DNA from: an uncultured Oscillospiraceae bacterium
GTDB lineage: Bacteria > Bacillota > Clostridia > Oscillospirales > Oscillospiraceae
NCBI GenBank assembly: GCA_944382965.1
Contig: CALWOA010000004.1
Span: 62,001-126,000, forward strand
Direction: 5' to 3'
Length of the DNA stretch: 64,000 nucleotides
Shown here: positions 1 through 64,000 of the stretch, piece after piece
Position numbering within the stretch: position 1 is the stretch's first letter
How the letters are laid out: every line of letters starts with the position of its first letter
Position numbers and translations under genes: made by a program
Notes under the pieces: model-generated
The model's database searches: none
What the model was told of the DNA's origin: nothing
Seen by the model: only the letters and a program-made list of their open reading frames with translations

Positions 1-28
1 GCGGGCATGCTGTGAAGGGGGTGAGAAA

Positions 29-184
29 TTGGAAAACCGTCTTCCCGACTGCTTCCGGGTAAATCCGGAAATGCGCCTTTGTTCCCAGTTTGACAGCTGG
101 AGCATGAAACTGTTCGGAATCCCAGATCCGGGAAAAATGGGATTTCTGGTGCAGGATAATTTCCCGGAGGAGCATATCCAGTAA
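29..184 (+). CDS. Small hypothetical protein (TTG start)
   Basis: A 51-residue frame starting at TTG, preceded 7 bases upstream by a strong AAGGGGGTG ribosome site, and ending just before a GC-rich hairpin. Another frame closes with TGA at 13-15, as an upstream operon gene would. The frame of this ORF is also open to the window edge, so it could instead be the C-terminal end of a longer gene. The product has two Cys and several Pro residues, no membrane segment and no motif I recognise. Function unknown. Confidence 0.4.
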   Translation: MENRLPDCFRVNPEMRLCSQFDSWSMKLFGIPDPGKMGFLVQDNFPEEHIQ

Positions 185-189
185 TCCTG

Positions 190-217
190 CCCTGCCGCCG
201 TTCTCCCGGCGGCAGGG
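190..217 (+). terminator. Hairpin after the first gene
   Basis: A 10-bp perfect GC-rich stem (CCCTGCCGCC/GGCGGCAGGG) with an 8-base loop follows the stop codon by 5 bases. The U-tract is poor, so termination strength is uncertain. Confidence 0.55.
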
Positions 218-256
218 CGTCGCTTAAGCAAAATTACCAACGTCCCTACTCTTTTA

Positions 257-285
257 TTGACAACAGGCAGCAATCTGTCTATAAT
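257..285 (+). promoter_or_regulatory. Sigma-A promoter of the cytidylate-kinase-like gene
   Basis: Perfect TTGACA at 257-262 and perfect TATAAT at 280-285 with a 17-base spacer, 44 bases before the start codon at 330. Expected to be a strong vegetative promoter. Confidence 0.85.
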
Positions 286-329
286 ATGGGTAAGAGAAGC
301 ATCTGCGCTCTCGAAAGGAGGCTCATTTT

Positions 330-965
330 ATGGAAAAGAAAATCATCACCATCAGCCGTGAATTTGGCTCCGGTGGTCGTACCGTTGGCCACCTGGTAGC
401 GGAAAAGCTGGGAATTCCCTTCTATGATAAAGAATTGGTTGACCAGATTGCCTTGGAATCCGGCTTTGCTCCCAAGTTTGTGGAAGAAAACGGTGAGCAC
501 TCTCCCGGCAGCAGCCTGTTCTCCTACGCTTTCGCCCACCAGGGCGTCCCCGGTGTGATGAATGGACTGTCTACTGCTGATTTTCTGTGGAACATCCAGT
601 GCAGCGTGATTTTGCAGCTGGCAGAAAAAGGCCCCTGTGTCATCGTCGGACGCAACGCTGACTACATACTCAAAGACCGTCAGGATGCGCTGCATGTGTA
701 CGTCTTTGCGGATATTCCCTTCCGCGCCGACCGAATTGTCCGTCGCTACGGTGAATCCGATAAGAGCCCGGAAGCCCGTCTGCAGGAAAAGGATAAGCGC
801 CGCCGGGTGAATTACCAGCACTACACCGGCCGTACCTGGGGTCAGGCACAGAACTATGACATTTGCCTGGATACAGGTGTTTTGGGCATCCAGCAGTGTG
901 CCGATATTGTGTGCCAGGTTGTGGAAAACTCCAAGAGAGAACCAGAGGCATCGGCTAATCTGTAA
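330..965 (+). CDS. Cytidylate kinase-like family protein
   Basis: 211 residues. The N-terminus has the family signature of an ISREFGSGG P-loop (about residues 7-15), followed by a YDKEL segment, VIVGRNADY near residue 107 and an Arg-rich lid region (RLQEKDKRRR). This matches the cytidylate-kinase-like family (Cytidylate_kin2), P-loop nucleoside-monophosphate kinases that are separate from canonical Cmk. The substrate of most members is not established. It is a single-gene unit with its own consensus promoter, an AAAGGAGG ribosome site and its own terminator. Confidence 0.85.
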   Translation: MEKKIITISREFGSGGRTVGHLVAEKLGIPFYDKELVDQIALESGFAPKFVEENGEHSPGSSLFSYAFAHQGVPGVMNGLSTADFLWNIQCSVILQLAEKGPCVIVGRNADYILKDRQDALHVYVFADIPFRADRIVRRYGESDKSPEARLQEKDKRRRVNYQHYTGRTWGQAQNYDICLDTGVLGIQQCADIVCQVVENSKREPEASANL

Positions 966-972
966 TCCCCTT

Positions 973-1000
973 CGCCCCCAGTGACCTGGGGGCGATTTTT
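973..1000 (+). terminator. Rho-independent terminator
   Basis: A 9-bp stem CGCCCCCAG/CTGGGGGCG with a TGAC loop and a run of five T residues, 8 bases after the stop codon at 965. Confidence 0.9.
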
Positions 1001-1023
1001 CCCGTAAAAATAAAAAATACCCC

Positions 1024-1052
1024 TTGACAATTCCAGAATAATCTGCTATTAT
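1024..1052 (+). promoter_or_regulatory. Sigma-A promoter of rplJL
   Basis: TTGACA at 1024-1029, TATTAT at 1047-1052 and a 17-base spacer, placing the transcript start at about 1059, just before the L10 leader. Confidence 0.85.
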
Positions 1053-1058
1053 ACACGA

Positions 1059-1160
1059 GTTGCCAAAGACAGCAGGTGCTGCAAAGCGTAATTCCTGCCG
1101 AGGTGCGTCAAATGGAATGATTTGCGTGTCTTTCTGTCTTCTGGCAGGAAGACACTTTTT
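1059..1160 (+). ncRNA. Ribosomal protein L10 leader with attenuator
   Basis: The transcript begins with the L10-leader core (AAAGACAGCAGGTGC around 1064-1080, paired with CCTGCCGAGGTGC around 1093-1106). It ends in a hairpin GTGTCTT (1126-1132)/AAGACAC (1149-1155) followed by TTTTT. In Firmicutes this leader binds excess L10 (or L10-L12 complex) and lowers rplJ-rplL expression. The arrangement here suggests control by premature termination. Confidence 0.85.
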
Positions 1161-1179
1161 ATTTTCGGAGGTGAAAATT

Positions 1180-1701
1180 ATGCCCAACGCTAAGGTTCTT
1201 GAGAGCAAGAAGGCAGTGGTCGAGTCCCTGACCGGCAAAATCAAGGAAGCTACTTCCGTGGTCTTTGTTGATTACAAGGGTATCACTGTTGCTCAGGATA
1301 CCGAGCTGCGTAAGCAGTTCCGTGAGGCCGGCGTCGAGTACGCTGTTGTGAAGAACACCCTGACCAATTTCGCAGCCAAGAATGCTGGTTACGATTTCTC
1401 TGAGGTTCTGAACGGTACTACCGCTATGGCTTCCACCACCGGCGACCCCATCGCCCCTGCTCGTATCGTCTGCGAGTTTGCCAAGAAGAACAAGGCCTGC
1501 AAGATCGCCATCAAGGGCGGAATTGTTGAAGGTTCTGTTCTGTCCGTCGATCAGCTCAATGGCTTCGGCGAACTGCCCAGCAAGAATGCTCTGGTTGCTT
1601 CTGTCCTGGGTACCTTCCTGGCTCCCATCTCCAGCCTGGCCTTCGTTCTGGATCAGATCCGGATGCAGAAGGACGGCTCCGCTCCCGCCGCAGAAGCCTA
1701 A
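1180..1701 (+). CDS. rplJ: Large-subunit ribosomal protein L10 (uL10)
   Basis: 173 residues, a normal length for bacterial L10. The start at 1180 is fixed by GGAGGTG 6 bases upstream; a longer frame into the leader would overlap the regulatory RNA and is rejected. The N-terminal domain carries the VVFVDYKGI and VVKNTL segments of the rRNA-binding half, and the C-terminal helix (from about 130) is the L7/L12 dimer binding arm. It anchors the L12 stalk on 23S rRNA. It is co-transcribed with rplL 60 bases downstream and is expected to feed back on its own leader. Confidence 0.97.
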   Translation: MPNAKVLESKKAVVESLTGKIKEATSVVFVDYKGITVAQDTELRKQFREAGVEYAVVKNTLTNFAAKNAGYDFSEVLNGTTAMASTTGDPIAPARIVCEFAKKNKACKIAIKGGIVEGSVLSVDQLNGFGELPSKNALVASVLGTFLAPISSLAFVLDQIRMQKDGSAPAAEA

Positions 1702-1761
1702 TCTGGCTTTCGTGACACCACAAACATTTACCAAACACATACTTTTAGGAGGATTTTAAAA

Positions 1762-2136
1762 ATGGCTAGTGAAAAGATCACTGCTCTGGTTGAGCAGGTT
1801 AAGGAACTGACCGTTCTGGAGCTGTCCGAACTGGTTCACACCCTGGAAGAAGTTTTCGGCGTTTCCGCCGCTGCTGCTGCTGTTGCTGCTCCCGCTGCTA
1901 CCGCTGCTGTTGAAGTTGAAGAGAAGACCGAGTTCGACGTTATCCTGAAGAACGCCGGCGCTTCCAAGCTGGGCGTTATCAAGGTTGTCCGTGCCGCTAC
2001 CGGCCTGGGCCTGAAGGACGCTAAGGATCTGGTTGACAACTGCCCCAAGACCCTGAAGGAAGCTATCTCCAAGGAAGATGCCGAGAAGCTGGTTGCCGAG
2101 CTGAAGGAAGCTGGCGCCGAGGCCGAGATCAAGTAA
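1762..2136 (+). CDS. rplL: Large-subunit ribosomal protein L7/L12 (bL12)
   Basis: 124 residues with the classical architecture: an N-terminal dimerisation helix pair (residues 1-32), an Ala-rich flexible hinge (about 33-52), and the C-terminal factor-binding domain with KLGVIKVVR and [12 protein letters not shown]. The stalk recruits translational GTPases. AGGAGG lies 9 bases before the ATG, and a strong terminator follows. Confidence 0.98.
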
Positions 2137-2160
2137 GTTATCTCTTCCTTATACGGCTAT

Positions 2161-2189
2161 GCCGCCGCCAGAATTGGCGGCGGCTTTTT
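2161..2189 (+). terminator. Terminator of rplJL
   Basis: A 10-bp perfect stem GCCGCCGCCA/TGGCGGCGGC, GAAT loop, then five T residues. Confidence 0.93.
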
Positions 2190-2254
2190 CCATAATATGT
2201 GCGTTTCCTGCGCACGTTGAGAGGTTATGCGCTTCTACCCTGAAAGGATTTCCT

Positions 2255-3157
2255 ATGGATTTTACCACCATTGCTCCCAGCATTCCCCAGGATATCAATC
2301 AAATTATCTCCACCGCCTCATCTTATTTTCCTGAGGAAGTGCGCCAGGTGATTCGCCATGCGTCATCGTATGTACCGAATCAGCTTGACTTGCTGAGTAC
2401 AGCACTTTTCCTTCTGTATTTTACCGCCGCATCCTTGATTGTGGGTTTTTTGGGCCGTGTGATTTTGGGAAAACGCTCCAGTCTGAATCATGCGCTGTCC
2501 TCGGTAGTTGCAATTTTATTTATCTACGCCGTGACCATTGTAGTATATACGTTCCGGCCGTGGAATTTGGAGGATTTTCTGTCTCCTCTGCCTTTCGTCA
2601 CGTTTTCCGGGGATTATCTGATTATTTATCCTATTTTGGATATGGATTTTCTTCCGCTTTGCAGTCAGATTCTTTCACTGGTGATTTTGGCCTTTCTGGT
2701 CAATTCCATTGACACCTTCCTTCCCAAAGGAAATTCCTTCTTGGGATGGTATGCTTTGCGCTTTCTGTCTGTAATTTTGTCCATGGGTCTGCATTTATTG
2801 GTTACCTGGGCGTTCCGTACATACCTTCCGGGATTCCTGGTAACTTACGCGCCCACTGTGCTGCTGATTCTGCTGGCAATCATGCTTCTGTCCGGTGTTC
2901 TGAGCCTGGTTCTGGGACTGGTTATTTTTATTGCCAATCCGTTTCTGGGCGCCATGTACAGTTTCTTCTTTTCCAACATCATCGGCAAGCAAATCAGCAA
3001 AGCCGTCTTTACCAGCGCAATTCTGTGTGTAATTGCCTATTTGCTGGAGTATTTCGGATATACCATTATCAGCATCGGCGCCGCAGCGCTGATGGCTTAT
3101 GTTCCTTTGGTGATAGTCCTGCTGGTTCTCTGGTATCTGATCGGACATACTCTATAA
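2255..3157 (+). CDS. Polytopic membrane protein of unknown function
   Basis: 300 residues. I chose the ATG at 2255 because GAAAGGA lies upstream and the frame before it crosses the rplL terminator. After a soluble N-terminal segment of about 45 residues there are some seven hydrophobic stretches, the last running to the C-terminus (ending LIGHTL). I see no transporter or enzyme signature; topology alone recalls CvpA-like or similar small membrane families, but I cannot assign one. It has its own terminator. Confidence 0.75.
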   Translation: MDFTTIAPSIPQDINQIISTASSYFPEEVRQVIRHASSYVPNQLDLLSTALFLLYFTAASLIVGFLGRVILGKRSSLNHALSSVVAILFIYAVTIVVYTFRPWNLEDFLSPLPFVTFSGDYLIIYPILDMDFLPLCSQILSLVILAFLVNSIDTFLPKGNSFLGWYALRFLSVILSMGLHLLVTWAFRTYLPGFLVTYAPTVLLILLAIMLLSGVLSLVLGLVIFIANPFLGAMYSFFFSNIIGKQISKAVFTSAILCVIAYLLEYFGYTIISIGAAALMAYVPLVIVLLVLWYLIGHTL

Positions 3158-3163
3158 AGCTTT

Positions 3164-3190
3164 GCCCTCTGCTTCGGCAGAGGGCATTTT
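3164..3190 (+). terminator. Rho-independent terminator
   Basis: A 9-bp stem GCCCTCTGC/GCAGAGGGC with a TTCG tetraloop, then A and four T residues, just after the membrane protein gene. Confidence 0.88.
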
Positions 3191-3197
3191 GCTTTCG

Positions 3198-3226
3198 TTG
3201 ACACCCTTTCTCAGGCGTGGTAAAAT
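3198..3226 (+). promoter_or_regulatory. Promoter of the GH3 lipoprotein gene
   Basis: TTGACA at 3198-3203 and TAAAAT at 3221-3226 with a 17-base spacer. The start codon at 3244 is only 18 bases after the -10 box, so the 5' leader is very short (about 10 bases), with GAGGTG inside it. Confidence 0.75.
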
Positions 3227-3243
3227 ACCTTAGAGGTGACTTT

Positions 3244-4434
3244 ATGAAACGTTTTGCTTTTCTTCTTTCTTTGCTGCTGCTATGCGGCTGTGCCTCCCCT
3301 GCCCAGGAAACAGCGCAGAATATCACTTCTGCGGCATCCCCCACCGCACCTCCGACTACGATATCGACCTCTGTGCCTACGCAACCGGCACCCACCCAGC
3401 CGGAAGATCCCATCCGCCTGATGCTCAATCAGATGTCCCTGGAAGAGCGGGTCGGCCAGTTGTTTCTGGCACGATGTGACGCAAATACCGCGGTTTCGGA
3501 TTTACAGACATATCATTTGGGCGGTTTTGTTTTGTTTGCTCAGGATTTTGAAGGACAAACCTCGGATTCTCTCCGGGAAAAGCTGGATTCCTATCAATCT
3601 GCCGCAAAAATCCCTCTGTTGATTGCGGTGGATGAAGAAGGCGGCACTGTAACACGGGTCAGCAGATATTCCGCATTTCGCTCCTCTCCCTTTTTATCCC
3701 CCCGGGAGTATTACGAACAGGGTGGTATGGAGCTGGTTTTACAAGCTGAGGAGGAAAAGTGCCAGCTTTTGCACTCTCTGGGAATATCTGTCAACTTAGG
3801 ACCGGTATGTGATATGGCAGACGATCCCCAGGCGTTTATGTACCAGCGCTCTCTGGGTTCAGATATCCAAACCGTTTCGGATTTTGTCTCCGGTACTGTA
3901 CAAATCATGGGCGATAACGGAATGGGCAGCGCGCTGAAACATTTCCCTGGTTATGGCAACAATACAGACACCCATACCGGCATGGCTGTAGACAGCCGCT
4001 CTCTGGATGAGCTGACCCAGCGGGATCTGCTCCCCTTCGCCGCCGGAATCCAAGCCGGATGTGATGCCATTTTGGTCAGCCACACCATCGCAGAAACCTT
4101 TGATTCTTCCCTGCCCGCTTCTCTTTCCCCAGCTGTCCATCAATATCTGAGAGAAGAGATGGGCTTTTCCAGTGTGATTTTGACCGATGATCTGGTAATG
4201 CAAGCCATTACCGACACCTACGGAGCCGGTGAGGCCGCTGTAATGGCCGTTCTGGCTGGAAATGATCTTCTATGCTCTACAGAATATGCAACCCAGTATC
4301 AGGCGGTATTGGACGCTGTGCTGGAAGGCAGAATTGACATCGATGTCCTGAACCAAGCCGTTCGGCGTGTTCTGCAATGGAAAATTGATCTGGGATTACT
4401 TGATCCCGAAGCATGGATTCAATCCGCAAAATAA
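3244..4434 (+). CDS. Glycoside hydrolase family 3 lipoprotein (NagZ-like)
   Basis: 396 residues. A signal peptide ends in a lipobox (LLCGC, lipidated Cys16), followed by a Thr/Pro-rich linker to about residue 55, so the enzyme is probably tethered outside the membrane. The catalytic TIM barrel shows AVDEEGGTVTR, the KHFPGYG motif near residue 232 with the following TDTH, and the nucleophile segment ILTDDLVMQAI near 312-322. This is the pattern of GH3 beta-N-acetylhexosaminidases acting on GlcNAc-containing glycans or muropeptides. The substrate is inferred. The true start is 3244 (GAGGTG upstream), not the GTG inside the promoter. Confidence 0.9.
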   Translation: MKRFAFLLSLLLLCGCASPAQETAQNITSAASPTAPPTTISTSVPTQPAPTQPEDPIRLMLNQMSLEERVGQLFLARCDANTAVSDLQTYHLGGFVLFAQDFEGQTSDSLREKLDSYQSAAKIPLLIAVDEEGGTVTRVSRYSAFRSSPFLSPREYYEQGGMELVLQAEEEKCQLLHSLGISVNLGPVCDMADDPQAFMYQRSLGSDIQTVSDFVSGTVQIMGDNGMGSALKHFPGYGNNTDTHTGMAVDSRSLDELTQRDLLPFAAGIQAGCDAILVSHTIAETFDSSLPASLSPAVHQYLREEMGFSSVILTDDLVMQAITDTYGAGEAAVMAVLAGNDLLCSTEYATQYQAVLDAVLEGRIDIDVLNQAVRRVLQWKIDLGLLDPEAWIQSAK

Positions 4435-4437
4435 CCA

Positions 4438-4469
4438 ACAGCCTGCACCGATTCTTCGGTGCAGGCTGT
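4438..4469. terminator. Hairpin between convergent genes
   Basis: A 14-bp perfect stem (ACAGCCTGCACCGA and its complement) with a TTCT loop, lying between the convergent GH3 and mrp genes. No long T-run on either strand, but the position suggests a shared terminator. Confidence 0.6.
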
Positions 4470-4478
4470 CTGCATACA

Positions 4479-5303
4479 TTAGGCATTTTCAATAGCGGCA
4501 ATCACCGAGGCAACTGCGTCGGTATTCACCGTTTCCATCAGACCATTGTCATAGGCTTCCGCCACAGCAGGATCGATGGGCAGTCTGGCCAGCACAGGCA
4601 GCTGGAATTCCTGAGCAACCTGGTCCAGATGAGACTTGCCAAAGACGCTGATTTCCTTGCCGCAATCCGGGCAGCGCAGGTAGGAATAATTCTCTACAAA
4701 GCCCAGCACCGGGATGTGCATCATGTTTGCCATCTTTACAGCCTTGGCAACGATCATGGATACCAGATCCTGGGGGCTGGTGACGATCACGACGCCATCG
4801 ATGGGCAGACTCTGGAACACAGTCAAGGGTACGTCACCGGTTCCGGGAGGCATATCCACGAACATATAGTCCACATCTTCCCAAATAACATCTGTCCAGA
4901 ACTGTTTGACGGCACCTGCAATCACAGGACCGCGCCAAACCACCGGATCAGCGGGATTATCCAGCAGCAGGTTGATGGACATGACCTGGATACCGCCACG
5001 AGTCAAGGCAGGATAGAGGCCATCTTCATTGGCACCCTGGCACTCGGTAACACCGAAAGCGGTAGGTGCAGAGGGGCCGGTAATATCCGCATCCAGCACA
5101 GCCACACGCTTGCCCTGCCGGGCCATTGCCACGGCCAGCATGGAAGTAACTGTGGACTTACCCACGCCGCCCTTGCCGGACACAACAGCGATGACTTTCT
5201 TTACCTTAGACTTGGGATTCAGCTTTTCCAGCAGGCTCTCTGCCTTGCGGTCGCCGCAGGAAGAACTGCTGCAGCTGGAGCAGTTGCCATTGCAAGAACT
5301 CAT
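4479..5303 (-). CDS. mrp: Mrp/NBP35 family iron-sulfur carrier ATPase
   Basis: 274 residues; the start at 5303 is set by AAAGGAGCG and by the promoter immediately upstream. The Cys-rich N-terminus (Cys4, 8, 11, 16) resembles the ferredoxin-like extension of NBP35 proteins. The deviant Walker A motif GKGGVGKS is at 43-50, MPPGTGD follows in the middle, and a CPDC pair (Cys211, Cys214) would hold a bridging [4Fe-4S] cluster at the dimer interface. The family loads Fe-S clusters onto apo-proteins. It is a single gene with its own promoter. Confidence 0.93.
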   Translation of the reverse strand: MSSCNGNCSSCSSSSCGDRKAESLLEKLNPKSKVKKVIAVVSGKGGVGKSTVTSMLAVAMARQGKRVAVLDADITGPSAPTAFGVTECQGANEDGLYPALTRGGIQVMSINLLLDNPADPVVWRGPVIAGAVKQFWTDVIWEDVDYMFVDMPPGTGDVPLTVFQSLPIDGVVIVTSPQDLVSMIVAKAVKMANMMHIPVLGFVENYSYLRCPDCGKEISVFGKSHLDQVAQEFQLPVLARLPIDPAVAEAYDNGLMETVNTDAVASVIAAIENA

Positions 5304-5336
5304 TGTTATCTCGCTCCTTTGATTTTTTCTTTCTGT

Positions 5337-5365
5337 ATTATATGCCTTAGGGGGGAAACTGTCAA
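5337..5365 (-). promoter_or_regulatory. Promoter of mrp
   Basis: On the minus strand, TTGACA (5360-5365) and TATAAT (5337-5342), both perfect, with a 17-base spacer. Confidence 0.85.
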
Positions 5366-5392
5366 CCTTCCCCACAAAATAGAAAATTTCGT

Positions 5393-7255
5393 TTACTCCT
5401 GAGCAGCTTCCCACTGCTCCATCAGTTCCATCAAAACCGCTTCCGCTTCTTCCTTTTCCGACAGAAGCCGGGTCAATTCCTGATAGTCGGCAGCGGCAGC
5501 TTCAATTTTGCTGTCGTAGTCTGCAATAACAGCTTCCTGCTTTTCAATTTCCCGCTCCAATTTGCGGATCAGCTTGTCCACATCTTTGGTGCCGCCTTTG
5601 GGTCGCTCTTTTTTGGGCTTGGGTGCGGCAACAGCCACAGGCTTTGCCGCAGCTTCATGCTCCAGAATGGAACGGTATTTCTGATAGCCGCAGGGGAAGT
5701 CCCGAATTTGTCCATCTTCCAGCAGCCAGATCCGTTCGGCAAACTTTTCAATAAAGTACCGGTCGTGGGAGACGAACAGCAGCACTCCCTCAAATTCCTC
5801 GATGGCAGCTTCCACCCACTCCCGGGAAGCGATATCCAGGTGGTTGGTGGGTTCGTCCAGAATCAGCAGATTGATTTTCTCGTCCATCAGCATGCACAGC
5901 CTCAAGCGGGACTGCTCACCGCCGGAAAGGTTTTTCACCTGTTTGAACACATCCTCCCCCTGGAACAGGAATGCGCCCAGCCGATCCCGGGCCATCTGGG
6001 GGGTGCAGTTCTTTTCATAGAGCATGGTATCGTACAGGCTGCGCTCCGGGTTACGGAATTTTATGATCTGGGGAAGATAGCCCCATTTTACCGTGGGACC
6101 AAACTGAATCTTTCCCTGGCAGTCCTCTTCACCCAGCAGACACTTGATAAAGGTGGATTTTCCGGTGCCGTTATCCCCAAGCAGAGCAATCCGCTCTCCG
6201 GCTTCCACATTCAGGTTCACATCCGAGAAAAGAACCCGATCGCCGAAGGACTTGCTGACGTTCTTCATCTTGAATACCACATCGCCGGAAAAGTCCTTTT
6301 CTCCAAAGGTGGCTTTCATGGTGCGCTCTTTTTTGGGTTTCTCCGTTTTCTTGATCCGCTCCATCCGGTGCTGAATGGACATGGCCCGGCGGTACAGGGT
6401 GCGGTTATTAATACCCCAGCCCTTCATCCGCTCCACGGTATAGCCCAGCTGCTTGAGCTTGGCCTGCTCCTGCTCGTACTGCTTCATCTGCAAGTCAAAG
6501 CGGGCCTGTTTTTCTTCCATGTAGAAAGAGTAGTTTCCGGAATAGAATTCCGCATGACCTTCGGCAATCTCAATCACCCGGTCCGCCACCTGGTCGATAA
6601 AATACCGGTCGTGAGAAATAGCCAGAACCGTGCCTTTGAAAGCGTTGATATATTGTTCCAGCCACTCCACACTGTTTAAGTCCAGATGGTTGGTAGGCTC
6701 GTCCAGCAATAGGATGTCCGTTTTTTCCAGCAGCAATCTTGCTAAGTTGACACGGGTCTTTTCTCCGCCGGACAGGCTGGCAAATTCCTGCACCCGCTGG
6801 GTCTGAGGAATTCCCAAGCCGTTGCAGATTTTGTCTACCTCTACGTCCATTTCATAACCGCCGCCGGATTGGAAGCGATTGGTCAGGGTATCGTATTCCC
6901 GCAGCTGTTCCTGGGTGGCACCGTTGGCCATTCCCTGCTCCAAATGCTCCATTTTTCGTTTCCAAGCCATCAGCTGGGCGTAAGCAGAGCGGAGTACGTC
7001 CTCTACGGTGTACCCATCCGGGAAGTTGGGAATCTGGGAAATCAGGCCCAGACGTTTGTTGGGGTTCACGTATACTTCGCCGTCATCATAATCCATCTGG
7101 CCTGTGAGGATGTTGAACAAAGTGGTCTTTCCGCAGCCGTTGCGGCCCAGAATGGCCACGCATTCCCCTTCCTGAATCTCAAAACTCAGGCCATCCAGAA
7201 GGTTTTCCCCGATGACGAAAAATTTTGTCAGATTTTTGACTTGAATATCTACCAT
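5393..7255 (-). CDS. ABC-F family ATP-binding protein
   Basis: 620 residues with two ABC ATPase domains and no membrane domain. Domain 1 has LGRNGCGKTT (Walker A), LSGGEKTR and LLLDEPTNHLD. Domain 2 has LLGDNGTGKST, LSGGEQSR and LILDEPTNHLD. An inter-domain linker of charged helices (about 240-320) and a C-terminal coiled coil (about 555-620, Glu/Lys rich) follow the ABC-F plan. These proteins act on the ribosome (translation factors or antibiotic protection). The linker does not let me assign a subfamily or a drug. It lies 33 bases downstream of the Toprim gene and is probably in the comEC-holA operon. Confidence 0.92.
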   Translation of the reverse strand: MVDIQVKNLTKFFVIGENLLDGLSFEIQEGECVAILGRNGCGKTTLFNILTGQMDYDDGEVYVNPNKRLGLISQIPNFPDGYTVEDVLRSAYAQLMAWKRKMEHLEQGMANGATQEQLREYDTLTNRFQSGGGYEMDVEVDKICNGLGIPQTQRVQEFASLSGGEKTRVNLARLLLEKTDILLLDEPTNHLDLNSVEWLEQYINAFKGTVLAISHDRYFIDQVADRVIEIAEGHAEFYSGNYSFYMEEKQARFDLQMKQYEQEQAKLKQLGYTVERMKGWGINNRTLYRRAMSIQHRMERIKKTEKPKKERTMKATFGEKDFSGDVVFKMKNVSKSFGDRVLFSDVNLNVEAGERIALLGDNGTGKSTFIKCLLGEEDCQGKIQFGPTVKWGYLPQIIKFRNPERSLYDTMLYEKNCTPQMARDRLGAFLFQGEDVFKQVKNLSGGEQSRLRLCMLMDEKINLLILDEPTNHLDIASREWVEAAIEEFEGVLLFVSHDRYFIEKFAERIWLLEDGQIRDFPCGYQKYRSILEHEAAAKPVAVAAPKPKKERPKGGTKDVDKLIRKLEREIEKQEAVIADYDSKIEAAAADYQELTRLLSEKEEAEAVLMELMEQWEAAQE

Positions 7256-7288
7256 GGTCTTTCTCCAATATATACTGGGGACAAAACT

Positions 7289-7873
7289 CTACAACGACTG
7301 CAGAATCTGCTTCAGTTCCTCCAGGGAATACAGCAGATTTAACGCCTGGAGCATGGCATTGGCGCTCATATGCTCCGGGAAGTTGCAGACTTTCAGTAAT
7401 TGCTTTCGTTTCTCCTGGGCGTTGGCACCGCCGGAAAGGCCCAATTCCATCAAATCCTGCTTGGTGATCTCTGCCTTGGGCGCAGAGGTTTCCTCCTCTA
7501 TCGTGGCCCCGGCCCGGCGCAGCGCCTCCAAAATGATTTCCCGGGACATTCCTTCCACACCCAGCTTTCCTTCTTTGCCGGGAGCAGATTTCCGCTTTTC
7601 CTTGCCGGGAATATCCGGGATATAGGCGTGCTTCAAAAATTTTCCAGGGATGGCGCTTTTGATGTGATTGCGAATCACAAAGCCGGCGCCGTCAGAATCG
7701 GTAAACACAATCAGTCCACGTTCCTGGGCTACCCGGCGCAGCAGCGACAGCTGCTTCTTATCTTTGAAAATACCGAATCCCGAACTTTCCAGAATGGGGG
7801 CGTCCACAATCTGGGACAGGGTATTTTTATCATAACGACCTTCTACTAAGATCGCTTCCCGAATTTTAACCAT
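7289..7873 (-). CDS. Toprim-domain protein, ribonuclease M5-like
   Basis: 194 residues. A Toprim domain fills the N-terminal half, with the catalytic Glu in VEGRYDK (about 9-15) and the acidic TDSDGAG motif (about 58-64). A DUF4093-like tail follows. This is the RNase M5 arrangement (5S rRNA maturation), although many clostridial homologues are annotated only as Toprim/DUF4093 proteins. The start overlaps the end of holA by 8 bases, indicating translational coupling, and AGGAGG is present. Confidence 0.8.
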   Translation of the reverse strand: MVKIREAILVEGRYDKNTLSQIVDAPILESSGFGIFKDKKQLSLLRRVAQERGLIVFTDSDGAGFVIRNHIKSAIPGKFLKHAYIPDIPGKEKRKSAPGKEGKLGVEGMSREIILEALRRAGATIEEETSAPKAEITKQDLMELGLSGGANAQEKRKQLLKVCNFPEHMSANAMLQALNLLYSLEELKQILQSL

Positions 7874-8912
7874 GACGAGCCTCCTGTGCCAGCTGCAAAA
7901 TCAGCAATTCCAGCAGCCGCTGGCTGTCGTCAAAGGATGTTTTCATCCGGTAGTCAGTTTCCAGCACCAGCTGCGCCGCCTTACGGCAGAAATCCGTCGA
8001 AAAGCGCCGGGCCGCTTCCATGGTTTTCCGGGCCGGATAGTCCGGAATGCCATAGAGCTTTTGCAGGTCATAAGCGCTTTTCCCTCGGTCCAGCAAGGTA
8101 CGGGCTGCACCCAAGCGGCGAAAATGTCCGCCCACCGCGCCCAGAATTGCCAGGGGTTCCTGCTGCATTTTCAGCAGCTGCTGCAGTTTGTTCAGCGCCT
8201 GGTCATAACGGCCAGCACTGAGCAGATCCGTCATCTGGAACACCACCGCATCCAGCACCGGTTCGGTAACGGCGTCAATGTCACTTTTTCGTATCTCATC
8301 CGCGCCGGAATAAGCGCAGATTTTGTCAATTTCCCCCGCCAGGGCCGTCATAGTGCCGCCGGTGATGTCAATCAGGTAAACGCACAGGTCGTTGGAAATC
8401 CGTTTACTCCGTGCTGCAAAGTGCCGGGTAATCCAAGCCACCAAATCCCGCTGATCCTGTTTGGCAAATTCCACCACGTTTCCGTTTTTGTCTACCGCTT
8501 CCCAAAGCTTTTTCAGCCGCTTGTCCGGTTTCCATGCTACAGTCAGGTAGGTAAAGACTACGGTGCAGTAGTCCGGAATGTCACTGAGGATCTCGGTCAT
8601 TTTTGTGCGGTCCGCCTCTGCCAGCTTAAACAGGTCAATGTCATCCACCTGAACCAAGGTATGCTCCGCCATCATAGGAAGGTTTTCCACCGCATCGGCA
8701 AAGGAACGAATGTCAAAGGTTTCGTTATCCAGGCGGTGGAAGTTAAACGACTCCGTCAGGGGGTCCAAAAGCTGCTTTTTCATCTGGCCCAAGTAATGAT
8801 GAAGAAGGAAGGTTTCCTCGCCATGGAAAAAATACAGTCTTCCCAGATTTTTATTCTTCAGCGCCTGCTTCAGTTCCTGCAGACCACCGCCAGTGTCACT
8901 TTTCTTTGCCAT
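7866..8912 (-). CDS. holA: DNA polymerase III delta subunit
   Basis: 348 residues, normal length for HolA. The N-terminus carries the diagnostic LYFFHGEETFLLHHYL segment, followed by the AAA-like clamp-loader fold and the helical C-terminal collar domain with a DLQKLYGIPDYPARK-like stretch. Delta opens the beta sliding clamp within the clamp loader. AGGAGGTG precedes the start, comEC ends 4 bases upstream, and the Toprim gene overlaps downstream: the comEC-holA order is common in bacteria. Confidence 0.95.
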   Translation of the reverse strand: MAKKSDTGGGLQELKQALKNKNLGRLYFFHGEETFLLHHYLGQMKKQLLDPLTESFNFHRLDNETFDIRSFADAVENLPMMAEHTLVQVDDIDLFKLAEADRTKMTEILSDIPDYCTVVFTYLTVAWKPDKRLKKLWEAVDKNGNVVEFAKQDQRDLVAWITRHFAARSKRISNDLCVYLIDITGGTMTALAGEIDKICAYSGADEIRKSDIDAVTEPVLDAVVFQMTDLLSAGRYDQALNKLQQLLKMQQEPLAILGAVGGHFRRLGAARTLLDRGKSAYDLQKLYGIPDYPARKTMEAARRFSTDFCRKAAQLVLETDYRMKTSFDDSQRLLELLILQLAQEARHG

Positions 8913-8916
8913 GGGT

Positions 8917-11127
8917 TCACCTCCTGATTACAATATCCCCTTGCAGATCGGTACGATAGATCTGACAGCCGAAGTCCTCCAGCCGCTTCAGCAGTTCCGG
9001 TGCCGGGTGACCATAGGGGTTATCCCGTCCGGCACTAATGCAGACGATCTCCGGTCTGACGGTTTGCAGAAGCGCTTCGCCGGTGGAATTTTTCGAGCCG
9101 TGATGCCCTGCGATGAGGATATCCACATCCGGCAAATCCGCATTGCGCAGCAGCATCTGCTCGCCAAAGCTTCCCCGGTCTCCGGTAATGAGTATAGCAC
9201 AATTCTCTGTTTCAAACAAGACGCACAAGCTGTTTTCGTTGCTTTTCTCCGTGGAAACACTGCCATAGACGGTAATCTCCCCGCCATCAAAGGACAATTT
9301 CAAGTTATCGGCGGCATAGAGAACTTTCTTCCCCTCTGAAACCTCCGCTTCTACAGGAACCGGAGGTAGAATCAGCAAATCCGTATTGACTCGGCTCAGC
9401 AAATGCTCCATCCCACCTGCATGATCTATGTCGGTGTGGGTCAGAATCATGCCGTCCAGTCGGGAAATTCCCTGGCTAAGCAAGGTTTGGGCCGCAATAT
9501 CTGCCGTCCGGGTATCACTATCCCCGCCGCAGTCCACCAGAAACGTTTTTCCCTTGCTTTGCAGTAAAATACATTGGCCCTGGCCCACATCCAAGACGGT
9601 AAGCCCTGTATGATAAAGCAGCGGTTCTACCCAGGATGCCAGCAGCGCAATGCAAAGCCCCAGACAGGCACACCCTGCCAACAGTGCCGGTTTTCTGTTC
9701 TTCCCCAAAAGGAACAAGATTAATAGAACATATACGAACACCAGCCAAGCCATAATATACCAGCTGCGGGTGTACACCGCAGAGAGCGGAACCCCTGCCA
9801 GAAAATCCGCAATGGTCAGTACCAGTCGGATAGGAAGCGCCAACATCTTCGCCAGTACACTGGCTCCCGGCATAAAAATCTGGCCCATCAGGCATACCGC
9901 CAGGATTCCATAAAAGATACCGCTGATCATCCACAGCGTCAGCAAATTTGTAACAACACCGATCAGACTGACTGTACCAAAATATACGGCGCACAACGGC
10001 GTGGTAAACACCAATGCCCCCAAGGAAACCGATACAGACGCAACAAGCCAGCCAATCAGTTTCCCTCGCCAGCCTTTTACCGTAGGCAGGACGCCATACA
10101 TCCATTTTCGAACAGAAGGACTGAAGCAGTAAATTCCGGCAACACTGCCGGCGGACAGCTGAAATCCTACGGAAGTAATGACCAACGGATTGGCAGCCAG
10201 CATACAAAGTGCCGCAAAGGACAAGGCTGTTGGTCCGTCATATTCCTTTCGGAACAGCTGCGCCAGCAGCATGAGTCCCGACATAATGCAGGCGCGATTG
10301 ACAGACGGCGTAAATCCCGCCGTAGCGGCAAACAGCAACAGCAGCGGAAATCCCAGCAACGCCGTCAAAAAAGATTTGCGGAACGTGACCAGACTGAGCA
10401 GGGCAAACAAAATCGAAACATGCAGCCCGGAAACCGCAGCTATATGCCGAATACCGCTGATTTTCAAATTGGTATCCGTTTCATAATCCAAGTCTTCCGT
10501 ATCTCCCAGAAGCAGCGCTTTTGCAAAAGGCGCTGTATCCTCCGGGAAGGTTTGTTCCAGAATTTCTCCCGCTTCCTTGCGTAAAATAGCCGGATATTCC
10601 CGCCAGGAAAGACTCTGACTGGGGGTACAGGTAACTTCATCCACCTGGTATGCAAGCAAAAACACGCCATCGCCTCTGTGATAGGTTGCTTCCTCCTCGC
10701 CTCCTGGCACGGTTACACGAAACCGGAACGTTCCGCTCAGTGTATCACCCGGGCAGATTGGCTGATCACCGTCCAGATAGACATACACCGCATAGGATTT
10801 CCCTTGGTAGTGCATTCTGCCCGGCACGCTGCAGCCATACTTGGTTGGGCTGCTATAGTACTGCGCACAGATTTCGGCAGGCTGTTTCTGGGTATCCAGA
10901 GAAATCACCGGAGCCAGAAACCACATATGGAATACCGAAAACCAGGCACATCCAGCAGCCAAACCCAAAACCAGCAATCCCAGCCGCGAAAGTCGTCTCT
11001 GCCGGATACCAAGACAGACTGCCCCCGCAAAAGCTGCCAACGCAAGTACAGTACCGTTTCCAAGCCAGTAGGCGCACAAAGCGCAGGCAAGTCCAAATCC
11101 CAGAGTCAGCCACATCAATTTGCGCAT
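8917..11127 (-). CDS. comEC: ComEC/Rec2 DNA-uptake channel
   Basis: 736 residues from the ATG at 11127 (AAAGGAGGCG upstream). Order of parts: N-terminal membrane segments with a DUF4131-type extracellular domain (to about 190); the polytopic Competence domain beginning near HIAAVSGLHVSI (about 230-500); and a C-terminal metallo-beta-lactamase-like domain with THTDIDHAGG and AGHHGSKNST, the metal-binding nuclease motifs. ComEC transports single-stranded DNA across the membrane during transformation. No other competence gene is nearby, so competence itself is not shown. Confidence 0.94.
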   Translation of the reverse strand: MRKLMWLTLGFGLACALCAYWLGNGTVLALAAFAGAVCLGIRQRRLSRLGLLVLGLAAGCAWFSVFHMWFLAPVISLDTQKQPAEICAQYYSSPTKYGCSVPGRMHYQGKSYAVYVYLDGDQPICPGDTLSGTFRFRVTVPGGEEEATYHRGDGVFLLAYQVDEVTCTPSQSLSWREYPAILRKEAGEILEQTFPEDTAPFAKALLLGDTEDLDYETDTNLKISGIRHIAAVSGLHVSILFALLSLVTFRKSFLTALLGFPLLLLFAATAGFTPSVNRACIMSGLMLLAQLFRKEYDGPTALSFAALCMLAANPLVITSVGFQLSAGSVAGIYCFSPSVRKWMYGVLPTVKGWRGKLIGWLVASVSVSLGALVFTTPLCAVYFGTVSLIGVVTNLLTLWMISGIFYGILAVCLMGQIFMPGASVLAKMLALPIRLVLTIADFLAGVPLSAVYTRSWYIMAWLVFVYVLLILFLLGKNRKPALLAGCACLGLCIALLASWVEPLLYHTGLTVLDVGQGQCILLQSKGKTFLVDCGGDSDTRTADIAAQTLLSQGISRLDGMILTHTDIDHAGGMEHLLSRVNTDLLILPPVPVEAEVSEGKKVLYAADNLKLSFDGGEITVYGSVSTEKSNENSLCVLFETENCAILITGDRGSFGEQMLLRNADLPDVDILIAGHHGSKNSTGEALLQTVRPEIVCISAGRDNPYGHPAPELLKRLEDFGCQIYRTDLQGDIVIRR

Positions 11128-11161
11128 TGTCTGCGCCTCCTTTCCGGTTGATAGCAGGGCA

Positions 11162-11191
11162 AAAGGGCACCGCCGTTTGGCAGTGCCCTTT
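11162..11191 (-). terminator. Terminator of alaS
   Basis: Minus-strand stem AAAGGGCAC/GTGCCCTTT with an inner GCC/GGC pair, followed by TTTT. It lies 6 bases after the alaS stop and before comEC, so comEC probably has a separate or read-through transcript. Confidence 0.75.
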
Positions 11192-11197
11192 CCGAAC

Positions 11198-13837
11198 TTA
11201 CTGAATCTTGGATACCACGTAGTCGTCAACCATGGCCAATGCGTTATCCACCTTGGTCACGCTCTTACCGCCGCCCATGGCGCAGTCCGGCTTGCCGCCA
11301 CCGCAGCCATCGCAGGTGGTGCAAACCAGCTTCACCAGTTCGCCGGCCTTGATACCGCCAGCCACCGCATCCTTACCGCAAACCGCCAGGAAGGTAGGCT
11401 TGTTATCGTGAACCGTTGCCAGAACTGCCACGACCTTCGGGTCTTTCTCCCGGAGCATGTCGCCCATCTGACGCAGCTTGGCAGCGTCTGCATCCGGCAC
11501 AGTAACCGTCAGCACCTTGAAACCGCCAACATTGTGAGAGCCGAACAGGAACCGCTCCACTTCGCCGGAGGCTTCCTTGGACTTATAGTGCTCGATGGTT
11601 TTCTTCAGTTCCTTCACTTCTTCCAGATAGGACTGAATCCGGGACATCAGTTCGTCGGGCTTGGTCTTCAGCTTTGCCGCTGCCTCAAACAGCATCTGCT
11701 GATTCTTCTCCATCCGATCCAGGCAAGCCTTACCGGTGATGGCCTCGATCCGGCGGACACCGGAAGCAACGGAGCCTTCGCTCAGCAGCTTGAAGGGGCC
11801 AACCTTGGCGGTGTTGTCCAGGTGGGTACCGCCGCACAGTTCGATGGAATAGTTGCCCATATTGACAACCCGAACGGTATCGCCGTACTTCTCGCTGAAC
11901 AGAGCCGTAGCGCCCATAGCCTTGGCATCTTCAATGGGCATCTCCTTGATATCAACAGGATAGCCCTCCAGAATGGCATTCTGGACAATGGCATTGACCT
12001 TGGACAGTTCCTCCGGGGTCAATGCGGAGTAGTGGGTAAAGTCAAACCGCAGGTGATCCGGCTCCACAAAAGAACCGGCCTGGTGCACATGGTCGCCCAG
12101 CACGCTCTGCAGAGCCTTCTGCAGCAGGTGAGTTGCGGAGTGGGCACGCATAATGGCCTTCCGGCGCTCAACATCGATGGATGCGCAGACCACGTCGTCT
12201 ACCTTGATGGAACCGCTGGCCATCTTGCCGTAGTGCAGGTACTTGCCGCCCTTATCTTTCTGAACATTGGTAACATGGAACCGGCTGTTGCCCACCAGAA
12301 TCACGCCCTGGTCTGCAACCTGGCCGCCCATTTCTGCATAGAAAGGAGTCTTGTCCAGGACGATGATGCCGCTTTCACCACCAGCGATGGTGCCGGACAC
12401 TTCTTCGCCCACGCAGACTGCCAGGACCTTGGCGTCGCAGTTGTTCTGTGTGTAGCCCACAAAGGTGGTGGGGGTGTTGTCCAGTCCCAGGTCAATGCCT
12501 GCCCAAGCCAGATCACCCAGAGCCTTCCGGGCTTCCCGGGCACGAACCTTCTGCTCCTGCATCAGCTGGGCAAACTCCTGCTGGTTCAGGGTCATATCCT
12601 CATCGGCCACCATTTCCAGAGTCAGGTCAATGGGGAAGCCGTAGGTATCATACAGTTTGAAAGCGTCGGCGCCGGAGAACTCCGTTTCTCCCTTGGCCTT
12701 ATGCTCTGCCAGCATGCTGGAGAAAATTGCCATGCCGCCGTCAATGGTACGGGCGAAGTTCTCTTCTTCCACCTTGACAACCTTGGTGATGTAGTCCGCC
12801 CGCTCCCGCAGGTAGGTGTAGTGATCCTCATTCTCCCGGATAACCGTCTCCACCACCTGATACAGGAAGGGGTGGTTGACGCCCAGGAGTTTGCCATGAC
12901 GGGCAGCCCGCCGCAGCAGACGGCGCAGAACATAGCCTCTGCCCTCGTTGCTGGGCAGTACGCCGTCGGCAATCATAAAGGTGGATGCCCGGATATGGTC
13001 GGTAATGACCCGGAGAGACACGTCCATCTTTACACTCTGACCGTAGGATGCGCCGGTCAGCTCCGTCACCTTGTTGGTGATGTTCATGACGGTATCCACA
13101 TCGAACAGGGAGTTTACATCCTGGCAGACAACTGCCAGACGCTCCAGGCCCATGCCGGTGTCGATATTCTTCTGAACCAGTTCAGTGTAGTTGCCGTTGC
13201 CGTCATTGTTAAACTGGGAGAACACATTGTTCCACACTTCCATGTACCGGTCACAATCACAGCCGACGGTGCAGCCTTCCTTGCCGCAGCCGTACTTTTC
13301 GCCCCGGTCATAGTAGATTTCGGAACAGGGACCGCAGGGACCGGAGCCGTGTTCCCAGAAGTTATCGGACTTGCCGAAACGGAAAATCTTCTCCGCAGGT
13401 ACGCCCACTTCCTTGTTCCAGATCTCGAAGGCCTCGTCGTCATTTTCGTAGATGGAAGGATACAGGCGGTTCTCATCCAGTCCCACTACCTTGGTCAGGA
13501 ACTCCCAGCTCCAGGTAATGGCTTCCCGCTTGAAGTAGTCGCCGAAAGAGAAGTTGCCCAGCATCTCAAAATAGGTGCCGTGACGGGCAGTCTTGCCGAT
13601 GTTCTCAATATCACCGGTACGGATGCACTTCTGGCAGGTGCAGACCCGATGCCGAGGCGGCTCCACCTCACCGGTGAAGTAGGGCTTCATGGGGGCCATG
13701 CCGGAGTTAATCAGCAGCAAGGATGCATCATTCTGAGGAATCAGAGAAAAGCTGGGCAGGCGTAGGTGATTCTTGCTTTCAAAGAAAGACAGGAACATCT
13801 CACGCAGTTCATTTACGCCGTAGGGTTTGGGATTCAT
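11198..13837 (-). CDS. alaS: Alanyl-tRNA synthetase
   Basis: 879 residues, typical length. The class II catalytic core starts immediately (LREMFLSFFESKNHLRLPS), with motif 2 around RVCTCQKCIRTGDIENIG. The editing domain carries HSATH and CGGTH. The C-terminal DHHA1/C-Ala domain ends with a CDGCGGG-rich segment. The ATG at 13837 follows GGAGGTAAACAAC, and any longer frame would run into the T-box. Expression is expected to be induced by uncharged tRNA-Ala through the leader. Confidence 0.98.
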   Translation of the reverse strand: MNPKPYGVNELREMFLSFFESKNHLRLPSFSLIPQNDASLLLINSGMAPMKPYFTGEVEPPRHRVCTCQKCIRTGDIENIGKTARHGTYFEMLGNFSFGDYFKREAITWSWEFLTKVVGLDENRLYPSIYENDDEAFEIWNKEVGVPAEKIFRFGKSDNFWEHGSGPCGPCSEIYYDRGEKYGCGKEGCTVGCDCDRYMEVWNNVFSQFNNDGNGNYTELVQKNIDTGMGLERLAVVCQDVNSLFDVDTVMNITNKVTELTGASYGQSVKMDVSLRVITDHIRASTFMIADGVLPSNEGRGYVLRRLLRRAARHGKLLGVNHPFLYQVVETVIRENEDHYTYLRERADYITKVVKVEEENFARTIDGGMAIFSSMLAEHKAKGETEFSGADAFKLYDTYGFPIDLTLEMVADEDMTLNQQEFAQLMQEQKVRAREARKALGDLAWAGIDLGLDNTPTTFVGYTQNNCDAKVLAVCVGEEVSGTIAGGESGIIVLDKTPFYAEMGGQVADQGVILVGNSRFHVTNVQKDKGGKYLHYGKMASGSIKVDDVVCASIDVERRKAIMRAHSATHLLQKALQSVLGDHVHQAGSFVEPDHLRFDFTHYSALTPEELSKVNAIVQNAILEGYPVDIKEMPIEDAKAMGATALFSEKYGDTVRVVNMGNYSIELCGGTHLDNTAKVGPFKLLSEGSVASGVRRIEAITGKACLDRMEKNQQMLFEAAAKLKTKPDELMSRIQSYLEEVKELKKTIEHYKSKEASGEVERFLFGSHNVGGFKVLTVTVPDADAAKLRQMGDMLREKDPKVVAVLATVHDNKPTFLAVCGKDAVAGGIKAGELVKLVCTTCDGCGGGKPDCAMGGGKSVTKVDNALAMVDDYVVSKIQ

Positions 13838-13903
13838 GGGTTGTTTACCTCCATTTTGGTGTTTACACACAAAAATATTTCCTGATGAAAACTTCGATGG
13901 CCG

Positions 13904-14125
13904 CAAAAAAACGCCGCCCCCAACAATAGGGGCGACGGAAAGTCGCGGTACCACCCTAATTCGTCTGATAACAGACATCTTAGCCGCTCGATAACGGGAG
14001 CACCCGTCCCGGTCATCCCGGGCAACGAAGGAAGTGGCTTGCAAGGTCAGGCCGAGGGCTTACACCAGATTCCCTCTCGCTAAAGACTTCACCCTTGCTT
14101 GGTTTCCCCAATGTTTTTGCATATC
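13904..14125 (-). ncRNA. T-box leader of alaS
   Basis: The minus strand contains the T-box core AGGGTGGTACCGCG (13957-13944). It is followed by a terminator with stem CGTCGCCCC/GGGGCGGCG and seven T residues (to about 13904). Upstream, a short stem I has base pairing GCAAGG/CCTTGC and GAGGG/CCCTC with a TGGTGTAAG distal segment. The competing antiterminator would use the T-box sequence. I could not assign the Ala specifier with certainty; a GCC in the 3' side of the specifier loop is the best candidate. Confidence 0.9.
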
Positions 14126-14131
14126 TTCTGC

Positions 14132-14159
14132 ATTTTACCACAAATATAGAATTTGTCAA
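14132..14159 (-). promoter_or_regulatory. Promoter of the alaS T-box transcript
   Basis: Minus-strand TTGACA (14154-14159) and TAAAAT (14132-14137) with a 16-base spacer, just upstream of stem I. Confidence 0.75.
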
Positions 14160-14183
14160 TAACTTCCGGAAAATATTGCGCGT

Positions 14184-15020
14184 TTAAATTACTTTTTCCT
14201 CTTCCAGCAGGTTCATCAGCATTGGCAGATTGGGTTCAAATTTCACTCCGTACCAGTGGGCGGGATTTTGCATCGTGTCTTCAATGCACCGGCAAGTGAA
14301 ATCCGCAGCCAGCTTGGCGGCAGAGAAAGCATCTTTCCCCTGCATCCGTGCGCCGGTGAAACAGGCCGCAAAAATGTCTCCTGTACCATGAAAATTCTGA
14401 GAGATCCGGCGGTGGCTGTAACGCTGGAATTGCCCGTCCTGCCGCAGCAGCACACCGGTTTCCTTCTCCCCGGATGAAGCTCCCGTTAAAACCACGCACT
14501 CCTGGTGAAATCCAGAAAGGAGCCGTTCCTGCTCTGCTTCCGACCAGTGCTGCTGATACTCTGCGCCGGAAAGCAAAGCTGCTTCCGTTACATTCGGCAA
14601 AATCACCTGGGCCTGATCGCACAATCCCTTCATCGCCTGGACATACGCTTCATCAAATCCAGCGTACAGCTTTCCGTGATCTGCCATTGCCGGGTCAACC
14701 ACCGTAATTCCACCCGGCGCAAGCATGGTATTCAAAATTTCTCCCGCTGTTTCCACTGCGCCAATGCTGCCCAGATATCCTACCAGGATACCATCAAAAA
14801 CGATGCCGCACTGCTGCCAATGCCGCCGGATATCCTCAAGAGAAGCATCAAAGTGGACAACCGCAGGTTTTCCAAAGCCTCCGGTATGGGTAGACAGCAG
14901 CGCTGTGGGAAGAATGCAGGTCTCCAGCCCGCAGGCGGACAAGATCGGCAGCGCAACCGTTATGGAGCATTGCCCAACACAGGAAATATCCTGGATGGTT
15001 AAAATTCGTTTATACTTCAT
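14184..15020 (-). CDS. pdxY: Pyridoxamine/pyridoxal kinase (PdxY-like)
   Basis: 278 residues of the ribokinase/PfkB superfamily. It opens with RILTIQDISCVGQCS and later has PTALLSTHTGGF, VVDPAMADHGKLY and VILPNVTEAALL. Near the C-terminus is the anion-hole/catalytic segment FHGTGDIFAACF. These match clostridial pyridoxamine kinases that salvage vitamin B6 to PLP. I prefer the ATG at 15020 by homology; an in-frame GTG five codons upstream (15035) is possible, and neither has an ideal ribosome site. Transcribed divergently from guaA. Confidence 0.85.
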   Translation of the reverse strand: MKYKRILTIQDISCVGQCSITVALPILSACGLETCILPTALLSTHTGGFGKPAVVHFDASLEDIRRHWQQCGIVFDGILVGYLGSIGAVETAGEILNTMLAPGGITVVDPAMADHGKLYAGFDEAYVQAMKGLCDQAQVILPNVTEAALLSGAEYQQHWSEAEQERLLSGFHQECVVLTGASSGEKETGVLLRQDGQFQRYSHRRISQNFHGTGDIFAACFTGARMQGKDAFSAAKLAADFTCRCIEDTMQNPAHWYGVKFEPNLPMLMNLLEEEKVI

Positions 15021-15204
15021 TTTCCTGATAAACACGGCCTGTAAAGATCGGCTTAATACTTCACAAGTACCGCAGTTTCTCTCCTCTTTTTCGAATAATG
15101 GTTACATTATAACATATATCCACCAAATTGCAATAAACCCCCATTCCTCCATAGGGAAAGAATTGTTATATCCGGAAAATATTGTCGAAAAGAAAAAGGA
15201 ATTC

Positions 15205-15233
15205 TTGCAATACGACAAAAAACAGATTATAAT
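15205..15233 (+). promoter_or_regulatory. Promoter of guaA
   Basis: TTGCAA at 15205-15210 and TATAAT at 15228-15233, 17-base spacer, 52 bases before the start codon. No purine riboswitch core was found in the leader. Confidence 0.75.
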
Positions 15234-15285
15234 ATCCTCATAAATCCTGAAGCCGATTTCATATTAAATTGGAGGGTACTGAACT

Positions 15286-16266
15286 ATGTCTACAAATGTA
15301 CGTCCCGAATCCATGGAACGTATCACCAATGCCGCACTGGCACAGAAGTTCATTGAGGAACAGATTGCCGAAATTCGTGCGCAGGTTGGCGACAAGAAAG
15401 TGCTGCTGGCACTGTCCGGCGGTGTTGACTCCAGTGTTGTTGCCGCCCTGCTGATCAAGGCTATTGGCAAGCAGCTGGTCTGTGTCCATGTCAACCATGG
15501 CCTTCTGCGCAAGGGCGAGCCTGAGCAGGTGGTGAAGGTTTTCCGTGACGAGATGGATGCCAACCTGATTTATGTGGATGCCGTTGACCGGTTCCTTGAC
15601 AAGCTGGCCGGTGTTTCCGATCCCGAAACCAAGCGTAAGATTATCGGCGCTGAGTTCATCGAAGTATTCAACGACGAAGCCCGGAAGCTGGAAGGAATTG
15701 ACTTCCTGGCTCAGGGTACCATTTATCCCGACATTCTGGAATCCGACGGCGTTAAGGCCCACCACAACGTAGGCGGTCTGCCCGAGGGCATGAAGTTTGA
15801 GCTGGTAGAGCCTGTGAAGTTGCTGTTCAAGGACGAAGTCCGTGTGGTTGGCGAAGCCCTGGGTCTGCCCCATGGTATGGTTTACCGTCAGCCCTTCCCC
15901 GGCCCCGGTCTGGGCGTGCGCTGCCTGGGTGCCATCACCCGGGATCGTCTGGAAGCCCTGCGGGAAGCCGACGCCATTCTGCGGGAAGAGTTTGACAAGA
16001 ACGGTCTGGCTGGCAAGGTCTGGCAGTACTTTATCGCTGTGCCCGATATGAAGAGCGTCGGCGTAAAGGACGGCAAGCGTTACGAAGGCTGGCCCGCCAT
16101 CATCCGTGCGGTCAATACCACCGATGCCATGACTGCCACTATCGAAGAGATCCCCTATCCCCTGCTGCACCACATCACCGACCGTATCACCCACGAGGTA
16201 GAAGGCATCAACCGTGTGCTGATGGATTTGACCCCCAAGCCCATCGGGACAATTGAATGGGAATAA
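15286..16266 (+). CDS. guaA: GMP synthase ATP-pyrophosphatase subunit (no glutaminase domain)
   Basis: 326 residues. The P-loop SGGVDSS (about 45-51) of the ATP-PPase domain is present, followed by the GuaA dimerisation domain ([33 protein letters not shown] at the C-terminus). It converts XMP to GMP. The amino-terminal class I glutamine amidotransferase domain of ordinary GuaA (about 190 residues) is absent. The start is unambiguous (GGAGG upstream, own promoter), so this is a split-type enzyme rather than a truncated call. It must receive ammonia from a separate glutaminase subunit or use free ammonia; none is encoded nearby. Confidence 0.9.
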
Positions 16267-16275
16267 AAATTGCTT

Positions 16276-16311
16276 CCCCGGAAAGCCCATATTTGCATGG
16301 GCTTTCCGGGG
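16276..16311 (+). terminator. Terminator of guaA
   Basis: A 15-bp perfect stem (16276-16290 with 16297-16311), 6-base loop, followed by GTTTCC. Long stem, weak T-run. Confidence 0.75.
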
Positions 16312-16399
16312 GTTTCCGTATCTGCTAAGGACAGATTTCATACACCTTCATTTTCTTCCAGGAATAAATGCCGTCATTTTGCCATCAGACTCTGGATAG

Positions 16400-16504
16400 T
16401 GCCAAAAGCTTAGTAAAAAATCGTTTGCAGTTTCTGTTAATGAAGCTGAATATAGTGTAATAGAGCCAACAACAAGAGTAACATTTGTGGAGCATAATCA
16501 ATGA
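16400..16504 (+). pseudogene. Possible 3' remnant of a gene upstream of the GNAT gene
   Basis: The frame from 16400 to a TGA at 16502-16504 reads as 34 sensible codons ending in VTFVEHNQ, with the stop overlapping the GNAT start (ATGATGG). In-frame stops occur just upstream, so at most a 3' fragment remains. The base composition is AT-rich, like the GNAT gene. No family recognised; this could be chance. Confidence 0.25.
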
Positions 16505-16941
16505 TGGAAATAATCGAATATGATAGCCGATATCGAGATGATTTGATTTTTATGGTTCTTCAAGCGAAGGATGCACTCGGTAGGAAGCCATCAATTAATC
16601 TCGATCTGCTTGATATTAAAACGAACTATATTGATCGCGGCGACATGTTTTGGCTTGCCGTAGATTCCAACGATAGAGTAATTGGTTGTATCGGATATAC
16701 AAGAATTCCTAATACAACGGAAGCATTTCTACACAGATTTTATGTAAAAGCTTCGGTAAAACGCCAAGGGATTGGTACAGCATTGCTCAAAACAGCAGAA
16801 CATGAGATGCTCAGGAAAGGTATCACCGTGTCAAAGGTTCACCTTGGATCACCGCAAGAACAATGGTTTGAGTCTTACGCTTTTTATCCGAAACATGGAT
16901 ATGTACAATACGAATCCAGATATATGCGCAAAGAACTGTAG
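16501..16941 (+). CDS. GNAT family N-acetyltransferase
   Basis: 146 residues. The acetyl-CoA binding motif A is visible as VKRQGIGTALLKTAE (about 83-97), preceded by the beta4 strand FLHRFYVKAS and followed by a YAFYPKHGY segment typical of GNAT C-termini. The acceptor substrate cannot be predicted. GGAG lies 9 bases before the ATG. Codon use and base composition are visibly more AT-rich than guaA and galE on either side, suggesting horizontal acquisition. Confidence 0.85.
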   Translation: MMEIIEYDSRYRDDLIFMVLQAKDALGRKPSINLDLLDIKTNYIDRGDMFWLAVDSNDRVIGCIGYTRIPNTTEAFLHRFYVKASVKRQGIGTALLKTAEHEMLRKGITVSKVHLGSPQEQWFESYAFYPKHGYVQYESRYMRKEL

Positions 16942-17067
16942 CTTTCGGTTGTCCATCTTTGCGCAACCCAGCCCAGATTTTCCAATTTGACTTAAAAATT
17001 GTCCAGCGCAGCAACCGGTAGTTTGCCGCTGCATCACGGAGGATTTTTACATACACAGACAACCAAA

Positions 17068-17099
17068 ATGAGCAAAGGCTGATTGCTGCCTTTGCTCAT
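17068..17099. terminator. Bidirectional terminator between GNAT gene and galE
   Basis: A 12-bp perfect stem ATGAGCAAAGGC/GCCTTTGCTCAT with an 8-base loop. T-rich sequence follows on the plus strand (TCTGTTTTGTTTTT) and a shorter TTTTGG on the minus strand. Confidence 0.75.
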
Positions 17100-17121
17100 C
17101 TGTTTTGTTTTTCGGAATATC

Positions 17122-18138
17122 TTATTCACCGTAACCCATAGGGTTCTGGGACTGCCATCTCCAGGAATCCCGGCACATATCCACCAGATTCTTCTCAGCC
17201 TTCCAGCCCAGACCGGCAGCGCTCTTAGCAGGGTCTGCATAGCAGGTGGCCAGGTCGCCGGGGCGGCGTTCTACGATTTGATAGGGAACCTTTACGCCGT
17301 TGGCCTCTTCAAATGCCTTGACCATATCCAGCACGCTGTAGCCGGTGCCAGTGCCCAGGTTGAACACTTCACAGCCCAAGTGCTCCGTGGTATACTTCAC
17401 AGCGGCAACGTGGCCCTTGGCCAGATCCACCACATGGATGTAGTCCCGGACGCCGGTGCCGTCGTGGGTATCGTAGTCATTGCCAAAGACACTGAGCTTT
17501 TCCCGGCGGCCAACAGCCACCTGGGTGATGTAAGGCATCAAGTTGTTGGGGATGCCACGGGGATCCTCACCGATCATGCCACTTTCATGAGCGCCAATGG
17601 GGTTAAAGTAACGCAGCAGAACAATGCTCCACTCCGGATCGGCATGTGCCATGCCGGAGAGAATCTGCTCAGTCATGTACTTGGTCCAGCCGTAGGGGTT
17701 GGTGCAGTTACCGGTGCGGCTGGTTTCCCGCAGAGGCATCTCGTTATCGCCGGAATACACCGTTGCGGAGGAAGAGAAGATGATCTTCTTCACGCCCACT
17801 TCTCCCATAACCTTGGTCAGAACCAGGGTGGAGTTCAGGTTGTTATCGTAGTAGCGCCAGGGCTGGGCAACAGACTCGCCCACAGCCTTCAGGCCAGCAA
17901 AGTGGATAACCGCAGAAATTTCATTTTCTGCAAAGATCTTGCGCAGCAGAGCCTCGTCCCGGACATCGCCTTCATAGAACTTGACCTTCTTGCCAGTGAG
18001 GGTTTCCACCCGCTCCAGACTCTTGGGATTGGAATTGCACAGATTGTCTACAACCACAACGCCATAGCCGGAATTGAGCAGTTCCACGCAGGTATGGGAG
18101 CCAATATAACCGGCACCGCCGGTGACCAAAATGTTCAT
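17122..18138 (-). CDS. galE: UDP-glucose 4-epimerase
   Basis: 338 residues. The N-terminal Rossmann motif [10 protein letters not shown] (about 6-15), a Ser in FSSSATVYS (about 121-129) and the catalytic YGWTK (Tyr/Lys) mark an extended short-chain dehydrogenase. [12 protein letters not shown] and [12 protein letters not shown] are GalE signatures. It interconverts UDP-glucose and UDP-galactose using bound NAD+. AAAGGAGG precedes the start, and no other Leloir gene is adjacent. Confidence 0.96.
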
Positions 18139-18170
18139 GGGGAATTCCTCCTTTTATTTATCATAAAAAG

Positions 18171-18199
18171 ATTATATCATACCCGATTCTATGATTCAA
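18171..18199 (-). promoter_or_regulatory. Promoter of galE
   Basis: Minus-strand TTGAAT (18194-18199) and perfect TATAAT (18171-18176), 17-base spacer. Confidence 0.75.
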
Positions 18200-18294
18200 G
18201 TCCCCGGATCGCTCAGCTTGTACATAATCCGCACGAACAAGTATCTGTTTAACCACTCCATTTTCTTTTCTACCGATGAAAAAAACAATACCTA

Positions 18295-18322
18295 TTGCTT
18301 TTTTCAGAAAAAGTACTATAAT
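18295..18322 (+). promoter_or_regulatory. Promoter of the first MATE gene
   Basis: TTGCTT at 18295-18300 and TATAAT at 18317-18322, 16-base spacer, divergent from galE. Confidence 0.65.
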
Positions 18323-18372
18323 TTCTCATAATGGATAAAAAATGTCAAAAATAACAAGGAGGACGTATTTTC

Positions 18373-19725
18373 GTGTCGCAAGCAAATAAAAACATGCTCC
18401 AGGGGCCTCTGTTGGGCAGCATCATTGTCTACACCATTCCGATTATCCTTACCAGCCTTTTGCAGCTTCTGTTCAACGCTGCCGATCTGGTGGTCGTCGG
18501 TCGGTTCTGTGGCAGCATTTCCGTGGCAGCTGTGGGCGCTACCGGCGCTATTACCAATCTGCTGGTAAACTTCTTTATCGGTCTTTCCGTTGGTGCCGGT
18601 GTCACCGTGGCCCATGGTTTGGGCGGTCATGAGGATGATGTGGTACATCATACCGTCCATACCGCCATGCCGACGGCTCTGGTCAGCGGTGTTATTCTGA
18701 CTGTGATTGGTGTAGCCTTCTCCGAAACCTTCCTTCGGATGATGGGAACGCCGGACAATGTGCTTCCGCTGTCCGCTGTGTACATGAAAATCTATTTTGC
18801 CGGTGTCACCTTCACCATGGTTTATAACTTCTGCGCCGCCATTTTGCGGGCTGTGGGTGATACCAAAAGCCCCTTGATTTTCCTGACCATTGCCGGTGTG
18901 GTCAATGTCATTTTGAATGTGGTATTTGTCTACTTCTTCAACATGGATGTGGCAGGTGTGGCCTTGGCTACTACCATTTCTCAGGCAATCTCCGCCGTTT
19001 TGGTTGTCCTTGCTTTGATGAAGCGCAACGATGCCTGCAAGCTGGTACTGAGCCAGATGCACTTCTACAAGCCCCAGCTGACCAAAATGCTGCGCATCGG
19101 TCTGCCCGCTGGTATCCAAAGCTCCCTGTTCTCCATCTCCAACGTACTGATCCAGTCCTCTGTGAATTCCTTTGGCGATGTTCTCATGTCAGGCAATGCC
19201 GCGGCGGCCAATATTGAAGGCTTTGTTTACGTCTCTTTGAACGCCTTCCACCAGACCGCAGTGAATTTCATCGGGCAGAATGCCGGCGCCAAGCAGTATT
19301 CCCGAGTATACAAAACCCTGTGGATTTGTTTGGGCTGCGTAACCGTAGTGGGTTTGACCTTGGGCAGCCTGGTTTGGCTGGTGGGACGGCAGCTATTGTC
19401 CATTTACATCACCGATTCTGCCCAGGCCATTTCCTATGGTATGATTCGTCTGAGCTATATCTGTTTGCCTTATTTCCTGTGCGGTCTGATGGATGTCTCC
19501 ACCGGTGCCCTGCGGGGCATGGGCTCGTCTTTGGAACCCATGATCATCTCTGTTTTGGGAATCTGCGGTTTGCGAATTGTGTGGATTTATACCATCTTCC
19601 AGGCTCCCGGGTTCCACACGCCTCAGTGCCTGTACTTCTCCTATCTGGTATCGTGGATTATCACATTCCTGATTCAGATGGCTGCCTTTATTAAGGTATA
19701 TCGAAAGGCAGAAAAAGCAGCATAA
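18373..19725 (+). CDS. MATE family efflux transporter
   Basis: 450 residues starting at GTG 18373, with AAGGAGG 10 bases upstream. Twelve hydrophobic segments in two pseudo-repeats. The first half has IIVYTIPIILTSLLQLLFNAADLVVVGRF, the N-terminal MATE hallmark, and the second half starts near LRIGLPAGIQSSLFSISN. MATE proteins export drugs or metabolites by Na+ or H+ antiport. The substrate is not predictable. Single-gene unit with its own promoter and terminator. Confidence 0.93.
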   Translation: MSQANKNMLQGPLLGSIIVYTIPIILTSLLQLLFNAADLVVVGRFCGSISVAAVGATGAITNLLVNFFIGLSVGAGVTVAHGLGGHEDDVVHHTVHTAMPTALVSGVILTVIGVAFSETFLRMMGTPDNVLPLSAVYMKIYFAGVTFTMVYNFCAAILRAVGDTKSPLIFLTIAGVVNVILNVVFVYFFNMDVAGVALATTISQAISAVLVVLALMKRNDACKLVLSQMHFYKPQLTKMLRIGLPAGIQSSLFSISNVLIQSSVNSFGDVLMSGNAAAANIEGFVYVSLNAFHQTAVNFIGQNAGAKQYSRVYKTLWICLGCVTVVGLTLGSLVWLVGRQLLSIYITDSAQAISYGMIRLSYICLPYFLCGLMDVSTGALRGMGSSLEPMIISVLGICGLRIVWIYTIFQAPGFHTPQCLYFSYLVSWIITFLIQMAAFIKVYRKAEKAA

Positions 19726-19734
19726 TTTTTTCAT

Positions 19735-19772
19735 AAAAAGCACGATCCATTGGAATTTGGGTCGTGCTTTTT
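19735..19772. terminator. Bidirectional terminator between the MATE gene and hisIE
   Basis: An AAAAAGCACGATCC/GGGTCGTGCTTTTT stem (one G-T wobble) flanked by A-run and T-run, so it can stop transcripts from both convergent units. Confidence 0.88.
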
Positions 19773-19773
19773 G

Positions 19774-20421
19774 TTATTTGGTCATTTTCTCCTGCTTTAC
19801 TTTGTGATCTATGACATGGCGGCCGGCCAGTTCCCGGCGAATGTCTTCGACAGAAATTCCCATCTGTACCATCAGCACCAAAACATGATAGGCAAGATCC
19901 GCAATTTCGTAAACCGTCTCCGCCTTATCCTGGGCCTTACCGGCAATGATGACTTCCGTAGACTCTTCCCCTACTTTTTTCAGGATCTTATCCAATCCCT
20001 TCTGAAACAGGTAGGTGGTGTAGGAACCTTCCGGCAGGTTCTCTTTCCGTCCCTGAAGCAACGCATACAATCCTTCCAGGGAAAACTTCTCTTCCGTCTC
20101 TCCAAAAATAGGGTTATGGAAGCAGGATTCCGCTCCGGTATGGCAGGCAGGGCCATCCTTTTTGACCCGCACCTCCAGCGCATCATAATCGCAGTCCGCC
20201 TGAATGGATACGATATGCTGGAAGTTACCGCTGGTTTCCCCTTTCAGCCACAGCTCCTGCCGGGAGCGGCTCCAGAAGCAGGTCAGTCCCTTCTCCAGGG
20301 AAATTTCCAGGCTTTGCCGATTCATATAGGCCAGGGTCAGAACCTTTCCTGTAGCATCATCCACCACAATGGCAGGAATCAACCCTTTTTCATCAAATTT
20401 CAATTTCTCCAAATCCAGCAT
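19774..20421 (-). CDS. hisIE: Bifunctional phosphoribosyl-AMP cyclohydrolase / phosphoribosyl-ATP pyrophosphatase
   Basis: 215 residues. The HisI part (about 1-110) has TGKVLTLAYMNRQSLE, TCFWSRSRQELW and the metal-binding CDYDALEV and HTGAESCF segments. The HisE part (about 115-215) carries the EESTEVIIA motif of the pyrophosphohydrolase. It catalyses steps 2 and 3 of histidine synthesis. It is the last gene of the operon, starting 1 base after hisF ends. Confidence 0.96.
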   Translation of the reverse strand: MLDLEKLKFDEKGLIPAIVVDDATGKVLTLAYMNRQSLEISLEKGLTCFWSRSRQELWLKGETSGNFQHIVSIQADCDYDALEVRVKKDGPACHTGAESCFHNPIFGETEEKFSLEGLYALLQGRKENLPEGSYTTYLFQKGLDKILKKVGEESTEVIIAGKAQDKAETVYEIADLAYHVLVLMVQMGISVEDIRRELAGRHVIDHKVKQEKMTK

Positions 20422-20422
20422 A

Positions 20423-21181
20423 TCATAACCTCACCAGAATATTTTCCTCCTGAAGACGGTGCTTCAAGTGAGGAATCTGTACCTGTCCAAAGTGAAAAAT
20501 GGAAGCTGCCAGTCCGGCATCTACTGCGGGCAGGCGATGAAATAATGTAACAAAGTCCTCTTCGCAGCCGGCTCCACCGGAGGCAATTACCGGCACATCC
20601 ACAACGCCGCAAACCGCTTCCAGCATTTCCAAATCGAAGCCCTGTTTCACGCCGTCGGTATCAATGGAATTGAGCACCACTTCTCCGGCACCGTTGGCAA
20701 CACAGCGTTTTATCCAAGGCAGCAGCTCCATACCGGTGTCCTCCCGTCCGCCTTTTGCAAATACACGGAAGTGTCCGTCCACCCGCTTGGCATCCACGGA
20801 CAGCACCACACATTGATCGCCATAGCGTCTGGCTGCCGCAGCGATCAGCTGCGGATTCCGGATGGCTCCGGAATTGACGCTGACTTTATCCGCGCCGCAC
20901 TTCAATACCCGATCAAAGTCTTCCAGCGTATGGATTCCGCCGCCCACCGTCAGGGGAATGAATATAGTAGACGCAACCCGGGTTAGAATGTCTGTAAACA
21001 GTTTGCGTCCCTCCGCGGAAGCGGTAATGTCATAGAACACCAACTCGTCAGCCCCGTTTTGGCTGTAGAATTTCCCCAGTTCCACGGGAGAGGCCACATC
21101 CTGAAGCCCCTGGAAGTTGGTTCCCTTCACCACCCGGCCGTCCCGGACATCCAGGCAGGGAATAATTCGTTTTGTGATCAT
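20423..21181 (-). CDS. hisF: Imidazole glycerol phosphate synthase cyclase subunit
   Basis: 252 residues, TIM barrel. It has RIIPCLDVRDGRVVKG with the catalytic Asp (about residue 11) and VLNSIDTDGVKQGFD with the second catalytic Asp (about 130). It forms the IGP synthase complex with HisH, producing IGP and AICAR. Its start overlaps the hisA stop by 4 bases (ATGA). Confidence 0.97.
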   Translation of the reverse strand: MITKRIIPCLDVRDGRVVKGTNFQGLQDVASPVELGKFYSQNGADELVFYDITASAEGRKLFTDILTRVASTIFIPLTVGGGIHTLEDFDRVLKCGADKVSVNSGAIRNPQLIAAAARRYGDQCVVLSVDAKRVDGHFRVFAKGGREDTGMELLPWIKRCVANGAGEVVLNSIDTDGVKQGFDLEMLEAVCGVVDVPVIASGGAGCEEDFVTLFHRLPAVDAGLAASIFHFGQVQIPHLKHRLQEENILVRL

Positions 21182-21891
21182 TTTGCCACCTCAATTGCCT
21201 GGTGTAAGTCCAGTGCGCCGATATAATAGGCTTTTCCGATAATGGCCCCGTGGAGATTCATCTCCCGCAAAGCTGCTATATCCTCCAGGCTGGATACTCC
21301 GCCGGAGGCAATGAGATCGATCGGAAACTTCTCCGAAAGATGCCGGTAGAGTTCCCGATTGGTTCCCTGCATGGCTCCATCCCGGGAGATATCCGTGCAA
21401 ATCAAGGTCTTTACTCCTAAGTTTTGCATTTTTTCAAAAAACGCATCCGCCGTAATCTGAGAAGTTTCTGTCCAGCCTTTGATGGCCACAAACCCATCCT
21501 TTAAATCCACGCCAACGGCAATTTTCTCTCCATACTGTTTCACCGCTGTTTCCAGGAAGACCGGGTTATTGACCGCAGCCGTCCCCAGGATTACACGGTT
21601 GACACCGGCATCCAGGTAACGTTCCACCGTTTCCATAGTTCGGACGCCCCCGCCTACCTGGGCAAACAGGTGGGAAGCAGAGAGAATTTTGGCAATGGTT
21701 TCCAGATTTTCCGGTTTTCCGGTTTTGGCTCCTTCCAGGTCCACCAGGTGAATCCGGGTAGCGCCGGCGGCGGCAAAGGCTTTCGCCACTTCCTCGGGAT
21801 GGTGACTGTACACCGTCACTTGATTATAGTCACCCTTGTACAGCCGCACGGCTTTGCCTTCAAAAAGGTCAATGGCAGGATATAATTCCAT
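21178..21891 (-). CDS. hisA: ProFAR isomerase
   Basis: 237 residues, TIM barrel homologous to HisF. It starts MELYPAIDLFEGKAVRLYKG (catalytic Asp near residue 8) and has LICTDISRDGAMQGTN with the second Asp near residue 130. It isomerises ProFAR to PRFAR. It lies 12 bases after hisH, with a GGAGG site in the gap. Confidence 0.97.
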   Translation of the reverse strand: MELYPAIDLFEGKAVRLYKGDYNQVTVYSHHPEEVAKAFAAAGATRIHLVDLEGAKTGKPENLETIAKILSASHLFAQVGGGVRTMETVERYLDAGVNRVILGTAAVNNPVFLETAVKQYGEKIAVGVDLKDGFVAIKGWTETSQITADAFFEKMQNLGVKTLICTDISRDGAMQGTNRELYRHLSEKFPIDLIASGGVSSLEDIAALREMNLHGAIIGKAYYIGALDLHQAIEVAK

Positions 21892-21903
21892 ATGTCCGCC
21901 TCC

Positions 21904-22505
<602 letters not shown>

Positions 22506-22506
<1 letters not shown>

Positions 22507-23087
22507 TACAGTACCCCCTTGGTGGAGGGGATTTCTCCGCTTCCGTCCTGGGCCACTGCTGCTTTCAGTGCCCGTGCCAGAGCCTTGAAGGCACCTTCGG
22601 CGATGTGGTGGGCGTTTCTTCCCGCCAGTTGCTTCAAATGCAGGCTCATGGGGCAGTTGCGGACAAAGCCCAGCAAGAACTCTTCGATCAGTTCCGTGTC
22701 AAAGGTTCCAATCTTTTCCGTGGGAATATTCAGATCATAGCACAGGCAGCTGCGCCCGGACAAGTCCACCGCACACAGAATCAACGCCTCATCCATGGGC
22801 AGCAGAAAGCTTCCATAGCGGGAAATGCCCCGCTTTTCTCCCAGGGCGTTCTGAAATGCTGTGCCGAGGCAAATGCCGATATCCTCCACACTGTGGTGGT
22901 CATCTACCTGTGTGTCTCCTTCGCAGACAACTTCTAGGTCAAATTTTCCGTGAGCCGCAAACAACGTCAGCATATGATCCAGAAATCCACAGCCGGTGGC
23001 GATGCTGCTGCGCCCGCTGCCGTCTAAGTTCAGGGATAGACGAATATCCGTTTCCGCCGTCTTTCGGGTTATTTCAAAGCTTCTCAT
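22506..23087 (-). CDS. hisB: Imidazoleglycerol-phosphate dehydratase
   Basis: 193 residues, the monofunctional dehydratase without a HAD phosphatase domain. The Mn-binding motifs FLDHMLTLFAAHG (about 45-57), DDHHSVEDIG (about 70-79) and GRNAHHIAEGAFK (about 165-177) are intact. The ATG at 23087 follows TTGGAGGG and overlaps the end of hisC by 14 bases. A histidinol-phosphate phosphatase is not in this operon, so that step must be encoded elsewhere (often a PHP-type HisK in Firmicutes). Confidence 0.96.
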
Positions 23088-24144
23088 GGTTACCCTCCAA
23101 AATCTCCTGAATTGCAGCAATCAAAGCCTGCATTTGTTCCGGCGTACCAATGGTAATGCGATTAAACTGACAGATTCTGGGGTTATCAAAATGCCGTATC
23201 AGAATACCCCGCTGCTTCAGCGCCAGATACAGGGCCTGACCGTCCATTTTATCTGTTTTCGCAAAGACGAAGTTGGTCAAGCTGGGAAGTACCTGGAATC
23301 CCAGATTTTCCAGCTGGGCGCTGGTCCAGGCTCTGGTTTTTTGAATCTTCTCACAGGTTTCCTGGTAATAGGCTTCCGCTTCCACCGTAGCCACACCCAG
23401 CCGCAGAGTCAGGCGGTCCAGGTTATAGGGATTGGTGGAAAACTTTATTTTCTCCAGGTCAGCGATAATCTCAGGGTTTCCAAAGGCATATCCCAGCCGC
23501 CCTCCTGCCAGGCAGCGGGACTTGGAAAATGTCCGGGTTACCAGCAGATTATCGTACTTCGCAATCAGCGGCAATGCGCTCTCTCCGCCAAAGTCCACAT
23601 AGGCCTCATCCACCAGAACCAGATGATCCGGATTGGATGCCACAATGCGCTCCACCTGGCTGAGGGACAAGCTTAGCCCAGTTGGGGCATTGGGATTGGC
23701 AATGATCACCATTTTCCCCTTGCCGCAGTAGTCGGCGGCATCAATGGAAAAATCCTCTTTCAGCGGAATTTTATCATAAGAAATCCCATACAGGTCTGCA
23801 AAAACTTCGTAAAATCCGTAAGTAATATCCGGGAACACCACGCCGTCGCCGCCAAAGGCCATGAAGGTGAAATTCAAAACCTCATCGGAACCATTGGATA
23901 AAAATACCATATCCGCCTGTACGCCGTACAACTGGGCCAGCTTCTCTTTCAGCTCTCTTCCGGTGGGGTCACTGTACAGCCGCAGGAGCTCCACCTCACC
24001 CGCTGTAATAGCCTTCACCACCGATGGTGCCGGCGGGTAAGGAGACTCGTTGGTATTGAGTTTGATATAGGCCATATCCCGGGGCTGCTCCCCAGGGGTA
24101 TAGGCTTGCAGGGTCTGATACCGGGCATTTAAAAATCTGCTCAT
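23074..24144 (-). CDS. hisC: Histidinol-phosphate aminotransferase
   Basis: 356 residues, fold-type I PLP enzyme. It has IKLNTNESPYPPAPSV, FLSNGSDEVL, VIIANPNAPTGL, LVDEAYVDFGG and the PLP lysine segment TFSKSRCLAGGRLGYA. The start overlaps the hisD stop by 4 bases (ATGA), indicating translational coupling. Confidence 0.96.
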   Translation of the reverse strand: MSRFLNARYQTLQAYTPGEQPRDMAYIKLNTNESPYPPAPSVVKAITAGEVELLRLYSDPTGRELKEKLAQLYGVQADMVFLSNGSDEVLNFTFMAFGGDGVVFPDITYGFYEVFADLYGISYDKIPLKEDFSIDAADYCGKGKMVIIANPNAPTGLSLSLSQVERIVASNPDHLVLVDEAYVDFGGESALPLIAKYDNLLVTRTFSKSRCLAGGRLGYAFGNPEIIADLEKIKFSTNPYNLDRLTLRLGVATVEAEAYYQETCEKIQKTRAWTSAQLENLGFQVLPSLTNFVFAKTDKMDGQALYLALKQRGILIRHFDNPRICQFNRITIGTPEQMQALIAAIQEILEGNHEKL

Positions 24145-25418
24145 GGTGCCTCCTTACGAATCATGACACTTCTGCCGTGAGCCTGAAGTCCCTCTTTTTC
24201 CGCAAAATATCGGATTTTTTCTGCGGCATTTTCCAGAGCCTGGGCAGTGTAGTAAGTGAACTGACTCTTTTTTACGAAGTCATCCACCCCCAGTGCGCTG
24301 GAGAACCGGGCAGTACCGGAAGTCGGCAAAGTATGGTTGGGTCCGGCAAAGTAGTCTCCCAGCGCCTCCGGACAGCTGCGTCCCAGGAAAATGGAACCGG
24401 CATTCTGGATGGCGTCCAGGTAGGCGAAAGGATCATCTACCATCAGTTCCAGATGCTCCGGTGCAATCTCGTTTGCAATGGCAATTCCGTCCATCAGGGA
24501 ATCTGACACAATGATTTTTCCGTTGTTGTCGATGGATGCCCGGGCAATTTCTGACCGTGGAAGCTGGGGAAGCTGCTTTTCCAGTTCTGCCGACACGGCC
24601 TGGGCCAGAGCTTCACTGTCCGTTACCAGCACGGCACTGGCCAGTCTGTCATGCTCCGCTTGGCTCAGCAGGTCTGCCGCCACATGGGCAGGGTTGCTCT
24701 TTCCATCGGCAATCACCAGAATTTCACTGGGTCCGGCAATCATATCGATGGCTACGGCGCCAAAAACCTGCTTCTTGGCTTCCGCTACGAAGGCATTGCC
24801 GGGGCCGACGATTTTATCCACCTTAGGAACGCTTTCCGTGCCATAAGCCAGTGCCCCGATGGCCTGGGCGCCGCCTGCTTTGAAAATCCGATCAACGCCG
24901 GCAATTTTGGCAGCTGCCAGGATGGCCGGGGGTATCTTGCCATTGCAGTCCGGAGGGGTCATCATCACAATCTGGGGACATCCAGCAATTTTGGCGGGAA
25001 TGGTATCCATCAGCACCGTCGATGGGTAAGCGGCTGTACCGCCGGGAACATAAATGCCCACCTTTTCAATGGGTGTTACCTTCTGCCCCAGGACAATACC
25101 GGGGCGCTCCGCCAAAATAAGGCTGTTTCGCACTTGTTTCCCATGAAAAGCTCGAATATTCTCCGCCGCTTCCTTCAGAATATCTAAAAATTCTGGCTCT
25201 ACGGCATCAAATGCCTCCTGGATTTCTTCCCGGCTGACTTCCAGGGCAGTAAGTTCCGCCCCGTCGAATTTCTGGGTATAGGACAGCACCGCCCGGTCGC
25301 CATTGCTGCGTACATCGGACAAAATGGCGGACACTACGTCTTCTACCTTCGCCGTTGGCACCACCCGGGAAAAGATTTCGCTGTTTGGCACCTGGCCGTA
25401 TTTCATAATCTTAATCAT
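24141..25418 (-). CDS. hisD: Histidinol dehydrogenase
   Basis: 425 residues. It has GIYVPGGTAAYPSTVLM, AGGAQAIGALAYGT, KIVGPGNAFVAEAK, IDMIAGPSEILVIAD, the catalytic pair region EIAPEHLEL and the zinc-binding GDYFAGPNHTLPTSG. It oxidises histidinol to histidine with NAD+. The start at 25418 is chosen over longer frames because it overlaps the hisG stop by 8 bases and has GGAGAG upstream. Confidence 0.97.
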   Translation of the reverse strand: MIKIMKYGQVPNSEIFSRVVPTAKVEDVVSAILSDVRSNGDRAVLSYTQKFDGAELTALEVSREEIQEAFDAVEPEFLDILKEAAENIRAFHGKQVRNSLILAERPGIVLGQKVTPIEKVGIYVPGGTAAYPSTVLMDTIPAKIAGCPQIVMMTPPDCNGKIPPAILAAAKIAGVDRIFKAGGAQAIGALAYGTESVPKVDKIVGPGNAFVAEAKKQVFGAVAIDMIAGPSEILVIADGKSNPAHVAADLLSQAEHDRLASAVLVTDSEALAQAVSAELEKQLPQLPRSEIARASIDNNGKIIVSDSLMDGIAIANEIAPEHLELMVDDPFAYLDAIQNAGSIFLGRSCPEALGDYFAGPNHTLPTSGTARFSSALGVDDFVKKSQFTYYTAQALENAAEKIRYFAEKEGLQAHGRSVMIRKEAP

Positions 25419-26052
25419 ATTTGCTCTCCACCTGTCCTTGTAAACGCTCCCGAATGGTATTGATCTGGGTATCCTTAAACTGGTAACTGGCAATGTTGGC
25501 AATCAGCCGGGCACTGATGGGGACAATGTCCTCATAAACCATCAAATCGTTCTCCCGCAATGTTGTACCTGTCTCCACGATATCCACAATCACATGGCTC
25601 AGTCCCAGAATGGGCGCCAGTTCAATGGAGCCGTTGAGGTGAATGATGTCGATGTCCCGGCATTTTCCGCTATAGTAGCTTCGGGTAATGTTGGGAAATT
25701 TGGTAGCGACCTTCAACGTCTGCCCAACCGGGTCACGGAAGTCCTTCTTTCCTGCCACCGCCATGCGGCATTTGCCCATGCGCAGATCCAGCAGTTCGTA
25801 AACATCCGGCTGGTATTCCAGCAGAATATCCTTGCCAACGATGCCCAGATCCGCCGCGCCCCGCTCCACATAGATGGCAACGTCGGAAGGTTTCACCCAA
25901 AAATAGCGAATCCCCTTTTCCGGATTTTCAAAAATCAGTTTCCGTCCCGGATCTTCCAAGGCTGGACAGTCATAGCTGCTGTTTTTCAGCATGGCATAGG
26001 CCTTCTCTCCCAGGCGGCCTTTGGGCAGGGCGATGTGAATCCAGTTTTTCAT
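25411..26052 (-). CDS. hisG: ATP phosphoribosyltransferase, short catalytic form
   Basis: 213 residues, the HisGS type that lacks the C-terminal regulatory domain and needs HisZ. It starts MKNWIHIALPKGRLGEKAYAML. YVERGAADLGIVGKDIL and the PRPP loop DIVETGTTLRENDL are present. First step of histidine synthesis. The start overlaps the hisZ stop by 4 bases (ATGA), with GGTGGA as ribosome site. Confidence 0.96.
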   Translation of the reverse strand: MKNWIHIALPKGRLGEKAYAMLKNSSYDCPALEDPGRKLIFENPEKGIRYFWVKPSDVAIYVERGAADLGIVGKDILLEYQPDVYELLDLRMGKCRMAVAGKKDFRDPVGQTLKVATKFPNITRSYYSGKCRDIDIIHLNGSIELAPILGLSHVIVDIVETGTTLRENDLMVYEDIVPISARLIANIASYQFKDTQINTIRERLQGQVESKYD

Positions 26053-27125
26053 TCCACCTGCGCCCCCTTTTCGAATCGTTGCAGCTGTTTCCAAGTACGG
26101 TCTTTGGGAACGGAGGTGCTAACTAGCACACTCCCCTGTTCCGCTGCCTTGGCAGCTGCCTGGGCCAAAAGGGCAGTATCTATACTGCCATCATGAACAA
26201 TCAAAGTGTCGATGTCCTGGGTATCATCTTCACCGGAACGCTGCTGAAGCAAATCCAGATAGATGGCAAAGCCAATGGCCCGGCTTTTGCGTCCCATTTT
26301 CCGGGGCAGCTTGTCGTACTGGCCACCAGAGAGAACGCTGGCAGGGATTCCTTCCAGATAGCCACGGAACACCACGCCGCTGTAATAGCCAAGGTCGCTG
26401 CCCACGGAAAAATCCAGCCGCACCGATTCTGTCCGGCCGCCGCTTTTCAGAATTCGCCACAGCTGAGCCAGTTCTCCAAGGGCCGTTCTTTCCTCCTGGG
26501 TGGTCAGGATGGTTTCCATCTGACCCAGTACATCTTCTCCGCTTCCCCGGCAGGCTGCCAATGTCCACAGCTTCTCCCAGGCGGGAAGATTTCCCTGGCA
26601 AAGTGCCTGAAGGCCATGGATGTTTTTTCCCCGCAGGCAACGCATGGCCTGCTTTTTTTCTCCATCTGTCAAGCCGCAGCTATCCAGTACCGCAGAAATC
26701 AGGCCCATGTGGGAGATATTCAGCACAAATCGCTCCTGCATCAAAGCAAGGCTTCTCACTGCCAGCATGACCACTTCCGAAATCTCATACTCACCCAGGT
26801 CACCCACACACTCTAGGCCAGTCTGGCGGATTTCCCGATAGTCCCGGTAAACATTTTCATCATAGTAAACCTTCTGAACCACGCCGGGAGTCTGGGGTGC
26901 GTTTTTGACGATGGACAAAGTTACATCCGGCTTCAGCGCCAGAAGTCGCCCCCCCTCGCCGGAAAAAGTGATAATCTGGTCGGAAACCAGAAAATCCTTG
27001 TTGCGCACATACAGCTCATACTCTTCAAAGTGGCTCATCTTGTATGGGACGTAGCCATAGCGGCTGTACAGGCTGCGCAGGGCAAAAACCGCCTGCTCCT
27101 CACGTTTCCAAATCCTGTCCGTCAT
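26049..27125 (-). CDS. hisZ: ATP phosphoribosyltransferase regulatory subunit
   Basis: 358 residues, a paralogue of histidyl-tRNA synthetase. The class II motif 2-like segment is seen as LALKPDVTLSIVKNAP and the C-terminal half has SGGQYDKLPRKMGRKSRAIGFA. It lacks an anticodon-binding domain and partners the short HisG in a hetero-octamer that senses histidine. It starts inside the 3' end of the regulator gene (26-base overlap). Confidence 0.95.
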   Translation of the reverse strand: MTDRIWKREEQAVFALRSLYSRYGYVPYKMSHFEEYELYVRNKDFLVSDQIITFSGEGGRLLALKPDVTLSIVKNAPQTPGVVQKVYYDENVYRDYREIRQTGLECVGDLGEYEISEVVMLAVRSLALMQERFVLNISHMGLISAVLDSCGLTDGEKKQAMRCLRGKNIHGLQALCQGNLPAWEKLWTLAACRGSGEDVLGQMETILTTQEERTALGELAQLWRILKSGGRTESVRLDFSVGSDLGYYSGVVFRGYLEGIPASVLSGGQYDKLPRKMGRKSRAIGFAIYLDLLQQRSGEDDTQDIDTLIVHDGSIDTALLAQAAAKAAEQGSVLVSTSVPKDRTWKQLQRFEKGAQVE

Positions 27126-27417
27126 CCAATTTCCCCGCTTTCTTCAATGCGTCCAACGCTGTCCGATATCCGCCGCCGTAATTCAGGCACCGGTTTACCC
27201 GGCTAATGGTGGCAGAACTGGCACCGGTTGCCTCAGATACTTCGATATAGTTGCTGCCGCTGTCCAGCAGGCAGGCTACCCGGAACCGCTGGGAGATGGC
27301 CTGCAATTCCTTGATGGTGCAGATATCTTCAAAAAACAGCCGGCACTGCTCTACTGTCTCCAACGATAAAATTGCCTCGTAAAACGCATTTTCTCCGGGA
27401 TGTCGTATATTACTCAT
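27100..27417 (-). CDS. TrpR-family regulator YerC/YecD (HisR candidate)
   Basis: 105 residues from the ATG at 27417 (GAAAGGAAA upstream). The TrpR-like all-helical fold is recognisable from TIKELQAISQRFRVACLL and the helix-turn-helix EVSEATGASSATISRVNRCLNYG. YerC/YecD proteins are the Firmicutes branch of TrpR; in several lineages comparative genomics links them to histidine biosynthesis as HisR. Being the first gene of the his operon, with an 18-bp dyad in the promoter just upstream, supports a histidine-responsive autorepressor here (inference). Confidence 0.85.
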   Translation of the reverse strand: MSNIRHPGENAFYEAILSLETVEQCRLFFEDICTIKELQAISQRFRVACLLDSGSNYIEVSEATGASSATISRVNRCLNYGGGYRTALDALKKAGKLDDGQDLET

Positions 27418-27485
27418 AGCAAAAAATTTCCTTTCTGTTCCCAATCCGGATAATTTTCCAGACAAAGGAGTGTTCTTTTCCTGAT

Positions 27486-27514
27486 ACTTTATCACTTTAG
27501 TTCATTAAAGTCAA
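27486..27514 (-). promoter_or_regulatory. Promoter of the histidine operon
   Basis: Minus-strand TTGACT (27509-27514) and TAAAGT (27486-27491), 17-base spacer, 69 bases upstream of the regulator start. No T-box or his leader peptide is visible in the short leader. Confidence 0.7.
27494..27511. promoter_or_regulatory. Candidate operator (18-bp dyad) in the his promoter
   Basis: ACTTTAGTTCATTAAAGT has perfect 6-bp inverted arms (ACTTTA/TAAAGT) plus two further symmetric positions. It covers the spacer and part of the -35 box, where a bound repressor would block polymerase. Proposed target of the TrpR-type protein encoded by the first gene. Confidence 0.5.
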
Positions 27515-27602
27515 GCAAAATTTTGTAAATCTTTTTGGAGTTCTGCGTTTGTTTTCAGCGGACATATGTCGTTATCAAGAAAACATTTTCTTGTTCAAAC
27601 CC

Positions 27603-27631
27603 TTGACCTTGGGCTTTGCCGGTGGTAGAAT
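27603..27631 (+). promoter_or_regulatory. Promoter of ilvE
   Basis: TTGACC at 27603-27608 and TAGAAT at 27626-27631 with a 17-base spacer, 90 bases before the ilvE start. Confidence 0.7.
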
Positions 27632-27647
27632 AAAGCAACCTGATGTA

Positions 27648-27692
27648 CCCGACCACGGATGCACACCCATTCCGGGTCGGTTAACCCGGTTT
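27648..27692 (+). other. ilvE leader with two competing helices
   Basis: CCGACC (27649-27654) can pair with GGTCGG (27675-27680), while CCGGGT (27672-27677) can pair with ACCCGG (27684-27689). The two helices share bases 27675-27677 and exclude each other. The second is followed only by TTTAT, so a termination role is doubtful. Confidence 0.3.
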
Positions 27693-27721
27693 ATCCAATG
27701 ATACAGAAGAGGTGTTTCAAG

Positions 27722-28732
27722 ATGGAAAAGAAAAATATTGATTGGAGCAGCCTGGGCTTTGGCTATGTGCAGACAGATATGCGCTATGTCTCCAACTATA
27801 AAAACGGTGCCTGGGACGACGGCTGCCTGACCGACCAGGCGAATGTCACCATGAGCGAGTGTGCCTGCGTTCTTCAGTATGCCCAGACCTGCTTTGAGGG
27901 CATGAAAGCCTACACCACCCAGGATGGGCACATTGTCTGCTTCCGGCCTGACCTGAATGCCCAGCGGATGGCGGATTCCTGCCGCCGGCTGAAGATGCCC
28001 GTTTTCCCGGAAGATCGCTTTGTCAAAGCTGTTGTGGAAACCGTCCGGGCCAACGCCGCTTGGGTGCCTCCCTACGGCAGCGGCGCTTCGCTGTACCTGC
28101 GCCCCTTTATGTTCGGCAGCGACGCCATCATCGGTGTCAAACCCGCCACGGAGTTCCAGTTCCGTGTCTTTGCTACCCCGGTAGGTCCTTACTTCAAGGG
28201 TGGCATTAAGCCTCTGAAGCTGCGTATCTGCGACTACGACCGGGCAGCTCCCAGAGGCACCGGTCATGTCAAAGCAGGTCTGAACTACGCCATGAGCCTG
28301 TATGCCATTGTGGATGCCCACGAGCAGGGATATGACGAAAATGTCTATCTGGATTCCGGCAGCCGCACCTTCATCGAGGAAACCGGCGGTGCCAACATTG
28401 TCTTTGTCAAGGGCAACACCCTGGTTACCCCCAAGTCCGATACCATTCTGCCCTCCATCACCCGCCGCTCTCTGGTGCAGGTGGCCAAGGATTATCTGGG
28501 TATGGAAGTGGAAGAGCGGGAGGTTGCCCTGAGCGAAATCGGCGACTTCACCGAATGCGGCCTGTGCGGTACTGCTGCGGTCATTTCTCCTGTTGGTACC
28601 ATCGTCGATCACGGCAAGGAAATCAACTACGCAGGCTTCGGCCCCACCATCCAAAAACTGTATGACACCCTCACCGGCATCCAGATGGGCCGGATTCCGG
28701 CTCCGGAAGGCTGGATTGAAGTAATTGAATAA
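27722..28732 (+). CDS. ilvE: Branched-chain amino acid aminotransferase
   Basis: 336 residues, fold-type IV PLP enzyme of the longer BCAT class. It begins NIDWSSLGFGYVQTD, has CFEGMKAY, LYLRPFMFGSD, and the PLP lysine in GTGHVKAGLNYAMS, followed by FIEETGGANIVFV and ECGLCGTAAVISPVG. It catalyses the last step of Ile, Val and Leu synthesis. The ATG at 27722 follows GAGGTG. It is separated from the large ilv-leu operon by a terminator and a T-box, so the two units are regulated separately. Confidence 0.95.
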   Translation: MEKKNIDWSSLGFGYVQTDMRYVSNYKNGAWDDGCLTDQANVTMSECACVLQYAQTCFEGMKAYTTQDGHIVCFRPDLNAQRMADSCRRLKMPVFPEDRFVKAVVETVRANAAWVPPYGSGASLYLRPFMFGSDAIIGVKPATEFQFRVFATPVGPYFKGGIKPLKLRICDYDRAAPRGTGHVKAGLNYAMSLYAIVDAHEQGYDENVYLDSGSRTFIEETGGANIVFVKGNTLVTPKSDTILPSITRRSLVQVAKDYLGMEVEEREVALSEIGDFTECGLCGTAAVISPVGTIVDHGKEINYAGFGPTIQKLYDTLTGIQMGRIPAPEGWIEVIE

Positions 28733-28740
28733 AATCCTGA

Positions 28741-28775
28741 ACAGGCGGCGATTTTCGGAATCTGCCGCCTGTTTT
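28741..28775 (+). terminator. Terminator of ilvE
   Basis: A 9-bp stem ACAGGCGGC/GCCGCCTGT with a 14-base loop and TTTT. Confidence 0.8.
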
Positions 28776-28840
28776 GATTTGCTCAAGGGAGATATTCCAA
28801 AAATTTTGTTCAGCAGACAAAGACTTTTGTTTTTCAGTGC

Positions 28841-28869
28841 TTGACACCCGGCAGAAGAAGTGCTATAAT
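28841..28869 (+). promoter_or_regulatory. Promoter of the ilv-leu operon
   Basis: Perfect TTGACA (28841-28846) and TATAAT (28864-28869), 17-base spacer, just before the T-box leader. Confidence 0.88.
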
Positions 28870-28875
28870 TCACCC

Positions 28876-29163
28876 AACATAACGCACAACGCATGGAAGA
28901 GGAAAAAGCTGTTTGCTTCCCATCCAGAGAGCCGTCGGTTGGTGTGAGACGGTGCCGGAAAAAGCAGTATACTGGCCTCTGAGCGGCTGTCCCCAACGCC
29001 ATGGCAAGTAGGGCAGACGGACCCCGACCGATACAGCGGGAGGCGATTGTTGGATCGCCGTGAGTGGTCGCTTTTTGCGGCAAGAAGAGTGGTACCGCAA
29101 GGTTTTTATGTAACGTAAAAGCCCTGTCTCTTTGCATTTTGACAAGAGACAGGGCTCTTTTTA
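28876..29163 (+). ncRNA. T-box leader of the ilv-leu operon
   Basis: Stem I basal helix AGAGG/CCTCT, distal AGAGAG and GGTTGGTGTGAGA segments, T-box core AGAGTGGTACCGC (29086-29098), and a terminator with 12-bp stem AGCCCTGTCTCT/AGAGACAGGGCT plus five T residues (29120-29161). The 3' side of the specifier loop reads GTATACTGG before the basal helix. Counting the triplet followed by one purine gives CUG (Leu). ACU (Thr) and AUA (Ile) are the alternative registers. Confidence 0.9.
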
Positions 29164-29186
29164 TAAACCCGAAAGGAAAGAACAAT

Positions 29187-30377
29187 ATGGTCACAATTGA
29201 TAAACTGTTTCACGCTTCCCTGGTGCTGAAAGACATTATCCGCCCCACTCCCCTGGCAAAAGCCTATGGCATCGCCCCAGAGTGTGAACTGTACTTAAAG
29301 CCGGAAAACCTGCAGAACACCGGTTCCTTCAAACTCCGCGGCTCCGGCTACAAAATCGCCATGCTCTCCGATGAGGAGAAAGCCAAAGGCGTCATCGCCT
29401 GTTCCGCCGGAAACCATGCCCAGGGCGTAGCACTGGCAGCTTCCAAGTGCGGCATTTCTTCCTTGATCTGTCTGCCCGATACCGCCCCCATTTCCAAAAT
29501 CGAGGCTACCAAAGCCTACGGCGCCCAGGTTTGTCTGGTGGAAGGTGTCTATGATGACGCCTACAACAAGGCCTTGGAACTGAAAGATGAGTTTGGCTAC
29601 ACCTTCGTCCATCCCTTCGATGACGAAAATGTCATTGCCGGTCAAGGCACCATCGGTTTGGAAATTGTCAACGATCTGGACAACATCGACGCAGTCATCG
29701 TCCCCATCGGCGGCGGCGGACTGATTTCCGGCGTGGCTTACGCCATCAAGTCCATCCGGCCTTCCATAAAGGTCTATGGTGTTCAGGCAGCCGGTGCTCC
29801 CAGCATGTACAATTCCATTCACAATGGACACATTGAAACCCTGGGCAGCGTCTCCACCATTGCCGACGGCATTGCCGTGAAGCGCCCGGGAGACCTGACC
29901 TATGAAATGGTCAACAACTATGTTGATGACATTGCCCTGGTAACCGAGGACGAAATCTCCTCCGCCATTCTGGCTTTGATTGAAAAGCAGAAGATGATTG
30001 CAGAAGGTGCCGGCGCTGTTTCTGTGGCCGCTGCCATGTTCAATAAGTTCCCTATCCAGGGCAAGAAGGTTGTCAGCCTGATTTCCGGCGGCAACATCGA
30101 TGTGACCAGCCTGTCCCGGGTTATTGAACGGGGTCTGATGAAGTCCGGTCGGATCGCCACGCTGCTCATTGAGCTGGCTGATAAACCGGGTCAGCTGAAG
30201 GATGTATCCCGAATCATTGCTGACTGCGGCGGTAACGTCACCGGCGTACATTACGAGCGTGGAGGTACGGAAAGCATCAACGGCTGCTTCCTGCGCATCG
30301 AACTGGAAACCCGCAACTATGATCATGTAGAACAAATTACCCAGGCACTGAAAGCCGAGGGATTCCGAATCGTATAA
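29187..30377 (+). CDS. ilvA: Threonine ammonia-lyase
   Basis: 396 residues, fold-type II PLP enzyme. The PLP lysine is in NTGSFKLRGS (about 50-59), the phosphate-binding loop GGGGLISG (about 178-185), and a C-terminal ACT-like domain (about 325-396, LLIELADKPGQLKDVSRI) may bind effectors. It makes 2-oxobutyrate from threonine, the entry to isoleucine. Length matches the about 400-residue single-ACT class rather than the 500-residue E. coli IlvA. GAAAGGAAAG precedes the ATG. First gene after the T-box. Confidence 0.93.
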   Translation: MVTIDKLFHASLVLKDIIRPTPLAKAYGIAPECELYLKPENLQNTGSFKLRGSGYKIAMLSDEEKAKGVIACSAGNHAQGVALAASKCGISSLICLPDTAPISKIEATKAYGAQVCLVEGVYDDAYNKALELKDEFGYTFVHPFDDENVIAGQGTIGLEIVNDLDNIDAVIVPIGGGGLISGVAYAIKSIRPSIKVYGVQAAGAPSMYNSIHNGHIETLGSVSTIADGIAVKRPGDLTYEMVNNYVDDIALVTEDEISSAILALIEKQKMIAEGAGAVSVAAAMFNKFPIQGKKVVSLISGGNIDVTSLSRVIERGLMKSGRIATLLIELADKPGQLKDVSRIIADCGGNVTGVHYERGGTESINGCFLRIELETRNYDHVEQITQALKAEGFRIV

Positions 30378-30408
30378 ATTATCATTTCTGTAAAGGAGTT
30401 AAACGCGT

Positions 30409-32073
30409 ATGGACACCAGTAAGTACAGCATTGGCTACTACCCTGCCCCGGGCAGCCATTACAAGTGGGTTCAGAAAGATCACATTGAGAAAGCCCCCCA
30501 GTGGTGCAGCGTCGACCTGCGCGACGGCAATCAGAGTTTGGTCATTCCCATGAGCCTAGAAGAAAAGCTGGAGTTTTACCATATGCTGCTGCGGGTAGGC
30601 TTCAAGGAAATTGAGGTTGGATTCCCCGCCGCTTCCGAAACGGAATACGAATTCCTGCGGACACTGATTGAAAACAACATGATTCCCAAGGATGTGACCG
30701 TTCAGGTGCTGACCCAGTGCCGGGAGCACATCATCCGCAAGACCTTTGAAGCCTGCAAAGGTGCTCCCAGCGCCATTATCCACTTCTACAACTCCGTCAG
30801 CGTCGCCCAGCGGGAGCAGGTATTCCGCAAGAGCAAAGAGGAAATCAAGCAGATTGCCGTGGAAGGCGCCAAGCTGGTCAAGCGGCTGGCCCAAGAATAT
30901 GAAGGTAATTTCCGGTTTGAATATTCTCCGGAAAGCTTCACCGGCACGGAGCCGGAATACGCTCTGGAAGTGTGCAATGCGGTGCTGGATGTGCTGGAGC
31001 CCAGCGAAACCAACAACGTGATTATCAATCTGCCTGTCACCGTGGAAATGAGCATGCCACATATCTACGCCAGTCAGGTAGAATACATGAGTGAAAATCT
31101 CAAATACCGGGAGCATGTGACGCTGTCCCTGCATCCCCACAACGACCGGGGTACTGGTGTTGCGGATACGGAACTGGCACTGCTGGCAGGTGCCGACCGG
31201 GTGGAAGGCACCCTCTTCGGCAACGGCGAACGCACCGGTAATGTGGACATCATTACCCTGGCCATGAATATGTACTCCCACGGCGTGGACCCGGAGTTGG
31301 ATTTCTCCGACATGCCCGCCATCTGCAAGGTGTATGAAGAATGCACCCGGATGCACGTTTACGAGCGCAGTCCCTATGCAGGAGCCTTGGTATTCGCTGC
31401 CTTCTCCGGTTCTCACCAGGACGCCATTGCCAAGGGCATGAACTGGCGAAAGGAAAAGAACCTGCATCAGTGGACGGTTCCCTACATTCCCATCGATCCT
31501 AAGGATATCAGCCGTACCTACGACGCCGATGTGATCCGTGTCAACTCTCAGAGTGGCAAGGGTGGTATTGGTTACCTGCTGGAGCAGGCCTATGGTTACA
31601 TCCTGCCGCCGAAGATGCGCGAGCATCTGAGTTACCAGTGCAAGAGCGTTTCCGACCACGATCATCGGGAACTGAAAAGCGAAGATGTGCTGGCGATTTT
31701 CATGGACTGCTACCTCAATGTGCATGATCCCATCGCCATTTCCCGGATGAGCTTTACCCAGACCGCTTCCGGGGTAGATGCCTACATCACCTTCTTGCGC
31801 CACGGCCGGAAAACCACCCTGCAAACCTCCGGTAACGGTTCTTTGGACGCAGTCAGCAACGCGTTAAAGGAATACACCGGAAAATCTTATGTGCTGAAAG
31901 TCTACACCGAACACAGCGTCCAGCAGCGCAGTTCCGGCTCCACTGCCGCCGCTTACATTGGATTGGAAGACGCCGAGGGCAATATGTACTGGGGTGCCGG
32001 TACGGATACGGACATCATCAAGGCCAGTGCCCATGCCCTGATCAGTGCCTACAACAACATGACCCGGGAGTAA
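30409..32073 (+). CDS. leuA: 2-isopropylmalate synthase (long LeuA type)
   Basis: 554 residues, the longer LeuA form shared with actinobacteria and fungi. The metal/acetyl-CoA TIM barrel starts at [14 protein letters not shown] (metal Asp near 41) with the HPHNDRGTG metal-binding motif (about 243-251). The C-terminal regulatory LeuA-dimer domain (about 430-554) is where leucine normally inhibits. It commits 2-ketoisovalerate to leucine. AAAGGAG precedes the start. Confidence 0.95.
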
Positions 32074-32087
32074 AGGAGAAGAAAACC

Positions 32088-33347
32088 ATGGCTATGACAA
32101 TGACACAGAAAATTCTGGCCGCCCATGCGGGGCTGGACAGCATCAGCGCCGGACAGCTGATCCGTGCCAAGCTGGACATCGTCCTGGGCAATGACATTAC
32201 CACCCCGGTGGCCATTAATGAGTTTACTAAAAACGGCTTTTCCCAGGTATTTGACAAGGACAAAATTGCCATTGTTCTGGATCACTTCGTCCCTAACAAG
32301 GACATCAAAGCGGCGGAGCAGTCCAAGCAGTGTCGGGAATTTGCCTGCAGCCACTGCGTCAGTCATTTTTATGACGTAGGCAAAATGGGCATTGAGCACG
32401 CCCTTCTGCCGGAGCAGGGTGTGGTTACTGCCGGTGACTGCATCATCGGCGCCGACAGCCACACCTGCACCTACGGTGCGTTGGGTGCCTTCTCCACTGG
32501 TGTGGGAAGCACCGATATGGCTGCCGGTATGGCTACCGGTACCGCCTGGTTCAAGGTTCCTTCCGCCATCCGGTTCCATCTCACCGGAAAGCTCCCCGCA
32601 AATTGCAGCGGCAAAGACGTGATTCTGACCATCATCGGCAAAATCGGCGTGGACGGTGCCCTGTACAAGAGCATGGAGTTTTGTGGAGAAGGCGTTGCTT
32701 CCCTTTCCATGGATGACCGGCTGTGCATCTGCAACATGGCAATCGAAGCCGGTGCCAAAAACGGTATTTTCCCCGTGGACGATGTGACCATGGCTTACAT
32801 GGAAGGCCGCTGCGAGCGCAAGCCGGTAGTGTATACTGCCGATCCGGATGCCCAGTACGAGCAGACCATTGAAATTGACCTGAGCAGCATTGTTCCCACG
32901 GTGGCCTGTCCCCATCTGCCGGAAAACACAAAGCCTGCCGCTGATCTGGGACACATCAAAATTGACCAAGTAGTGATTGGCAGCTGCACCAACGGCCGTA
33001 TGGAGGACATGGAAGCAGCCTACAACACTCTGAAGGGCAAGACCATCGCTCCAGGGGTGCGCTGCATCATCATTCCTGCCACCATGCAGATTTACCGGGA
33101 TTGTGTGGAAAAGGGATATGTTACCGCCTTTATTGACGCCGGTGCGGTAGTCTCTACCCCCACCTGCGGCCCTTGTCTGGGCGGTTACATGGGCATTCTG
33201 GCAGCCGGAGAACGGTGCATTGCCACCACCAACCGCAATTTTGTGGGCCGGATGGGACATGTGGACAGTGAGGTATATCTGGCCAGCCCCGCCACCGCCG
33301 CCGCTTCCGCCCTCACCGGTTACATCACCGCTCCCAAGGAGGTATGA
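32088..33347 (+). CDS. leuC: 3-isopropylmalate dehydratase large subunit
   Basis: 419 residues, aconitase family. The [4Fe-4S] ligands are seen in GSCTNGR (about 301-307) and in [13 protein letters not shown] (two Cys, about 361-373), with ADSHTCTYG (about 123-131) in the active site. It isomerises 2- to 3-isopropylmalate with LeuD. AAGGAG site, 14 bases after leuA. Confidence 0.96.
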
Positions 33348-33349
33348 GC

Positions 33350-33835
33350 ATGAACACCCAAGGAACTGTTTTCAAGTATCCTGACAACGTGGATACCGAT
33401 GTGATTATTCCCGCCCGGTACTTAAACACCGCCAACGCCCAGGAACTGGCAAAGCACTGCATGGAAGACATCGACACCAGTTTCGTCAGCCGGGTACAGC
33501 CCGGAGATATTATGGTAGCCGGATGGAACTTTGGCTGCGGCTCTTCCCGGGAGCATGCGCCTCTGGTCATCAAAACCTGCGGCACCGGGTGTGTCATTGC
33601 CAAAAGCTTTGCCCGGATTTTCTACCGCAATGCCATTAACATTGGCCTGCCCATTCTGGAATGCGAGCAGGCGGCTGAGGAAATCCAGGCGGGCGATCAG
33701 GTCCATGTGGATTTTGATTCCGGCATTATCACCGACCTGACCACAGGCAAAACCTATCAGGCAGAGCCTTTCCCGGAGTTCATCCAAAACATAATTCGCA
33801 AGGGCGGACTACTTGCCTCTTTGCGGGAGGTGTGA
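33350..33835 (+). CDS. leuD: 3-isopropylmalate dehydratase small subunit
   Basis: 161 residues, the swivelling small subunit. It has [28 protein letters not shown] and [18 protein letters not shown], all conserved active-site segments. I place the start at 33350, 7 bases after AAGGAGG; another ATG at 33344 overlaps the leuC stop (ATGA) but sits too close to the ribosome site. Confidence 0.95.
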
Positions 33836-33839
33836 TATA

Positions 33840-34928
33840 ATGACAAGAAACATTGCACTCATCCGGGGTGACGGGATTGGTCCGGAAATCGTAGAGCAGG
33901 CTTTGTTGGTTCTGAACAAAGTTGCCGCCCTCTATGGACATACCTTTACTTATACGGATGTAGATATGGGCGGAAACGCCATTGACAAGTGGGGCGATCC
34001 CCTGCCCCAGGAAATGCTGCAAAAATGTCTGGATTCAGACAGCGTATTGCTGGGTGCCGTGGGCGGCCCCAAGTGGAATGATGTTCCCGGCCCCATGCGT
34101 CCGGAAAAAGGACTGCTCCGACTCCGGGCAGGAATGGGAGTCTACAGCAACAACCGCCCCGCCAAGATCTGGCCTCAACTGGCCTCCGCTTCTCCGCTGA
34201 AGCAGGAGATTGTGGACAAAGGCATTGATTTTCTCATCGTCCGGGAACTGACCGGCGGTATTTACTTTGGAAAGCACGAAACGCTGCACCAGGACGGCGA
34301 AGCCGTTGCGGTAGATGAACTGCGCTACTCCGAGAGCGAAATTCGTCGAATTGGACGGATTGGCTTTGAATCCGCCCGGAAGCGCCGGGGCAAACTGTGC
34401 AGCGTGGAAAAGAGCAACGTACTGGATTCTTCCCGGCTGTGGAAAAAGGTCATGCATGAACTGGCGGAGGAATACCCGGATGTAACCCTTTCGGATATGC
34501 TGGTAGACAACTGCGCCATGCAGATTGTGAAAAACCCCAGCCAGTTTGACGTGATTGTGACAGAGAATATGTTCGGGGACATCCTTTCCGATGAAGCATC
34601 CATGATTACCGGTTCCATCGGCATGATTCCCTCCTCTTCTCTGGGCGATACCACCTGCGGTCTGTACGAACCTATTCACGGCTCTGCCCCGGACATTGCA
34701 GGCAAAGACATTGCCAACCCCATCGGCACCATTCTGGCTGCTGCCATGATGCTGCGCTACTCCTTCGATCTGGCTGCGGAAGCGGATGCTATTGAATCCG
34801 CCGTTTCCGCTGTTCTGGACCAGGGTTATCGCACTGCTGACATTCTTCCCGACCAGGCCGCCGGCTGCATCAAAGTCGGCTGCAAGGAAATGGGCAGATT
34901 GATTATAGAAAACCTGACGAAAGGATGA
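33840..34928 (+). CDS. leuB: 3-isopropylmalate dehydrogenase
   Basis: 362 residues. It has ALIRGDGIGPEIVEQ, VRELTGGIYFGKHE, the catalytic Tyr/Lys regions (ELRYSESEI; VDNCAMQIV), and the adenine-binding EPIHGSAPDIAGKDIANPIG near the C-terminus. It oxidises 3-isopropylmalate with NAD+. GGGAGGTG precedes the ATG, 4 bases after leuD. Confidence 0.96.
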   Translation: MTRNIALIRGDGIGPEIVEQALLVLNKVAALYGHTFTYTDVDMGGNAIDKWGDPLPQEMLQKCLDSDSVLLGAVGGPKWNDVPGPMRPEKGLLRLRAGMGVYSNNRPAKIWPQLASASPLKQEIVDKGIDFLIVRELTGGIYFGKHETLHQDGEAVAVDELRYSESEIRRIGRIGFESARKRRGKLCSVEKSNVLDSSRLWKKVMHELAEEYPDVTLSDMLVDNCAMQIVKNPSQFDVIVTENMFGDILSDEASMITGSIGMIPSSSLGDTTCGLYEPIHGSAPDIAGKDIANPIGTILAAAMMLRYSFDLAAEADAIESAVSAVLDQGYRTADILPDQAAGCIKVGCKEMGRLIIENLTKG

Positions 34929-34932
34929 TGGC

Positions 34933-36603
34933 ATGAAACTTTCCGGTTCCGATATCATCGTACGTACATTGATTGAACAGGGCACCGACGTGGTCTTTGG
35001 CTACCCCGGTGGTCAGGTCATCAATATCTACGATTCCCTGTACAAGTATCAAGGGGAACTGAAGCACGTCCTTACCGCCCACGAGCAGGGCGCTTCCCAT
35101 GCTGCCGACGGCTACGCAAGAGCCACCGGCAAGGTCGGCGTTTGTATCGCCACCTCCGGCCCCGGTGCCACCAATCTGGTCACCGGTATTGCCACCGCTT
35201 ACATCGATTCCGTCCCGCTGGTTGCCATTACCGGCAACGTACCTACCACCATCATCGGCACCGACGGTTTCCAGGAAATCGATATTACCGGCGTGACCTT
35301 GCCCATCACCAAGCACAATTTCTTTGTCGGCTCCATCGATAAGCTGGCAGATACCATCCGGGAAGCCTTCCGGCTGGCCAAGTCCGGCCGTCCCGGCCCT
35401 GTTCTGATTGATGTACCCAAAGATGTGCAGGTTGCTCAGTGGGAATATGAGCCCCAGGAAGCTGTTGCTGCTGAGGAAAGTTTCCCCGCCAAGGATATCC
35501 GCATCCAGCAGGCTGCCGACTGCATCAATGCCTCCCAGCGTCCGTTCCTGTATTTCGGCGGCGGTCTGATTACCAGTGACGCTCAGGATGAGCTGCTGCA
35601 GATTGCAGAGCGGATTGACGCTCCCATCGGCTGCTCCATGATGGGCATTTCCGGTGTTCCTACCGACTACCCCCGATTCCTGGGCATGCAGGGCATGCAC
35701 GGCCATTATGCCTGCTCTACCGCCATGCACCATGCTGACTGCATTATTGCCCTGGGCTGCCGGTTCAATGACCGGGTTACCGGCGATCGGGCAAAGTTCG
35801 CCGTAGGCGCCAAGATTGTCCACATCGATATTGACGGCGCCGAACTGGGCAAAACCGTTACCCCCGCCCATGGTCTGCGGGGTGACGTGAAAAAGACTCT
35901 GCAGAAGCTGCTTCCTCTGCTGAAGGAAGCCAAGCATCCCCAGTGGCAGGAGACCATCAATCGTTTCCTGGAAGAGGAGCAGCAGGGTATGGACAGCCGG
36001 GAAGGCATGACCCCCCGGAATGTCATTGGCCTGCTGAATCAGCACCTGAACGAAAACACCCCCGTTGCTACCGATGTGGGACAGCATCAGATGTGGGCTG
36101 CCCAATATCTGAACCTGAAAAACACCCGCCGGTTCATTTCCAGCGGCGGTCTGGGTACCATGGGCTTCGGTATGGGCGCCGCCATGGGCGCTGCGTTGGG
36201 CACCAAGGAGCGCTCTGTGCTGGTTACCGGTGACGGAAGCTTCGGCATGAACCTGAACGAGCTGGCCACCGCCGTTGTCAACCGGATTCCTCTGGTGATT
36301 CTGCTGCTGAACAACGGTGTTCTGGGTATGGTTCGCCAGTGGCAGACCCTGTTCTTTGACAAGCATTATTCCAACACTACCCTGTCTGACCGTCAGACGG
36401 ACTTTGTAAAACTGGCTGAGGCTTTCGGCGCTCAGGCCAGTCGGGCACTGACCCTGGATGAGCTGGAAGATGCTCTGACCAAGGCTTTCGCCTGCGACGG
36501 TCCTTATCTGATCGACTGCGCCATTGACAAGGATGAATTCGTTTTGCCCATGCTGCCCCCCGGCGGTTCCATGGATGATATCATTGTAAGGATTGGTGAT
36601 TGA
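34933..36603 (+). CDS. ilvB: Acetolactate synthase large subunit
   Basis: 556 residues, ThDP-dependent. The catalytic Glu lies in LTAHEQGASHAADGYAR (about 46-62), SGPGATNLVTGIATA follows, and the ThDP/Mg motif GDGSFGMNLNELATAVVNRIPLVILLLNN starts near residue 434. It condenses pyruvate (with pyruvate or 2-oxobutyrate) for Val/Leu/Ile synthesis. It starts 4 bases after leuB and is coupled to ilvN. Confidence 0.96.
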   Translation: MKLSGSDIIVRTLIEQGTDVVFGYPGGQVINIYDSLYKYQGELKHVLTAHEQGASHAADGYARATGKVGVCIATSGPGATNLVTGIATAYIDSVPLVAITGNVPTTIIGTDGFQEIDITGVTLPITKHNFFVGSIDKLADTIREAFRLAKSGRPGPVLIDVPKDVQVAQWEYEPQEAVAAEESFPAKDIRIQQAADCINASQRPFLYFGGGLITSDAQDELLQIAERIDAPIGCSMMGISGVPTDYPRFLGMQGMHGHYACSTAMHHADCIIALGCRFNDRVTGDRAKFAVGAKIVHIDIDGAELGKTVTPAHGLRGDVKKTLQKLLPLLKEAKHPQWQETINRFLEEEQQGMDSREGMTPRNVIGLLNQHLNENTPVATDVGQHQMWAAQYLNLKNTRRFISSGGLGTMGFGMGAAMGAALGTKERSVLVTGDGSFGMNLNELATAVVNRIPLVILLLNNGVLGMVRQWQTLFFDKHYSNTTLSDRQTDFVKLAEAFGAQASRALTLDELEDALTKAFACDGPYLIDCAIDKDEFVLPMLPPGGSMDDIIVRIGD

Positions 36604-36604
36604 T

Positions 36605-37111
36605 ATGAAGAAATTTACTGTAGCCATTCTGGTCAACAACCAATTCGGCGTTCTGAACCGGGTCACCAGCATGTTCCGCCGCCGTCAGTTCAACATCACC
36701 TCTCTGACCGTCAGCGAGACGGAGTCCGAGGAATTCTCCCGGATTACCGTGCAATCGGAAGGTGACGAAGTAAAAAAAGAGCAGCTGATTAACCAGCTGT
36801 ACAAACTGCCCGATGTCTGCTCCATTGCAGAGCTGGACGATGTGGATACTGTAGGCCGGGAACTGCTGCTGATTAAAATGCGCAATGATCCCGCGGTTCG
36901 CAATGATATCCGCTCCGCTTCCACCGCTTACGAAGGCAAGGTAGTAGACTACACCAAGGATTCCATCATCATTCAGATGGTGGGCGACAGCCGGAAAATC
37001 GACAACTTTATCGATCTGATGCGGGATTTTGAGATTCTGGAAATCTGCCGCACCGGACTGGTCACCCTCCAGCGAGGCGCTACCACCATCCGCAGAGTGA
37101 CCAACCTGTAA
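36605..37111 (+). CDS. ilvN: Acetolactate synthase small subunit
   Basis: 168 residues. An N-terminal ACT domain (FTVAILVNNQFGVLNRVTSMFRRR) is followed by a C-terminal regulatory domain ending LVTLQRGATTIRRV. It raises catalytic activity of IlvB and gives valine feedback. The ATG at 36605 lies 1 base after the ilvB stop. Confidence 0.94.
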   Translation: MKKFTVAILVNNQFGVLNRVTSMFRRRQFNITSLTVSETESEEFSRITVQSEGDEVKKEQLINQLYKLPDVCSIAELDDVDTVGRELLLIKMRNDPAVRNDIRSASTAYEGKVVDYTKDSIIIQMVGDSRKIDNFIDLMRDFEILEICRTGLVTLQRGATTIRRVTNL

Positions 37112-37173
37112 TTTCTCTTGTTTTCCCTTATCCCCGATAATCGAAATAATAATGAACTAATTTTGGGAGGTAA

Positions 37174-38196
<1,023 letters not shown>

Positions 38197-38203
38197 TTCT
38201 GTA

Positions 38204-38241
38204 CCACAGGAGGGGCTCTGCCCCTCCTTCTGTGGATTTTT
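38204..38241 (+). terminator. Terminator-like hairpin between ilvC and ilvD
   Basis: CCACAG-GAGGGGC pairs with GCCCCTCC-CTGTGG (2-base bulge), then ATTTTT. It probably reduces rather than abolishes expression of ilvD, since no consensus promoter is seen between it and ilvD. Confidence 0.7.
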
Positions 38242-38268
38242 CGATATTTCAGAAAGTGGGAATTTCCT

Positions 38269-39927
38269 ATGATCAAAGACACAATCGTAAACGGTCCCCA
38301 GAATGCGCCCCATCGGAGCCTCTATCACGCTTTGGGGCTGACTCACGAGGAACAGCAGCGGCCTCTGATCGGCATTGTCAGTTCCTACAATGAAATCGTG
38401 CCCGGACATATGAACCTGGACAAGATTGTGGAAGCGGTGAAGCTGGGCGTTGCCATGGCTGGCGGCACTCCCATTGTTTTCCCTGCCATCGCCGTCTGCG
38501 ACGGCATTGCCATGGGCCATGAGGGAATGAAGTACTCCCTGGTTACCCGGGATCTGATTGCCGACTCCACCGAAGCCATGGTCAAAGCCCACGGCTTTGA
38601 TGGTCTGGTGATGGTACCCAACTGCGACAAAAACGTGCCGGGTCTATTGATGGCAGCTGCCCGGGTGAACATCCCCACTATTTTCGTCAGCGGCGGCCCC
38701 ATGATGGCCGGTCGGGTGGATGGCAAGAAAACCAGCCTGTCCAGCATGTTTGAGGCGGTGGGCGCCTACTCTGCCGGAAAAATCGACGAAAACCAGCTGC
38801 GGGTCTGTGAGGAAAACACCTGTCCCACCTGCGGTTCCTGCTCCGGTATGTACACCGCCAATTCCATGAACTGCCTGACGGAAGTTCTGGGCATGGGCTT
38901 GCGTGGCAATGGCACCATTCCTGCGGTTTACTCTGCCCGGATTGAGCTGGCAAAGCATGCAGGTATGCAGATCATGAACCTGGTAAAGGAGAATATCCGT
39001 CCCCGGGACATCATGACCGCTGCGGCAATTCGCAACGCCCTGACCGCGGACATGGCGCTGGGATGCTCCACCAACTCCATGCTCCATCTGCCCTCCATCG
39101 CCAACGAGTGCCAGGTGGAATTCAACCTGGATATGGCAAACGAAATCAGCGCCAAGACTCCCAACCTGTGCCACCTGGCTCCCGCCGGTCCCACCTATAT
39201 GGAAGACCTGAACGAAGCTGGCGGCGTGTATGCGGTTCTGAAAGAGCTGACCAAGGGCAATCTGTTGGATACCTCGGTAATGACCGTCACCGGCAAAACC
39301 CTGGGTGAGAACATTGCCACTGCCTATAACCGGGACCCCTCGGTTATCCGTCCTTATGAGAATCCCTACTCCCCCACCGGCGGTATTGCGGTTCTTCGGG
39401 GCAATCTGGCCATGGAAGGCAGCGTCGTCAAGCGCAGCGCCGTTCTGCCGGAAATGCTGGTTCACGAAGGTCCTGCCCGGGTATTTGAATGTGAAGAAGA
39501 TGCTCAGGCTGCCATCAATGCTGGAAAGATTCAGCCCGGTGATGTGGTGGTCATCCGTTACGAAGGCCCCAAGGGCGGCCCTGGTATGCGGGAAATGCTG
39601 AATCCCACCTCCGCCATTATGGGCATGGGTCTTGGCAACAGCGTGGCGCTGATTACCGACGGCCGGTTCAGCGGCGCTACCCGCGGTGCCTGCATTGGTC
39701 ACGTCTCTCCTGAAGCTGCTGCCGGCGGCGTGATCGGCGTGGTTCAGGAGGGCGACATCATCCACATTGACATCCCCAACAGCAAGCTGGAACTGAAGAT
39801 CTCAGACGAGGAGCTGGCTACCCGGATGGCAAACTTTGTCCCCAAGAAAAAAGAACTGTCCGGTTATCTCAAGCGCTATGCGGCTCTGGTTTCCAGCGGT
39901 GCCAAGGGCGCAATTTTGAACGTATGA
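38269..39927 (+). CDS. ilvD: Dihydroxy-acid dehydratase
   Basis: 552 residues, IlvD/Edd family. Cluster and metal ligands are seen in [10 protein letters not shown] (Cys near 122) and [22 protein letters not shown] (Cys pair near 187-196), with [20 protein letters not shown] near the C-terminus. It makes 2-keto acids for Ile and Val. The stop codon overlaps the next gene (ATGA). Confidence 0.96.
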
Positions 39928-41123
39928 CAAAGAATATCCTTTCAAAGCAGCATATTCGCCTTCATTCTCTAGCGGTTTTCCGCAATCTTCTGACCGATTC
40001 CGTAATTGAGAGTCTTCTTGCGTACCTGGAAGCTCTCCAGAGCGCCCCCCTTTCTCATGCGGTGTCCTGTTATGGCCAGTTTGTCTCCCGGCTCTATGCC
40101 GCCGGGAGCACGACCCTTGCCCGGTATGTAGAGCAGCTGGCTGGTGACGACGAAAATCCCTACATCCGCCGGATTGGCCTGGGAGAAATCCCCGCTCCGG
40201 AGATGGTGGAATGTGTTCGAGCAGAGTTGGAGATTCTCCAGACCGTTGCCGACTTAACCCCGGAATCCTTGCGTGCCGGACTTGACTGGGAAGGATATCT
40301 GCCAGCATTTCAGACAGAGCAAGTGGACATTGCCGCCAGTTATCGCCGCCGGTGTGAAAATATCGGCAAGCTGGGCTATGGCATTTATGCCCGTCACCGG
40401 ATGTTCTATGTGGGAGACAATGGCCAGATTATCCCTGTCCACAATCCGGACAAGATTCGCCTGTCCTCTCTGATCGACTACAAGCGAGAACAGCAAATTA
40501 TTCTGGACAACACCCTGGCGCTGCTTTCCGGGAAGCCTGCCGCCAATATTCTGCTCACCGGCGACGCCGGTACCGGCAAATCCTCCACTGTAAAAGCGGT
40601 GGTCAATGAGCTGGCCTACAAGGGGCTGCGGATTCTGGAAGTACGCAAGGAGCAGCTGCATGCCATTCCTGCCATTCTGGACGAGTTGAACAGCAATCCG
40701 CTGAAATTCATCCTCTTTATCGACGACCTGTCCTTCCAGAAAGATGACGACAACTTCAGCGCCTTGAAGGCCATTTTGGAGGGCAGTGTTTCCGCAAAGA
40801 GCCGGAACATTGTGATATACGCCACCTCCAACCGGCGGCATCTGGTGAAGGAAACCTTCTCTGATCGGGATGGCGACGATGTACATCGCAACGACACCAT
40901 GCAGGAACTGCTGTCCCTGTCTGAGCGGTTCGGCATTCAGGTAACTTTCCAGAAGCCAGACAAGAAAACCTACCTGGGTATTGTCCACCATCTGGCAAAA
41001 GAGAAAGGTATCCAAATGGAAGAAAGCCAACTGGATACCTTGGCAGAGCGTTATGCTCTGGGCCGCGGTGGACGTTCCGCACGGGCTGCCAATCAGTTTA
41101 TTGACGGACTGCTGGCAAAATAA
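39924..41123 (+). CDS. DUF815 family AAA-like ATPase
   Basis: 399 residues. An N-terminal helical region (1-180) is followed by the ATPase core: Walker [10 protein letters not shown] (about 212-220), Walker [11 protein letters not shown] (about 256-265), sensor region [15 protein letters not shown]815 proteins are widespread predicted P-loop ATPases of unknown role. The start overlaps ilvD by 4 bases, so it is translationally coupled to the amino acid operon, and a terminator follows. I see no reason in the protein itself for a biosynthetic function. Confidence 0.88.
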
Positions 41124-41140
41124 CGATCAACCTTATGAAA

Positions 41141-41179
41141 ACTGTGTGCCGAACGTACAATTTCGGCACACAGTCTTTT
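41141..41179 (+). terminator. Terminator of the ilv-leu operon
   Basis: A 13-bp perfect stem ACTGTGTGCCGAA/TTCGGCACACAGT followed by CTTTTT. Confidence 0.92.
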
Positions 41180-41332
41180 TCTGGGCAAAATTATCTGGAC
41201 GCTGCAAGTAAAACATTTTTTGTTCTTTTTTTACAAAAACTTCATCGAACCAAGGAATGGGATATGGTACAATAATTTCAATACGTTGATCCGCTTTTTG
41301 CTTCTTCGGAAGCGCTCAGGAAAGAGGTGCCT

Positions 41333-42019
41333 ATGAACATCATCGAAAAAGCAGCCCCTCCCCGCATTGACGGAACCCTTCGCAAATTTTCTCTTCGTGT
41401 TCCAGAGGCTATCTGGAAGTGCAGCGGCATTATCCTGTTTGGACGGAGAATTAAGTCCTTAGCCTTCACCACTGATCTGGCAATTCTGCGCAATCTCAAT
41501 GCCGACGCCATTCTGGCGGTTTATCCCTTTACCCCCCAGCCCATTATCAACCAGGCACTGCTGACAGCCGCAGACATTCCCGTTTTTGCTGGAGTGGGCG
41601 GCGGTCTGACCAAGGGCAAGCGAGTGGTCACCCTGGGCGTTTTCTCCGAAATGCAGGGCGCTGTGGGGCTTGTAGTAAATGCACCTACCGCACCGGAAGT
41701 CATTGCTCAGCTGTCGGAAAACGTGGATATCCCCATCGTAGTAACCGTGACTCGGTGGTGCGAGGAACTGCACCAGCAAATCGAAGCCGGAGCCTCCATA
41801 TTAAATGTAGCAGCAGGTGCCAATACCGCCGATTTGGTGCGTCAGGTTCGGAGCATGTATCCGGATATTCCAATTATGGCCAGCGGCGGGCCTACCGACG
41901 AAAGCGTACTGGCTACCATCGCTGCCGGAGCCAACGCCATCACCTGGACGCCGCCATCAAACAAAGAAGTTTTCAGCGATGTGATGGCCAATTATCGGGA
42001 CGGAAAAGAACATCCCTGA
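41333..42019 (+). CDS. Predicted TIM-barrel protein of unknown function
   Basis: 228 residues from the ATG at 41333 (AAAGAGG 5 bases upstream). The pattern of beta-strands with Gly-rich ends (VFAGVGGGLTKGKRV, SILNVAAGANTADLV, PIMASGGPTDESVLATIAAGANAITW) is like phosphate-binding TIM barrels of the HisA/TrpF/ThiE kind. Related clostridial proteins carry vague names such as hydrolase. I cannot name a substrate. Single gene with a terminator. Confidence 0.7.
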   Translation: MNIIEKAAPPRIDGTLRKFSLRVPEAIWKCSGIILFGRRIKSLAFTTDLAILRNLNADAILAVYPFTPQPIINQALLTAADIPVFAGVGGGLTKGKRVVTLGVFSEMQGAVGLVVNAPTAPEVIAQLSENVDIPIVVTVTRWCEELHQQIEAGASILNVAAGANTADLVRQVRSMYPDIPIMASGGPTDESVLATIAAGANAITWTPPSNKEVFSDVMANYRDGKEHP

Positions 42020-42041
42020 AAAATGCATTTCAAAATCAACA

Positions 42042-42095
42042 CGCCCCCTTGCATGGTTACCAGGCTTTCCCGGTAGCGGACAAGGGGGCGATATT
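42042..42095 (+). terminator. Terminator after the TIM-barrel gene
   Basis: Stem CGCCCCCTTG (42042-42051)/CAAGGGGGCG (42081-42090) with an internal GTTACC/GGTAGC helix, then ATATTTTT. The T-run is on the plus strand. Confidence 0.8.
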
Positions 42096-42096
42096 T

Positions 42097-43371
42097 TTAT
42101 TCCGAGAGAGTCTCGCTTTCGATCTCCACGCCGCTGCGCTTGACCATACGGGATTTGGAGAACTGGATAATCTGGCAGGAATACAGTCCCCAGTTTCCGG
42201 AAATCACGAAGCCGATGACCCCTACCAGAGCAAACAAATGCAAATTGGCACTGCCAAACATTTCAATGCTGAGAATCAGTGCCGCAATAGGACTGTTTGT
42301 GACACAGCAGAACAATCCCACCAGTCCAAGTGCTCCGGCAAGTCCGGGGTCCAGCCCCAGCAGGCCTCCCACCACGCAGCCAAAGGTAGCACCAATGCAG
42401 AACGTGGGGACAATCTCACCGCCTTTGAATCCGGCGGAGAGCGTGACAGCCGTAAACAGCAGCTTCAGCAGGAAATCATACCAGTTTGCCTCACCTGCCA
42501 CTGCCTTCAGCGCCATATCCATGCCGGCGCCGCTGTAGCGCTGATCTCCTACCAGCAAGGTCATGGCAATCACCGCAGCGCCGCCCAGGACAATCCGCAA
42601 GGTGGCATTGGGAATCCGTTCTTTCGCCAGGTGCTCCATCTGGTGAAAGCAGTAGCACATCACCATTCCCAGCACACCAACCAACACCGCCAGGATCAAA
42701 AGCTGTACACCTCCGGTTATCGTAAAAGCGGCAGCTTTTTCCAGTGGGAAGGTTTCTGCGTGGACGCCCAGAACCCCGGACACGTGGCTGGCAGTAATTG
42801 CTGCCAGATAACACGGCAGCAGCGCCGGAGAAAAAATAATCCCCACAGAGGCAAATTCCATGGTAAACAGAGTGGCTGTCAAAGGTGTTCCAAACAATCC
42901 GGCGAACACCGCTGCCATGCCAGCCATAGTCAGCACAACCCGTTCATTCTCTTTCAAATGCAGCAGTTTTCCCAACTGTGAGCCGGTAGAACCGCCCAGC
43001 TGCAAGGCCGCTCCCTCCCGTCCGGCGGAACCGCCGAAAAAGTGGGTAATGACGGTAGACAAGAAAATCACCGGGGCTACAGCGGCGCGGACATTTCCAT
43101 CATTCAAAATAGCATCGATCACTTCATTGGTCCCCCGATTTCCCCGGAGGCGGAAAAGGCGGTAGAGTCCCAGGGTCATCAAACCGCCTACCGGAAGCAA
43201 AAACAGAACCCAGGGGTATTGCCCCCGAATCCCGGTAACAAAGGTCAGCGCGTAGTGAAATCCAGCGCCCAGCAATCCGCCTAAAATACCCATTACCGTA
43301 CCGAGAATTCCCCATTTAAACAGGATTTTCCAGTACTTTTCCGGATGGTGCAGATGTTCAAGCACAGACAT
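42097..43371 (-). CDS. CLC family anion channel/transporter
   Basis: 424 residues from the ATG at 43371, 7 bases after AGAGG (upstream in-frame ATGs have no fitting site). About ten or more membrane segments. The gating motif GSAGREGAALQ (about 115-125) and the third anion motif GGEIVPTFCIGA (near 330) mark a CLC protein. The first selectivity motif, usually GSGIP, appears as GTNEV, so the central Ser is not conserved. Anion preference (chloride or fluoride) cannot be settled; no fluoride riboswitch core is seen upstream. Confidence 0.88.
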   Translation of the reverse strand: MSVLEHLHHPEKYWKILFKWGILGTVMGILGGLLGAGFHYALTFVTGIRGQYPWVLFLLPVGGLMTLGLYRLFRLRGNRGTNEVIDAILNDGNVRAAVAPVIFLSTVITHFFGGSAGREGAALQLGGSTGSQLGKLLHLKENERVVLTMAGMAAVFAGLFGTPLTATLFTMEFASVGIIFSPALLPCYLAAITASHVSGVLGVHAETFPLEKAAAFTITGGVQLLILAVLVGVLGMVMCYCFHQMEHLAKERIPNATLRIVLGGAAVIAMTLLVGDQRYSGAGMDMALKAVAGEANWYDFLLKLLFTAVTLSAGFKGGEIVPTFCIGATFGCVVGGLLGLDPGLAGALGLVGLFCCVTNSPIAALILSIEMFGSANLHLFALVGVIGFVISGNWGLYSCQIIQFSKSRMVKRSGVEIESETLSE

Positions 43372-43504
43372 GTTCATTCCTCTTTCTATGGATCCAAATT
43401 TTCTGATTGCGGCAACGCTTGCCGCAAGGCTATTCATCATAGCACGTTCCCACAGATTTTTCCAGATGTAATTTATGAATCACCCGTTAAATAGCGTTGG
43501 CGGC

Positions 43505-43539
43505 ACAAAAAAACGGACGCAGGCAAACCCTGCGTCCGT
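43505..43539 (-). terminator. Terminator of the yggS unit
   Basis: Minus-strand stem ACGGACGCAGG/CCTGCGTCCGT followed by eight T residues, just after the stop at 43545. Confidence 0.9.
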
Positions 43540-43544
43540 ATCCA

Positions 43545-44267
43545 TTACTTGTTGCCGTAGTCTCGCTGCCCATAAATGGCGGTACCAATGCGCACAATGG
43601 TAGCACCTTCGGCAATGGCAGCCACATAATCTCCGCTCATGCCCATGGAAAGAATCTCCATGTCGGTATTTTCATAATGCCAGTTCTGCGCCGCAAAGAG
43701 CAGTTCCCGCATAGCGGCAAAGTATCGTCGGGTAGTAGTAACGTCGGCATCTGCCGGTGGAATGGCCATTAAGCCCCGAACCCGGATGTGGGATTTGGCT
43801 GCCGCCTGTTCCAGCAGGGGCCACAGTTGCTGGGGCTGCAAGCCGCTTTTGCTCAATTCCTCACCGATATTGATTTCCACCAGAATATTCTGAACCAGAT
43901 TCAGGCGCTGAGCGGCCAGGTCAATCTTATCCAACAGCCGGGAACTGTCCACACTCTGAATCAGAGCTGCACGCCCCACGACTTTGTTGACCTTATTGGT
44001 TTGCAGGTGACCGATGAAATGTCCCGGTTTGCCCAGATAAGCTCCGGCATCGTATTTTTCCACCAGTTCCTGAACATGGTTTTCGCCAAACAGATCAATG
44101 GAAAGCTCCGCGCTGAATCGCACTTCTTCCACGGTGCGGGTTTTGCAGGCGGCACAAAGCTGGATTTCTTCCGGAGCGCGGCCTGCGCTTCTGGCTGCTG
44201 CTGCCATATTCTCCCGAATGCGGGCTACGGCCTCCTGCATCTGCTGTTGCTGCAACTTCGGAATCAT
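43545..44267 (-). CDS. YggS family PLP-binding protein
   Basis: 240 residues from the ATG at 44267 (GAGGAAAG upstream; longer frames overlap the previous gene). The PLP lysine is in LCAACKTRTVEEV (about residue 40). FGENHVQELVEKYD, HFIGHLQTNKVNKV and LSMGMSGDYVAAIAEGATIVRIGTAIYG are family hallmarks. YggS/PLPHP proteins carry PLP and influence B6 and amino acid homeostasis; they have no known catalytic activity. The start overlaps the upstream gene by 4 bases. Confidence 0.94.
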   Translation of the reverse strand: MIPKLQQQQMQEAVARIRENMAAAARSAGRAPEEIQLCAACKTRTVEEVRFSAELSIDLFGENHVQELVEKYDAGAYLGKPGHFIGHLQTNKVNKVVGRAALIQSVDSSRLLDKIDLAAQRLNLVQNILVEINIGEELSKSGLQPQQLWPLLEQAAAKSHIRVRGLMAIPPADADVTTTRRYFAAMRELLFAAQNWHYENTDMEILSMGMSGDYVAAIAEGATIVRIGTAIYGQRDYGNK

Positions 44268-44821
44268 CGTCTTTCCTCCTCGCTGTATACCGCCCGGGCG
44301 CCGCCAATCAGCGGCGGGCGGGTACGGGCGCAAAGCAAAATTGCTTGCCCGATATGATCCAGAGACAAACGAACCGGAACCGCTACCCGGCGCAGGTGCA
44401 TTCCGATCAGCGTTCCGCCGATGTCCATACCAGCCTCTGCCTGGATCTGCTCCACTAGTACCGGGTCCTGAAAGGCGTGCCAACAGTTGGTGGCCCAACT
44501 TCCTCCTGCGTGGGGCTGGGGAATGGCGGAGACAATCTGCAAATTCCGTTGACGAGCAACCAAGCGCTCCACCACAATGGCCCGGTTCAGGTGCTCACAG
44601 CACTGGGCCGCCAAGAAAATCCCCTGCTCCCGCAGCACCGGGAGAATTCCCTCCAGGACTGCCTCTGCCGCTTCCATGCTGGAATGCTTGCCAATTCTGC
44701 CGCCTACAATTTCGCTGCTGGAGCAGCCCACTACGAAAACATCTTCCGGCTCCAATTTGGCCTGGGCCAGCAGCTCCTGGGCTGCCTGTCGGGCCTGGGA
44801 TTTTATTTCTGAAAGTTCCAT
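44264..44821 (-). CDS. TIGR01440/DUF436 family protein (YwlG-like)
   Basis: 185 residues. It has VFVVGCSSSEIVGGRIGKHSS (about 29-49), AAQCCEHLNRAIVVER and the C-terminal VRLSLDHIGQAILLCARTRPPLIGGARA. This matches the YwlG/DUF436 family of Firmicutes, function unknown. GGGGGTAAGG precedes the ATG at 44821; a TATAAT (44871-44876, minus strand) lies upstream without a clear -35. Forms a two-gene unit with yggS. Confidence 0.88.
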   Translation of the reverse strand: MELSEIKSQARQAAQELLAQAKLEPEDVFVVGCSSSEIVGGRIGKHSSMEAAEAVLEGILPVLREQGIFLAAQCCEHLNRAIVVERLVARQRNLQIVSAIPQPHAGGSWATNCWHAFQDPVLVEQIQAEAGMDIGGTLIGMHLRRVAVPVRLSLDHIGQAILLCARTRPPLIGGARAVYSEEERR

Positions 44822-44896
44822 ATCCTTACCCCCTGTACTCCGGCGCATTGGCCGGATCTTTTTCTTCATTATACCACAAATCCTTTTCAAGGGAAA

Positions 44897-44936
44897 GAGA
44901 GAAAACGCCTTCGCAGCGATAGGCTGCGAAGGCGTT
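44897..44936 (-). terminator. Terminator of the LytTR/DUF3021 operon
   Basis: Minus-strand 14-bp perfect stem AACGCCTTCGCAGC and its complement with a 5-base loop, then TTTTCTCTC. It follows the stop at 44941. Confidence 0.8.
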
Positions 44937-44940
44937 GGGT

Positions 44941-45378
44941 TTATTCCCCTTGAAATTCTTTCAGGCTGCGGTTTAAGTCTTTGGTATCCTGTCGGGTTTC
45001 CAGCAGCAGCGCATACCACATAGCAAATAAACCTGCTTCCAGCAGCGCCGCCAGGAGCCATCCGCCCCAGGCAGGAATCCCTGCAAACCAACCAAACAGG
45101 AAAGCGCCTCCAATGTAAAAAACGTTGGCCAGCACCGCCCACAGCCCCGTCCGCCAAGGCGTCAGCCCCCACTGTTTTCCCTGGGGAAAAATGGCGGTTT
45201 CCACGCAGGCAAACGCCATACTCACCAGCACCATTTCCAGCAGCGTCAGGCTTTCTATGGTATAGATTCCATTCAAGGCGTTGACAATCCCTTTAAACCA
45301 GATTGCGGCCACGGTGTACAATCCCATCCTGTACTTCATGTCCCGGCCCCACATGTAGAAGCTATGAAATCCTTTCAT
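44941..45378 (-). CDS. DUF3021-type membrane protein
   Basis: 145 residues from the ATG at 45378 (GGAAAGGAG upstream). Four hydrophobic segments (about 22-40, 48-66, 80-98, 103-122) and a charged C-terminal tail. Length, topology and position directly behind a LytTR gene fit the DUF3021 family, which accompanies small LytTR regulators in Firmicutes and is proposed to act as their membrane antagonist. The domain match is by eye, so moderate confidence. Confidence 0.75.
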   Translation of the reverse strand: MKGFHSFYMWGRDMKYRMGLYTVAAIWFKGIVNALNGIYTIESLTLLEMVLVSMAFACVETAIFPQGKQWGLTPWRTGLWAVLANVFYIGGAFLFGWFAGIPAWGGWLLAALLEAGLFAMWYALLLETRQDTKDLNRSLKEFQGE

Positions 45379-45397
45379 ACACAATACTCCTTTCCTG

Positions 45398-45691
45398 TTA
45401 CATCCCCAGCCGCTCCCGCAGCATGAGGGCATAGTGGCGAGAGATAAGCAGCTTCTCTCCGGTGGACAGCAGCGCCTCAATTTTTCCCGCCGGACAACTT
45501 TTCAGCTTCCGGATTTCATGCAGATTCACCGCCCAGGATTTTCCGCAGCGAAACAGTCCCAAATCTCCCCAGCGGTCTTCCAGTTCCGCCAGCGGAAGGG
45601 ATAGCACCCCCAACATTTCCTCATCCAGTTCCCGGCAGCGCAGGATCACTTCGTTTTCTCCCTGGCAGACATGCTCCACGGTAATCTTCAT
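45398..45691 (-). CDS. LytTR-domain DNA-binding regulator without receiver
   Basis: 97 residues. The LytTR core is visible as LFRCGKSWAVNLHEIRKLKSCPAGKIEALLSTGEKLLISRHY in two pieces, ending LRERLGM. There is no response-regulator receiver domain and the protein is shorter than the usual 140-150 residues of such stand-alone regulators. GGGGGGAT precedes the ATG. Together with the DUF3021 gene 19 bases downstream it forms a LytTR regulatory system, presumably autoregulated. Confidence 0.8.
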   Translation of the reverse strand: MKITVEHVCQGENEVILRCRELDEEMLGVLSLPLAELEDRWGDLGLFRCGKSWAVNLHEIRKLKSCPAGKIEALLSTGEKLLISRHYALMLRERLGM

Positions 45692-45729
45692 GAAATCCCC
45701 CCTTTTGTCTCAGGCCTTTTGACAATGTT

Positions 45730-45758
45730 ATCATAGCATCCCCGATGCCGGTGTGCAA
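45730..45758 (-). promoter_or_regulatory. Promoter of the LytTR operon
   Basis: Minus-strand TTGCAC (45753-45758) and TATGAT (45730-45735) with a 17-base spacer. Confidence 0.55.
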
Positions 45759-45804
45759 GGGGTGTACCGCCAAGGAGATATTTTGTACCGGCAAGCTGCA
45801 TTTC

Positions 45805-45852
45805 GAAAAAAAGCCTGCACCCGATCTGCTGCGCAGATCTAAGGTGCAGGCT
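45805..45852 (-). terminator. Terminator of the second MATE gene
   Basis: Minus-strand stem AGCCTGCACC/GGTGCAGGCT enclosing an inner GATCTGC/GCAGATC helix, followed by seven T residues. Confidence 0.85.
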
Positions 45853-45865
45853 GTAAAGCAAACGA

Positions 45866-47230
45866 CTAAGCTTTCTTTGCCTCCAAACGGTCGAAATTAT
45901 GAATCCAGTCGGCTTTCAGGAAATAAATCAGGAATACAATGCTGCTGCAGGTCCAAGTCAGCGGGTAGGCTCTGGATACGGTTTCCAGCTGAGGAACGTA
46001 ACGGACTGCAATGGTAATGTAGGAAACCCGGATCAGGCACCAGCAGGCAAGCATGGTAAACATGGGCACGGACACTTTTCCCGCGCCCCGCATAATGCCA
46101 GCAATGCAGTGAGAGAAGGCAAGCAAACAGTAAAACAGGCAGATGGTGCGCATATGTCGGGTACCAAAGTCCACCACATCCGGTGCAGAATTGAAAAATC
46201 GGATCATCTGCGGCGCAAAGATGTAAGAAGCGATGCCAATCAGTTCCGCCGTAATCACCGAACAGGCGATTCCGAAGCCTACGCCTTTCTTTACCCGGTC
46301 ATAGCGGTGGGCACCCAAGTTCTGCCCGACAAAGGTACTCAATGCCTGGGCAAAGCAGGTAATGGGAAGGAAGGCAAAGCCTTCCAGCTTGGAATAGGCT
46401 CCGCAGCCAGCCATAGCGGCCGCGCCGAAGGAATTGATATTGCTCTGCACCACCACATTGGCCAGGGCGATAACCGAGTTCTGGATTCCGGAGGGCAGAC
46501 CGAAGCGGATAATATCCACCAGGCTTTTCCAGTCAAAGCGCACCTGCCGCCACTTCAGACGGTAAGGTGCATCCTGAATCCGCATCATGTGAATGCAGCA
46601 CAGCAGGGCGCTGACACCCTGGGAGATAGTGGTTGCCACAGCAGCGGAACCAACCCCCATGCGAAATCCTGCCACAAAGACCAGATCCAGCACCACGTTG
46701 ACAATGGTGGAGAAAATCAGGTAGTACAGCGGATGACGGCTGTCTCCTAGCGCGTGAAGGATGCCCACAAAAATGTTGTACATTACTGTGAACAAAATGC
46801 CCCAGGAGTAGTAGCGGAAATAGCTGACAGACTGAGGCATAACCTCTTCAGGCGTTCCCATCCACAGCAAAATGGTGGGGGTAAAGATGACGCTCACCAC
46901 CGTCAGCACCACGCCGGAAACCAGGCCGAAGGCCACGTCCGTATGGATCGCCTTGTTCATGGCCTCGTAATCCCGGGCACCAAAATACCGGGCAATGATC
47001 ACGCCGGCTCCCATGGCCACACCATTGAAGAAACCCACCAGCATAAAGATCAGGCTTCCCGAAGAACTCACCGCAGCCAGCGCCGTATCTCCAATAAACT
47101 TTCCCACAACCCAGGAATCAAAAGCGTTATAAAACTGCTGAAAAATGTTTCCCAACAGTACTGGCAGAGCAAATAGAAGCATGGATTTCCAAATAGATCC
47201 GGTTATCAGGGAGGTTCTCTCGTTATACAT
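45866..47230 (-). CDS. MATE family efflux transporter
   Basis: 454 residues with twelve hydrophobic segments. The first repeat includes LLFALPVLLGNIFQQFYNAFDSWVVGKF and the second begins IIRFGLPSGIQNSVIALANVVVQ, both MATE hallmarks. It is a distinct paralogue of the exporter at 18.4 kb. Substrate unknown. GGAAAGGG precedes the ATG. Single gene with its own terminator. Confidence 0.93.
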   Translation of the reverse strand: MYNERTSLITGSIWKSMLLFALPVLLGNIFQQFYNAFDSWVVGKFIGDTALAAVSSSGSLIFMLVGFFNGVAMGAGVIIARYFGARDYEAMNKAIHTDVAFGLVSGVVLTVVSVIFTPTILLWMGTPEEVMPQSVSYFRYYSWGILFTVMYNIFVGILHALGDSRHPLYYLIFSTIVNVVLDLVFVAGFRMGVGSAAVATTISQGVSALLCCIHMMRIQDAPYRLKWRQVRFDWKSLVDIIRFGLPSGIQNSVIALANVVVQSNINSFGAAAMAGCGAYSKLEGFAFLPITCFAQALSTFVGQNLGAHRYDRVKKGVGFGIACSVITAELIGIASYIFAPQMIRFFNSAPDVVDFGTRHMRTICLFYCLLAFSHCIAGIMRGAGKVSVPMFTMLACWCLIRVSYITIAVRYVPQLETVSRAYPLTWTCSSIVFLIYFLKADWIHNFDRLEAKKA

Positions 47231-47271
47231 GGGACTACCCTTTCCTAAAACAAATTACGATTCTTTACTAT

Positions 47272-47302
47272 ATATTATGCGTCTGATTGGCCCGGTTGTC
47301 AA
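47272..47302 (-). promoter_or_regulatory. Possible promoter of the second MATE gene
   Basis: Minus-strand TTGACA (47297-47302) and TAATAT (47272-47277), but the spacer is 19 bases, so strength is doubtful. Confidence 0.4.
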
Positions 47303-47361
47303 GGGCAGCCCTTTCCGCTTCTTCCGGGGAGACACGCAAATACTTTGAATCCCATTATCTC

Positions 47362-47586
47362 TCAGAAACAAGCCTTTAACAGCAGCAAGCCTCCTCCCAC
47401 CATGGCAATGGGAATCATCAGCAGGATTCCCCCAGCGAACACCAGACACAAAATCAGCACCGGTACTGCAAGTGCAAACAGAATGGATGCGGCAATTTTA
47501 GTCGCTCCCCAGGCAAGCCGGACCGCCAGCCCCATGGCTTTCACAAACAGCCAGCAAAACAGAATAATTCCCAGTAATTCAAACAT
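47362..47586 (-). CDS. Small hydrophobic membrane protein
   Basis: 74 residues, almost entirely hydrophobic, with two membrane segments (about 3-20 and 33-70, the latter long enough for two passes with a Gly-Gly turn). AGGAGG lies upstream in the 32-base gap after the DUF2812 gene, so it is probably the third gene of the PadR operon. No family recognised. Confidence 0.7.
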   Translation of the reverse strand: MFELLGIILFCWLFVKAMGLAVRLAWGATKIAASILFALAVPVLILCLVFAGGILLMIPIAMVGGGLLLLKACF

Positions 47587-47618
47587 ATCTTTTCCTCCTG
47601 AAACAACGTACTTCTAAG

Positions 47619-48986
47619 TTACCGATGGTCCATCTGTTCCATGCGGTTTCTGATCATTTCGATTTGTTCCAAAGTTGGCTCCCAATCCAGCGCAATTTCC
47701 GCTATCAGTTTATCATAACACAGCAGATACCGATTGACAATACTGCCTTGCATGTCATACCCTTGGTAGGCTTCCGCCGCTCCCCAGGGAGCCGGGTCCA
47801 TGGGCTGGTAAGTGTAGGTTTCCAGTACGCCTTTCTTTGTCTGCCCATGCAGCAGCTCTTCAAGGTACAGGTCATACAGCCAGGAAACTTTCACATCCAC
47901 CAAAGTATAGCGCAGTTTCGGGTCGGTGCTATGGTCGGATTTCGGAAGCTGGGCCACAATCTGCCGCCCCAGCAGAACGGATTCCTGCCCAATAGACTCG
48001 ATGGTATAACCATCATATGCCTGATCTGTCAGATCTTCCATGGTCAATGGGATTTCTTCAACGCCATTGCTCAGCTGCGTCTGATGACCGAAGTCCTCCC
48101 CCCGGATCTGCCGAATTCCCCACATCAGCGCCCAGGCCAGAACTAGCATCCCTACAACCGCCGCTAACCAAGTGATCGTTCGCACCGTCTCTTTGGACCA
48201 GTTTCTCCCCTTCAAAACCCCCTGTGTTATGGAAATCGAAATAATGTAAACAAATAGCCCAAATGCAAACAGTCCAACAATACACCACTGCTGAAGCGCT
48301 GTCTCTGCCGGGAAGGACAGCAAAATCTGGTAAACCAAAAGGACCAAAAACCCTCCTACCGTCCCCCGGAGCATGCCGCTGAAATTTCCCGGATTCAGGA
48401 AAAAGCCCGCCTGAGCAGCATATTTCGCCTGTGTATACCAGCGCAGGTACAGAAGCCCTTGTACCAGATAGGCAATGCCAAACAGCACCAAACAGAACAT
48501 GGAAAAGAGCTGCTGATTGTCTGTCAAAACAGAAATGGGCGTTTGTTGGAGCTGCGCAATCATTTGCCGTGAATTCAGCAGCAAAAGCAGAAGCAGTCCC
48601 CCAAGAACCCGCAGGAAATGTTTCATGGCATAGGTGTGGATGGCTTCCAATTTCAGTTCCGGCTCTGTCTCCAGTGGTGTGGGATTTTCTCCGGTGTTAT
48701 AGAAAATCATCATCTGGCCATAGGTGCAGGCCAATTCCCAACCGTCGTGGGCACACAGATCCCGAAATTCCTCCTGTGCTGGTGACAGCTGAAAGTCATA
48801 TTCAGAGGCGGATGCAAAATAGGCAATATCAAAGGAAATCTTCTGAGGCGGAATCTGCCGATATGTCCAGAAAGGATGATTAATTTCCAGCAGCAGCCAA
48901 CCTTTTCGGGCCATATCTTCCAAATGATGGCAAATTTCCTCCGGCTGCCAGAACGCAAAGATTTCCAGGCGGCGTTTCGTCTTCAT
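47619..48986 (-). CDS. DUF2812 domain membrane protein
   Basis: 455 residues. The N-terminal DUF2812 region begins RRLEIFAFWQPEEICHHLEDMARKGWLL, followed by about five membrane segments between residues 125 and 300 and a C-terminal extracytoplasmic domain (about 300-455, TYQPMDPAPWGAAEAYQGYD). DUF2812 genes are very often paired with PadR regulators, as here (4-base overlap). The molecular role is not known; envelope stress or drug response is suggested only by the pairing. Confidence 0.85.
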   Translation of the reverse strand: MKTKRRLEIFAFWQPEEICHHLEDMARKGWLLLEINHPFWTYRQIPPQKISFDIAYFASASEYDFQLSPAQEEFRDLCAHDGWELACTYGQMMIFYNTGENPTPLETEPELKLEAIHTYAMKHFLRVLGGLLLLLLLNSRQMIAQLQQTPISVLTDNQQLFSMFCLVLFGIAYLVQGLLYLRWYTQAKYAAQAGFFLNPGNFSGMLRGTVGGFLVLLVYQILLSFPAETALQQWCIVGLFAFGLFVYIISISITQGVLKGRNWSKETVRTITWLAAVVGMLVLAWALMWGIRQIRGEDFGHQTQLSNGVEEIPLTMEDLTDQAYDGYTIESIGQESVLLGRQIVAQLPKSDHSTDPKLRYTLVDVKVSWLYDLYLEELLHGQTKKGVLETYTYQPMDPAPWGAAEAYQGYDMQGSIVNRYLLCYDKLIAEIALDWEPTLEQIEMIRNRMEQMDHR

Positions 48987-49306
48987 CCCAATTCCTCCTT
49001 TTCAAAAATCCGGCGGTAGTCAGCCAGCTGTTTTTCCAGCCGACTGCGTTCTGTACGAAGCATTTCCATCCCCTTTTCCGTGAGGATGTAGCTGCGCCGG
49101 CGGCCTTCCACTTTGGTTTGCCGAATCATATTCTCTTCCAAAAACTGTTCCAGCAAGGTGTATAAGGTTCCGGAACCGATATTGACCCGGCCTTGCGTCA
49201 TGGCCCGAACCCGGTCCAAGATATCCGTACCACAGCACTCCTGCTTCAGGCATAGAAGGGTATAAAACATCTGCTCTGTCAGGGTCTGAAATTTTGTTCT
49301 GGCCAT
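48983..49306 (-). CDS. PadR family transcriptional regulator
   Basis: 107 residues, the short PadR-s2 class. The winged helix is recognisable from EQMFYTLLCLKQECCGTDIL, GRVNIGSGTLYTLLEQFLEENMI and RRRSYILTEKGMEML, with a C-terminal dimerisation helix. Two near-identical palindromes at its own promoter are the likely operators. AGGGGGAT precedes the ATG. It presumably represses itself and the DUF2812 and small membrane genes until an inducer binds. Confidence 0.93.
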   Translation of the reverse strand: MARTKFQTLTEQMFYTLLCLKQECCGTDILDRVRAMTQGRVNIGSGTLYTLLEQFLEENMIRQTKVEGRRRSYILTEKGMEMLRTERSRLEKQLADYRRIFEKEELG

Positions 49307-49320
49307 GCCATCCCCCTATT

Positions 49321-49333
49321 CTCGATTATCGAG
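49321..49333. promoter_or_regulatory. PadR operator, proximal
   Basis: CTCGATTATCGAG: perfect 5-bp arms CTCGA/TCGAG with a 3-base centre, lying between the -10 box and the start codon. Confidence 0.75.
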
Positions 49334-49346
49334 TTTTCCTACTTCC

Positions 49347-49374
49347 ATTATATCTCGAATATCGAGATTGTCAA
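49347..49374 (-). promoter_or_regulatory. Promoter of the PadR operon
   Basis: Minus-strand TTGACA (49369-49374) and TATAAT (49347-49352), both perfect, 16-base spacer fully occupied by the distal operator. Confidence 0.88.
49353..49367. promoter_or_regulatory. PadR operator, distal
   Basis: TCTCGAATATCGAGA: perfect 6-bp arms TCTCGA/TCGAGA with a 3-base centre, filling the spacer between -35 and -10. Same arm sequence as the proximal site, 32 bases apart centre to centre (three helical turns). Confidence 0.78.
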
Positions 49375-49410
49375 GAAAAAACACCCACGGAAGGTTTTCT
49401 TCCGTGGGTG
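49375..49410 (-). terminator. Terminator of the RACE gene
   Basis: Minus-strand stem CACCCACGGAA/TTCCGTGGGTG followed by TTTTTTC. It directly abuts the -35 box of the PadR promoter. Confidence 0.88.
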
Positions 49411-49424
49411 CCAATGTTCTCGTA

Positions 49425-50948
49425 TTATTGGGGCAGTTTTGCTGCCACTGTGGGGTAGTTTTCCAGATTGGTATGGGGGTAGAAACTGGCTGCCCGCATT
49501 TCTTCCACAAAGGTCTCCTGCATGGCAAACTCCAGATAATAAATCTCCCGGGCCACCCGGTCCGCTTCCTCCGGTGAAATCCGTCCGCAGAGCAGGTCAC
49601 AGGCCCCTTCCAGAGAACTGTTGCCCACATTTCGGAACTTTTCCCGAGGAGCATCCGGATACAGGCCAATGGTAATGGCGGATTCCAGATTCAGGTGCCG
49701 CCCAAAAGCGCCAGCCAGGTAAATCCGGTCCACGTCTTCCAGTCCCAATCCGGCAGTATTCAGCAGCACCGCCACCATGGTATGGGCTGCTGCCTTGGTT
49801 TCCGTAAACTGACGGATATCCTCCTGGGTGAAGTAAAGAGGCTGACCATCGGCACTTTCGGTTTCGTCCGCGTAGACCACCGCCCACTGCTCGTCCAGGA
49901 AGCGGATTCGCTCCGACTTTTCCGGCTGCAAAACGCCCTGCCGGTTCATCCATCCCGCCAGCAGCATCTGAGCCAGCAAGTCCACAATACCAGAACCGCA
50001 GATGCCTTTGGGCTTCTCCTCTGCAATGGTGGTGATCGTCAGTTGGTTATCTGCAATGGTCACTGAGTCCACCGCACCAGGGCGGGCACGCATACCGCTT
50101 TTGCTGATGTCCCCTTCCAGGGCAGGCCCGGCAGCGCCTGCGCCGCCAATGAGGTATTCCTGGTTACCCAGCACCATTTCTCCGTTGGTGCCAATATCCA
50201 GAAACAAGGAGGTTTCCTCCCGCTGGGTCAGACCGGTGGCCAGCAGACCGCTAATGATGTCGCCTCCCAGATAGTTGGCCGTAGAGGGGAAGCAGTAAAC
50301 CGGCCCACGAACGGAAAGTCCCAATTCCCTGCCCAACACCAGCCCTGGGTGTTTCACCACCGGACGGAAGGGCGTATGGAACAGGCAGAAGGTATCCAAA
50401 CCCAACAGGAAGTGAATCATGGTGGTGTTGCCGCTGATGACCATGGTGCAGATCTGCTCCGGCAAGATTCCTGCCTGGGCGCAGACAGAATCCACAAGGG
50501 TATTCAGGGTTTCCACAGTAACAGTCTGAAGTTCCTTGCGGTGCTCGGGGTTGTCCTTGGTGTAGAAAATCCGGCTGAGGATTTCGTCACCGTAGGCACG
50601 CTGCCCGTTGCGTACTGTATCCTCTGCCAGAACGCTGCCGGAAGCAAAATCCACCAGGCGCATCACCACCGTGGTACTTCCCAGGTCCACCGCTGCGCCA
50701 TAACAGGCCAGTGTGGTATCCTCCGGCTCTGCCCGTACCACTTCCCAATGGCACGCTCTTTTCAGTACGGTGACCGTAAAGGTTTCCAGCCGCAAAACTT
50801 CATAGTATTCCTGCACCACCCGAATGGGCATCTCCGCTTCCAATCCCCGAGCCGCCAGGGCATCCAGGCAGCGCTGGACGTCATCTGTGTGGTCGGTGTC
50901 CGCATTCTGTATGGTCAGGCATCGTTTTTGTATCCAAGGGTTTGTCAT
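49425..50948 (-). CDS. RACE-type (DUF4445/ASKHA) corrinoid-protein activator, no ferredoxin domain
   Basis: 507 residues. A linker domain (1-85) leads into the ASKHA ATPase fold: phosphate 1 motif YGAAVDLGSTTVVMRLVD (about 83-100), VISGNTTMIHFLLGLD, phosphate 2 motif LFLDIGTNGEMV (about 252-263), adenosine motif YLAGAFG (near 430). Such proteins reductively reactivate corrinoid enzymes (methyltransferases, RamA-like partners). Most members start with a 2Fe-2S ferredoxin domain; no Cys cluster is present here and none is encoded upstream. No methyltransferase gene is nearby, so the partner is unknown. Confidence 0.85.
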   Translation of the reverse strand: MTNPWIQKRCLTIQNADTDHTDDVQRCLDALAARGLEAEMPIRVVQEYYEVLRLETFTVTVLKRACHWEVVRAEPEDTTLACYGAAVDLGSTTVVMRLVDFASGSVLAEDTVRNGQRAYGDEILSRIFYTKDNPEHRKELQTVTVETLNTLVDSVCAQAGILPEQICTMVISGNTTMIHFLLGLDTFCLFHTPFRPVVKHPGLVLGRELGLSVRGPVYCFPSTANYLGGDIISGLLATGLTQREETSLFLDIGTNGEMVLGNQEYLIGGAGAAGPALEGDISKSGMRARPGAVDSVTIADNQLTITTIAEEKPKGICGSGIVDLLAQMLLAGWMNRQGVLQPEKSERIRFLDEQWAVVYADETESADGQPLYFTQEDIRQFTETKAAAHTMVAVLLNTAGLGLEDVDRIYLAGAFGRHLNLESAITIGLYPDAPREKFRNVGNSSLEGACDLLCGRISPEEADRVAREIYYLEFAMQETFVEEMRAASFYPHTNLENYPTVAAKLPQ

Positions 50949-51154
50949 GGTTTCCCCTCATTTCCTTTCAGCGATGGTTCCATGGTAGCACAAAATCTGC
51001 CATATAGCAAGGAGCGGTTTTGCTCAGTGCTGTGGATAATGACTTATCCTCTATCCTGTGATAAAATATTCTCACAAAAAGCAGATTTTTCTGTAATGAA
51101 CGGAAATTTCCTACGGCTATATAGGTGAAACACAAAATACAAGGAGGTGTTTGT

Positions 51155-51712
51155 GTGGAAGATGAAAAAATCATAGATCTGTACTTTGCCCGCTCAGAGC
51201 AGGCTATCCAGGAAACCGATGCCAAATATGGCGGTTACTGCTACAGCATTGCATTCAACATTCTCACAAACCAGGAAGATTCCGAAGAATGTGTCAGCGA
51301 CACCTACCTGTCGGCGTGGAACACCATACCCCCGAAACGGCCCAATTTCCTGTCTGCATTTCTGGGCAGAATTACCCGGTATCTATCCATTGACCGTTGG
51401 CGCAAACGCAGCAGCATCAAACGAGGCGGCGGAGAAATCCCGTTGGCATTGGAAGAACTGCTGGAATGCGTATCCCAGTCAGAAAGCATTGAGGATACGC
51501 TTCAGAGGAAACAGGCCGCGGCAGCACTCAACCGCTTTCTCGATGCGCTCCCGGAGACGGAGCGAAGGGTTCTGCTTTGCCGGTACTGGTACTTAGATTC
51601 CATCGCCTCTATTGCGGAAAAAACCGGTTTCACCCTGGGAAAGGTTGCCACCATGCTGTGCCGCACTCGAAAGAAACTGAGAATCTACCTGGAAAAGGAG
51701 GAATTGCTATGA
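51155..51712 (+). CDS. ECF-type RNA polymerase sigma factor
   Basis: 185 residues starting at GTG 51155, 5 bases after AAGGAGGTG. Region 2 (about 20-75) shows YCYSIAFNILTNQEDSEECVSDTYLSAWN and YLSIDRWRKR. Region 4 (about 125-180) shows LPETERRVLLCRYWYLDSIASIAEKTGF. Overlaps the next gene by 3 bases, the usual sigma/anti-sigma coupling, so it was probably controlled by that membrane protein, which is now broken. Confidence 0.9.
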   Translation: MEDEKIIDLYFARSEQAIQETDAKYGGYCYSIAFNILTNQEDSEECVSDTYLSAWNTIPPKRPNFLSAFLGRITRYLSIDRWRKRSSIKRGGGEIPLALEELLECVSQSESIEDTLQRKQAAAALNRFLDALPETERRVLLCRYWYLDSIASIAEKTGFTLGKVATMLCRTRKKLRIYLEKEELL

Positions 51713-52620
51713 CCAATCAGGAGCTGCTTGGCCTGTTTGGGGCAGCCAAGGACATCTATATTCTGGATGCCCAGAAGCTGAGATCCGGAGAAACCGGACA
51801 GAAAGTCCGAAAACTATCCACCCGGAAACTATGGCTGCTGATTGCGGCGATTCTTGCCCTGCTGGCCCTGTCCGCAACGGCCTATGCCGCCATCCAGGCC
51901 CGCATCCGGATGACCCTGACCCAAAACAACCTGGAAACCACAGCGTCCCAATATGGGGATGTTATCAGAACCTATTACCCCCTGAACATTGCAGATGGAT
52001 ATACCTCGACAAACGGTTCGATTGTGGGAAGTCACCGGTATCTTGTCTATGAAAATGCGGGAAACCAATCCATCACATTTTCCATTTCCACAAAGGATTT
52101 TACCCAAGATATCCAGCTGAAGCCCCCGGTTACGGAGAAAGCGGTGGAAATTGCCGGCCAGAGTACCACGCTGAAAAGCACCCAGGACGGTACCCAGGTG
52201 TTGGCATGGAGCAATCCCTAGGTTGGTTATTTTGCGTCCTTGTTCACCACCGATCCCCAGGCCAACCTGGCAGCCATGGCGGAAAGTGTTGCTGCCGGAG
52301 CAGCAATGGAGGACAATTTCCAGCTCCAGGACGGGGAATCCTGGAACCCCTGGTATCCGCAGAAGCTGCCGGAGGGATACAGCTGCGTCGATGTCACTCC
52401 TATCAGTGAAGGCAGCCAGATTGTTCGCTATGCCTCTGAGACAGATTCCTTTGAGTTTGCCATCTCCATCTCCCGGGACCTCAGCGATATTGGCACTGCA
52501 CCTCACAGCACTATGGAATGGGAAGATGTGGACATTGCCGGCGTGCCGGGCCGGATGGTCACCATTGACGGAGAGCAGCGAATTCTGTTTTGGGAGCTGG
52601 AGCACGGTTTGCACCCGTGA
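51709..52620 (+). pseudogene. DUF4367-type membrane (anti-sigma-like) gene, interrupted by an in-frame TAG
   Basis: Residues 1-170 read as a short cytoplasmic part, one membrane segment (41-60, LWLLIAAILALLALSATAYA) and an extracytoplasmic region. A TAG at 52219-52221 then stops the frame after AWSNP. The same frame continues without another stop to 52620 with the DUF4367-like part (LPEGYSCVDVTP, VDIAGVPGRMV, RILFWELEHG). So a single substitution has split the gene, or TAG is read through. The C-terminus also ends roughly 15-20 residues earlier than expected for DUF4367, close to the start of the accessory region. Ribosome site AAAGGAGG lies inside the sigma gene. Confidence 0.8.
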
Positions 52621-52640
52621 AATCAACCAATCCGAAAACC

Positions 52641-52653
52641 CGTTGCGACTCTA
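52641..52653 (+). repeat. Imperfect direct repeat, left copy (candidate att)
   Basis: CGTTGCGACTCTA, matching CGTTGCGGCTCTA at 59943-59955 with one mismatch. It lies 20 bases after the shortened DUF4367 frame. Confidence 0.35.
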
Positions 52654-52699
52654 GTATTTTTTCTTCTTGACTTCTCCCTTGCTCTGGTCTAAAATAGCC

Positions 52700-52722
52700 T
52701 TTGACCACATGTTTGACCACAT
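52700..52722 (+). repeat. Tandem 11-bp repeat upstream of tRNA-Pro
   Basis: TTTGACCACAT occurs twice, one base apart (52700-52710 and 52712-52722), 24 bases before the tRNA gene. Such short tandem sites resemble arm-type binding sites of tyrosine recombinases, but the function here is inferred. Confidence 0.6.
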
Positions 52723-52745
52723 CTGAAAAATTCTTAACTTCATAT

Positions 52746-52822
52746 CCGGGCTTAGCGAAGTTTGGTATCGCGCTTGGTTTGGGACCAAGAGACCGTGGGT
52801 TCAAGTCCCGCAGCCCGGACCA
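52746..52822 (+). tRNA. tRNA-Pro (anticodon UGG)
   Basis: 77 bases. Acceptor stem CCGGGCT (52746-52752)/AGCCCGG (52812-52818), discriminator A, encoded CCA. D arm GCG/CGC. Anticodon stem CTTGG/CCAAG with loop TTTGGGA, anticodon TGG. T arm CGTGGGTTCAAGTCCCGC. A T-run hairpin follows at once. It is the only tRNA gene in the window, and a common type of insertion site for integrative elements. Confidence 0.95.
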
Positions 52823-52858
52823 AAACCGCCAGTTTTCCGTACGAAAACTGGCGGTTTT
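52823..52858 (+). terminator. Terminator of tRNA-Pro
   Basis: A long perfect stem AAACCGCCAGTTTTC and its complement around a CGTACG centre, then TTTT. Confidence 0.9.
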
Positions 52859-52873
52859 GACATTTTGGAAAGG

Positions 52874-52891
52874 CTTTTCTTTGTTTATAGC
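52874..52891 (+). repeat. 18-bp direct repeat, left copy
   Basis: CTTTTCTTTGTTTATAGC, identical to 53636-53653. The pair brackets the HAD fragment and the DUF3892 gene. Confidence 0.85.
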
Positions 52892-52922
52892 GGTACACTT
52901 TTTGAATCTGAATTCCACATCG

Positions 52923-53150
52923 CATATGATTCGGCACTTCGATCTGATTCAGGTGCCGCCGCTTGGGGTCAAACCGGCCCAACTCAACGTTAATAACTTC
53001 GGCAGCAGCCTGTACTTCCTCCGCTGTGCGGTTATATTTGTTTTTGGTGACATACTGCAAGACAGCTCTGGTTCCTGCGATACCATCAAATTTCTTTTTG
53101 TTTACCAACGTCTGACCGTAATCAAACAGGATCATTTTCGGCTTCCTCAT
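52923..53150 (-). pseudogene. Truncated HAD-superfamily hydrolase
   Basis: From the ATG at 53150 (GAGGTG upstream) the frame reads the HAD motif I MILFDYGQTLV, then about 65 more residues to QIEVPNHM, where family resemblance stops. Past 52923 the open frame only runs through the tRNA terminator and the tRNA gene antisense, so motifs II-IV are lost. The 5' end with its ribosome site is intact; the 3' three-quarters are deleted at a junction about 100 bases from tRNA-Pro. Confidence 0.75.
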
Positions 53151-53300
53151 AGTAATTTGCACCTCACTTACGCTTTGCTCCTATGTGCATTCTTTGCCAT
53201 TCGCATACTGTTTTGTTAGTATATCACACAGAATCCTTCTTTGTAAACTCTGCATATTTTTCACTCCGCGGCAGAAACTAAGGAAAAAGGAGTGTTGAAA

Positions 53301-53594
53301 ATGGAAGAATACAATCTTGTTAAGAATACATTGGATCAGATTCCGCAAGCCGGTCCCAACGCCAAGCACATCGTCGGACTTGTGAAGGAAGGCGGCAGGA
53401 TCACCGGCTACAAGCTGTCTGATGAAACCTTCGTTTCCAAGCCGGAGGCTGTTTCCATGGCAAAGCAAGGGCAGATCGCAGGCGTCGGAATCGCCCACCG
53501 TGGGAATACGGAATATCTTAAGTCTATCCCTGACGGCAGCGAAAACAACAACATCGGGAGCCTCCCCTCTGTTTCTCCTGAAAACCAAGGATAA
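53301..53594 (+). CDS. DUF3892 domain protein
   Basis: 97 residues from the ATG at 53301 (AAGGAG 8 bases upstream). The central part HIVGLVKEGGRITGYKLSDETFVSKPEAVSMAKQGQI (in two stretches) followed by GVGIAHRGNTEYLKSIPDG is the DUF3892 pattern, a small domain of unknown function that is frequent on mobile elements and in defence-rich regions. Its own terminator follows. Confidence 0.8.
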   Translation: MEEYNLVKNTLDQIPQAGPNAKHIVGLVKEGGRITGYKLSDETFVSKPEAVSMAKQGQIAGVGIAHRGNTEYLKSIPDGSENNNIGSLPSVSPENQG

Positions 53595-53600
53595 TTGTTT

Positions 53601-53640
53601 GACCGTCAGCGGTTCACTACTCAAATGCTGACGGTCTTTT
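53601..53640 (+). terminator. Terminator of the DUF3892 gene
   Basis: A 10-bp perfect stem GACCGTCAGC/GCTGACGGTC with a 16-base loop and TTTT. Confidence 0.88.
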
Positions 53641-53653
53641 CTTTGTTTATAGC
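53636..53653 (+). repeat. 18-bp direct repeat, right copy
   Basis: CTTTTCTTTGTTTATAGC, identical to 52874-52891. It overlaps the T-run of the preceding terminator. From here to about 53820 the DNA is AT-rich with no gene. Confidence 0.85.
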
Positions 53654-53822
53654 ATATCATTTTTATCTAGGGTGGCTGTAACGAATGTTTAAATCATATC
53701 AGTCAGTCTATAGCCAATCAGGCATGCATGTATTCAGTACCGTACAAGAATATAACTAAATACTATATGGCTATCATTATCTGTAAACTGTATTTTCCGA
53801 GTAGTTGTTTTGTGACAAAATA

Positions 53823-53851
53823 TTGCACCTAGGGTCCTAATTTGGTATAAT
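53823..53851 (+). promoter_or_regulatory. Promoter of the SIR2-pAgo gene
   Basis: TTGCAC at 53823-53828 and perfect TATAAT at 53846-53851, 17-base spacer, 35 bases before the ATG. The spacer contains CCTAGGGTCCTA, a short repeated CCTA pattern of unknown meaning. Confidence 0.75.
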
Positions 53852-53886
53852 GATATTACTCAAGACAGCAAAAGGGGTTCTACAGT

Positions 53887-56800
53887 ATGCGGTTATTTAC
53901 ACAGGCTGAATTTATTAGGATGTTTTCGGTATTCCCTAATGGTACCTTTGATTTCTTCTTGGGATCTGGAGCATCGGTACAAGCAGGAATTCCTACGGGA
54001 TATAGCATGACATGGGCTTTTAAGAGAGATATTTACTGCACAGAAACTGGAGTTAACCCAGGCGCAATGAAAGACTTACAGTCTGAGTATACTCAGACTG
54101 CGCTTCAAGCATATTTTGATGCACAGCAGGATACCCCTCCCAAAGGAGATCCCTTGGAGTATGCGTACTACTTCCAGAGATGTCATCCCACTAGTGCTGC
54201 CAGAGAGATTTATATTCAAAACAAAGTGCGCGGAGTCAAACCTTCTGTCGGTCATTTGTGCCTTGCTAGCTTAATAAAGACAGGCCGTGTAACACGTGTG
54301 TGGACAACAAACTTTGATGAATTGGTTGAGTCGGGCATTAAGACACTGGAGCCATCTTTTGCTTTCAAAATACATAGTAGTGCAAATCAAAAAGAGGCAG
54401 CATTTACGGCAGACTCTACCTTCCCTGCGGTTATTAAGCTGCACGGAGATTATAGATATGACCACATTTTGAATACGCCAGAGGAATTACAAGCACTAGA
54501 GTCAACAATGGGACTGCGATTTAGCGAAGGCCTGAATGGCAAAGGACTTGTGGTAATTGGCTACTCAGGAAGTGATGAGTCAATTATGTCCCAATTAGAA
54601 AGAGCGGTTGAGAATAAATCGCTTAGATATGGTCTTATTTGGATGACACGATCAACCCAACTTCCTCCTCGCGTAGAGCAGTTGATGGAACGTGCATGTC
54701 AGGTTAGCGAGATGTCTTGTGTAGTTCAGATCGATGGATTCGACGACATACTATTCCAACTGTATTCTACCCTGGAGAACAAGGAAAGAATCATTGAGGA
54801 GCTTGGAAATCCAACAAATCAAAAGTTAACGCCATTGTATTTTTCGGGTTGTCAAGCAGATAGTTTTGTGAAAACTAATGCATTTATCAGTATAACATAT
54901 CCCATGTATCGCTCTTTCGAAACAGATGTTACCTCATGGAAGCAATTACGGGCTATTACTGACAGTGCACAAGTACCTGCCGCACTTTTCTCTGGTAAAA
55001 TATACTGCTTCGAGTCCGATGAGTGCATTAGAGCAGTATTTGGAGATCATGTAAAGTCAGCAATAAAAACTGAGCATGTTTCTTCAGTCATACAAAATCG
55101 ATACGATTCAATCTATACTGGCCTGCTTTACTCGTTAATCGAAAAGAGCCTTACATCTAATTCTGCAATTAAAAAGCTTTCAAAAAATACTTACTACGAT
55201 GTCACTTGTCAAGAAGTCTTTAGGAGTTCGTATTATGTATATGATGCAATTGAAATTCAATTAGAACTGATTAACGGTAAATACTATCTGAATATACTTC
55301 CTACTGTTTATTTGACCGGGAGAACGGGTAAGGCATTACCGCTCGAGGAAAAGAAGACCATCGTCAATTCATATATGTCGAGCCTTTACAATCAAAAATA
55401 CAACGAAAAACTATCTTCCTGGAATAAAAAGCTAATATCAAAAGACCGAAAGATAGTATTCCAATATAATAATTTTGAAATTGTGTTTGACGGTATTAGC
55501 GTTAGCAGCAGCGGCAAGCAAAGAAATGGTAAATGGCCAGAACTTAAGTCACATCAATACGAGGAACCGTCCCTTCAGTTCAGCATGGATGATAGAACAA
55601 AGTGTACAGTCAATCAATTGTATGGCTTAACCCAGTTTGGTCCATTAGATTATTCCTATGCTAAACCAGATACTATGCCACGTACACCTATCCGGTTGGC
55701 AGTAATCTGCCCCAATGAACATGTTGACTCGTTGATTGGGCATCTCAACCATTTGAAAACGGCATGTGCTGTAGTAAACAACAAGGAGGCTTTTGTTAAA
55801 CAGTATAACGGTTTTGAGAATATTTTTCGGCGTTCCTTGGATGTCCCTACGAAAGAGGACACAATCCGATGCCTAGTTTATCCGGAACAGCAGATCCTTC
55901 GAATATCACGCGATTCTTTTGTTGCCATGATAAAGCGAGGAATTGACAAATTTGCAACCAATTTGTTATCTACAGATCTAGTAGTAGTATATATCCCAAA
56001 AAGCTTTAACATGTTCAGAGAGGATGTGCCTGGCGCTGGTGACTTTAATCTGCATGATGCAGTAAAACTTTATGCGATGGACAAGGGCGTGAAGGTTCAG
56101 TTCATTGAGGAACGGTCCGTTCGAGCATCTGATCAGTGTAAGGTAATGTGGGGGTTGTCAACCAGCATATATGCTAAGGCGAACGGCATTCTGTGGCAGC
56201 CTAGTGAAGTGCAAGAGAATACCGCATTCATTGGTGTTTCTTATGCAACATCGTCGTCAGGAATTAACATTGGATGCAGCCAGTTGTTTGATTCCACCGG
56301 CGCAGGGATGCGAATGCTAATGCGTAAAATTGTTAATCCGGGTTTTATGGGGCGTAATAATCCATACATGAAAGCAGATGAGGCGCGGGCAATGCTGGGC
56401 GCATTGCGAGCACAGTATTACGCTAGCACCGCTTCAACTCCGCTGAAGAGAATAGTCATCCATAAAACAACACCGTTCACCAAAGAAGAAATCAGAGGTT
56501 TTACTCAGGCGTTTGAGGGCATCGAGGATATTGAACTGCTGCAAATCCAAGAGATGACTCCATGGCGTGCAGTCCGATTCTATACGGATTTTAATAAAGG
56601 CTCCTATCCATATCCCATAAAGAGAGGAACCGTATGTGAATTGGATTCAAATTCGTTTTTGCTATGGACAAACGGCAGTGTGATGCATGATGACATTAAT
56701 CCGCGAGGAAATTACTATAAAGGTGGAAGAGGAATTCCAACACCTTTATATGTAAAGCGTTTCTATGGAAAAGGATCAGGTGACACAATCGTAAAGGAAG

Positions 56801-56952
56801 TGCTGATGCTAACGAAGATGAACTGGAATAGCGGCGACAGTATGTATAAAACACTTCCTGTAACATTGGACTTTGCAAAAGTTTTGTCGCGCATGTCGAA
56901 GCAAACAGAGGCTCTTTATGATCGAGCTTATGACTTCCGTTTCTTTATGTAA
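53887..56952 (+). CDS. Single-chain SIR2-APAZ-prokaryotic Argonaute (short pAgo defence protein)
   Basis: 1021 residues. The N-terminal SIR2 domain (about 15-295) shows the NAD-binding GSGAS (26-30) and GIPTG, TTNFDELVE with the candidate catalytic Asn142, KLHGDY with His186, and GYSGSDE (225-231). The middle (about 310-590) has no enzyme motif, ends in FGPLDY, and fits the APAZ region that pairs with short pAgos. The MID part (about 600-770) has HDAVK (His723, Lys727) and Gln738, in the place of the guide 5'-phosphate pocket. The PIWI part (780-1010) has IGVSYATS, RIVIHKTTPFTKEE, LLWTNG and KMNWNS, but the first catalytic Asp is Ser785, so target cleavage is not expected. In characterised SIR2-pAgo systems guide-directed target recognition activates NAD+ depletion and cell suicide. 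Here all parts are in one polypeptide. AT-rich compared with neighbours; GGGG ribosome site. Confidence 0.9.
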   Translation: MRLFTQAEFIRMFSVFPNGTFDFFLGSGASVQAGIPTGYSMTWAFKRDIYCTETGVNPGAMKDLQSEYTQTALQAYFDAQQDTPPKGDPLEYAYYFQRCHPTSAAREIYIQNKVRGVKPSVGHLCLASLIKTGRVTRVWTTNFDELVESGIKTLEPSFAFKIHSSANQKEAAFTADSTFPAVIKLHGDYRYDHILNTPEELQALESTMGLRFSEGLNGKGLVVIGYSGSDESIMSQLERAVENKSLRYGLIWMTRSTQLPPRVEQLMERACQVSEMSCVVQIDGFDDILFQLYSTLENKERIIEELGNPTNQKLTPLYFSGCQADSFVKTNAFISITYPMYRSFETDVTSWKQLRAITDSAQVPAALFSGKIYCFESDECIRAVFGDHVKSAIKTEHVSSVIQNRYDSIYTGLLYSLIEKSLTSNSAIKKLSKNTYYDVTCQEVFRSSYYVYDAIEIQLELINGKYYLNILPTVYLTGRTGKALPLEEKKTIVNSYMSSLYNQKYNEKLSSWNKKLISKDRKIVFQYNNFEIVFDGISVSSSGKQRNGKWPELKSHQYEEPSLQFSMDDRTKCTVNQLYGLTQFGPLDYSYAKPDTMPRTPIRLAVICPNEHVDSLIGHLNHLKTACAVVNNKEAFVKQYNGFENIFRRSLDVPTKEDTIRCLVYPEQQILRISRDSFVAMIKRGIDKFATNLLSTDLVVVYIPKSFNMFREDVPGAGDFNLHDAVKLYAMDKGVKVQFIEERSVRASDQCKVMWGLSTSIYAKANGILWQPSEVQENTAFIGVSYATSSSGINIGCSQLFDSTGAGMRMLMRKIVNPGFMGRNNPYMKADEARAMLGALRAQYYASTASTPLKRIVIHKTTPFTKEEIRGFTQAFEGIEDIELLQIQEMTPWRAVRFYTDFNKGSYPYPIKRGTVCELDSNSFLLWTNGSVMHDDINPRGNYYKGGRGIPTPLYVKRFYGKGSGDTIVKEVLMLTKMNWNSGDSMYKTLPVTLDFAKVLSRMSKQTEALYDRAYDFRFFM

Positions 56953-57165
56953 TCTAATGCTCCCTGTTTTTAATTTGTATAGTGGTCGTGCGTGTGGCTA
57001 CAGTAGCTTTAATATATTGAATATGCGCAGGCATAGAATCGCCCAAACCGCACTTTTATCGTTCACTATTACTGATTGATTTTTACTTCAAAGCTGAACC
57101 ACTGTCCCATAATAAATCGGTCATATGACTCGTACGTAGCATTTTACAGAGTACTTAAAGCATTC

Positions 57166-57201
57166 ATTATTAGGTGTGCAAAATTTTGCACACCTAATAA
57201 T
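57166..57201. terminator. Perfect 36-bp palindrome between pAgo and integrase genes
   Basis: An 18-bp arm (ATTATTAGGTGTGCAAAA) followed immediately by its exact complement, ending 2 bases before the integrase stop on the minus strand; TTCTATTTTT follows on the plus strand. It can terminate both converging transcripts. The 57-base-rich stretch from 56953 to 57165 holds no gene that I can see. Confidence 0.75.
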
Positions 57202-57202
57202 T

Positions 57203-58624
57203 CTATTTTTCTACTTTTATTCGTTCCTTCTCCGCCGCGATTTCCTGTTTCATTTCCTCGATCATGGCAGCAAGTTTTTCTTCACACTCCTCGCGGGTGT
57301 GTGCGTAGACATTTCGAGAAATCCGCTTTCCGTGGGCATCTCTGGGAGAGTATTTGCCCTCCCAGAGATGGTCATTTAACTGGTAGATGCCGCCGGTGCC
57401 GGATTTGCGGTGCTTGAACGGGGTTGGCTGGAAGTCCACCCTCTGGGCGTTGGCTCTTGCCTCCTCGGTGGGCATGGGCGTGTCGGTTTTCCCAATCTGA
57501 CAGTCAATTTTCACCGCCGCCTGCTGCTGCATCAGGTCGGTAACGTGGGAATAAATGTCCAGCGTAGTTGCCGATGATACGTGACCGATGATTGTGGACA
57601 AAGTCTTCACATCCATGCCATGCTCCAGCGCCATGGTCGCGAAAGTGTGTCTCAAATCATGAAAACGAACCACCTTACACTCCGCCCGTTTCAGCGTCTG
57701 CTGCATCCTCCGGCGCACGAAATTCTGGGTCAAAGGGGCGTCCTCCTTCGCCGGGGATGGGAATATCCAGCGGGAAGTCACGGTCTGCTGATACGCTTTC
57801 AGCACCTCCAGCAGGGCAGGCGGCAGAATCACGGTACGGATAGAGGACTTGGTTTTCAGCTCGGTGATTTGCAGCTTTCCGCCGAGATAGCACATGGATT
57901 TGTCGATCCGCAGCTCCCCGGTTCTGAAATTCAGGTCGGTCCATTGCAGCGCCAGAATCTCCCCCAGCCGCATTCCCGTGCCCAGCTCCAGCAGGAACAA
58001 TTCATAGTATCCGTCCTGCCTTGCCTGTATCAGAAACCGCTGCATTTCCTCCTGGGTCAGCACCTGCATCTCCCGGCTCTTCTTGGGCGGCAGCTTGCAG
58101 CCGATGGCAGGGTTGGTTCGGATCAGCCCCTCCTGCACCGCTTTTTCCAGTGCCGAGCGGCAGCTTGCGTGGCACACCCGCACCATGCGGTCGGAAAGTC
58201 CCGGGCCAAACTGCTCCACCCGGATCAGCCGTCCGCTGGTTTTCAGCCTGGCATAGAACTGCTGCAAATCGTTCTGGGTCAGCTTGTTCAGCGGGATCTG
58301 TCCCAGTTCCGGGATGATGTGTTTGTAGATCCGGTCGGCGTAACCCTCCTGTGTTCTGGGGCTGATTTGGGGCTTGCAGTAGGTCTCATACCAGAACGCC
58401 ATCCACTCCCCGAAGGGCATATCCTCCCGGCACTTGCGGATGGGCGGCGCGTATTCCTCCCGCAGCTTGTTCAGCTTATCCAGACATTCCGTCCGGGTTT
58501 TGCCCAGTACGCTTTTCGTTTTCGGCAGGCCGTTATCGTCGTACCCGATGACAACCCGGCCCTCCCAGCGCCCATCCTTCCGTTTTCTAAGAGTCCCGGA
58601 ACCGCTTTTTCTTTTCTTTGCCAT
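57203..58624 (-). CDS. Tyrosine recombinase (integrase) with extra C-terminal arm-binding-like domain
   Basis: 473 residues. N-terminal AP2-like arm-binding domain (8-58, GSGTLRKRKDGRWEGRV), SAM-like core-binding domain (70-175), catalytic domain with Arg219 (TGMRLGE), His322 and Arg325 (HDLRH), His348 and Tyr358 (TLDIYSH), all intact. Unusually, residues 408-460 (GTGGIYQLNDHLWEGKYSPRDAHGKR in two pieces, AHTREECEEKL) repeat the plan of the N-terminal domain. It lies 9 bases after a second integrase gene, in the same operon, and its 3' end faces the pAgo gene. Confidence 0.93.
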   Translation of the reverse strand: MAKKRKSGSGTLRKRKDGRWEGRVVIGYDDNGLPKTKSVLGKTRTECLDKLNKLREEYAPPIRKCREDMPFGEWMAFWYETYCKPQISPRTQEGYADRIYKHIIPELGQIPLNKLTQNDLQQFYARLKTSGRLIRVEQFGPGLSDRMVRVCHASCRSALEKAVQEGLIRTNPAIGCKLPPKKSREMQVLTQEEMQRFLIQARQDGYYELFLLELGTGMRLGEILALQWTDLNFRTGELRIDKSMCYLGGKLQITELKTKSSIRTVILPPALLEVLKAYQQTVTSRWIFPSPAKEDAPLTQNFVRRRMQQTLKRAECKVVRFHDLRHTFATMALEHGMDVKTLSTIIGHVSSATTLDIYSHVTDLMQQQAAVKIDCQIGKTDTPMPTEEARANAQRVDFQPTPFKHRKSGTGGIYQLNDHLWEGKYSPRDAHGKRISRNVYAHTREECEEKLAAMIEEMKQEIAAEKERIKVEK

Positions 58625-58633
58625 GGCGTTACC

Positions 58634-59785
58634 TCACATAATCTCGTCCAGGAATCCGCCCACAACCCCCGACGCTTTGCGGTGCATGTCCGTGGTCATG
58701 TGGGTGTAGGTGTCCAGCGTGAAGGATGCGTTGGTGTGTCCCAAAATCCCTGACAGGGTTTTGGCATCCACGCCGCTGTTCAGGGCATGGGTCGCGAACG
58801 TATGTCTCAAATCGTGGAAACGAATGAGGGGAAGCTCCGCGTTTTTCAGCAGGGTTTTCAGGTGCCGGTATGCGCTGGACGGATTCATGGGCAGCTCCGG
58901 CACCGTGGGATTGTGGAAAATCCACTCGCTGTAGGATTTCTTTTTCCGCTGTTTCAGGATTTCCGCTGTGCTGGGCGGCAGGAGAATGGTTCTTGCGCCG
59001 GATTCCGTTTTGGTTTCTCCCACCCGGATGCCGCCGCCCTTTCGGTTGCTCACCGAGCGGTGGATATGGAGCCTGCCGGTCTTGTCATCGAAGTCCTGCC
59101 ACTTGAGACCGCAGATTTCTCCCCGGCGCATTCCTGTGGTCAGCTCCGTGTAGAAGAAGTCAAACCACAGCGGATCCTGCTTCAGCGCTTCCATGAATTT
59201 TTCCAGCTGCTCCTCCGTCAGAATCTGCTTGGGCGCGTAATTCACCTTGGGAATGATGGTGCCCTCTGTGGGATTTTTCGGGATCAGCCGTTCCCGCACC
59301 GCCGCGTCCATGGCCTCGTGAAGCATCATGTGAACGCGGCGGATAAAGCTGTCGGACAGGGCATTCCCTTTCTCATAATGCTCGTTCACCCGCCCATTCT
59401 CCCGGAGCCAGTTGTACATTTTCTGGATGTCAGCGGTGGTGATGGAGCCGATTTTCTCGTCCCCCAGCAGGGGCTTGATGTGGTGCTCCGTTATGCTTTT
59501 ATAGCTGTTCAGGGTGCTCTCCCGGACGGTCAGGGTCATGTAATCTGCCAGCCATTTATCCAGCCACTGCCCCAGCGTCATACCGGATTCTTCCGTCAGC
59601 TCCACGTCCCGATATTCCTCCATCCGGCTGTGGAGTTTTTTCAGAAGCTCCCCCTGGGTTTTGGCAAACACCGAGCGGAAGATGGGGCTGCCGTCCGCCT
59701 TGTGTCCCACCACGATTCTGCCCTCCCAGCGTCCGTCGCTGCGCTTGCGCACCAGCCCGTCACCTGCGGGTCTTCGTTTTGCCAT
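58634..59785 (-). CDS. Tyrosine recombinase (integrase)
   Basis: 383 residues. AP2-like N-terminal domain (9-58, GDGLVRKRSDGRWEGRI), core-binding domain (68-172), catalytic residues Arg220 (TGMRRGE), His324/Arg327 (HDLRH), His350, Tyr360 (TLDTYTH). Ends at residue 383 without the extra domain of its neighbour. Both start MAK-R and share the same plan, so they are paralogues that may act together. GGGGAGGG precedes the ATG. First gene of the two-integrase operon. Confidence 0.94.
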   Translation of the reverse strand: MAKRRPAGDGLVRKRSDGRWEGRIVVGHKADGSPIFRSVFAKTQGELLKKLHSRMEEYRDVELTEESGMTLGQWLDKWLADYMTLTVRESTLNSYKSITEHHIKPLLGDEKIGSITTADIQKMYNWLRENGRVNEHYEKGNALSDSFIRRVHMMLHEAMDAAVRERLIPKNPTEGTIIPKVNYAPKQILTEEQLEKFMEALKQDPLWFDFFYTELTTGMRRGEICGLKWQDFDDKTGRLHIHRSVSNRKGGGIRVGETKTESGARTILLPPSTAEILKQRKKKSYSEWIFHNPTVPELPMNPSSAYRHLKTLLKNAELPLIRFHDLRHTFATHALNSGVDAKTLSGILGHTNASFTLDTYTHMTTDMHRKASGVVGGFLDEIM

Positions 59786-60405
59786 ATGTATCCCTCCCCT
59801 GTATCAGTTCACAACACTATCACAGAAGCAGGGCGATAGCTATTCACAATATCCAACAATTTTCCTCCTTTTCAATTTGGTTGGTTTTTTGAGATTTTCT
59901 GAGGGAAAATGGCACCGACCCAGTCCGTGACCCACATGGAAACGTTGCGGCTCTAAGGGAATTCGGTTCTACGGCACCTATCACGACCCACAGCCCCGTT
60001 TACCGACGCCTATTGGAATTTCGTCCTTTTGTTATGGAAACGGCTTGTATTCCCGGTAAACCCCCGTTTTCTTGGCGGGCATTGCCCGACAATGTCACAT
60101 GCCAGATAGGCGTTGACGCCTATCCTTTCTCCTGCTTGATTTTCGACCCTGCGGTTCTGCGCCCATCTGCCGTCCGATTCCCAAATCCGCAAATCCGGGT
60201 ATTCCTAACTTTTTCCGGAAAATGCCCCGGCATGGAGATACCGGGGCATCGGGTCTGTCTGCGGGTGCGTCAGTGTCCGGCTCGTCATTCAGGCTCTGTG
60301 GCGCTCAAACCGGCGCGTAACCGGCGATTATTTCGGCAAAACCCGGCGGGGTGGTATCCCAGCCCTACCGGAGAGGAAAACCGGAAACACCCCCGCACAA
60401 TCGGC
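59786..60405. other. Palindrome-rich non-coding spacer of the integrative element
   Basis: 620 bases without a credible gene. It contains perfect or near-perfect inverted repeats: CGGGCATTGCCCG (60076-60088), GATAGGCGT-TG-ACGCCTATC (60105-60124) with an extra ACGCCTAT half site at about 60005-60012, and TGCCCCGG/CCGGGGCA (about 60223-60249). The candidate att copy 59943-59955 is also here. Possible roles are operator sites, recombination control or transfer/replication origin; none is proven. Confidence 0.5.
59943..59955 (+). repeat. Imperfect direct repeat, right copy (candidate att)
   Basis: CGTTGCGGCTCTA, 158 bases upstream of the integrase start, matching 52641-52653 with one mismatch. 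The two copies enclose tRNA-Pro, the pAgo gene and both integrases. Confidence 0.35.
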
Positions 60406-60804
60406 TCAAAGCGGGGCAAGCTTTTTAAGCCGTGCTATCTCGTTGGCTTTTGCCTGTTGTTCCACGAAATATTCCTTCGCTTCCTGAATGGGCCGGATGG
60501 TATACAACAGGCTCCCGTTGCGCTTGGTCCCGTCCTTCAGCGTCACCGTAGTCGGCTCCGTGTAGATGAGCCGCTTTTCCACCAGACTGTCCACATGCTT
60601 CTTCACCGTATTGCGGCTCATGCCCACGGCCTCCCCGATGGTTCGGTAGCTGGGGTAGCACTGGTAGGTTTCCCGGTTCTCGCTTTTCAGCAGGAACGAA
60701 TACACCGCCAGCTCTCCCGGCGTCAGTCCCAGCTGAAAAATTTCATTGGGCAGCGGGAAGTAGTTTCGGATGGCATCCCGGCTTGGATAGCGGCTGTACT
60801 TCAT
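60406..60804 (-). CDS. Helix-turn-helix protein of the integrative element
   Basis: 132 residues. A winged-helix region (about 24-90) includes LGLTPGELAVYSFLLKSENRETY, YPSYRTIGEAVGMSRNTVKKHV and LVEKRLIY, as in the HTH_36/replication-initiator-like regulators that accompany excisionase genes in clostridial elements. The basic C-terminus (NEIARLKKL) has no motif. The start overlaps the excisionase gene by 4 bases. Confidence 0.82.
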   Translation of the reverse strand: MKYSRYPSRDAIRNYFPLPNEIFQLGLTPGELAVYSFLLKSENRETYQCYPSYRTIGEAVGMSRNTVKKHVDSLVEKRLIYTEPTTVTLKDGTKRNGSLLYTIRPIQEAKEYFVEQQAKANEIARLKKLAPL

Positions 60805-61004
60805 TGGCCCATCCGCTCCTTTACCCAGTTTTGGAAGTCCGCCTTCGGAACCACCAGCCGGCTGCCGATCCGCAGAGCGGGGAACCCTTTTTCGTGCATC
60901 AGCTCATAGGCCGAGGAATTCGATACTCCCAGGAGCTGCGCCACCATTCTGGCATTCAGAAACAGCGGCAGTTCGTCGTAGCTTTTGTAGATAGATTCGT
61001 TCAT
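60801..61004 (-). CDS. Excisionase-family DNA-binding protein
   Basis: 67 residues with the MerR-like excisionase fold: LFLNARMVAQLLGVSNSSAYELMHEKGFPALRIGSRLVVPKADFQNWV (in consecutive stretches). Such proteins direct the integrase toward excision. GGAGGGTG precedes the ATG. Position upstream of the HTH and integrase genes, same strand, supports an integrative element module. Confidence 0.88.
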   Translation of the reverse strand: MNESIYKSYDELPLFLNARMVAQLLGVSNSSAYELMHEKGFPALRIGSRLVVPKADFQNWVKERMGQ

Positions 61005-61114
61005 TCACCCTCCATGGTTTCTGGTCGCGATGGTTGATAACTGCCTCCATGTTCATCAGCTCCTTCGTTTTTTAGAATAGGTGCAGAGCGCGTCATAGCC
61101 CGGAAGCAAAAATC

Positions 61115-61184
61115 CCCGTACAGCCAAACAGCGCAAAGCTCCACCCTCTGTTCGGGCGGCTGCTTTTGCGCGGTGCTGTACGGG
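61115..61184. other. 70-base two-step stem-loop upstream of the excisionase gene
   Basis: CCCGTACAGC (61115-61124) pairs with GCTGTACGGG (61175-61184), and inside it GCGCAAAGC (61131-61139) pairs with GCTTTTGCGC (61162-61171). No T-run follows on either strand, so a terminator is unlikely. The rest of 61005-61382 holds only an overlapping short frame (see findings) and no clear promoter. Confidence 0.6.
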
Positions 61185-61382
61185 ATTATGTATCAGGGTT
61201 TCCTGCAATCGACTTCACTTCCTATATTGGGTTTGGGCGCTCTGCTCCACCTGAATTGTAACATGTCTCGAATTTTTCTCTTAGAGAATTCTGTCGATGG
61301 CAAAAATTATTTCGAAAACAGGACTTGCTTTTTTCCGCAACCAGAGGTAACATCACACAAACTTTTTCAGGAGGTGTTCCCT

Positions 61383-61679
61383 TTGACCGACTACCTATCC
61401 GCCCTGCGCCGCCGCATGGAAACCCATCCCCTAAATCTGGGGGACGCGGATTCCGTTCTCACCATGCTCTACGAAGCCTACAGCGACTGCAACCCCATGG
61501 TGGACGCACAGATCAAGGCTGGTTTTTACGAGCTGTACCAGCTGATGAACGGGGCACCACTGGAGAAGATGGACGAGATCATCAACCCGGTGTGCTTCCT
61601 CTGCCGGGAGCACGAGCGGTCAGGGTTTGTACATGGGGTGCGGATCGGAATACTGCTGGCGCGGGAGCTGGCAGAATAG
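61383..61679 (+). CDS. Small conserved hypothetical protein (TTG start)
   Basis: 98 residues starting at TTG 61383, 5 bases after AGGAGGTG; the frame further upstream has no ribosome site and an unnatural composition. The sequence is helical and soluble with ADSVLTMLYEAYSDCNPMVD, YELYQLMNGAPLEKMDEI and CFLCREHERSGFVHGVRIGILLARELAE. This resembles small proteins common in Oscillospiraceae mobile regions, but I cannot name a family. A terminator hairpin follows. Confidence 0.7.
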   Translation: MTDYLSALRRRMETHPLNLGDADSVLTMLYEAYSDCNPMVDAQIKAGFYELYQLMNGAPLEKMDEIINPVCFLCREHERSGFVHGVRIGILLARELAE

Positions 61680-61684
61680 AAATT

Positions 61685-61711
61685 GACCAGGAGCCGTTGC
61701 GGTTCCTGGTC
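61685..61711. terminator. Hairpin between convergent genes
   Basis: Stem GACCAGGAGCCG/CGGTTCCTGGTC (one G-T pair) with a TTG loop. Weak T-run, between convergent genes. Confidence 0.65.
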
Positions 61712-61715
61712 TTGC

Positions 61716-62276
61716 TTATTTTGTCAGGTACGCATAGAGTCCCTCGGCAAAGGCACGGTGTCCTGCTTCCGTGAAATGGACGCCATCGAATGTAAGCTCC
61801 ACATTCCACTGCCCGGCATTCACGAAGGCGATGTCCAGCTTTTGAGACAGGACTTGATACGCTTCTGCCAGTTTCACGGATTCCGCGATCAGGTTTTCTT
61901 CCGTAACCCACGCGCCCCGTTTCATGGGCGGCGGGGCAATCAGCAGAATCTCTCTGCATTTAGGCTGGATGTACCGCAGGAATGCTTCCATGCGGGAACA
62001 GGCTTCCGCGGCGGAATAGCCCCGGAGCAGATCGTTGGTGCCCAGCATAATTGCAAAGGCATCCGGTGGATTCTGTATCAGCAGTTCCCCGGCTCGCTGA
62101 TACTGGAACGGGCGGCTGGGAATCTCCCGACCATTCTGTCCCTCGTTCTGGATCGTCCATCCAGTTTTATGGGCCAGAATATCCACCCACCGACATTCCG
62201 CTGGGTAGCGGTCACCGAGAAGGCCCCTTGGGTCATAGCCGTAGGTGTTGGACTCTCCGTAGCACAACATTCTCAT
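61716..62276 (-). CDS. SGNH/GDSL-type hydrolase
   Basis: 186 residues. Block I appears as CYGESNTYGYDP (Ser in GESN, near residue 9), block III as IMLGTNDLL (about 76-84), block V as FDGVHFTEAGHRAFA with the catalytic Asp and His near the C-terminus. Members are esterases or carbohydrate deacetylases, and the GESNTYGYDP type is often annotated arylesterase or lysophospholipase-like. The start overlaps the DUF2200 gene by 4 bases. Confidence 0.9.
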   Translation of the reverse strand: MRMLCYGESNTYGYDPRGLLGDRYPAECRWVDILAHKTGWTIQNEGQNGREIPSRPFQYQRAGELLIQNPPDAFAIMLGTNDLLRGYSAAEACSRMEAFLRYIQPKCREILLIAPPPMKRGAWVTEENLIAESVKLAEAYQVLSQKLDIAFVNAGQWNVELTFDGVHFTEAGHRAFAEGLYAYLTK

Positions 62277-62623
62277 ACTCTCAATACCTTCTCCATAGGT
62301 TTTCCCTTAGCCAGTTCGTCCACCAGCTTGTCAAGATACCGAATCTCCCGCATCAGCGGGTCTTCAATGGTCTCCACCTTCACGCCGCAGATGGAGCCTT
62401 TGATCTGCTTTCGCGCGGGGTTCAGCGCCGGGGCGTTGCGGAAGAAGTCGCCGTAGGTGATATCCGAAACCATCAGTTCTTCCAGTTGCTCCCGACTGTA
62501 GCCCGTCAGCCATGCGGTGACTTTCTGCACCTCGTCACGGGTACGCCCTTTCCGCTCCGCCTTGGCGATCAGCATGGGGTACACCTTGGCAAAGGACATA
62601 GCAAATACTTTTTCGTTGGTCAT
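62273..62623 (-). CDS. DUF2200 family protein
   Basis: 116 residues from the ATG at 62623 (AAGGAGACGG upstream). It has KVFAMSFAKVYPMLIAKAERKGRTRDEVQKVTAWLTGYS in consecutive stretches, MVSDITYGDFFRNAPALNPAR and IKGSICGVKVETIEDPLMREIRYLDKLVDELAKGK, the full-length DUF2200 pattern. Function unknown; these are small soluble proteins often near acetyltransferases and hydrolases. Confidence 0.88.
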   Translation of the reverse strand: MTNEKVFAMSFAKVYPMLIAKAERKGRTRDEVQKVTAWLTGYSREQLEELMVSDITYGDFFRNAPALNPARKQIKGSICGVKVETIEDPLMREIRYLDKLVDELAKGKPMEKVLRV

Positions 62624-62636
62624 TTCCGTCTCCTTA

Positions 62637-63446
62637 TCAGAAAGCGTCCAAAAAGTCCAGAACCGTCTGGTTAAAATCCCCGGCTTCTTCGTACAGGCCG
62701 TGGCCCAGCCGGTCATACATCCGAAGCTGCGCGCCGGGGATTTCTGCCGCGATCTCTCGGGATGCGTCGCCACCCAGAACTTTGTCCTTCCCGCCGCCGA
62801 TGACAAGCGTTTGTGCCCGAATCTGGTGCAGATTTTCGAAGGCGCTGTGCTTCAGACAGGCCTCCGCCTGAATGAAAAACCGTTCGTATGACTTTGGCTT
62901 TGTCAGCTTACCCATGATGGGAACCAGCCACCTATTTTTGCGGTAATACTCCTCCGAATAGATCCGCCGCACATTGCTGTCCATGAAAGCGGTATGGTCG
63001 CCCCGTTTGGCGCAGGACACCCATTCGTCAATGGAGGCTTCCAGAATCGGATTGGGTCTGGCGGATGTAACGGTCAAAATCAGCTTGCCCACCATTTCCG
63101 GGTAGCTGATGGCAAGGTGCTGGGCAATCATTCCGCCCATGGAAACCCCCAGCACATCCGCCTTTTGGATGCCAAGCTGCTCCATAGCTGCCGCCTGATC
63201 CGCCGCCATTTCCTTTGTGGTATAGCCTTCGGGCAGCGCATTCTTCCGGCTGAACGCATAGACCGTGAATTCTTTGGCAAACACCCGGTAGGTAAACGCC
63301 ATGGGCAGCGCCGTGCCTTTCACAGAACGCAGGCCGTCCCCCAAGCCGGGAAGCATCACAAGGATTCTCTCGCCGGTACCAAAGCGGATATAGTCCATTT
63401 CCGAACCGCCGATCTTTAAAGTACCGTTTTTCGCGTTGTACAGCAT
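62637..63446 (-). CDS. Alpha/beta-fold hydrolase
   Basis: 269 residues from the ATG at 63446 (AAGAGGTG upstream). Oxyanion-hole region VMLPGLGDGLRS, nucleophile elbow GVSMGGMIAQ (Ser near residue 101), acid in GGGKDKVLGG (near 217), His in RLGHGLYEE (near 250). No signal peptide, so cytoplasmic. Substrate unknown. It lies 13 bases upstream of the DUF2200 gene and 4 bases after the DUF5655 gene, in one operon. Confidence 0.9.
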   Translation of the reverse strand: MLYNAKNGTLKIGGSEMDYIRFGTGERILVMLPGLGDGLRSVKGTALPMAFTYRVFAKEFTVYAFSRKNALPEGYTTKEMAADQAAAMEQLGIQKADVLGVSMGGMIAQHLAISYPEMVGKLILTVTSARPNPILEASIDEWVSCAKRGDHTAFMDSNVRRIYSEEYYRKNRWLVPIMGKLTKPKSYERFFIQAEACLKHSAFENLHQIRAQTLVIGGGKDKVLGGDASREIAAEIPGAQLRMYDRLGHGLYEEAGDFNQTVLDFLDAF

Positions 63447-63450
63447 AGTA

Positions 63451-63831
63451 TCACCTCTTGGAGGCAGAAAACTCCGCCGCTTCCTGAATCCAGCCCAGCA
63501 ATTCCTCGTCGATTTCGTCCACACTTCCCACCATCACATGGTGCGTCCATCTTCCGGGGTAGGGTTCGGTCGCCACATCGATTCTGGGGGATTCCTTGTG
63601 GTAGCCCAGCCCGAAGGTGACCGTCATCCACACCGCCGGACGGTCTTTCGCTTTCCGGCAGGGATTGAAGGACACAAACGCAAAGCCTCGTTTGTTGGCA
63701 AAAGTGATCTGCGTCTTTGCCTCCTTGATCTTTACATCGGGAACCCGGGTCAGAATCGCATTTTCCAGCCGTTCGTAGTTGGGCAAAGCATCCATGTGTT
63801 CGCCGAAGAAGGATAAAATATCGTTGTCCAT
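63451..63831 (-). CDS. DUF5655 family protein
   Basis: 126 residues. It has FFGEHMDALPNYERLENAIL, VKIKEAKTQITFANKRGFAFVSF, WMTVTFGLGYHKESPRID and HHVMVGSVDEIDEELLGWIQEAAEFS, the DUF5655 plan (small alpha/beta domain, function unknown). GGGGGAGCGG precedes the ATG. Confidence 0.85.
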   Translation of the reverse strand: MDNDILSFFGEHMDALPNYERLENAILTRVPDVKIKEAKTQITFANKRGFAFVSFNPCRKAKDRPAVWMTVTFGLGYHKESPRIDVATEPYPGRWTHHVMVGSVDEIDEELLGWIQEAAEFSASKR

Positions 63832-63888
63832 TACCGCTCCCCCGTTAAGTGCTTTTCTTTACTTTCCTGACCCGAGCCATAGAAGTTC

Positions 63889-64000
63889 TCAAAGCCATTC
63901 CTTTTTCAAAATGGCATACTGCACCGTGTTTTCGTAGCGTGGGGAACCATCCGGGTTGTTGACAAAGGATATGAACTCCATAAACAGTCCTTCCCGGCGC
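63889..64000 (-). CDS. C-terminal end of a gene running off the window
   Basis: The minus strand reads 36 open codons into a TGA at 63889-63891, ending GSPRYENTVQY and AILKKEWL. The 5' part lies beyond 64000. The strand and spacing (58 bases to DUF5655) suggest the same operon. Too short to name. Confidence 0.5.
   Translation of the reverse strand, partial: RREGLFMEFISFVNNPDGSPRYENTVQYAILKKEWL

Follow-up and report, generated by a model that had tools for sequence, protein, structure and literature searches.

SIR2-associated short Argonautes are a recognised type of anti-phage and anti-plasmid system. The two-protein complex from Geobacter sulfurreducens (SPARSA) provides the closest structural reference, with PDB entries 8jkz and 8jl0 (PMC10781750) and entry 8in8, which has the same pAgo chain sequence. 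In its SIR2 domain N142 and H186 are both needed for NADase activity, which the loss of F143, D144, Y226 or F287 also abolished (PMC10781750). Its guides show a reported 5'-AU bias, and the catalytic DDE residues of its pAgo are reported to be substituted. Fused SIR2-APAZ-pAgo proteins have been named clade S1A, and 102 of 106 short pAgos with an APAZ of their own also carry SIR2 (Ryazansky 2018), which agrees with the statement in the first-pass annotation that fused forms exist. A search of mostly open-access literature found no structure of a fused SPARSA; a compact single-gene version would be a convenient subject for asking whether fusion alters assembly, guide choice or activation. Here we describe such a gene in a 64,000-nt stretch of DNA (the window) from an uncultured Oscillospiraceae bacterium. 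By analogy with the characterised systems, its product is very probably a single-chain SPARSA of clade S1A, in which a short prokaryotic Argonaute is combined with SIR2-APAZ, acting by guide-directed destruction of NAD+.

Domain layout of the fused protein

The gene is a single uninterrupted frame of 1021 residues with an ATG start and no internal stop, rather than the separate SIR2-APAZ and pAgo genes of the S1B arrangement (Table 1). The PADLOC model PDLC02420 (Aga_SIR2-PNTD1-PNTD2) covers residues 1-1021 with positions 1-1010 of its 1010 (E=0, 1193 bits), and a second PADLOC pAgo model of 1030 positions scores 692 bits over residues 7-1021. Both chains of the Geobacter complex are matched in the same order along the protein, chain B of 8in8 (SIR2-APAZ) over residues 20-410 (E=1.1e-34) and chain C (MID-PIWI) over residues 558-1021 (E=2.2e-62), while PDB 8ifk, 8fex and other short pAgo chains, which we take to be those of SPARTA, match much more weakly (E 3e-13 to 2e-15). 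None of the PDB chains listed covers the whole fused length, SIR2 and pAgo each being matched on a chain of its own.

On its own, the middle region retrieved nothing useful from solved structures (best E 0.28). Since the match of the family profile to the solved SIR2-APAZ chain reaches only profile position 440, the remainder of the APAZ assignment rests on two alignments: hhalign pairs residues 301-556 with the APAZ portion of SIR2-APAZ proteins from split systems (probability 99.7%, E 6e-27), and adjacent SIR2-APAZ and MID-PIWI genes on a Sagittula plasmid align to residues 8-523 and 558-1021. SIR2_2 is the sole Pfam family above cut-off (E 9.4e-10), none of the four families that Pfam lists up to E 10 is a PAZ model, and NCBIfam gave no match above its cut-offs.

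The profile searches thus place SIR2, APAZ and MID-PIWI in one chain, in the order that the first-pass annotation had claimed, with significant PIWI and APAZ matches well past residue 300 and far above chance. The motifs it quoted are all present, once each: GSGAS (26-30), TTNFDE (140-145, with N142), KLHGDY (184-189, with H186), FGPLDY (584-589), HDAVK (723-727), LLWTNG (925-930) and, at residues 855-868, RIVIHKTTPFTKEE. One was misplaced: FGPLDY was said to close the middle region and instead lies inside the MID-PIWI match, which starts at residue 558.

Table 1. Features of the fused gene and its surroundings (window positions).
Feature	Position	Strand	Remarks
tRNA-Pro(tgg)	52746..52822	+	edge of variable region
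31-nt repeat	52867..52897	+	second copy with a single mismatch at contig position 129808, outside the window (distance 14,941 bp)
DUF3892 gene	53292..53594	+	Pfam PF13031; left marker of cargo slot, in relatives too
18-nt core of 31-nt repeat, copy	53636..53653	+	after DUF3892 gene, before Ago gene
Fused SIR2-APAZ-MID-PIWI gene	53887..56952	+	1021 aa plus stop; PADLOC PDLC02420 full-length; 23 homologues with identical fusion
SIR2 NADase domain (predicted)	53887..54786	+	residues 1-300, boundary approximate; Pfam SIR2_2 at 137-247; PDB SIR2 chain
N142 codon; H186 codon	54310-54312; 54442-54444	+	within SIR2 domain; required SIR2 residues invariant in 26/26 fused rows
APAZ domain (N-L1-L2 equivalent)	54787..55521	+	residues 301-545, boundary approximate; Sagittula split SIR2-APAZ alignment; hhalign 99.7%
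MID domain	55552..56151	+	residues ~556-755, inner boundary a guess; PDB 8in8_C alignment; pocket H723, K727, Q738
PIWI domain, predicted not to slice	56152..56949	+	residues ~756-1021; FIGVSYA 781-787, IHKTTPF 858-864; PDB 8in8_C
Perfect 36-nt palindrome	57166..57201		between Ago gene and integrase
Tyrosine integrase 1	57203..58624	-	Pfam PF00589
Tyrosine integrase 2	58634..59785	-	Pfam PF00589
HTH_36 protein of mobile element	60406..60804	-	domain search
HTH_17/AlpA-like protein, probable excisionase (putative role)	60801..61004	-	domain search

Conserved residues and guide contacts

Judged by alignment, the polypeptide combines a SIR2 domain that has the required NADase residues with APAZ and a MID-PIWI part whose 5'-phosphate pocket is intact. 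N142 and H186 align to the Geobacter residues of the same number, and F143, D144, Y226 and F285 to F143, D144, Y226 and F287; all six are invariant in the 26 fused rows of the alignment, each of which also has D230 of the NAD pocket. The NAD-contacting R229 of Geobacter is S229 here, and the position holds S, N or C in 26/26 fused rows versus R in 5/5 split rows. This substitution, together with the fact that our main reading is built on sequence comparison, speaks for a protein that binds guide and target but uses its SIR2 domain for a reaction different from bulk NAD+ hydrolysis, such as protein or nucleotide modification, with an outcome milder than abortive infection. We regard this as very unlikely, since it is precisely the six residues essential for the Geobacter NADase that do not vary, and since in the PDB the SIR2 part is matched best by the SPARSA chain and next by KomC, whose entry describes it as a SIR2-domain NADase.

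The fused rows retain the pocket for the guide 5'-phosphate (H723 in 27/27, K727 in 26/27, Q738 in 27/27). In an alignment made without any slicing Argonaute, the PIWI blocks at the slicing positions, presumably the columns that hold the active residues in slicing Argonautes, resemble those of the Geobacter pAgo; the PIWI domain is predicted to be without catalytic residues and thus unable to slice. As a single-chain SPARSA, and by extension from the two-chain Geobacter system, the protein would load a 5'-phosphorylated guide RNA into its MID-PIWI/APAZ core, and pairing of the guide with invader DNA would lead not to cutting but to a shift of the complex, upon which the SIR2 domain would hydrolyse NAD+, so that the infected or plasmid-receiving cell, we propose, halts growth or dies. 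The fusion of APAZ to MID should allow the core to assemble within one chain, and a further partner gene appears not to be needed.

The base-specific guide contacts of the Geobacter pAgo are all replaced (D164 by N721, N184 by E741, R190 by A747, N195 by K752), as are the target contacts N82 and Y84 (A635, V637), with Y359 retained as Y909, so that the Geobacter guide rules need not carry over. Two of the replacements are almost fixed among the 27 fused rows, both at positions where the aligned Geobacter residue contacts the first two guide bases: E741, opposite N184, is invariant, and K752, opposite N195, is K in 26 and R in one. The D164 position is N in 16 and D in 11, and the R190 position is never R. 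One could speculate that fused S1A Argonautes read their guides by a 5' rule unlike that of Geobacter SPARSA, in which case the 5'-AU bias would fail for them, at least at the second base. We lean slightly against this idea, because three of the four contact positions vary likewise in split SIR2 pAgos (n=4, two of them near-identical).

Relatives and genomic setting

A scan with six short peptides, which picks up close relatives only, gave 40 related loci, and 23 of these carry the identical fusion in one continuous frame of 939-1101 aa on genome contigs (the 939-aa frame, L012, is cut by a contig edge), so that an assembly or frame artefact can be ruled out. Going by their database records, Bacillota account for many of the 40 loci, and several come from the gut or rumen. 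The other 17 did not enter the fused alignment. In L011 and L027 the gene is spread over two frames, in L026 the match begins only at residue 581, behind a recombinase-like gene, and in L039 residues 1-45 are joined directly to 714-784; these four are broken or truncated homologues. L036 and L037 match in MID-PIWI only, and L023, L025, L028, L029, L032, L033, L034, L035, L038, L040 and L041 are partial matches, some at a contig edge and some short remnants inside contigs.

Of 115 matching plasmid records, three hold 80% or more of the query at a single place, and the four best are all split pairs; four phage records match, none with 80% of the query. On IMG/VR contigs, the neighbours of two fused homologues are a HaeII-type restriction-modification pair, and serine recombinases with a lysis amidase. 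Among 99 genomes of the same genus and order, its own included, the full protein occurs only in its own. In a survey of the class, the class I MID-PIWI model matches 4/391 genomes (and 2/14 control genomes), and a frame over 1000 aa is present in three, one being the window's own and another, G435, reading the same as L024.

Clustering of ORFs of at least 80 aa from 32 loci (L002-L031, L094 and part of the window) revealed no accessory partner: beyond the Argonaute no cluster occurs in more than 6/32 loci, the most widespread being recombinase-like (6/32) and type I methylase-like (5/32; names read from example sequences), and since many of the loci have short flanks a rarer partner could be missed. 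The proposal of a complete one-gene system, made in the first-pass annotation, is consistent with this.

The gene has a GC3 of 0.39 versus 0.59-0.76 in eight neighbours and, by composition, is foreign cargo beside an integrative element. Homology to related elements, namely four loci of relatives and a copy in the same genome, begins at 57224-57226, in the gene of integrase 1. In relatives the slot is filled differently, partly with defence-like genes: G022 has an ABC-3C-type trio there, G005 a phage-defence candidate (PDC-S30), and G052 genes with no strong defence match, one frame of which was searched (weak DEDDh match, E 3e-6) and the others judged by reading. The 31-nt repeat downstream of the tRNA is a possible attachment site, and the 36-nt palindrome is likely a two-way terminator. 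The tRNA 3' end was rejected as an attachment site, having no repeat elsewhere in the window. No empty chromosomal site was found; what lies to the right of the distant copy is itself variable and matches 11/60 other genomes. At gathering score the RNA families found were the tRNA and an L10 leader only.

Such a location in a cargo slot, the absence of the full protein from the 98 other genomes searched and the broken homologues would also suit a gene that has no function at present and is carried along by the mobile element, silent or in decay, as would a promoter and terminator scan that gave no excess over shuffles (10 promoter-like sites versus a mean of 10.7, none of them preceding the start on the + strand). 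An intact frame over 1021 codons, end-to-end alignment with homologues at 37-53% identity and the preservation of the required positions make this very unlikely. Within its genome the gene is very probably a defence gene of an ordinary, well-supported sort, acquired by transfer.

In a 35-row tree, in which the program warned that long branches meet, a branch (100/99) sets 25 fused rows apart, and these join with five SIR2-split pAgos (100/100), away from five other split pAgos. The protein groups with the 24 other fused rows, which were mostly chosen by similarity to it, in a tree without published S1A references; its nearest row has 60% identity over MID-PIWI. A long-B pAgo that has gained a SIR2 domain would be another reading, since one chain with an N-L1-L2-like APAZ and MID-PIWI resembles a long pAgo that lacks PAZ and bears an additional effector (PMC10954474). 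This is hardly credible: PADLOC and the PDB match the protein best with SIR2-associated class I pAgo models and Geobacter SPARSA chains, and in the tree, which had no long-B row, its company is that of SIR2-split short pAgos.

Comparison with known systems

Thoeris ThsA and other SIR2 defence proteins share the SIR2 domain (PADLOC ThsA models match it at E about 1e-5 to 8e-5), but their models have no Argonaute part. In SPARTA and SPARDA, too, an inactive short pAgo with APAZ activates an enzyme that kills (PMC12205087), the effector being a TIR or nuclease there and SIR2 here. The Geobacter GsSir2/pAgo is closer, sharing the aligned N142/H186 dyad, the NAD pocket and the 5'-phosphate pocket, although it consists of two separate proteins rather than one chain and contacts 5'-A and U2 through the four residues that are replaced here. 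From clade S1A (group Ia of Ryazansky 2018; PADLOC PDLC02420) no feature was found that separates the protein: the domain order in one polypeptide is the same, the length is comparable (1010 model positions versus 1021 residues), the SIR2 active site is present and the slicing residues are absent. As the literature already has this clade for fused proteins, the gene is best regarded as a good new example of it and not as a new kind of system.

Domain composition of the fused protein

The first-pass annotation had described one polypeptide fusing SIR2, APAZ-like and MID-PIWI domains, and this reading proved correct: the PADLOC profile Aga_SIR2-PNTD1-PNTD2 (1010 positions) covers the protein end to end with 1193 bits, and in a PDB search both chains of the Geobacter sulfurreducens SPARSA complex match it in the expected order, first SIR2-APAZ at residues 20-410 (E 1e-34), then pAgo at residues 558-1021 (E 2e-62). 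With a family profile these matches improve to E 7e-70 and E 2e-95, respectively; the complex is entered as 8JKZ and 8JL0 in its own paper (PMC10781750). The gene starts with ATG and forms a single 1021-residue open frame, for which Pfam gives a match above cut-off in the SIR2 part only (SIR2_2, E 9.4e-10) and an NCBIfam search returned none above its cut-offs. The middle part alone found no useful match in the PDB; its alignment to the APAZ segment of split SIR2-APAZ proteins has a probability of 99.7%. On a plasmid of Sagittula sp. P11 the same parts occur as two adjacent genes, aligning to residues 8-523 and 558-1021. Every motif named in the annotation was found, although FGPLDY (584-589), which had been taken as the end of the middle region, falls within the MID-PIWI match.

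Relatives of the fusion and their surroundings

By scanning genome contigs we obtained 40 loci encoding relatives, 23 of which have one continuous frame (939-1101 amino acids, 37-53% identity to the window's protein), the remaining 17 being partial, broken or MID-PIWI-only matches. In a midpoint-rooted MID-PIWI tree of 35 rows, a supported branch (100/99) holds all 25 fused proteins on one side, with five SIR2-split pAgos, including that of Geobacter, on the neighbouring branch (99/96 as drawn), and these two groups together are set apart from five other split pAgos (100/100). The tool warned that long branches meet, the loci L037, L047 and L094 among them. The fused rows were chosen mostly for their similarity to the window's protein, and published S1A reference rows are absent from the tree; a single origin for all fused pAgos does not follow from it. 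The fused rows represent Bacillota, Melainabacteria, Bacteroidota and Spirochaetota, and the clustering of one Treponema row with two from Bacteroidota (100/100) points to horizontal spread.

Apart from Ago, every gene cluster is limited to at most 6 of the 32 loci compared, which fits the one-gene system proposed in the annotation. Two fused homologues lie on IMG/VR contigs: upstream of one (L112) are restriction and repair-type genes, while the other (L113) is adjoined by two serine recombinases and a lysis amidase, with a caspase-domain protein starting 38 bp downstream. A short frame at another locus, L039, is a decayed copy with internal loss. One phage record from human faeces, flagged as unverified, contains a frame, running off the record end, whose product is related to the SIR2-APAZ part (26% identity over residues 9-512).

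Probable acquisition and the adjoining mobile element

The gene has a G+C content of 41.5%, against 53% in the rest of the window, and a GC3 of 0.39, against 0.59-0.76 in eight neighbouring genes, a composition suggestive of recent acquisition. Of the 99 genomes searched from its genus and order, the gene's own is the only one that encodes the full protein; four matches in three others cover just the SIR2 part. The gene is bordered on the left by a DUF3892 gene, which itself lies downstream of tRNA-Pro, and on the right by the boundary of an element that encodes two tyrosine integrases, an HTH_36 protein and an AlpA-like protein. Within the genus, the cargo of the slot next to these integrases varies: the slot is empty in one genome (G057), where the integrase edge follows 15 bp after the DUF3892 region, and holds different genes in others. 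In G030 and a second G005 contig, frames similar to those of G052 occupy it, but the integrase DNA is wholly or largely missing.

A perfect palindrome after the gene is probably a terminator shared by the Ago and integrase genes. A 31-nt direct repeat, whose two copies lie 14,941 bp apart with one mismatch, may be an attachment site; its 18-nt core, at up to two mismatches, occurs at 7 places genome-wide against 0 for a reversed control pattern. It is possible that these places are attachment sites of an integrative element family, with elements perhaps stacked in succession. No empty chromosomal site was found; the stretch to the right of the second repeat copy, itself variable, has matches in 11 of 60 other genomes.

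Locations of the gene, neighbouring features and related loci (L, loci with local coordinates; G, genomes, G000 being the window's own)
Feature	Record	Position	Detail
Fused gene	window	53887-56952 (+)	
31-nt repeat	window	52867	near tRNA-Pro
31-nt repeat, second copy	G000 C4	129808-129838	beyond the window
18-nt core, extra copy	window	53636	repeat region 52867-53653
36-nt palindrome	window	57166-57201	between Ago and integrase stops
Homology edge	window	57224-57226	to L080, L082, L083, L086, own-genome copy L084
Homology edge	window	57248-57249	to L081, L089
Slot cargo, G022	L081	6718-8999	ABC-3C-type trio: CTD11, MC7, DUF2326
Slot cargo, G005 (contig 18)	L082	3564-4610	matches phage-defence candidate PDC-S30
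Slot cargo, G052	L080	8523-10538	one frame with weak DEDDh exonuclease match (E 3e-6); others judged by reading sequence alone
Genes upstream of fusion	L112	1912-4735	HaeII-type restriction enzyme, cytosine methylase, HhH-GPD repair-type protein
Caspase-domain gene	L113	9120-11201	
Decayed copy	L039	3438-3875	family residues 1-45 joined directly to 714-784
SIR2-APAZ-part relative	L052 (MT837260.1)	5437-7310	

Functional sites compared with known SPARSA systems

In active Argonautes, certain PIWI blocks hold the slicing residues. At these positions the window's protein has FIGVSYA and IHKTTPF, which resemble the blocks of Geobacter pAgo, where the DDE residues are reported to be substituted (PMC10781750). 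According to the same source, NAD+ hydrolysis by Geobacter SPARSA needs both N142 and H186 and is also abolished by loss of F143, D144, Y226 or F287. In the window's protein, N142 and H186 coincide exactly with their Geobacter namesakes, within an ungapped stretch of the PDB-search alignment, and F143, D144, Y226 and F285 are the counterparts of the other four; each of the six is unchanged in 26 of 26 fused rows, whereas the NAD contact R229 is replaced by S, N or C. The guide 5'-phosphate, held in Geobacter pAgo by H166, K170 (printed as K70 in the text, read here as K170) and Q181 (PMC10781750), has its pocket in MID at H723 (27 of 27 fused rows), K727 (26/27) and Q738 (27/27).

The base-specific guide contacts differ, D164, N184, R190 and N195 of Geobacter corresponding to N721, E741, A747 and K752. 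Across the 27 fused rows the first position is N in 16 and D in 11, the second is always E, the third never R, and the fourth K in 26 and R in one; four split SIR2 pAgos all have D at the first position and are variable at the remaining three. The guide rule of the fused proteins may therefore differ from that of Geobacter.

With Geobacter SPARSA as the model, from which we infer every step past domain identification, the most likely mechanism is that a 5'-phosphorylated guide RNA would sit in MID, target DNA would pair along the APAZ/PIWI channel and be left uncut, and the complex would rearrange so that the SIR2 domain hydrolyses NAD+ and the cell is stopped. Printed accounts of activation differ, one proposing that movement of the H186 loop admits water (PMC10781750), the other describing SPARSA tetramers induced by target DNA (PMC12205087).

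Primary works on these systems are Zaremba 2022 and Koopal 2022. That fused versions exist, as the annotation held, is borne out in print: SIR2-PIWI fusions were noted by Makarova 2009 (PMC2743648), Ryazansky 2018 reported SIR2 in 102 of 106 short pAgos with their own APAZ (PMC6299218), later papers named the fusions clade S1A (PMC11156904, PMC12205087), and single-chain and split forms are compared in PMC10954474. The window's protein thus adds a member to an already known type.
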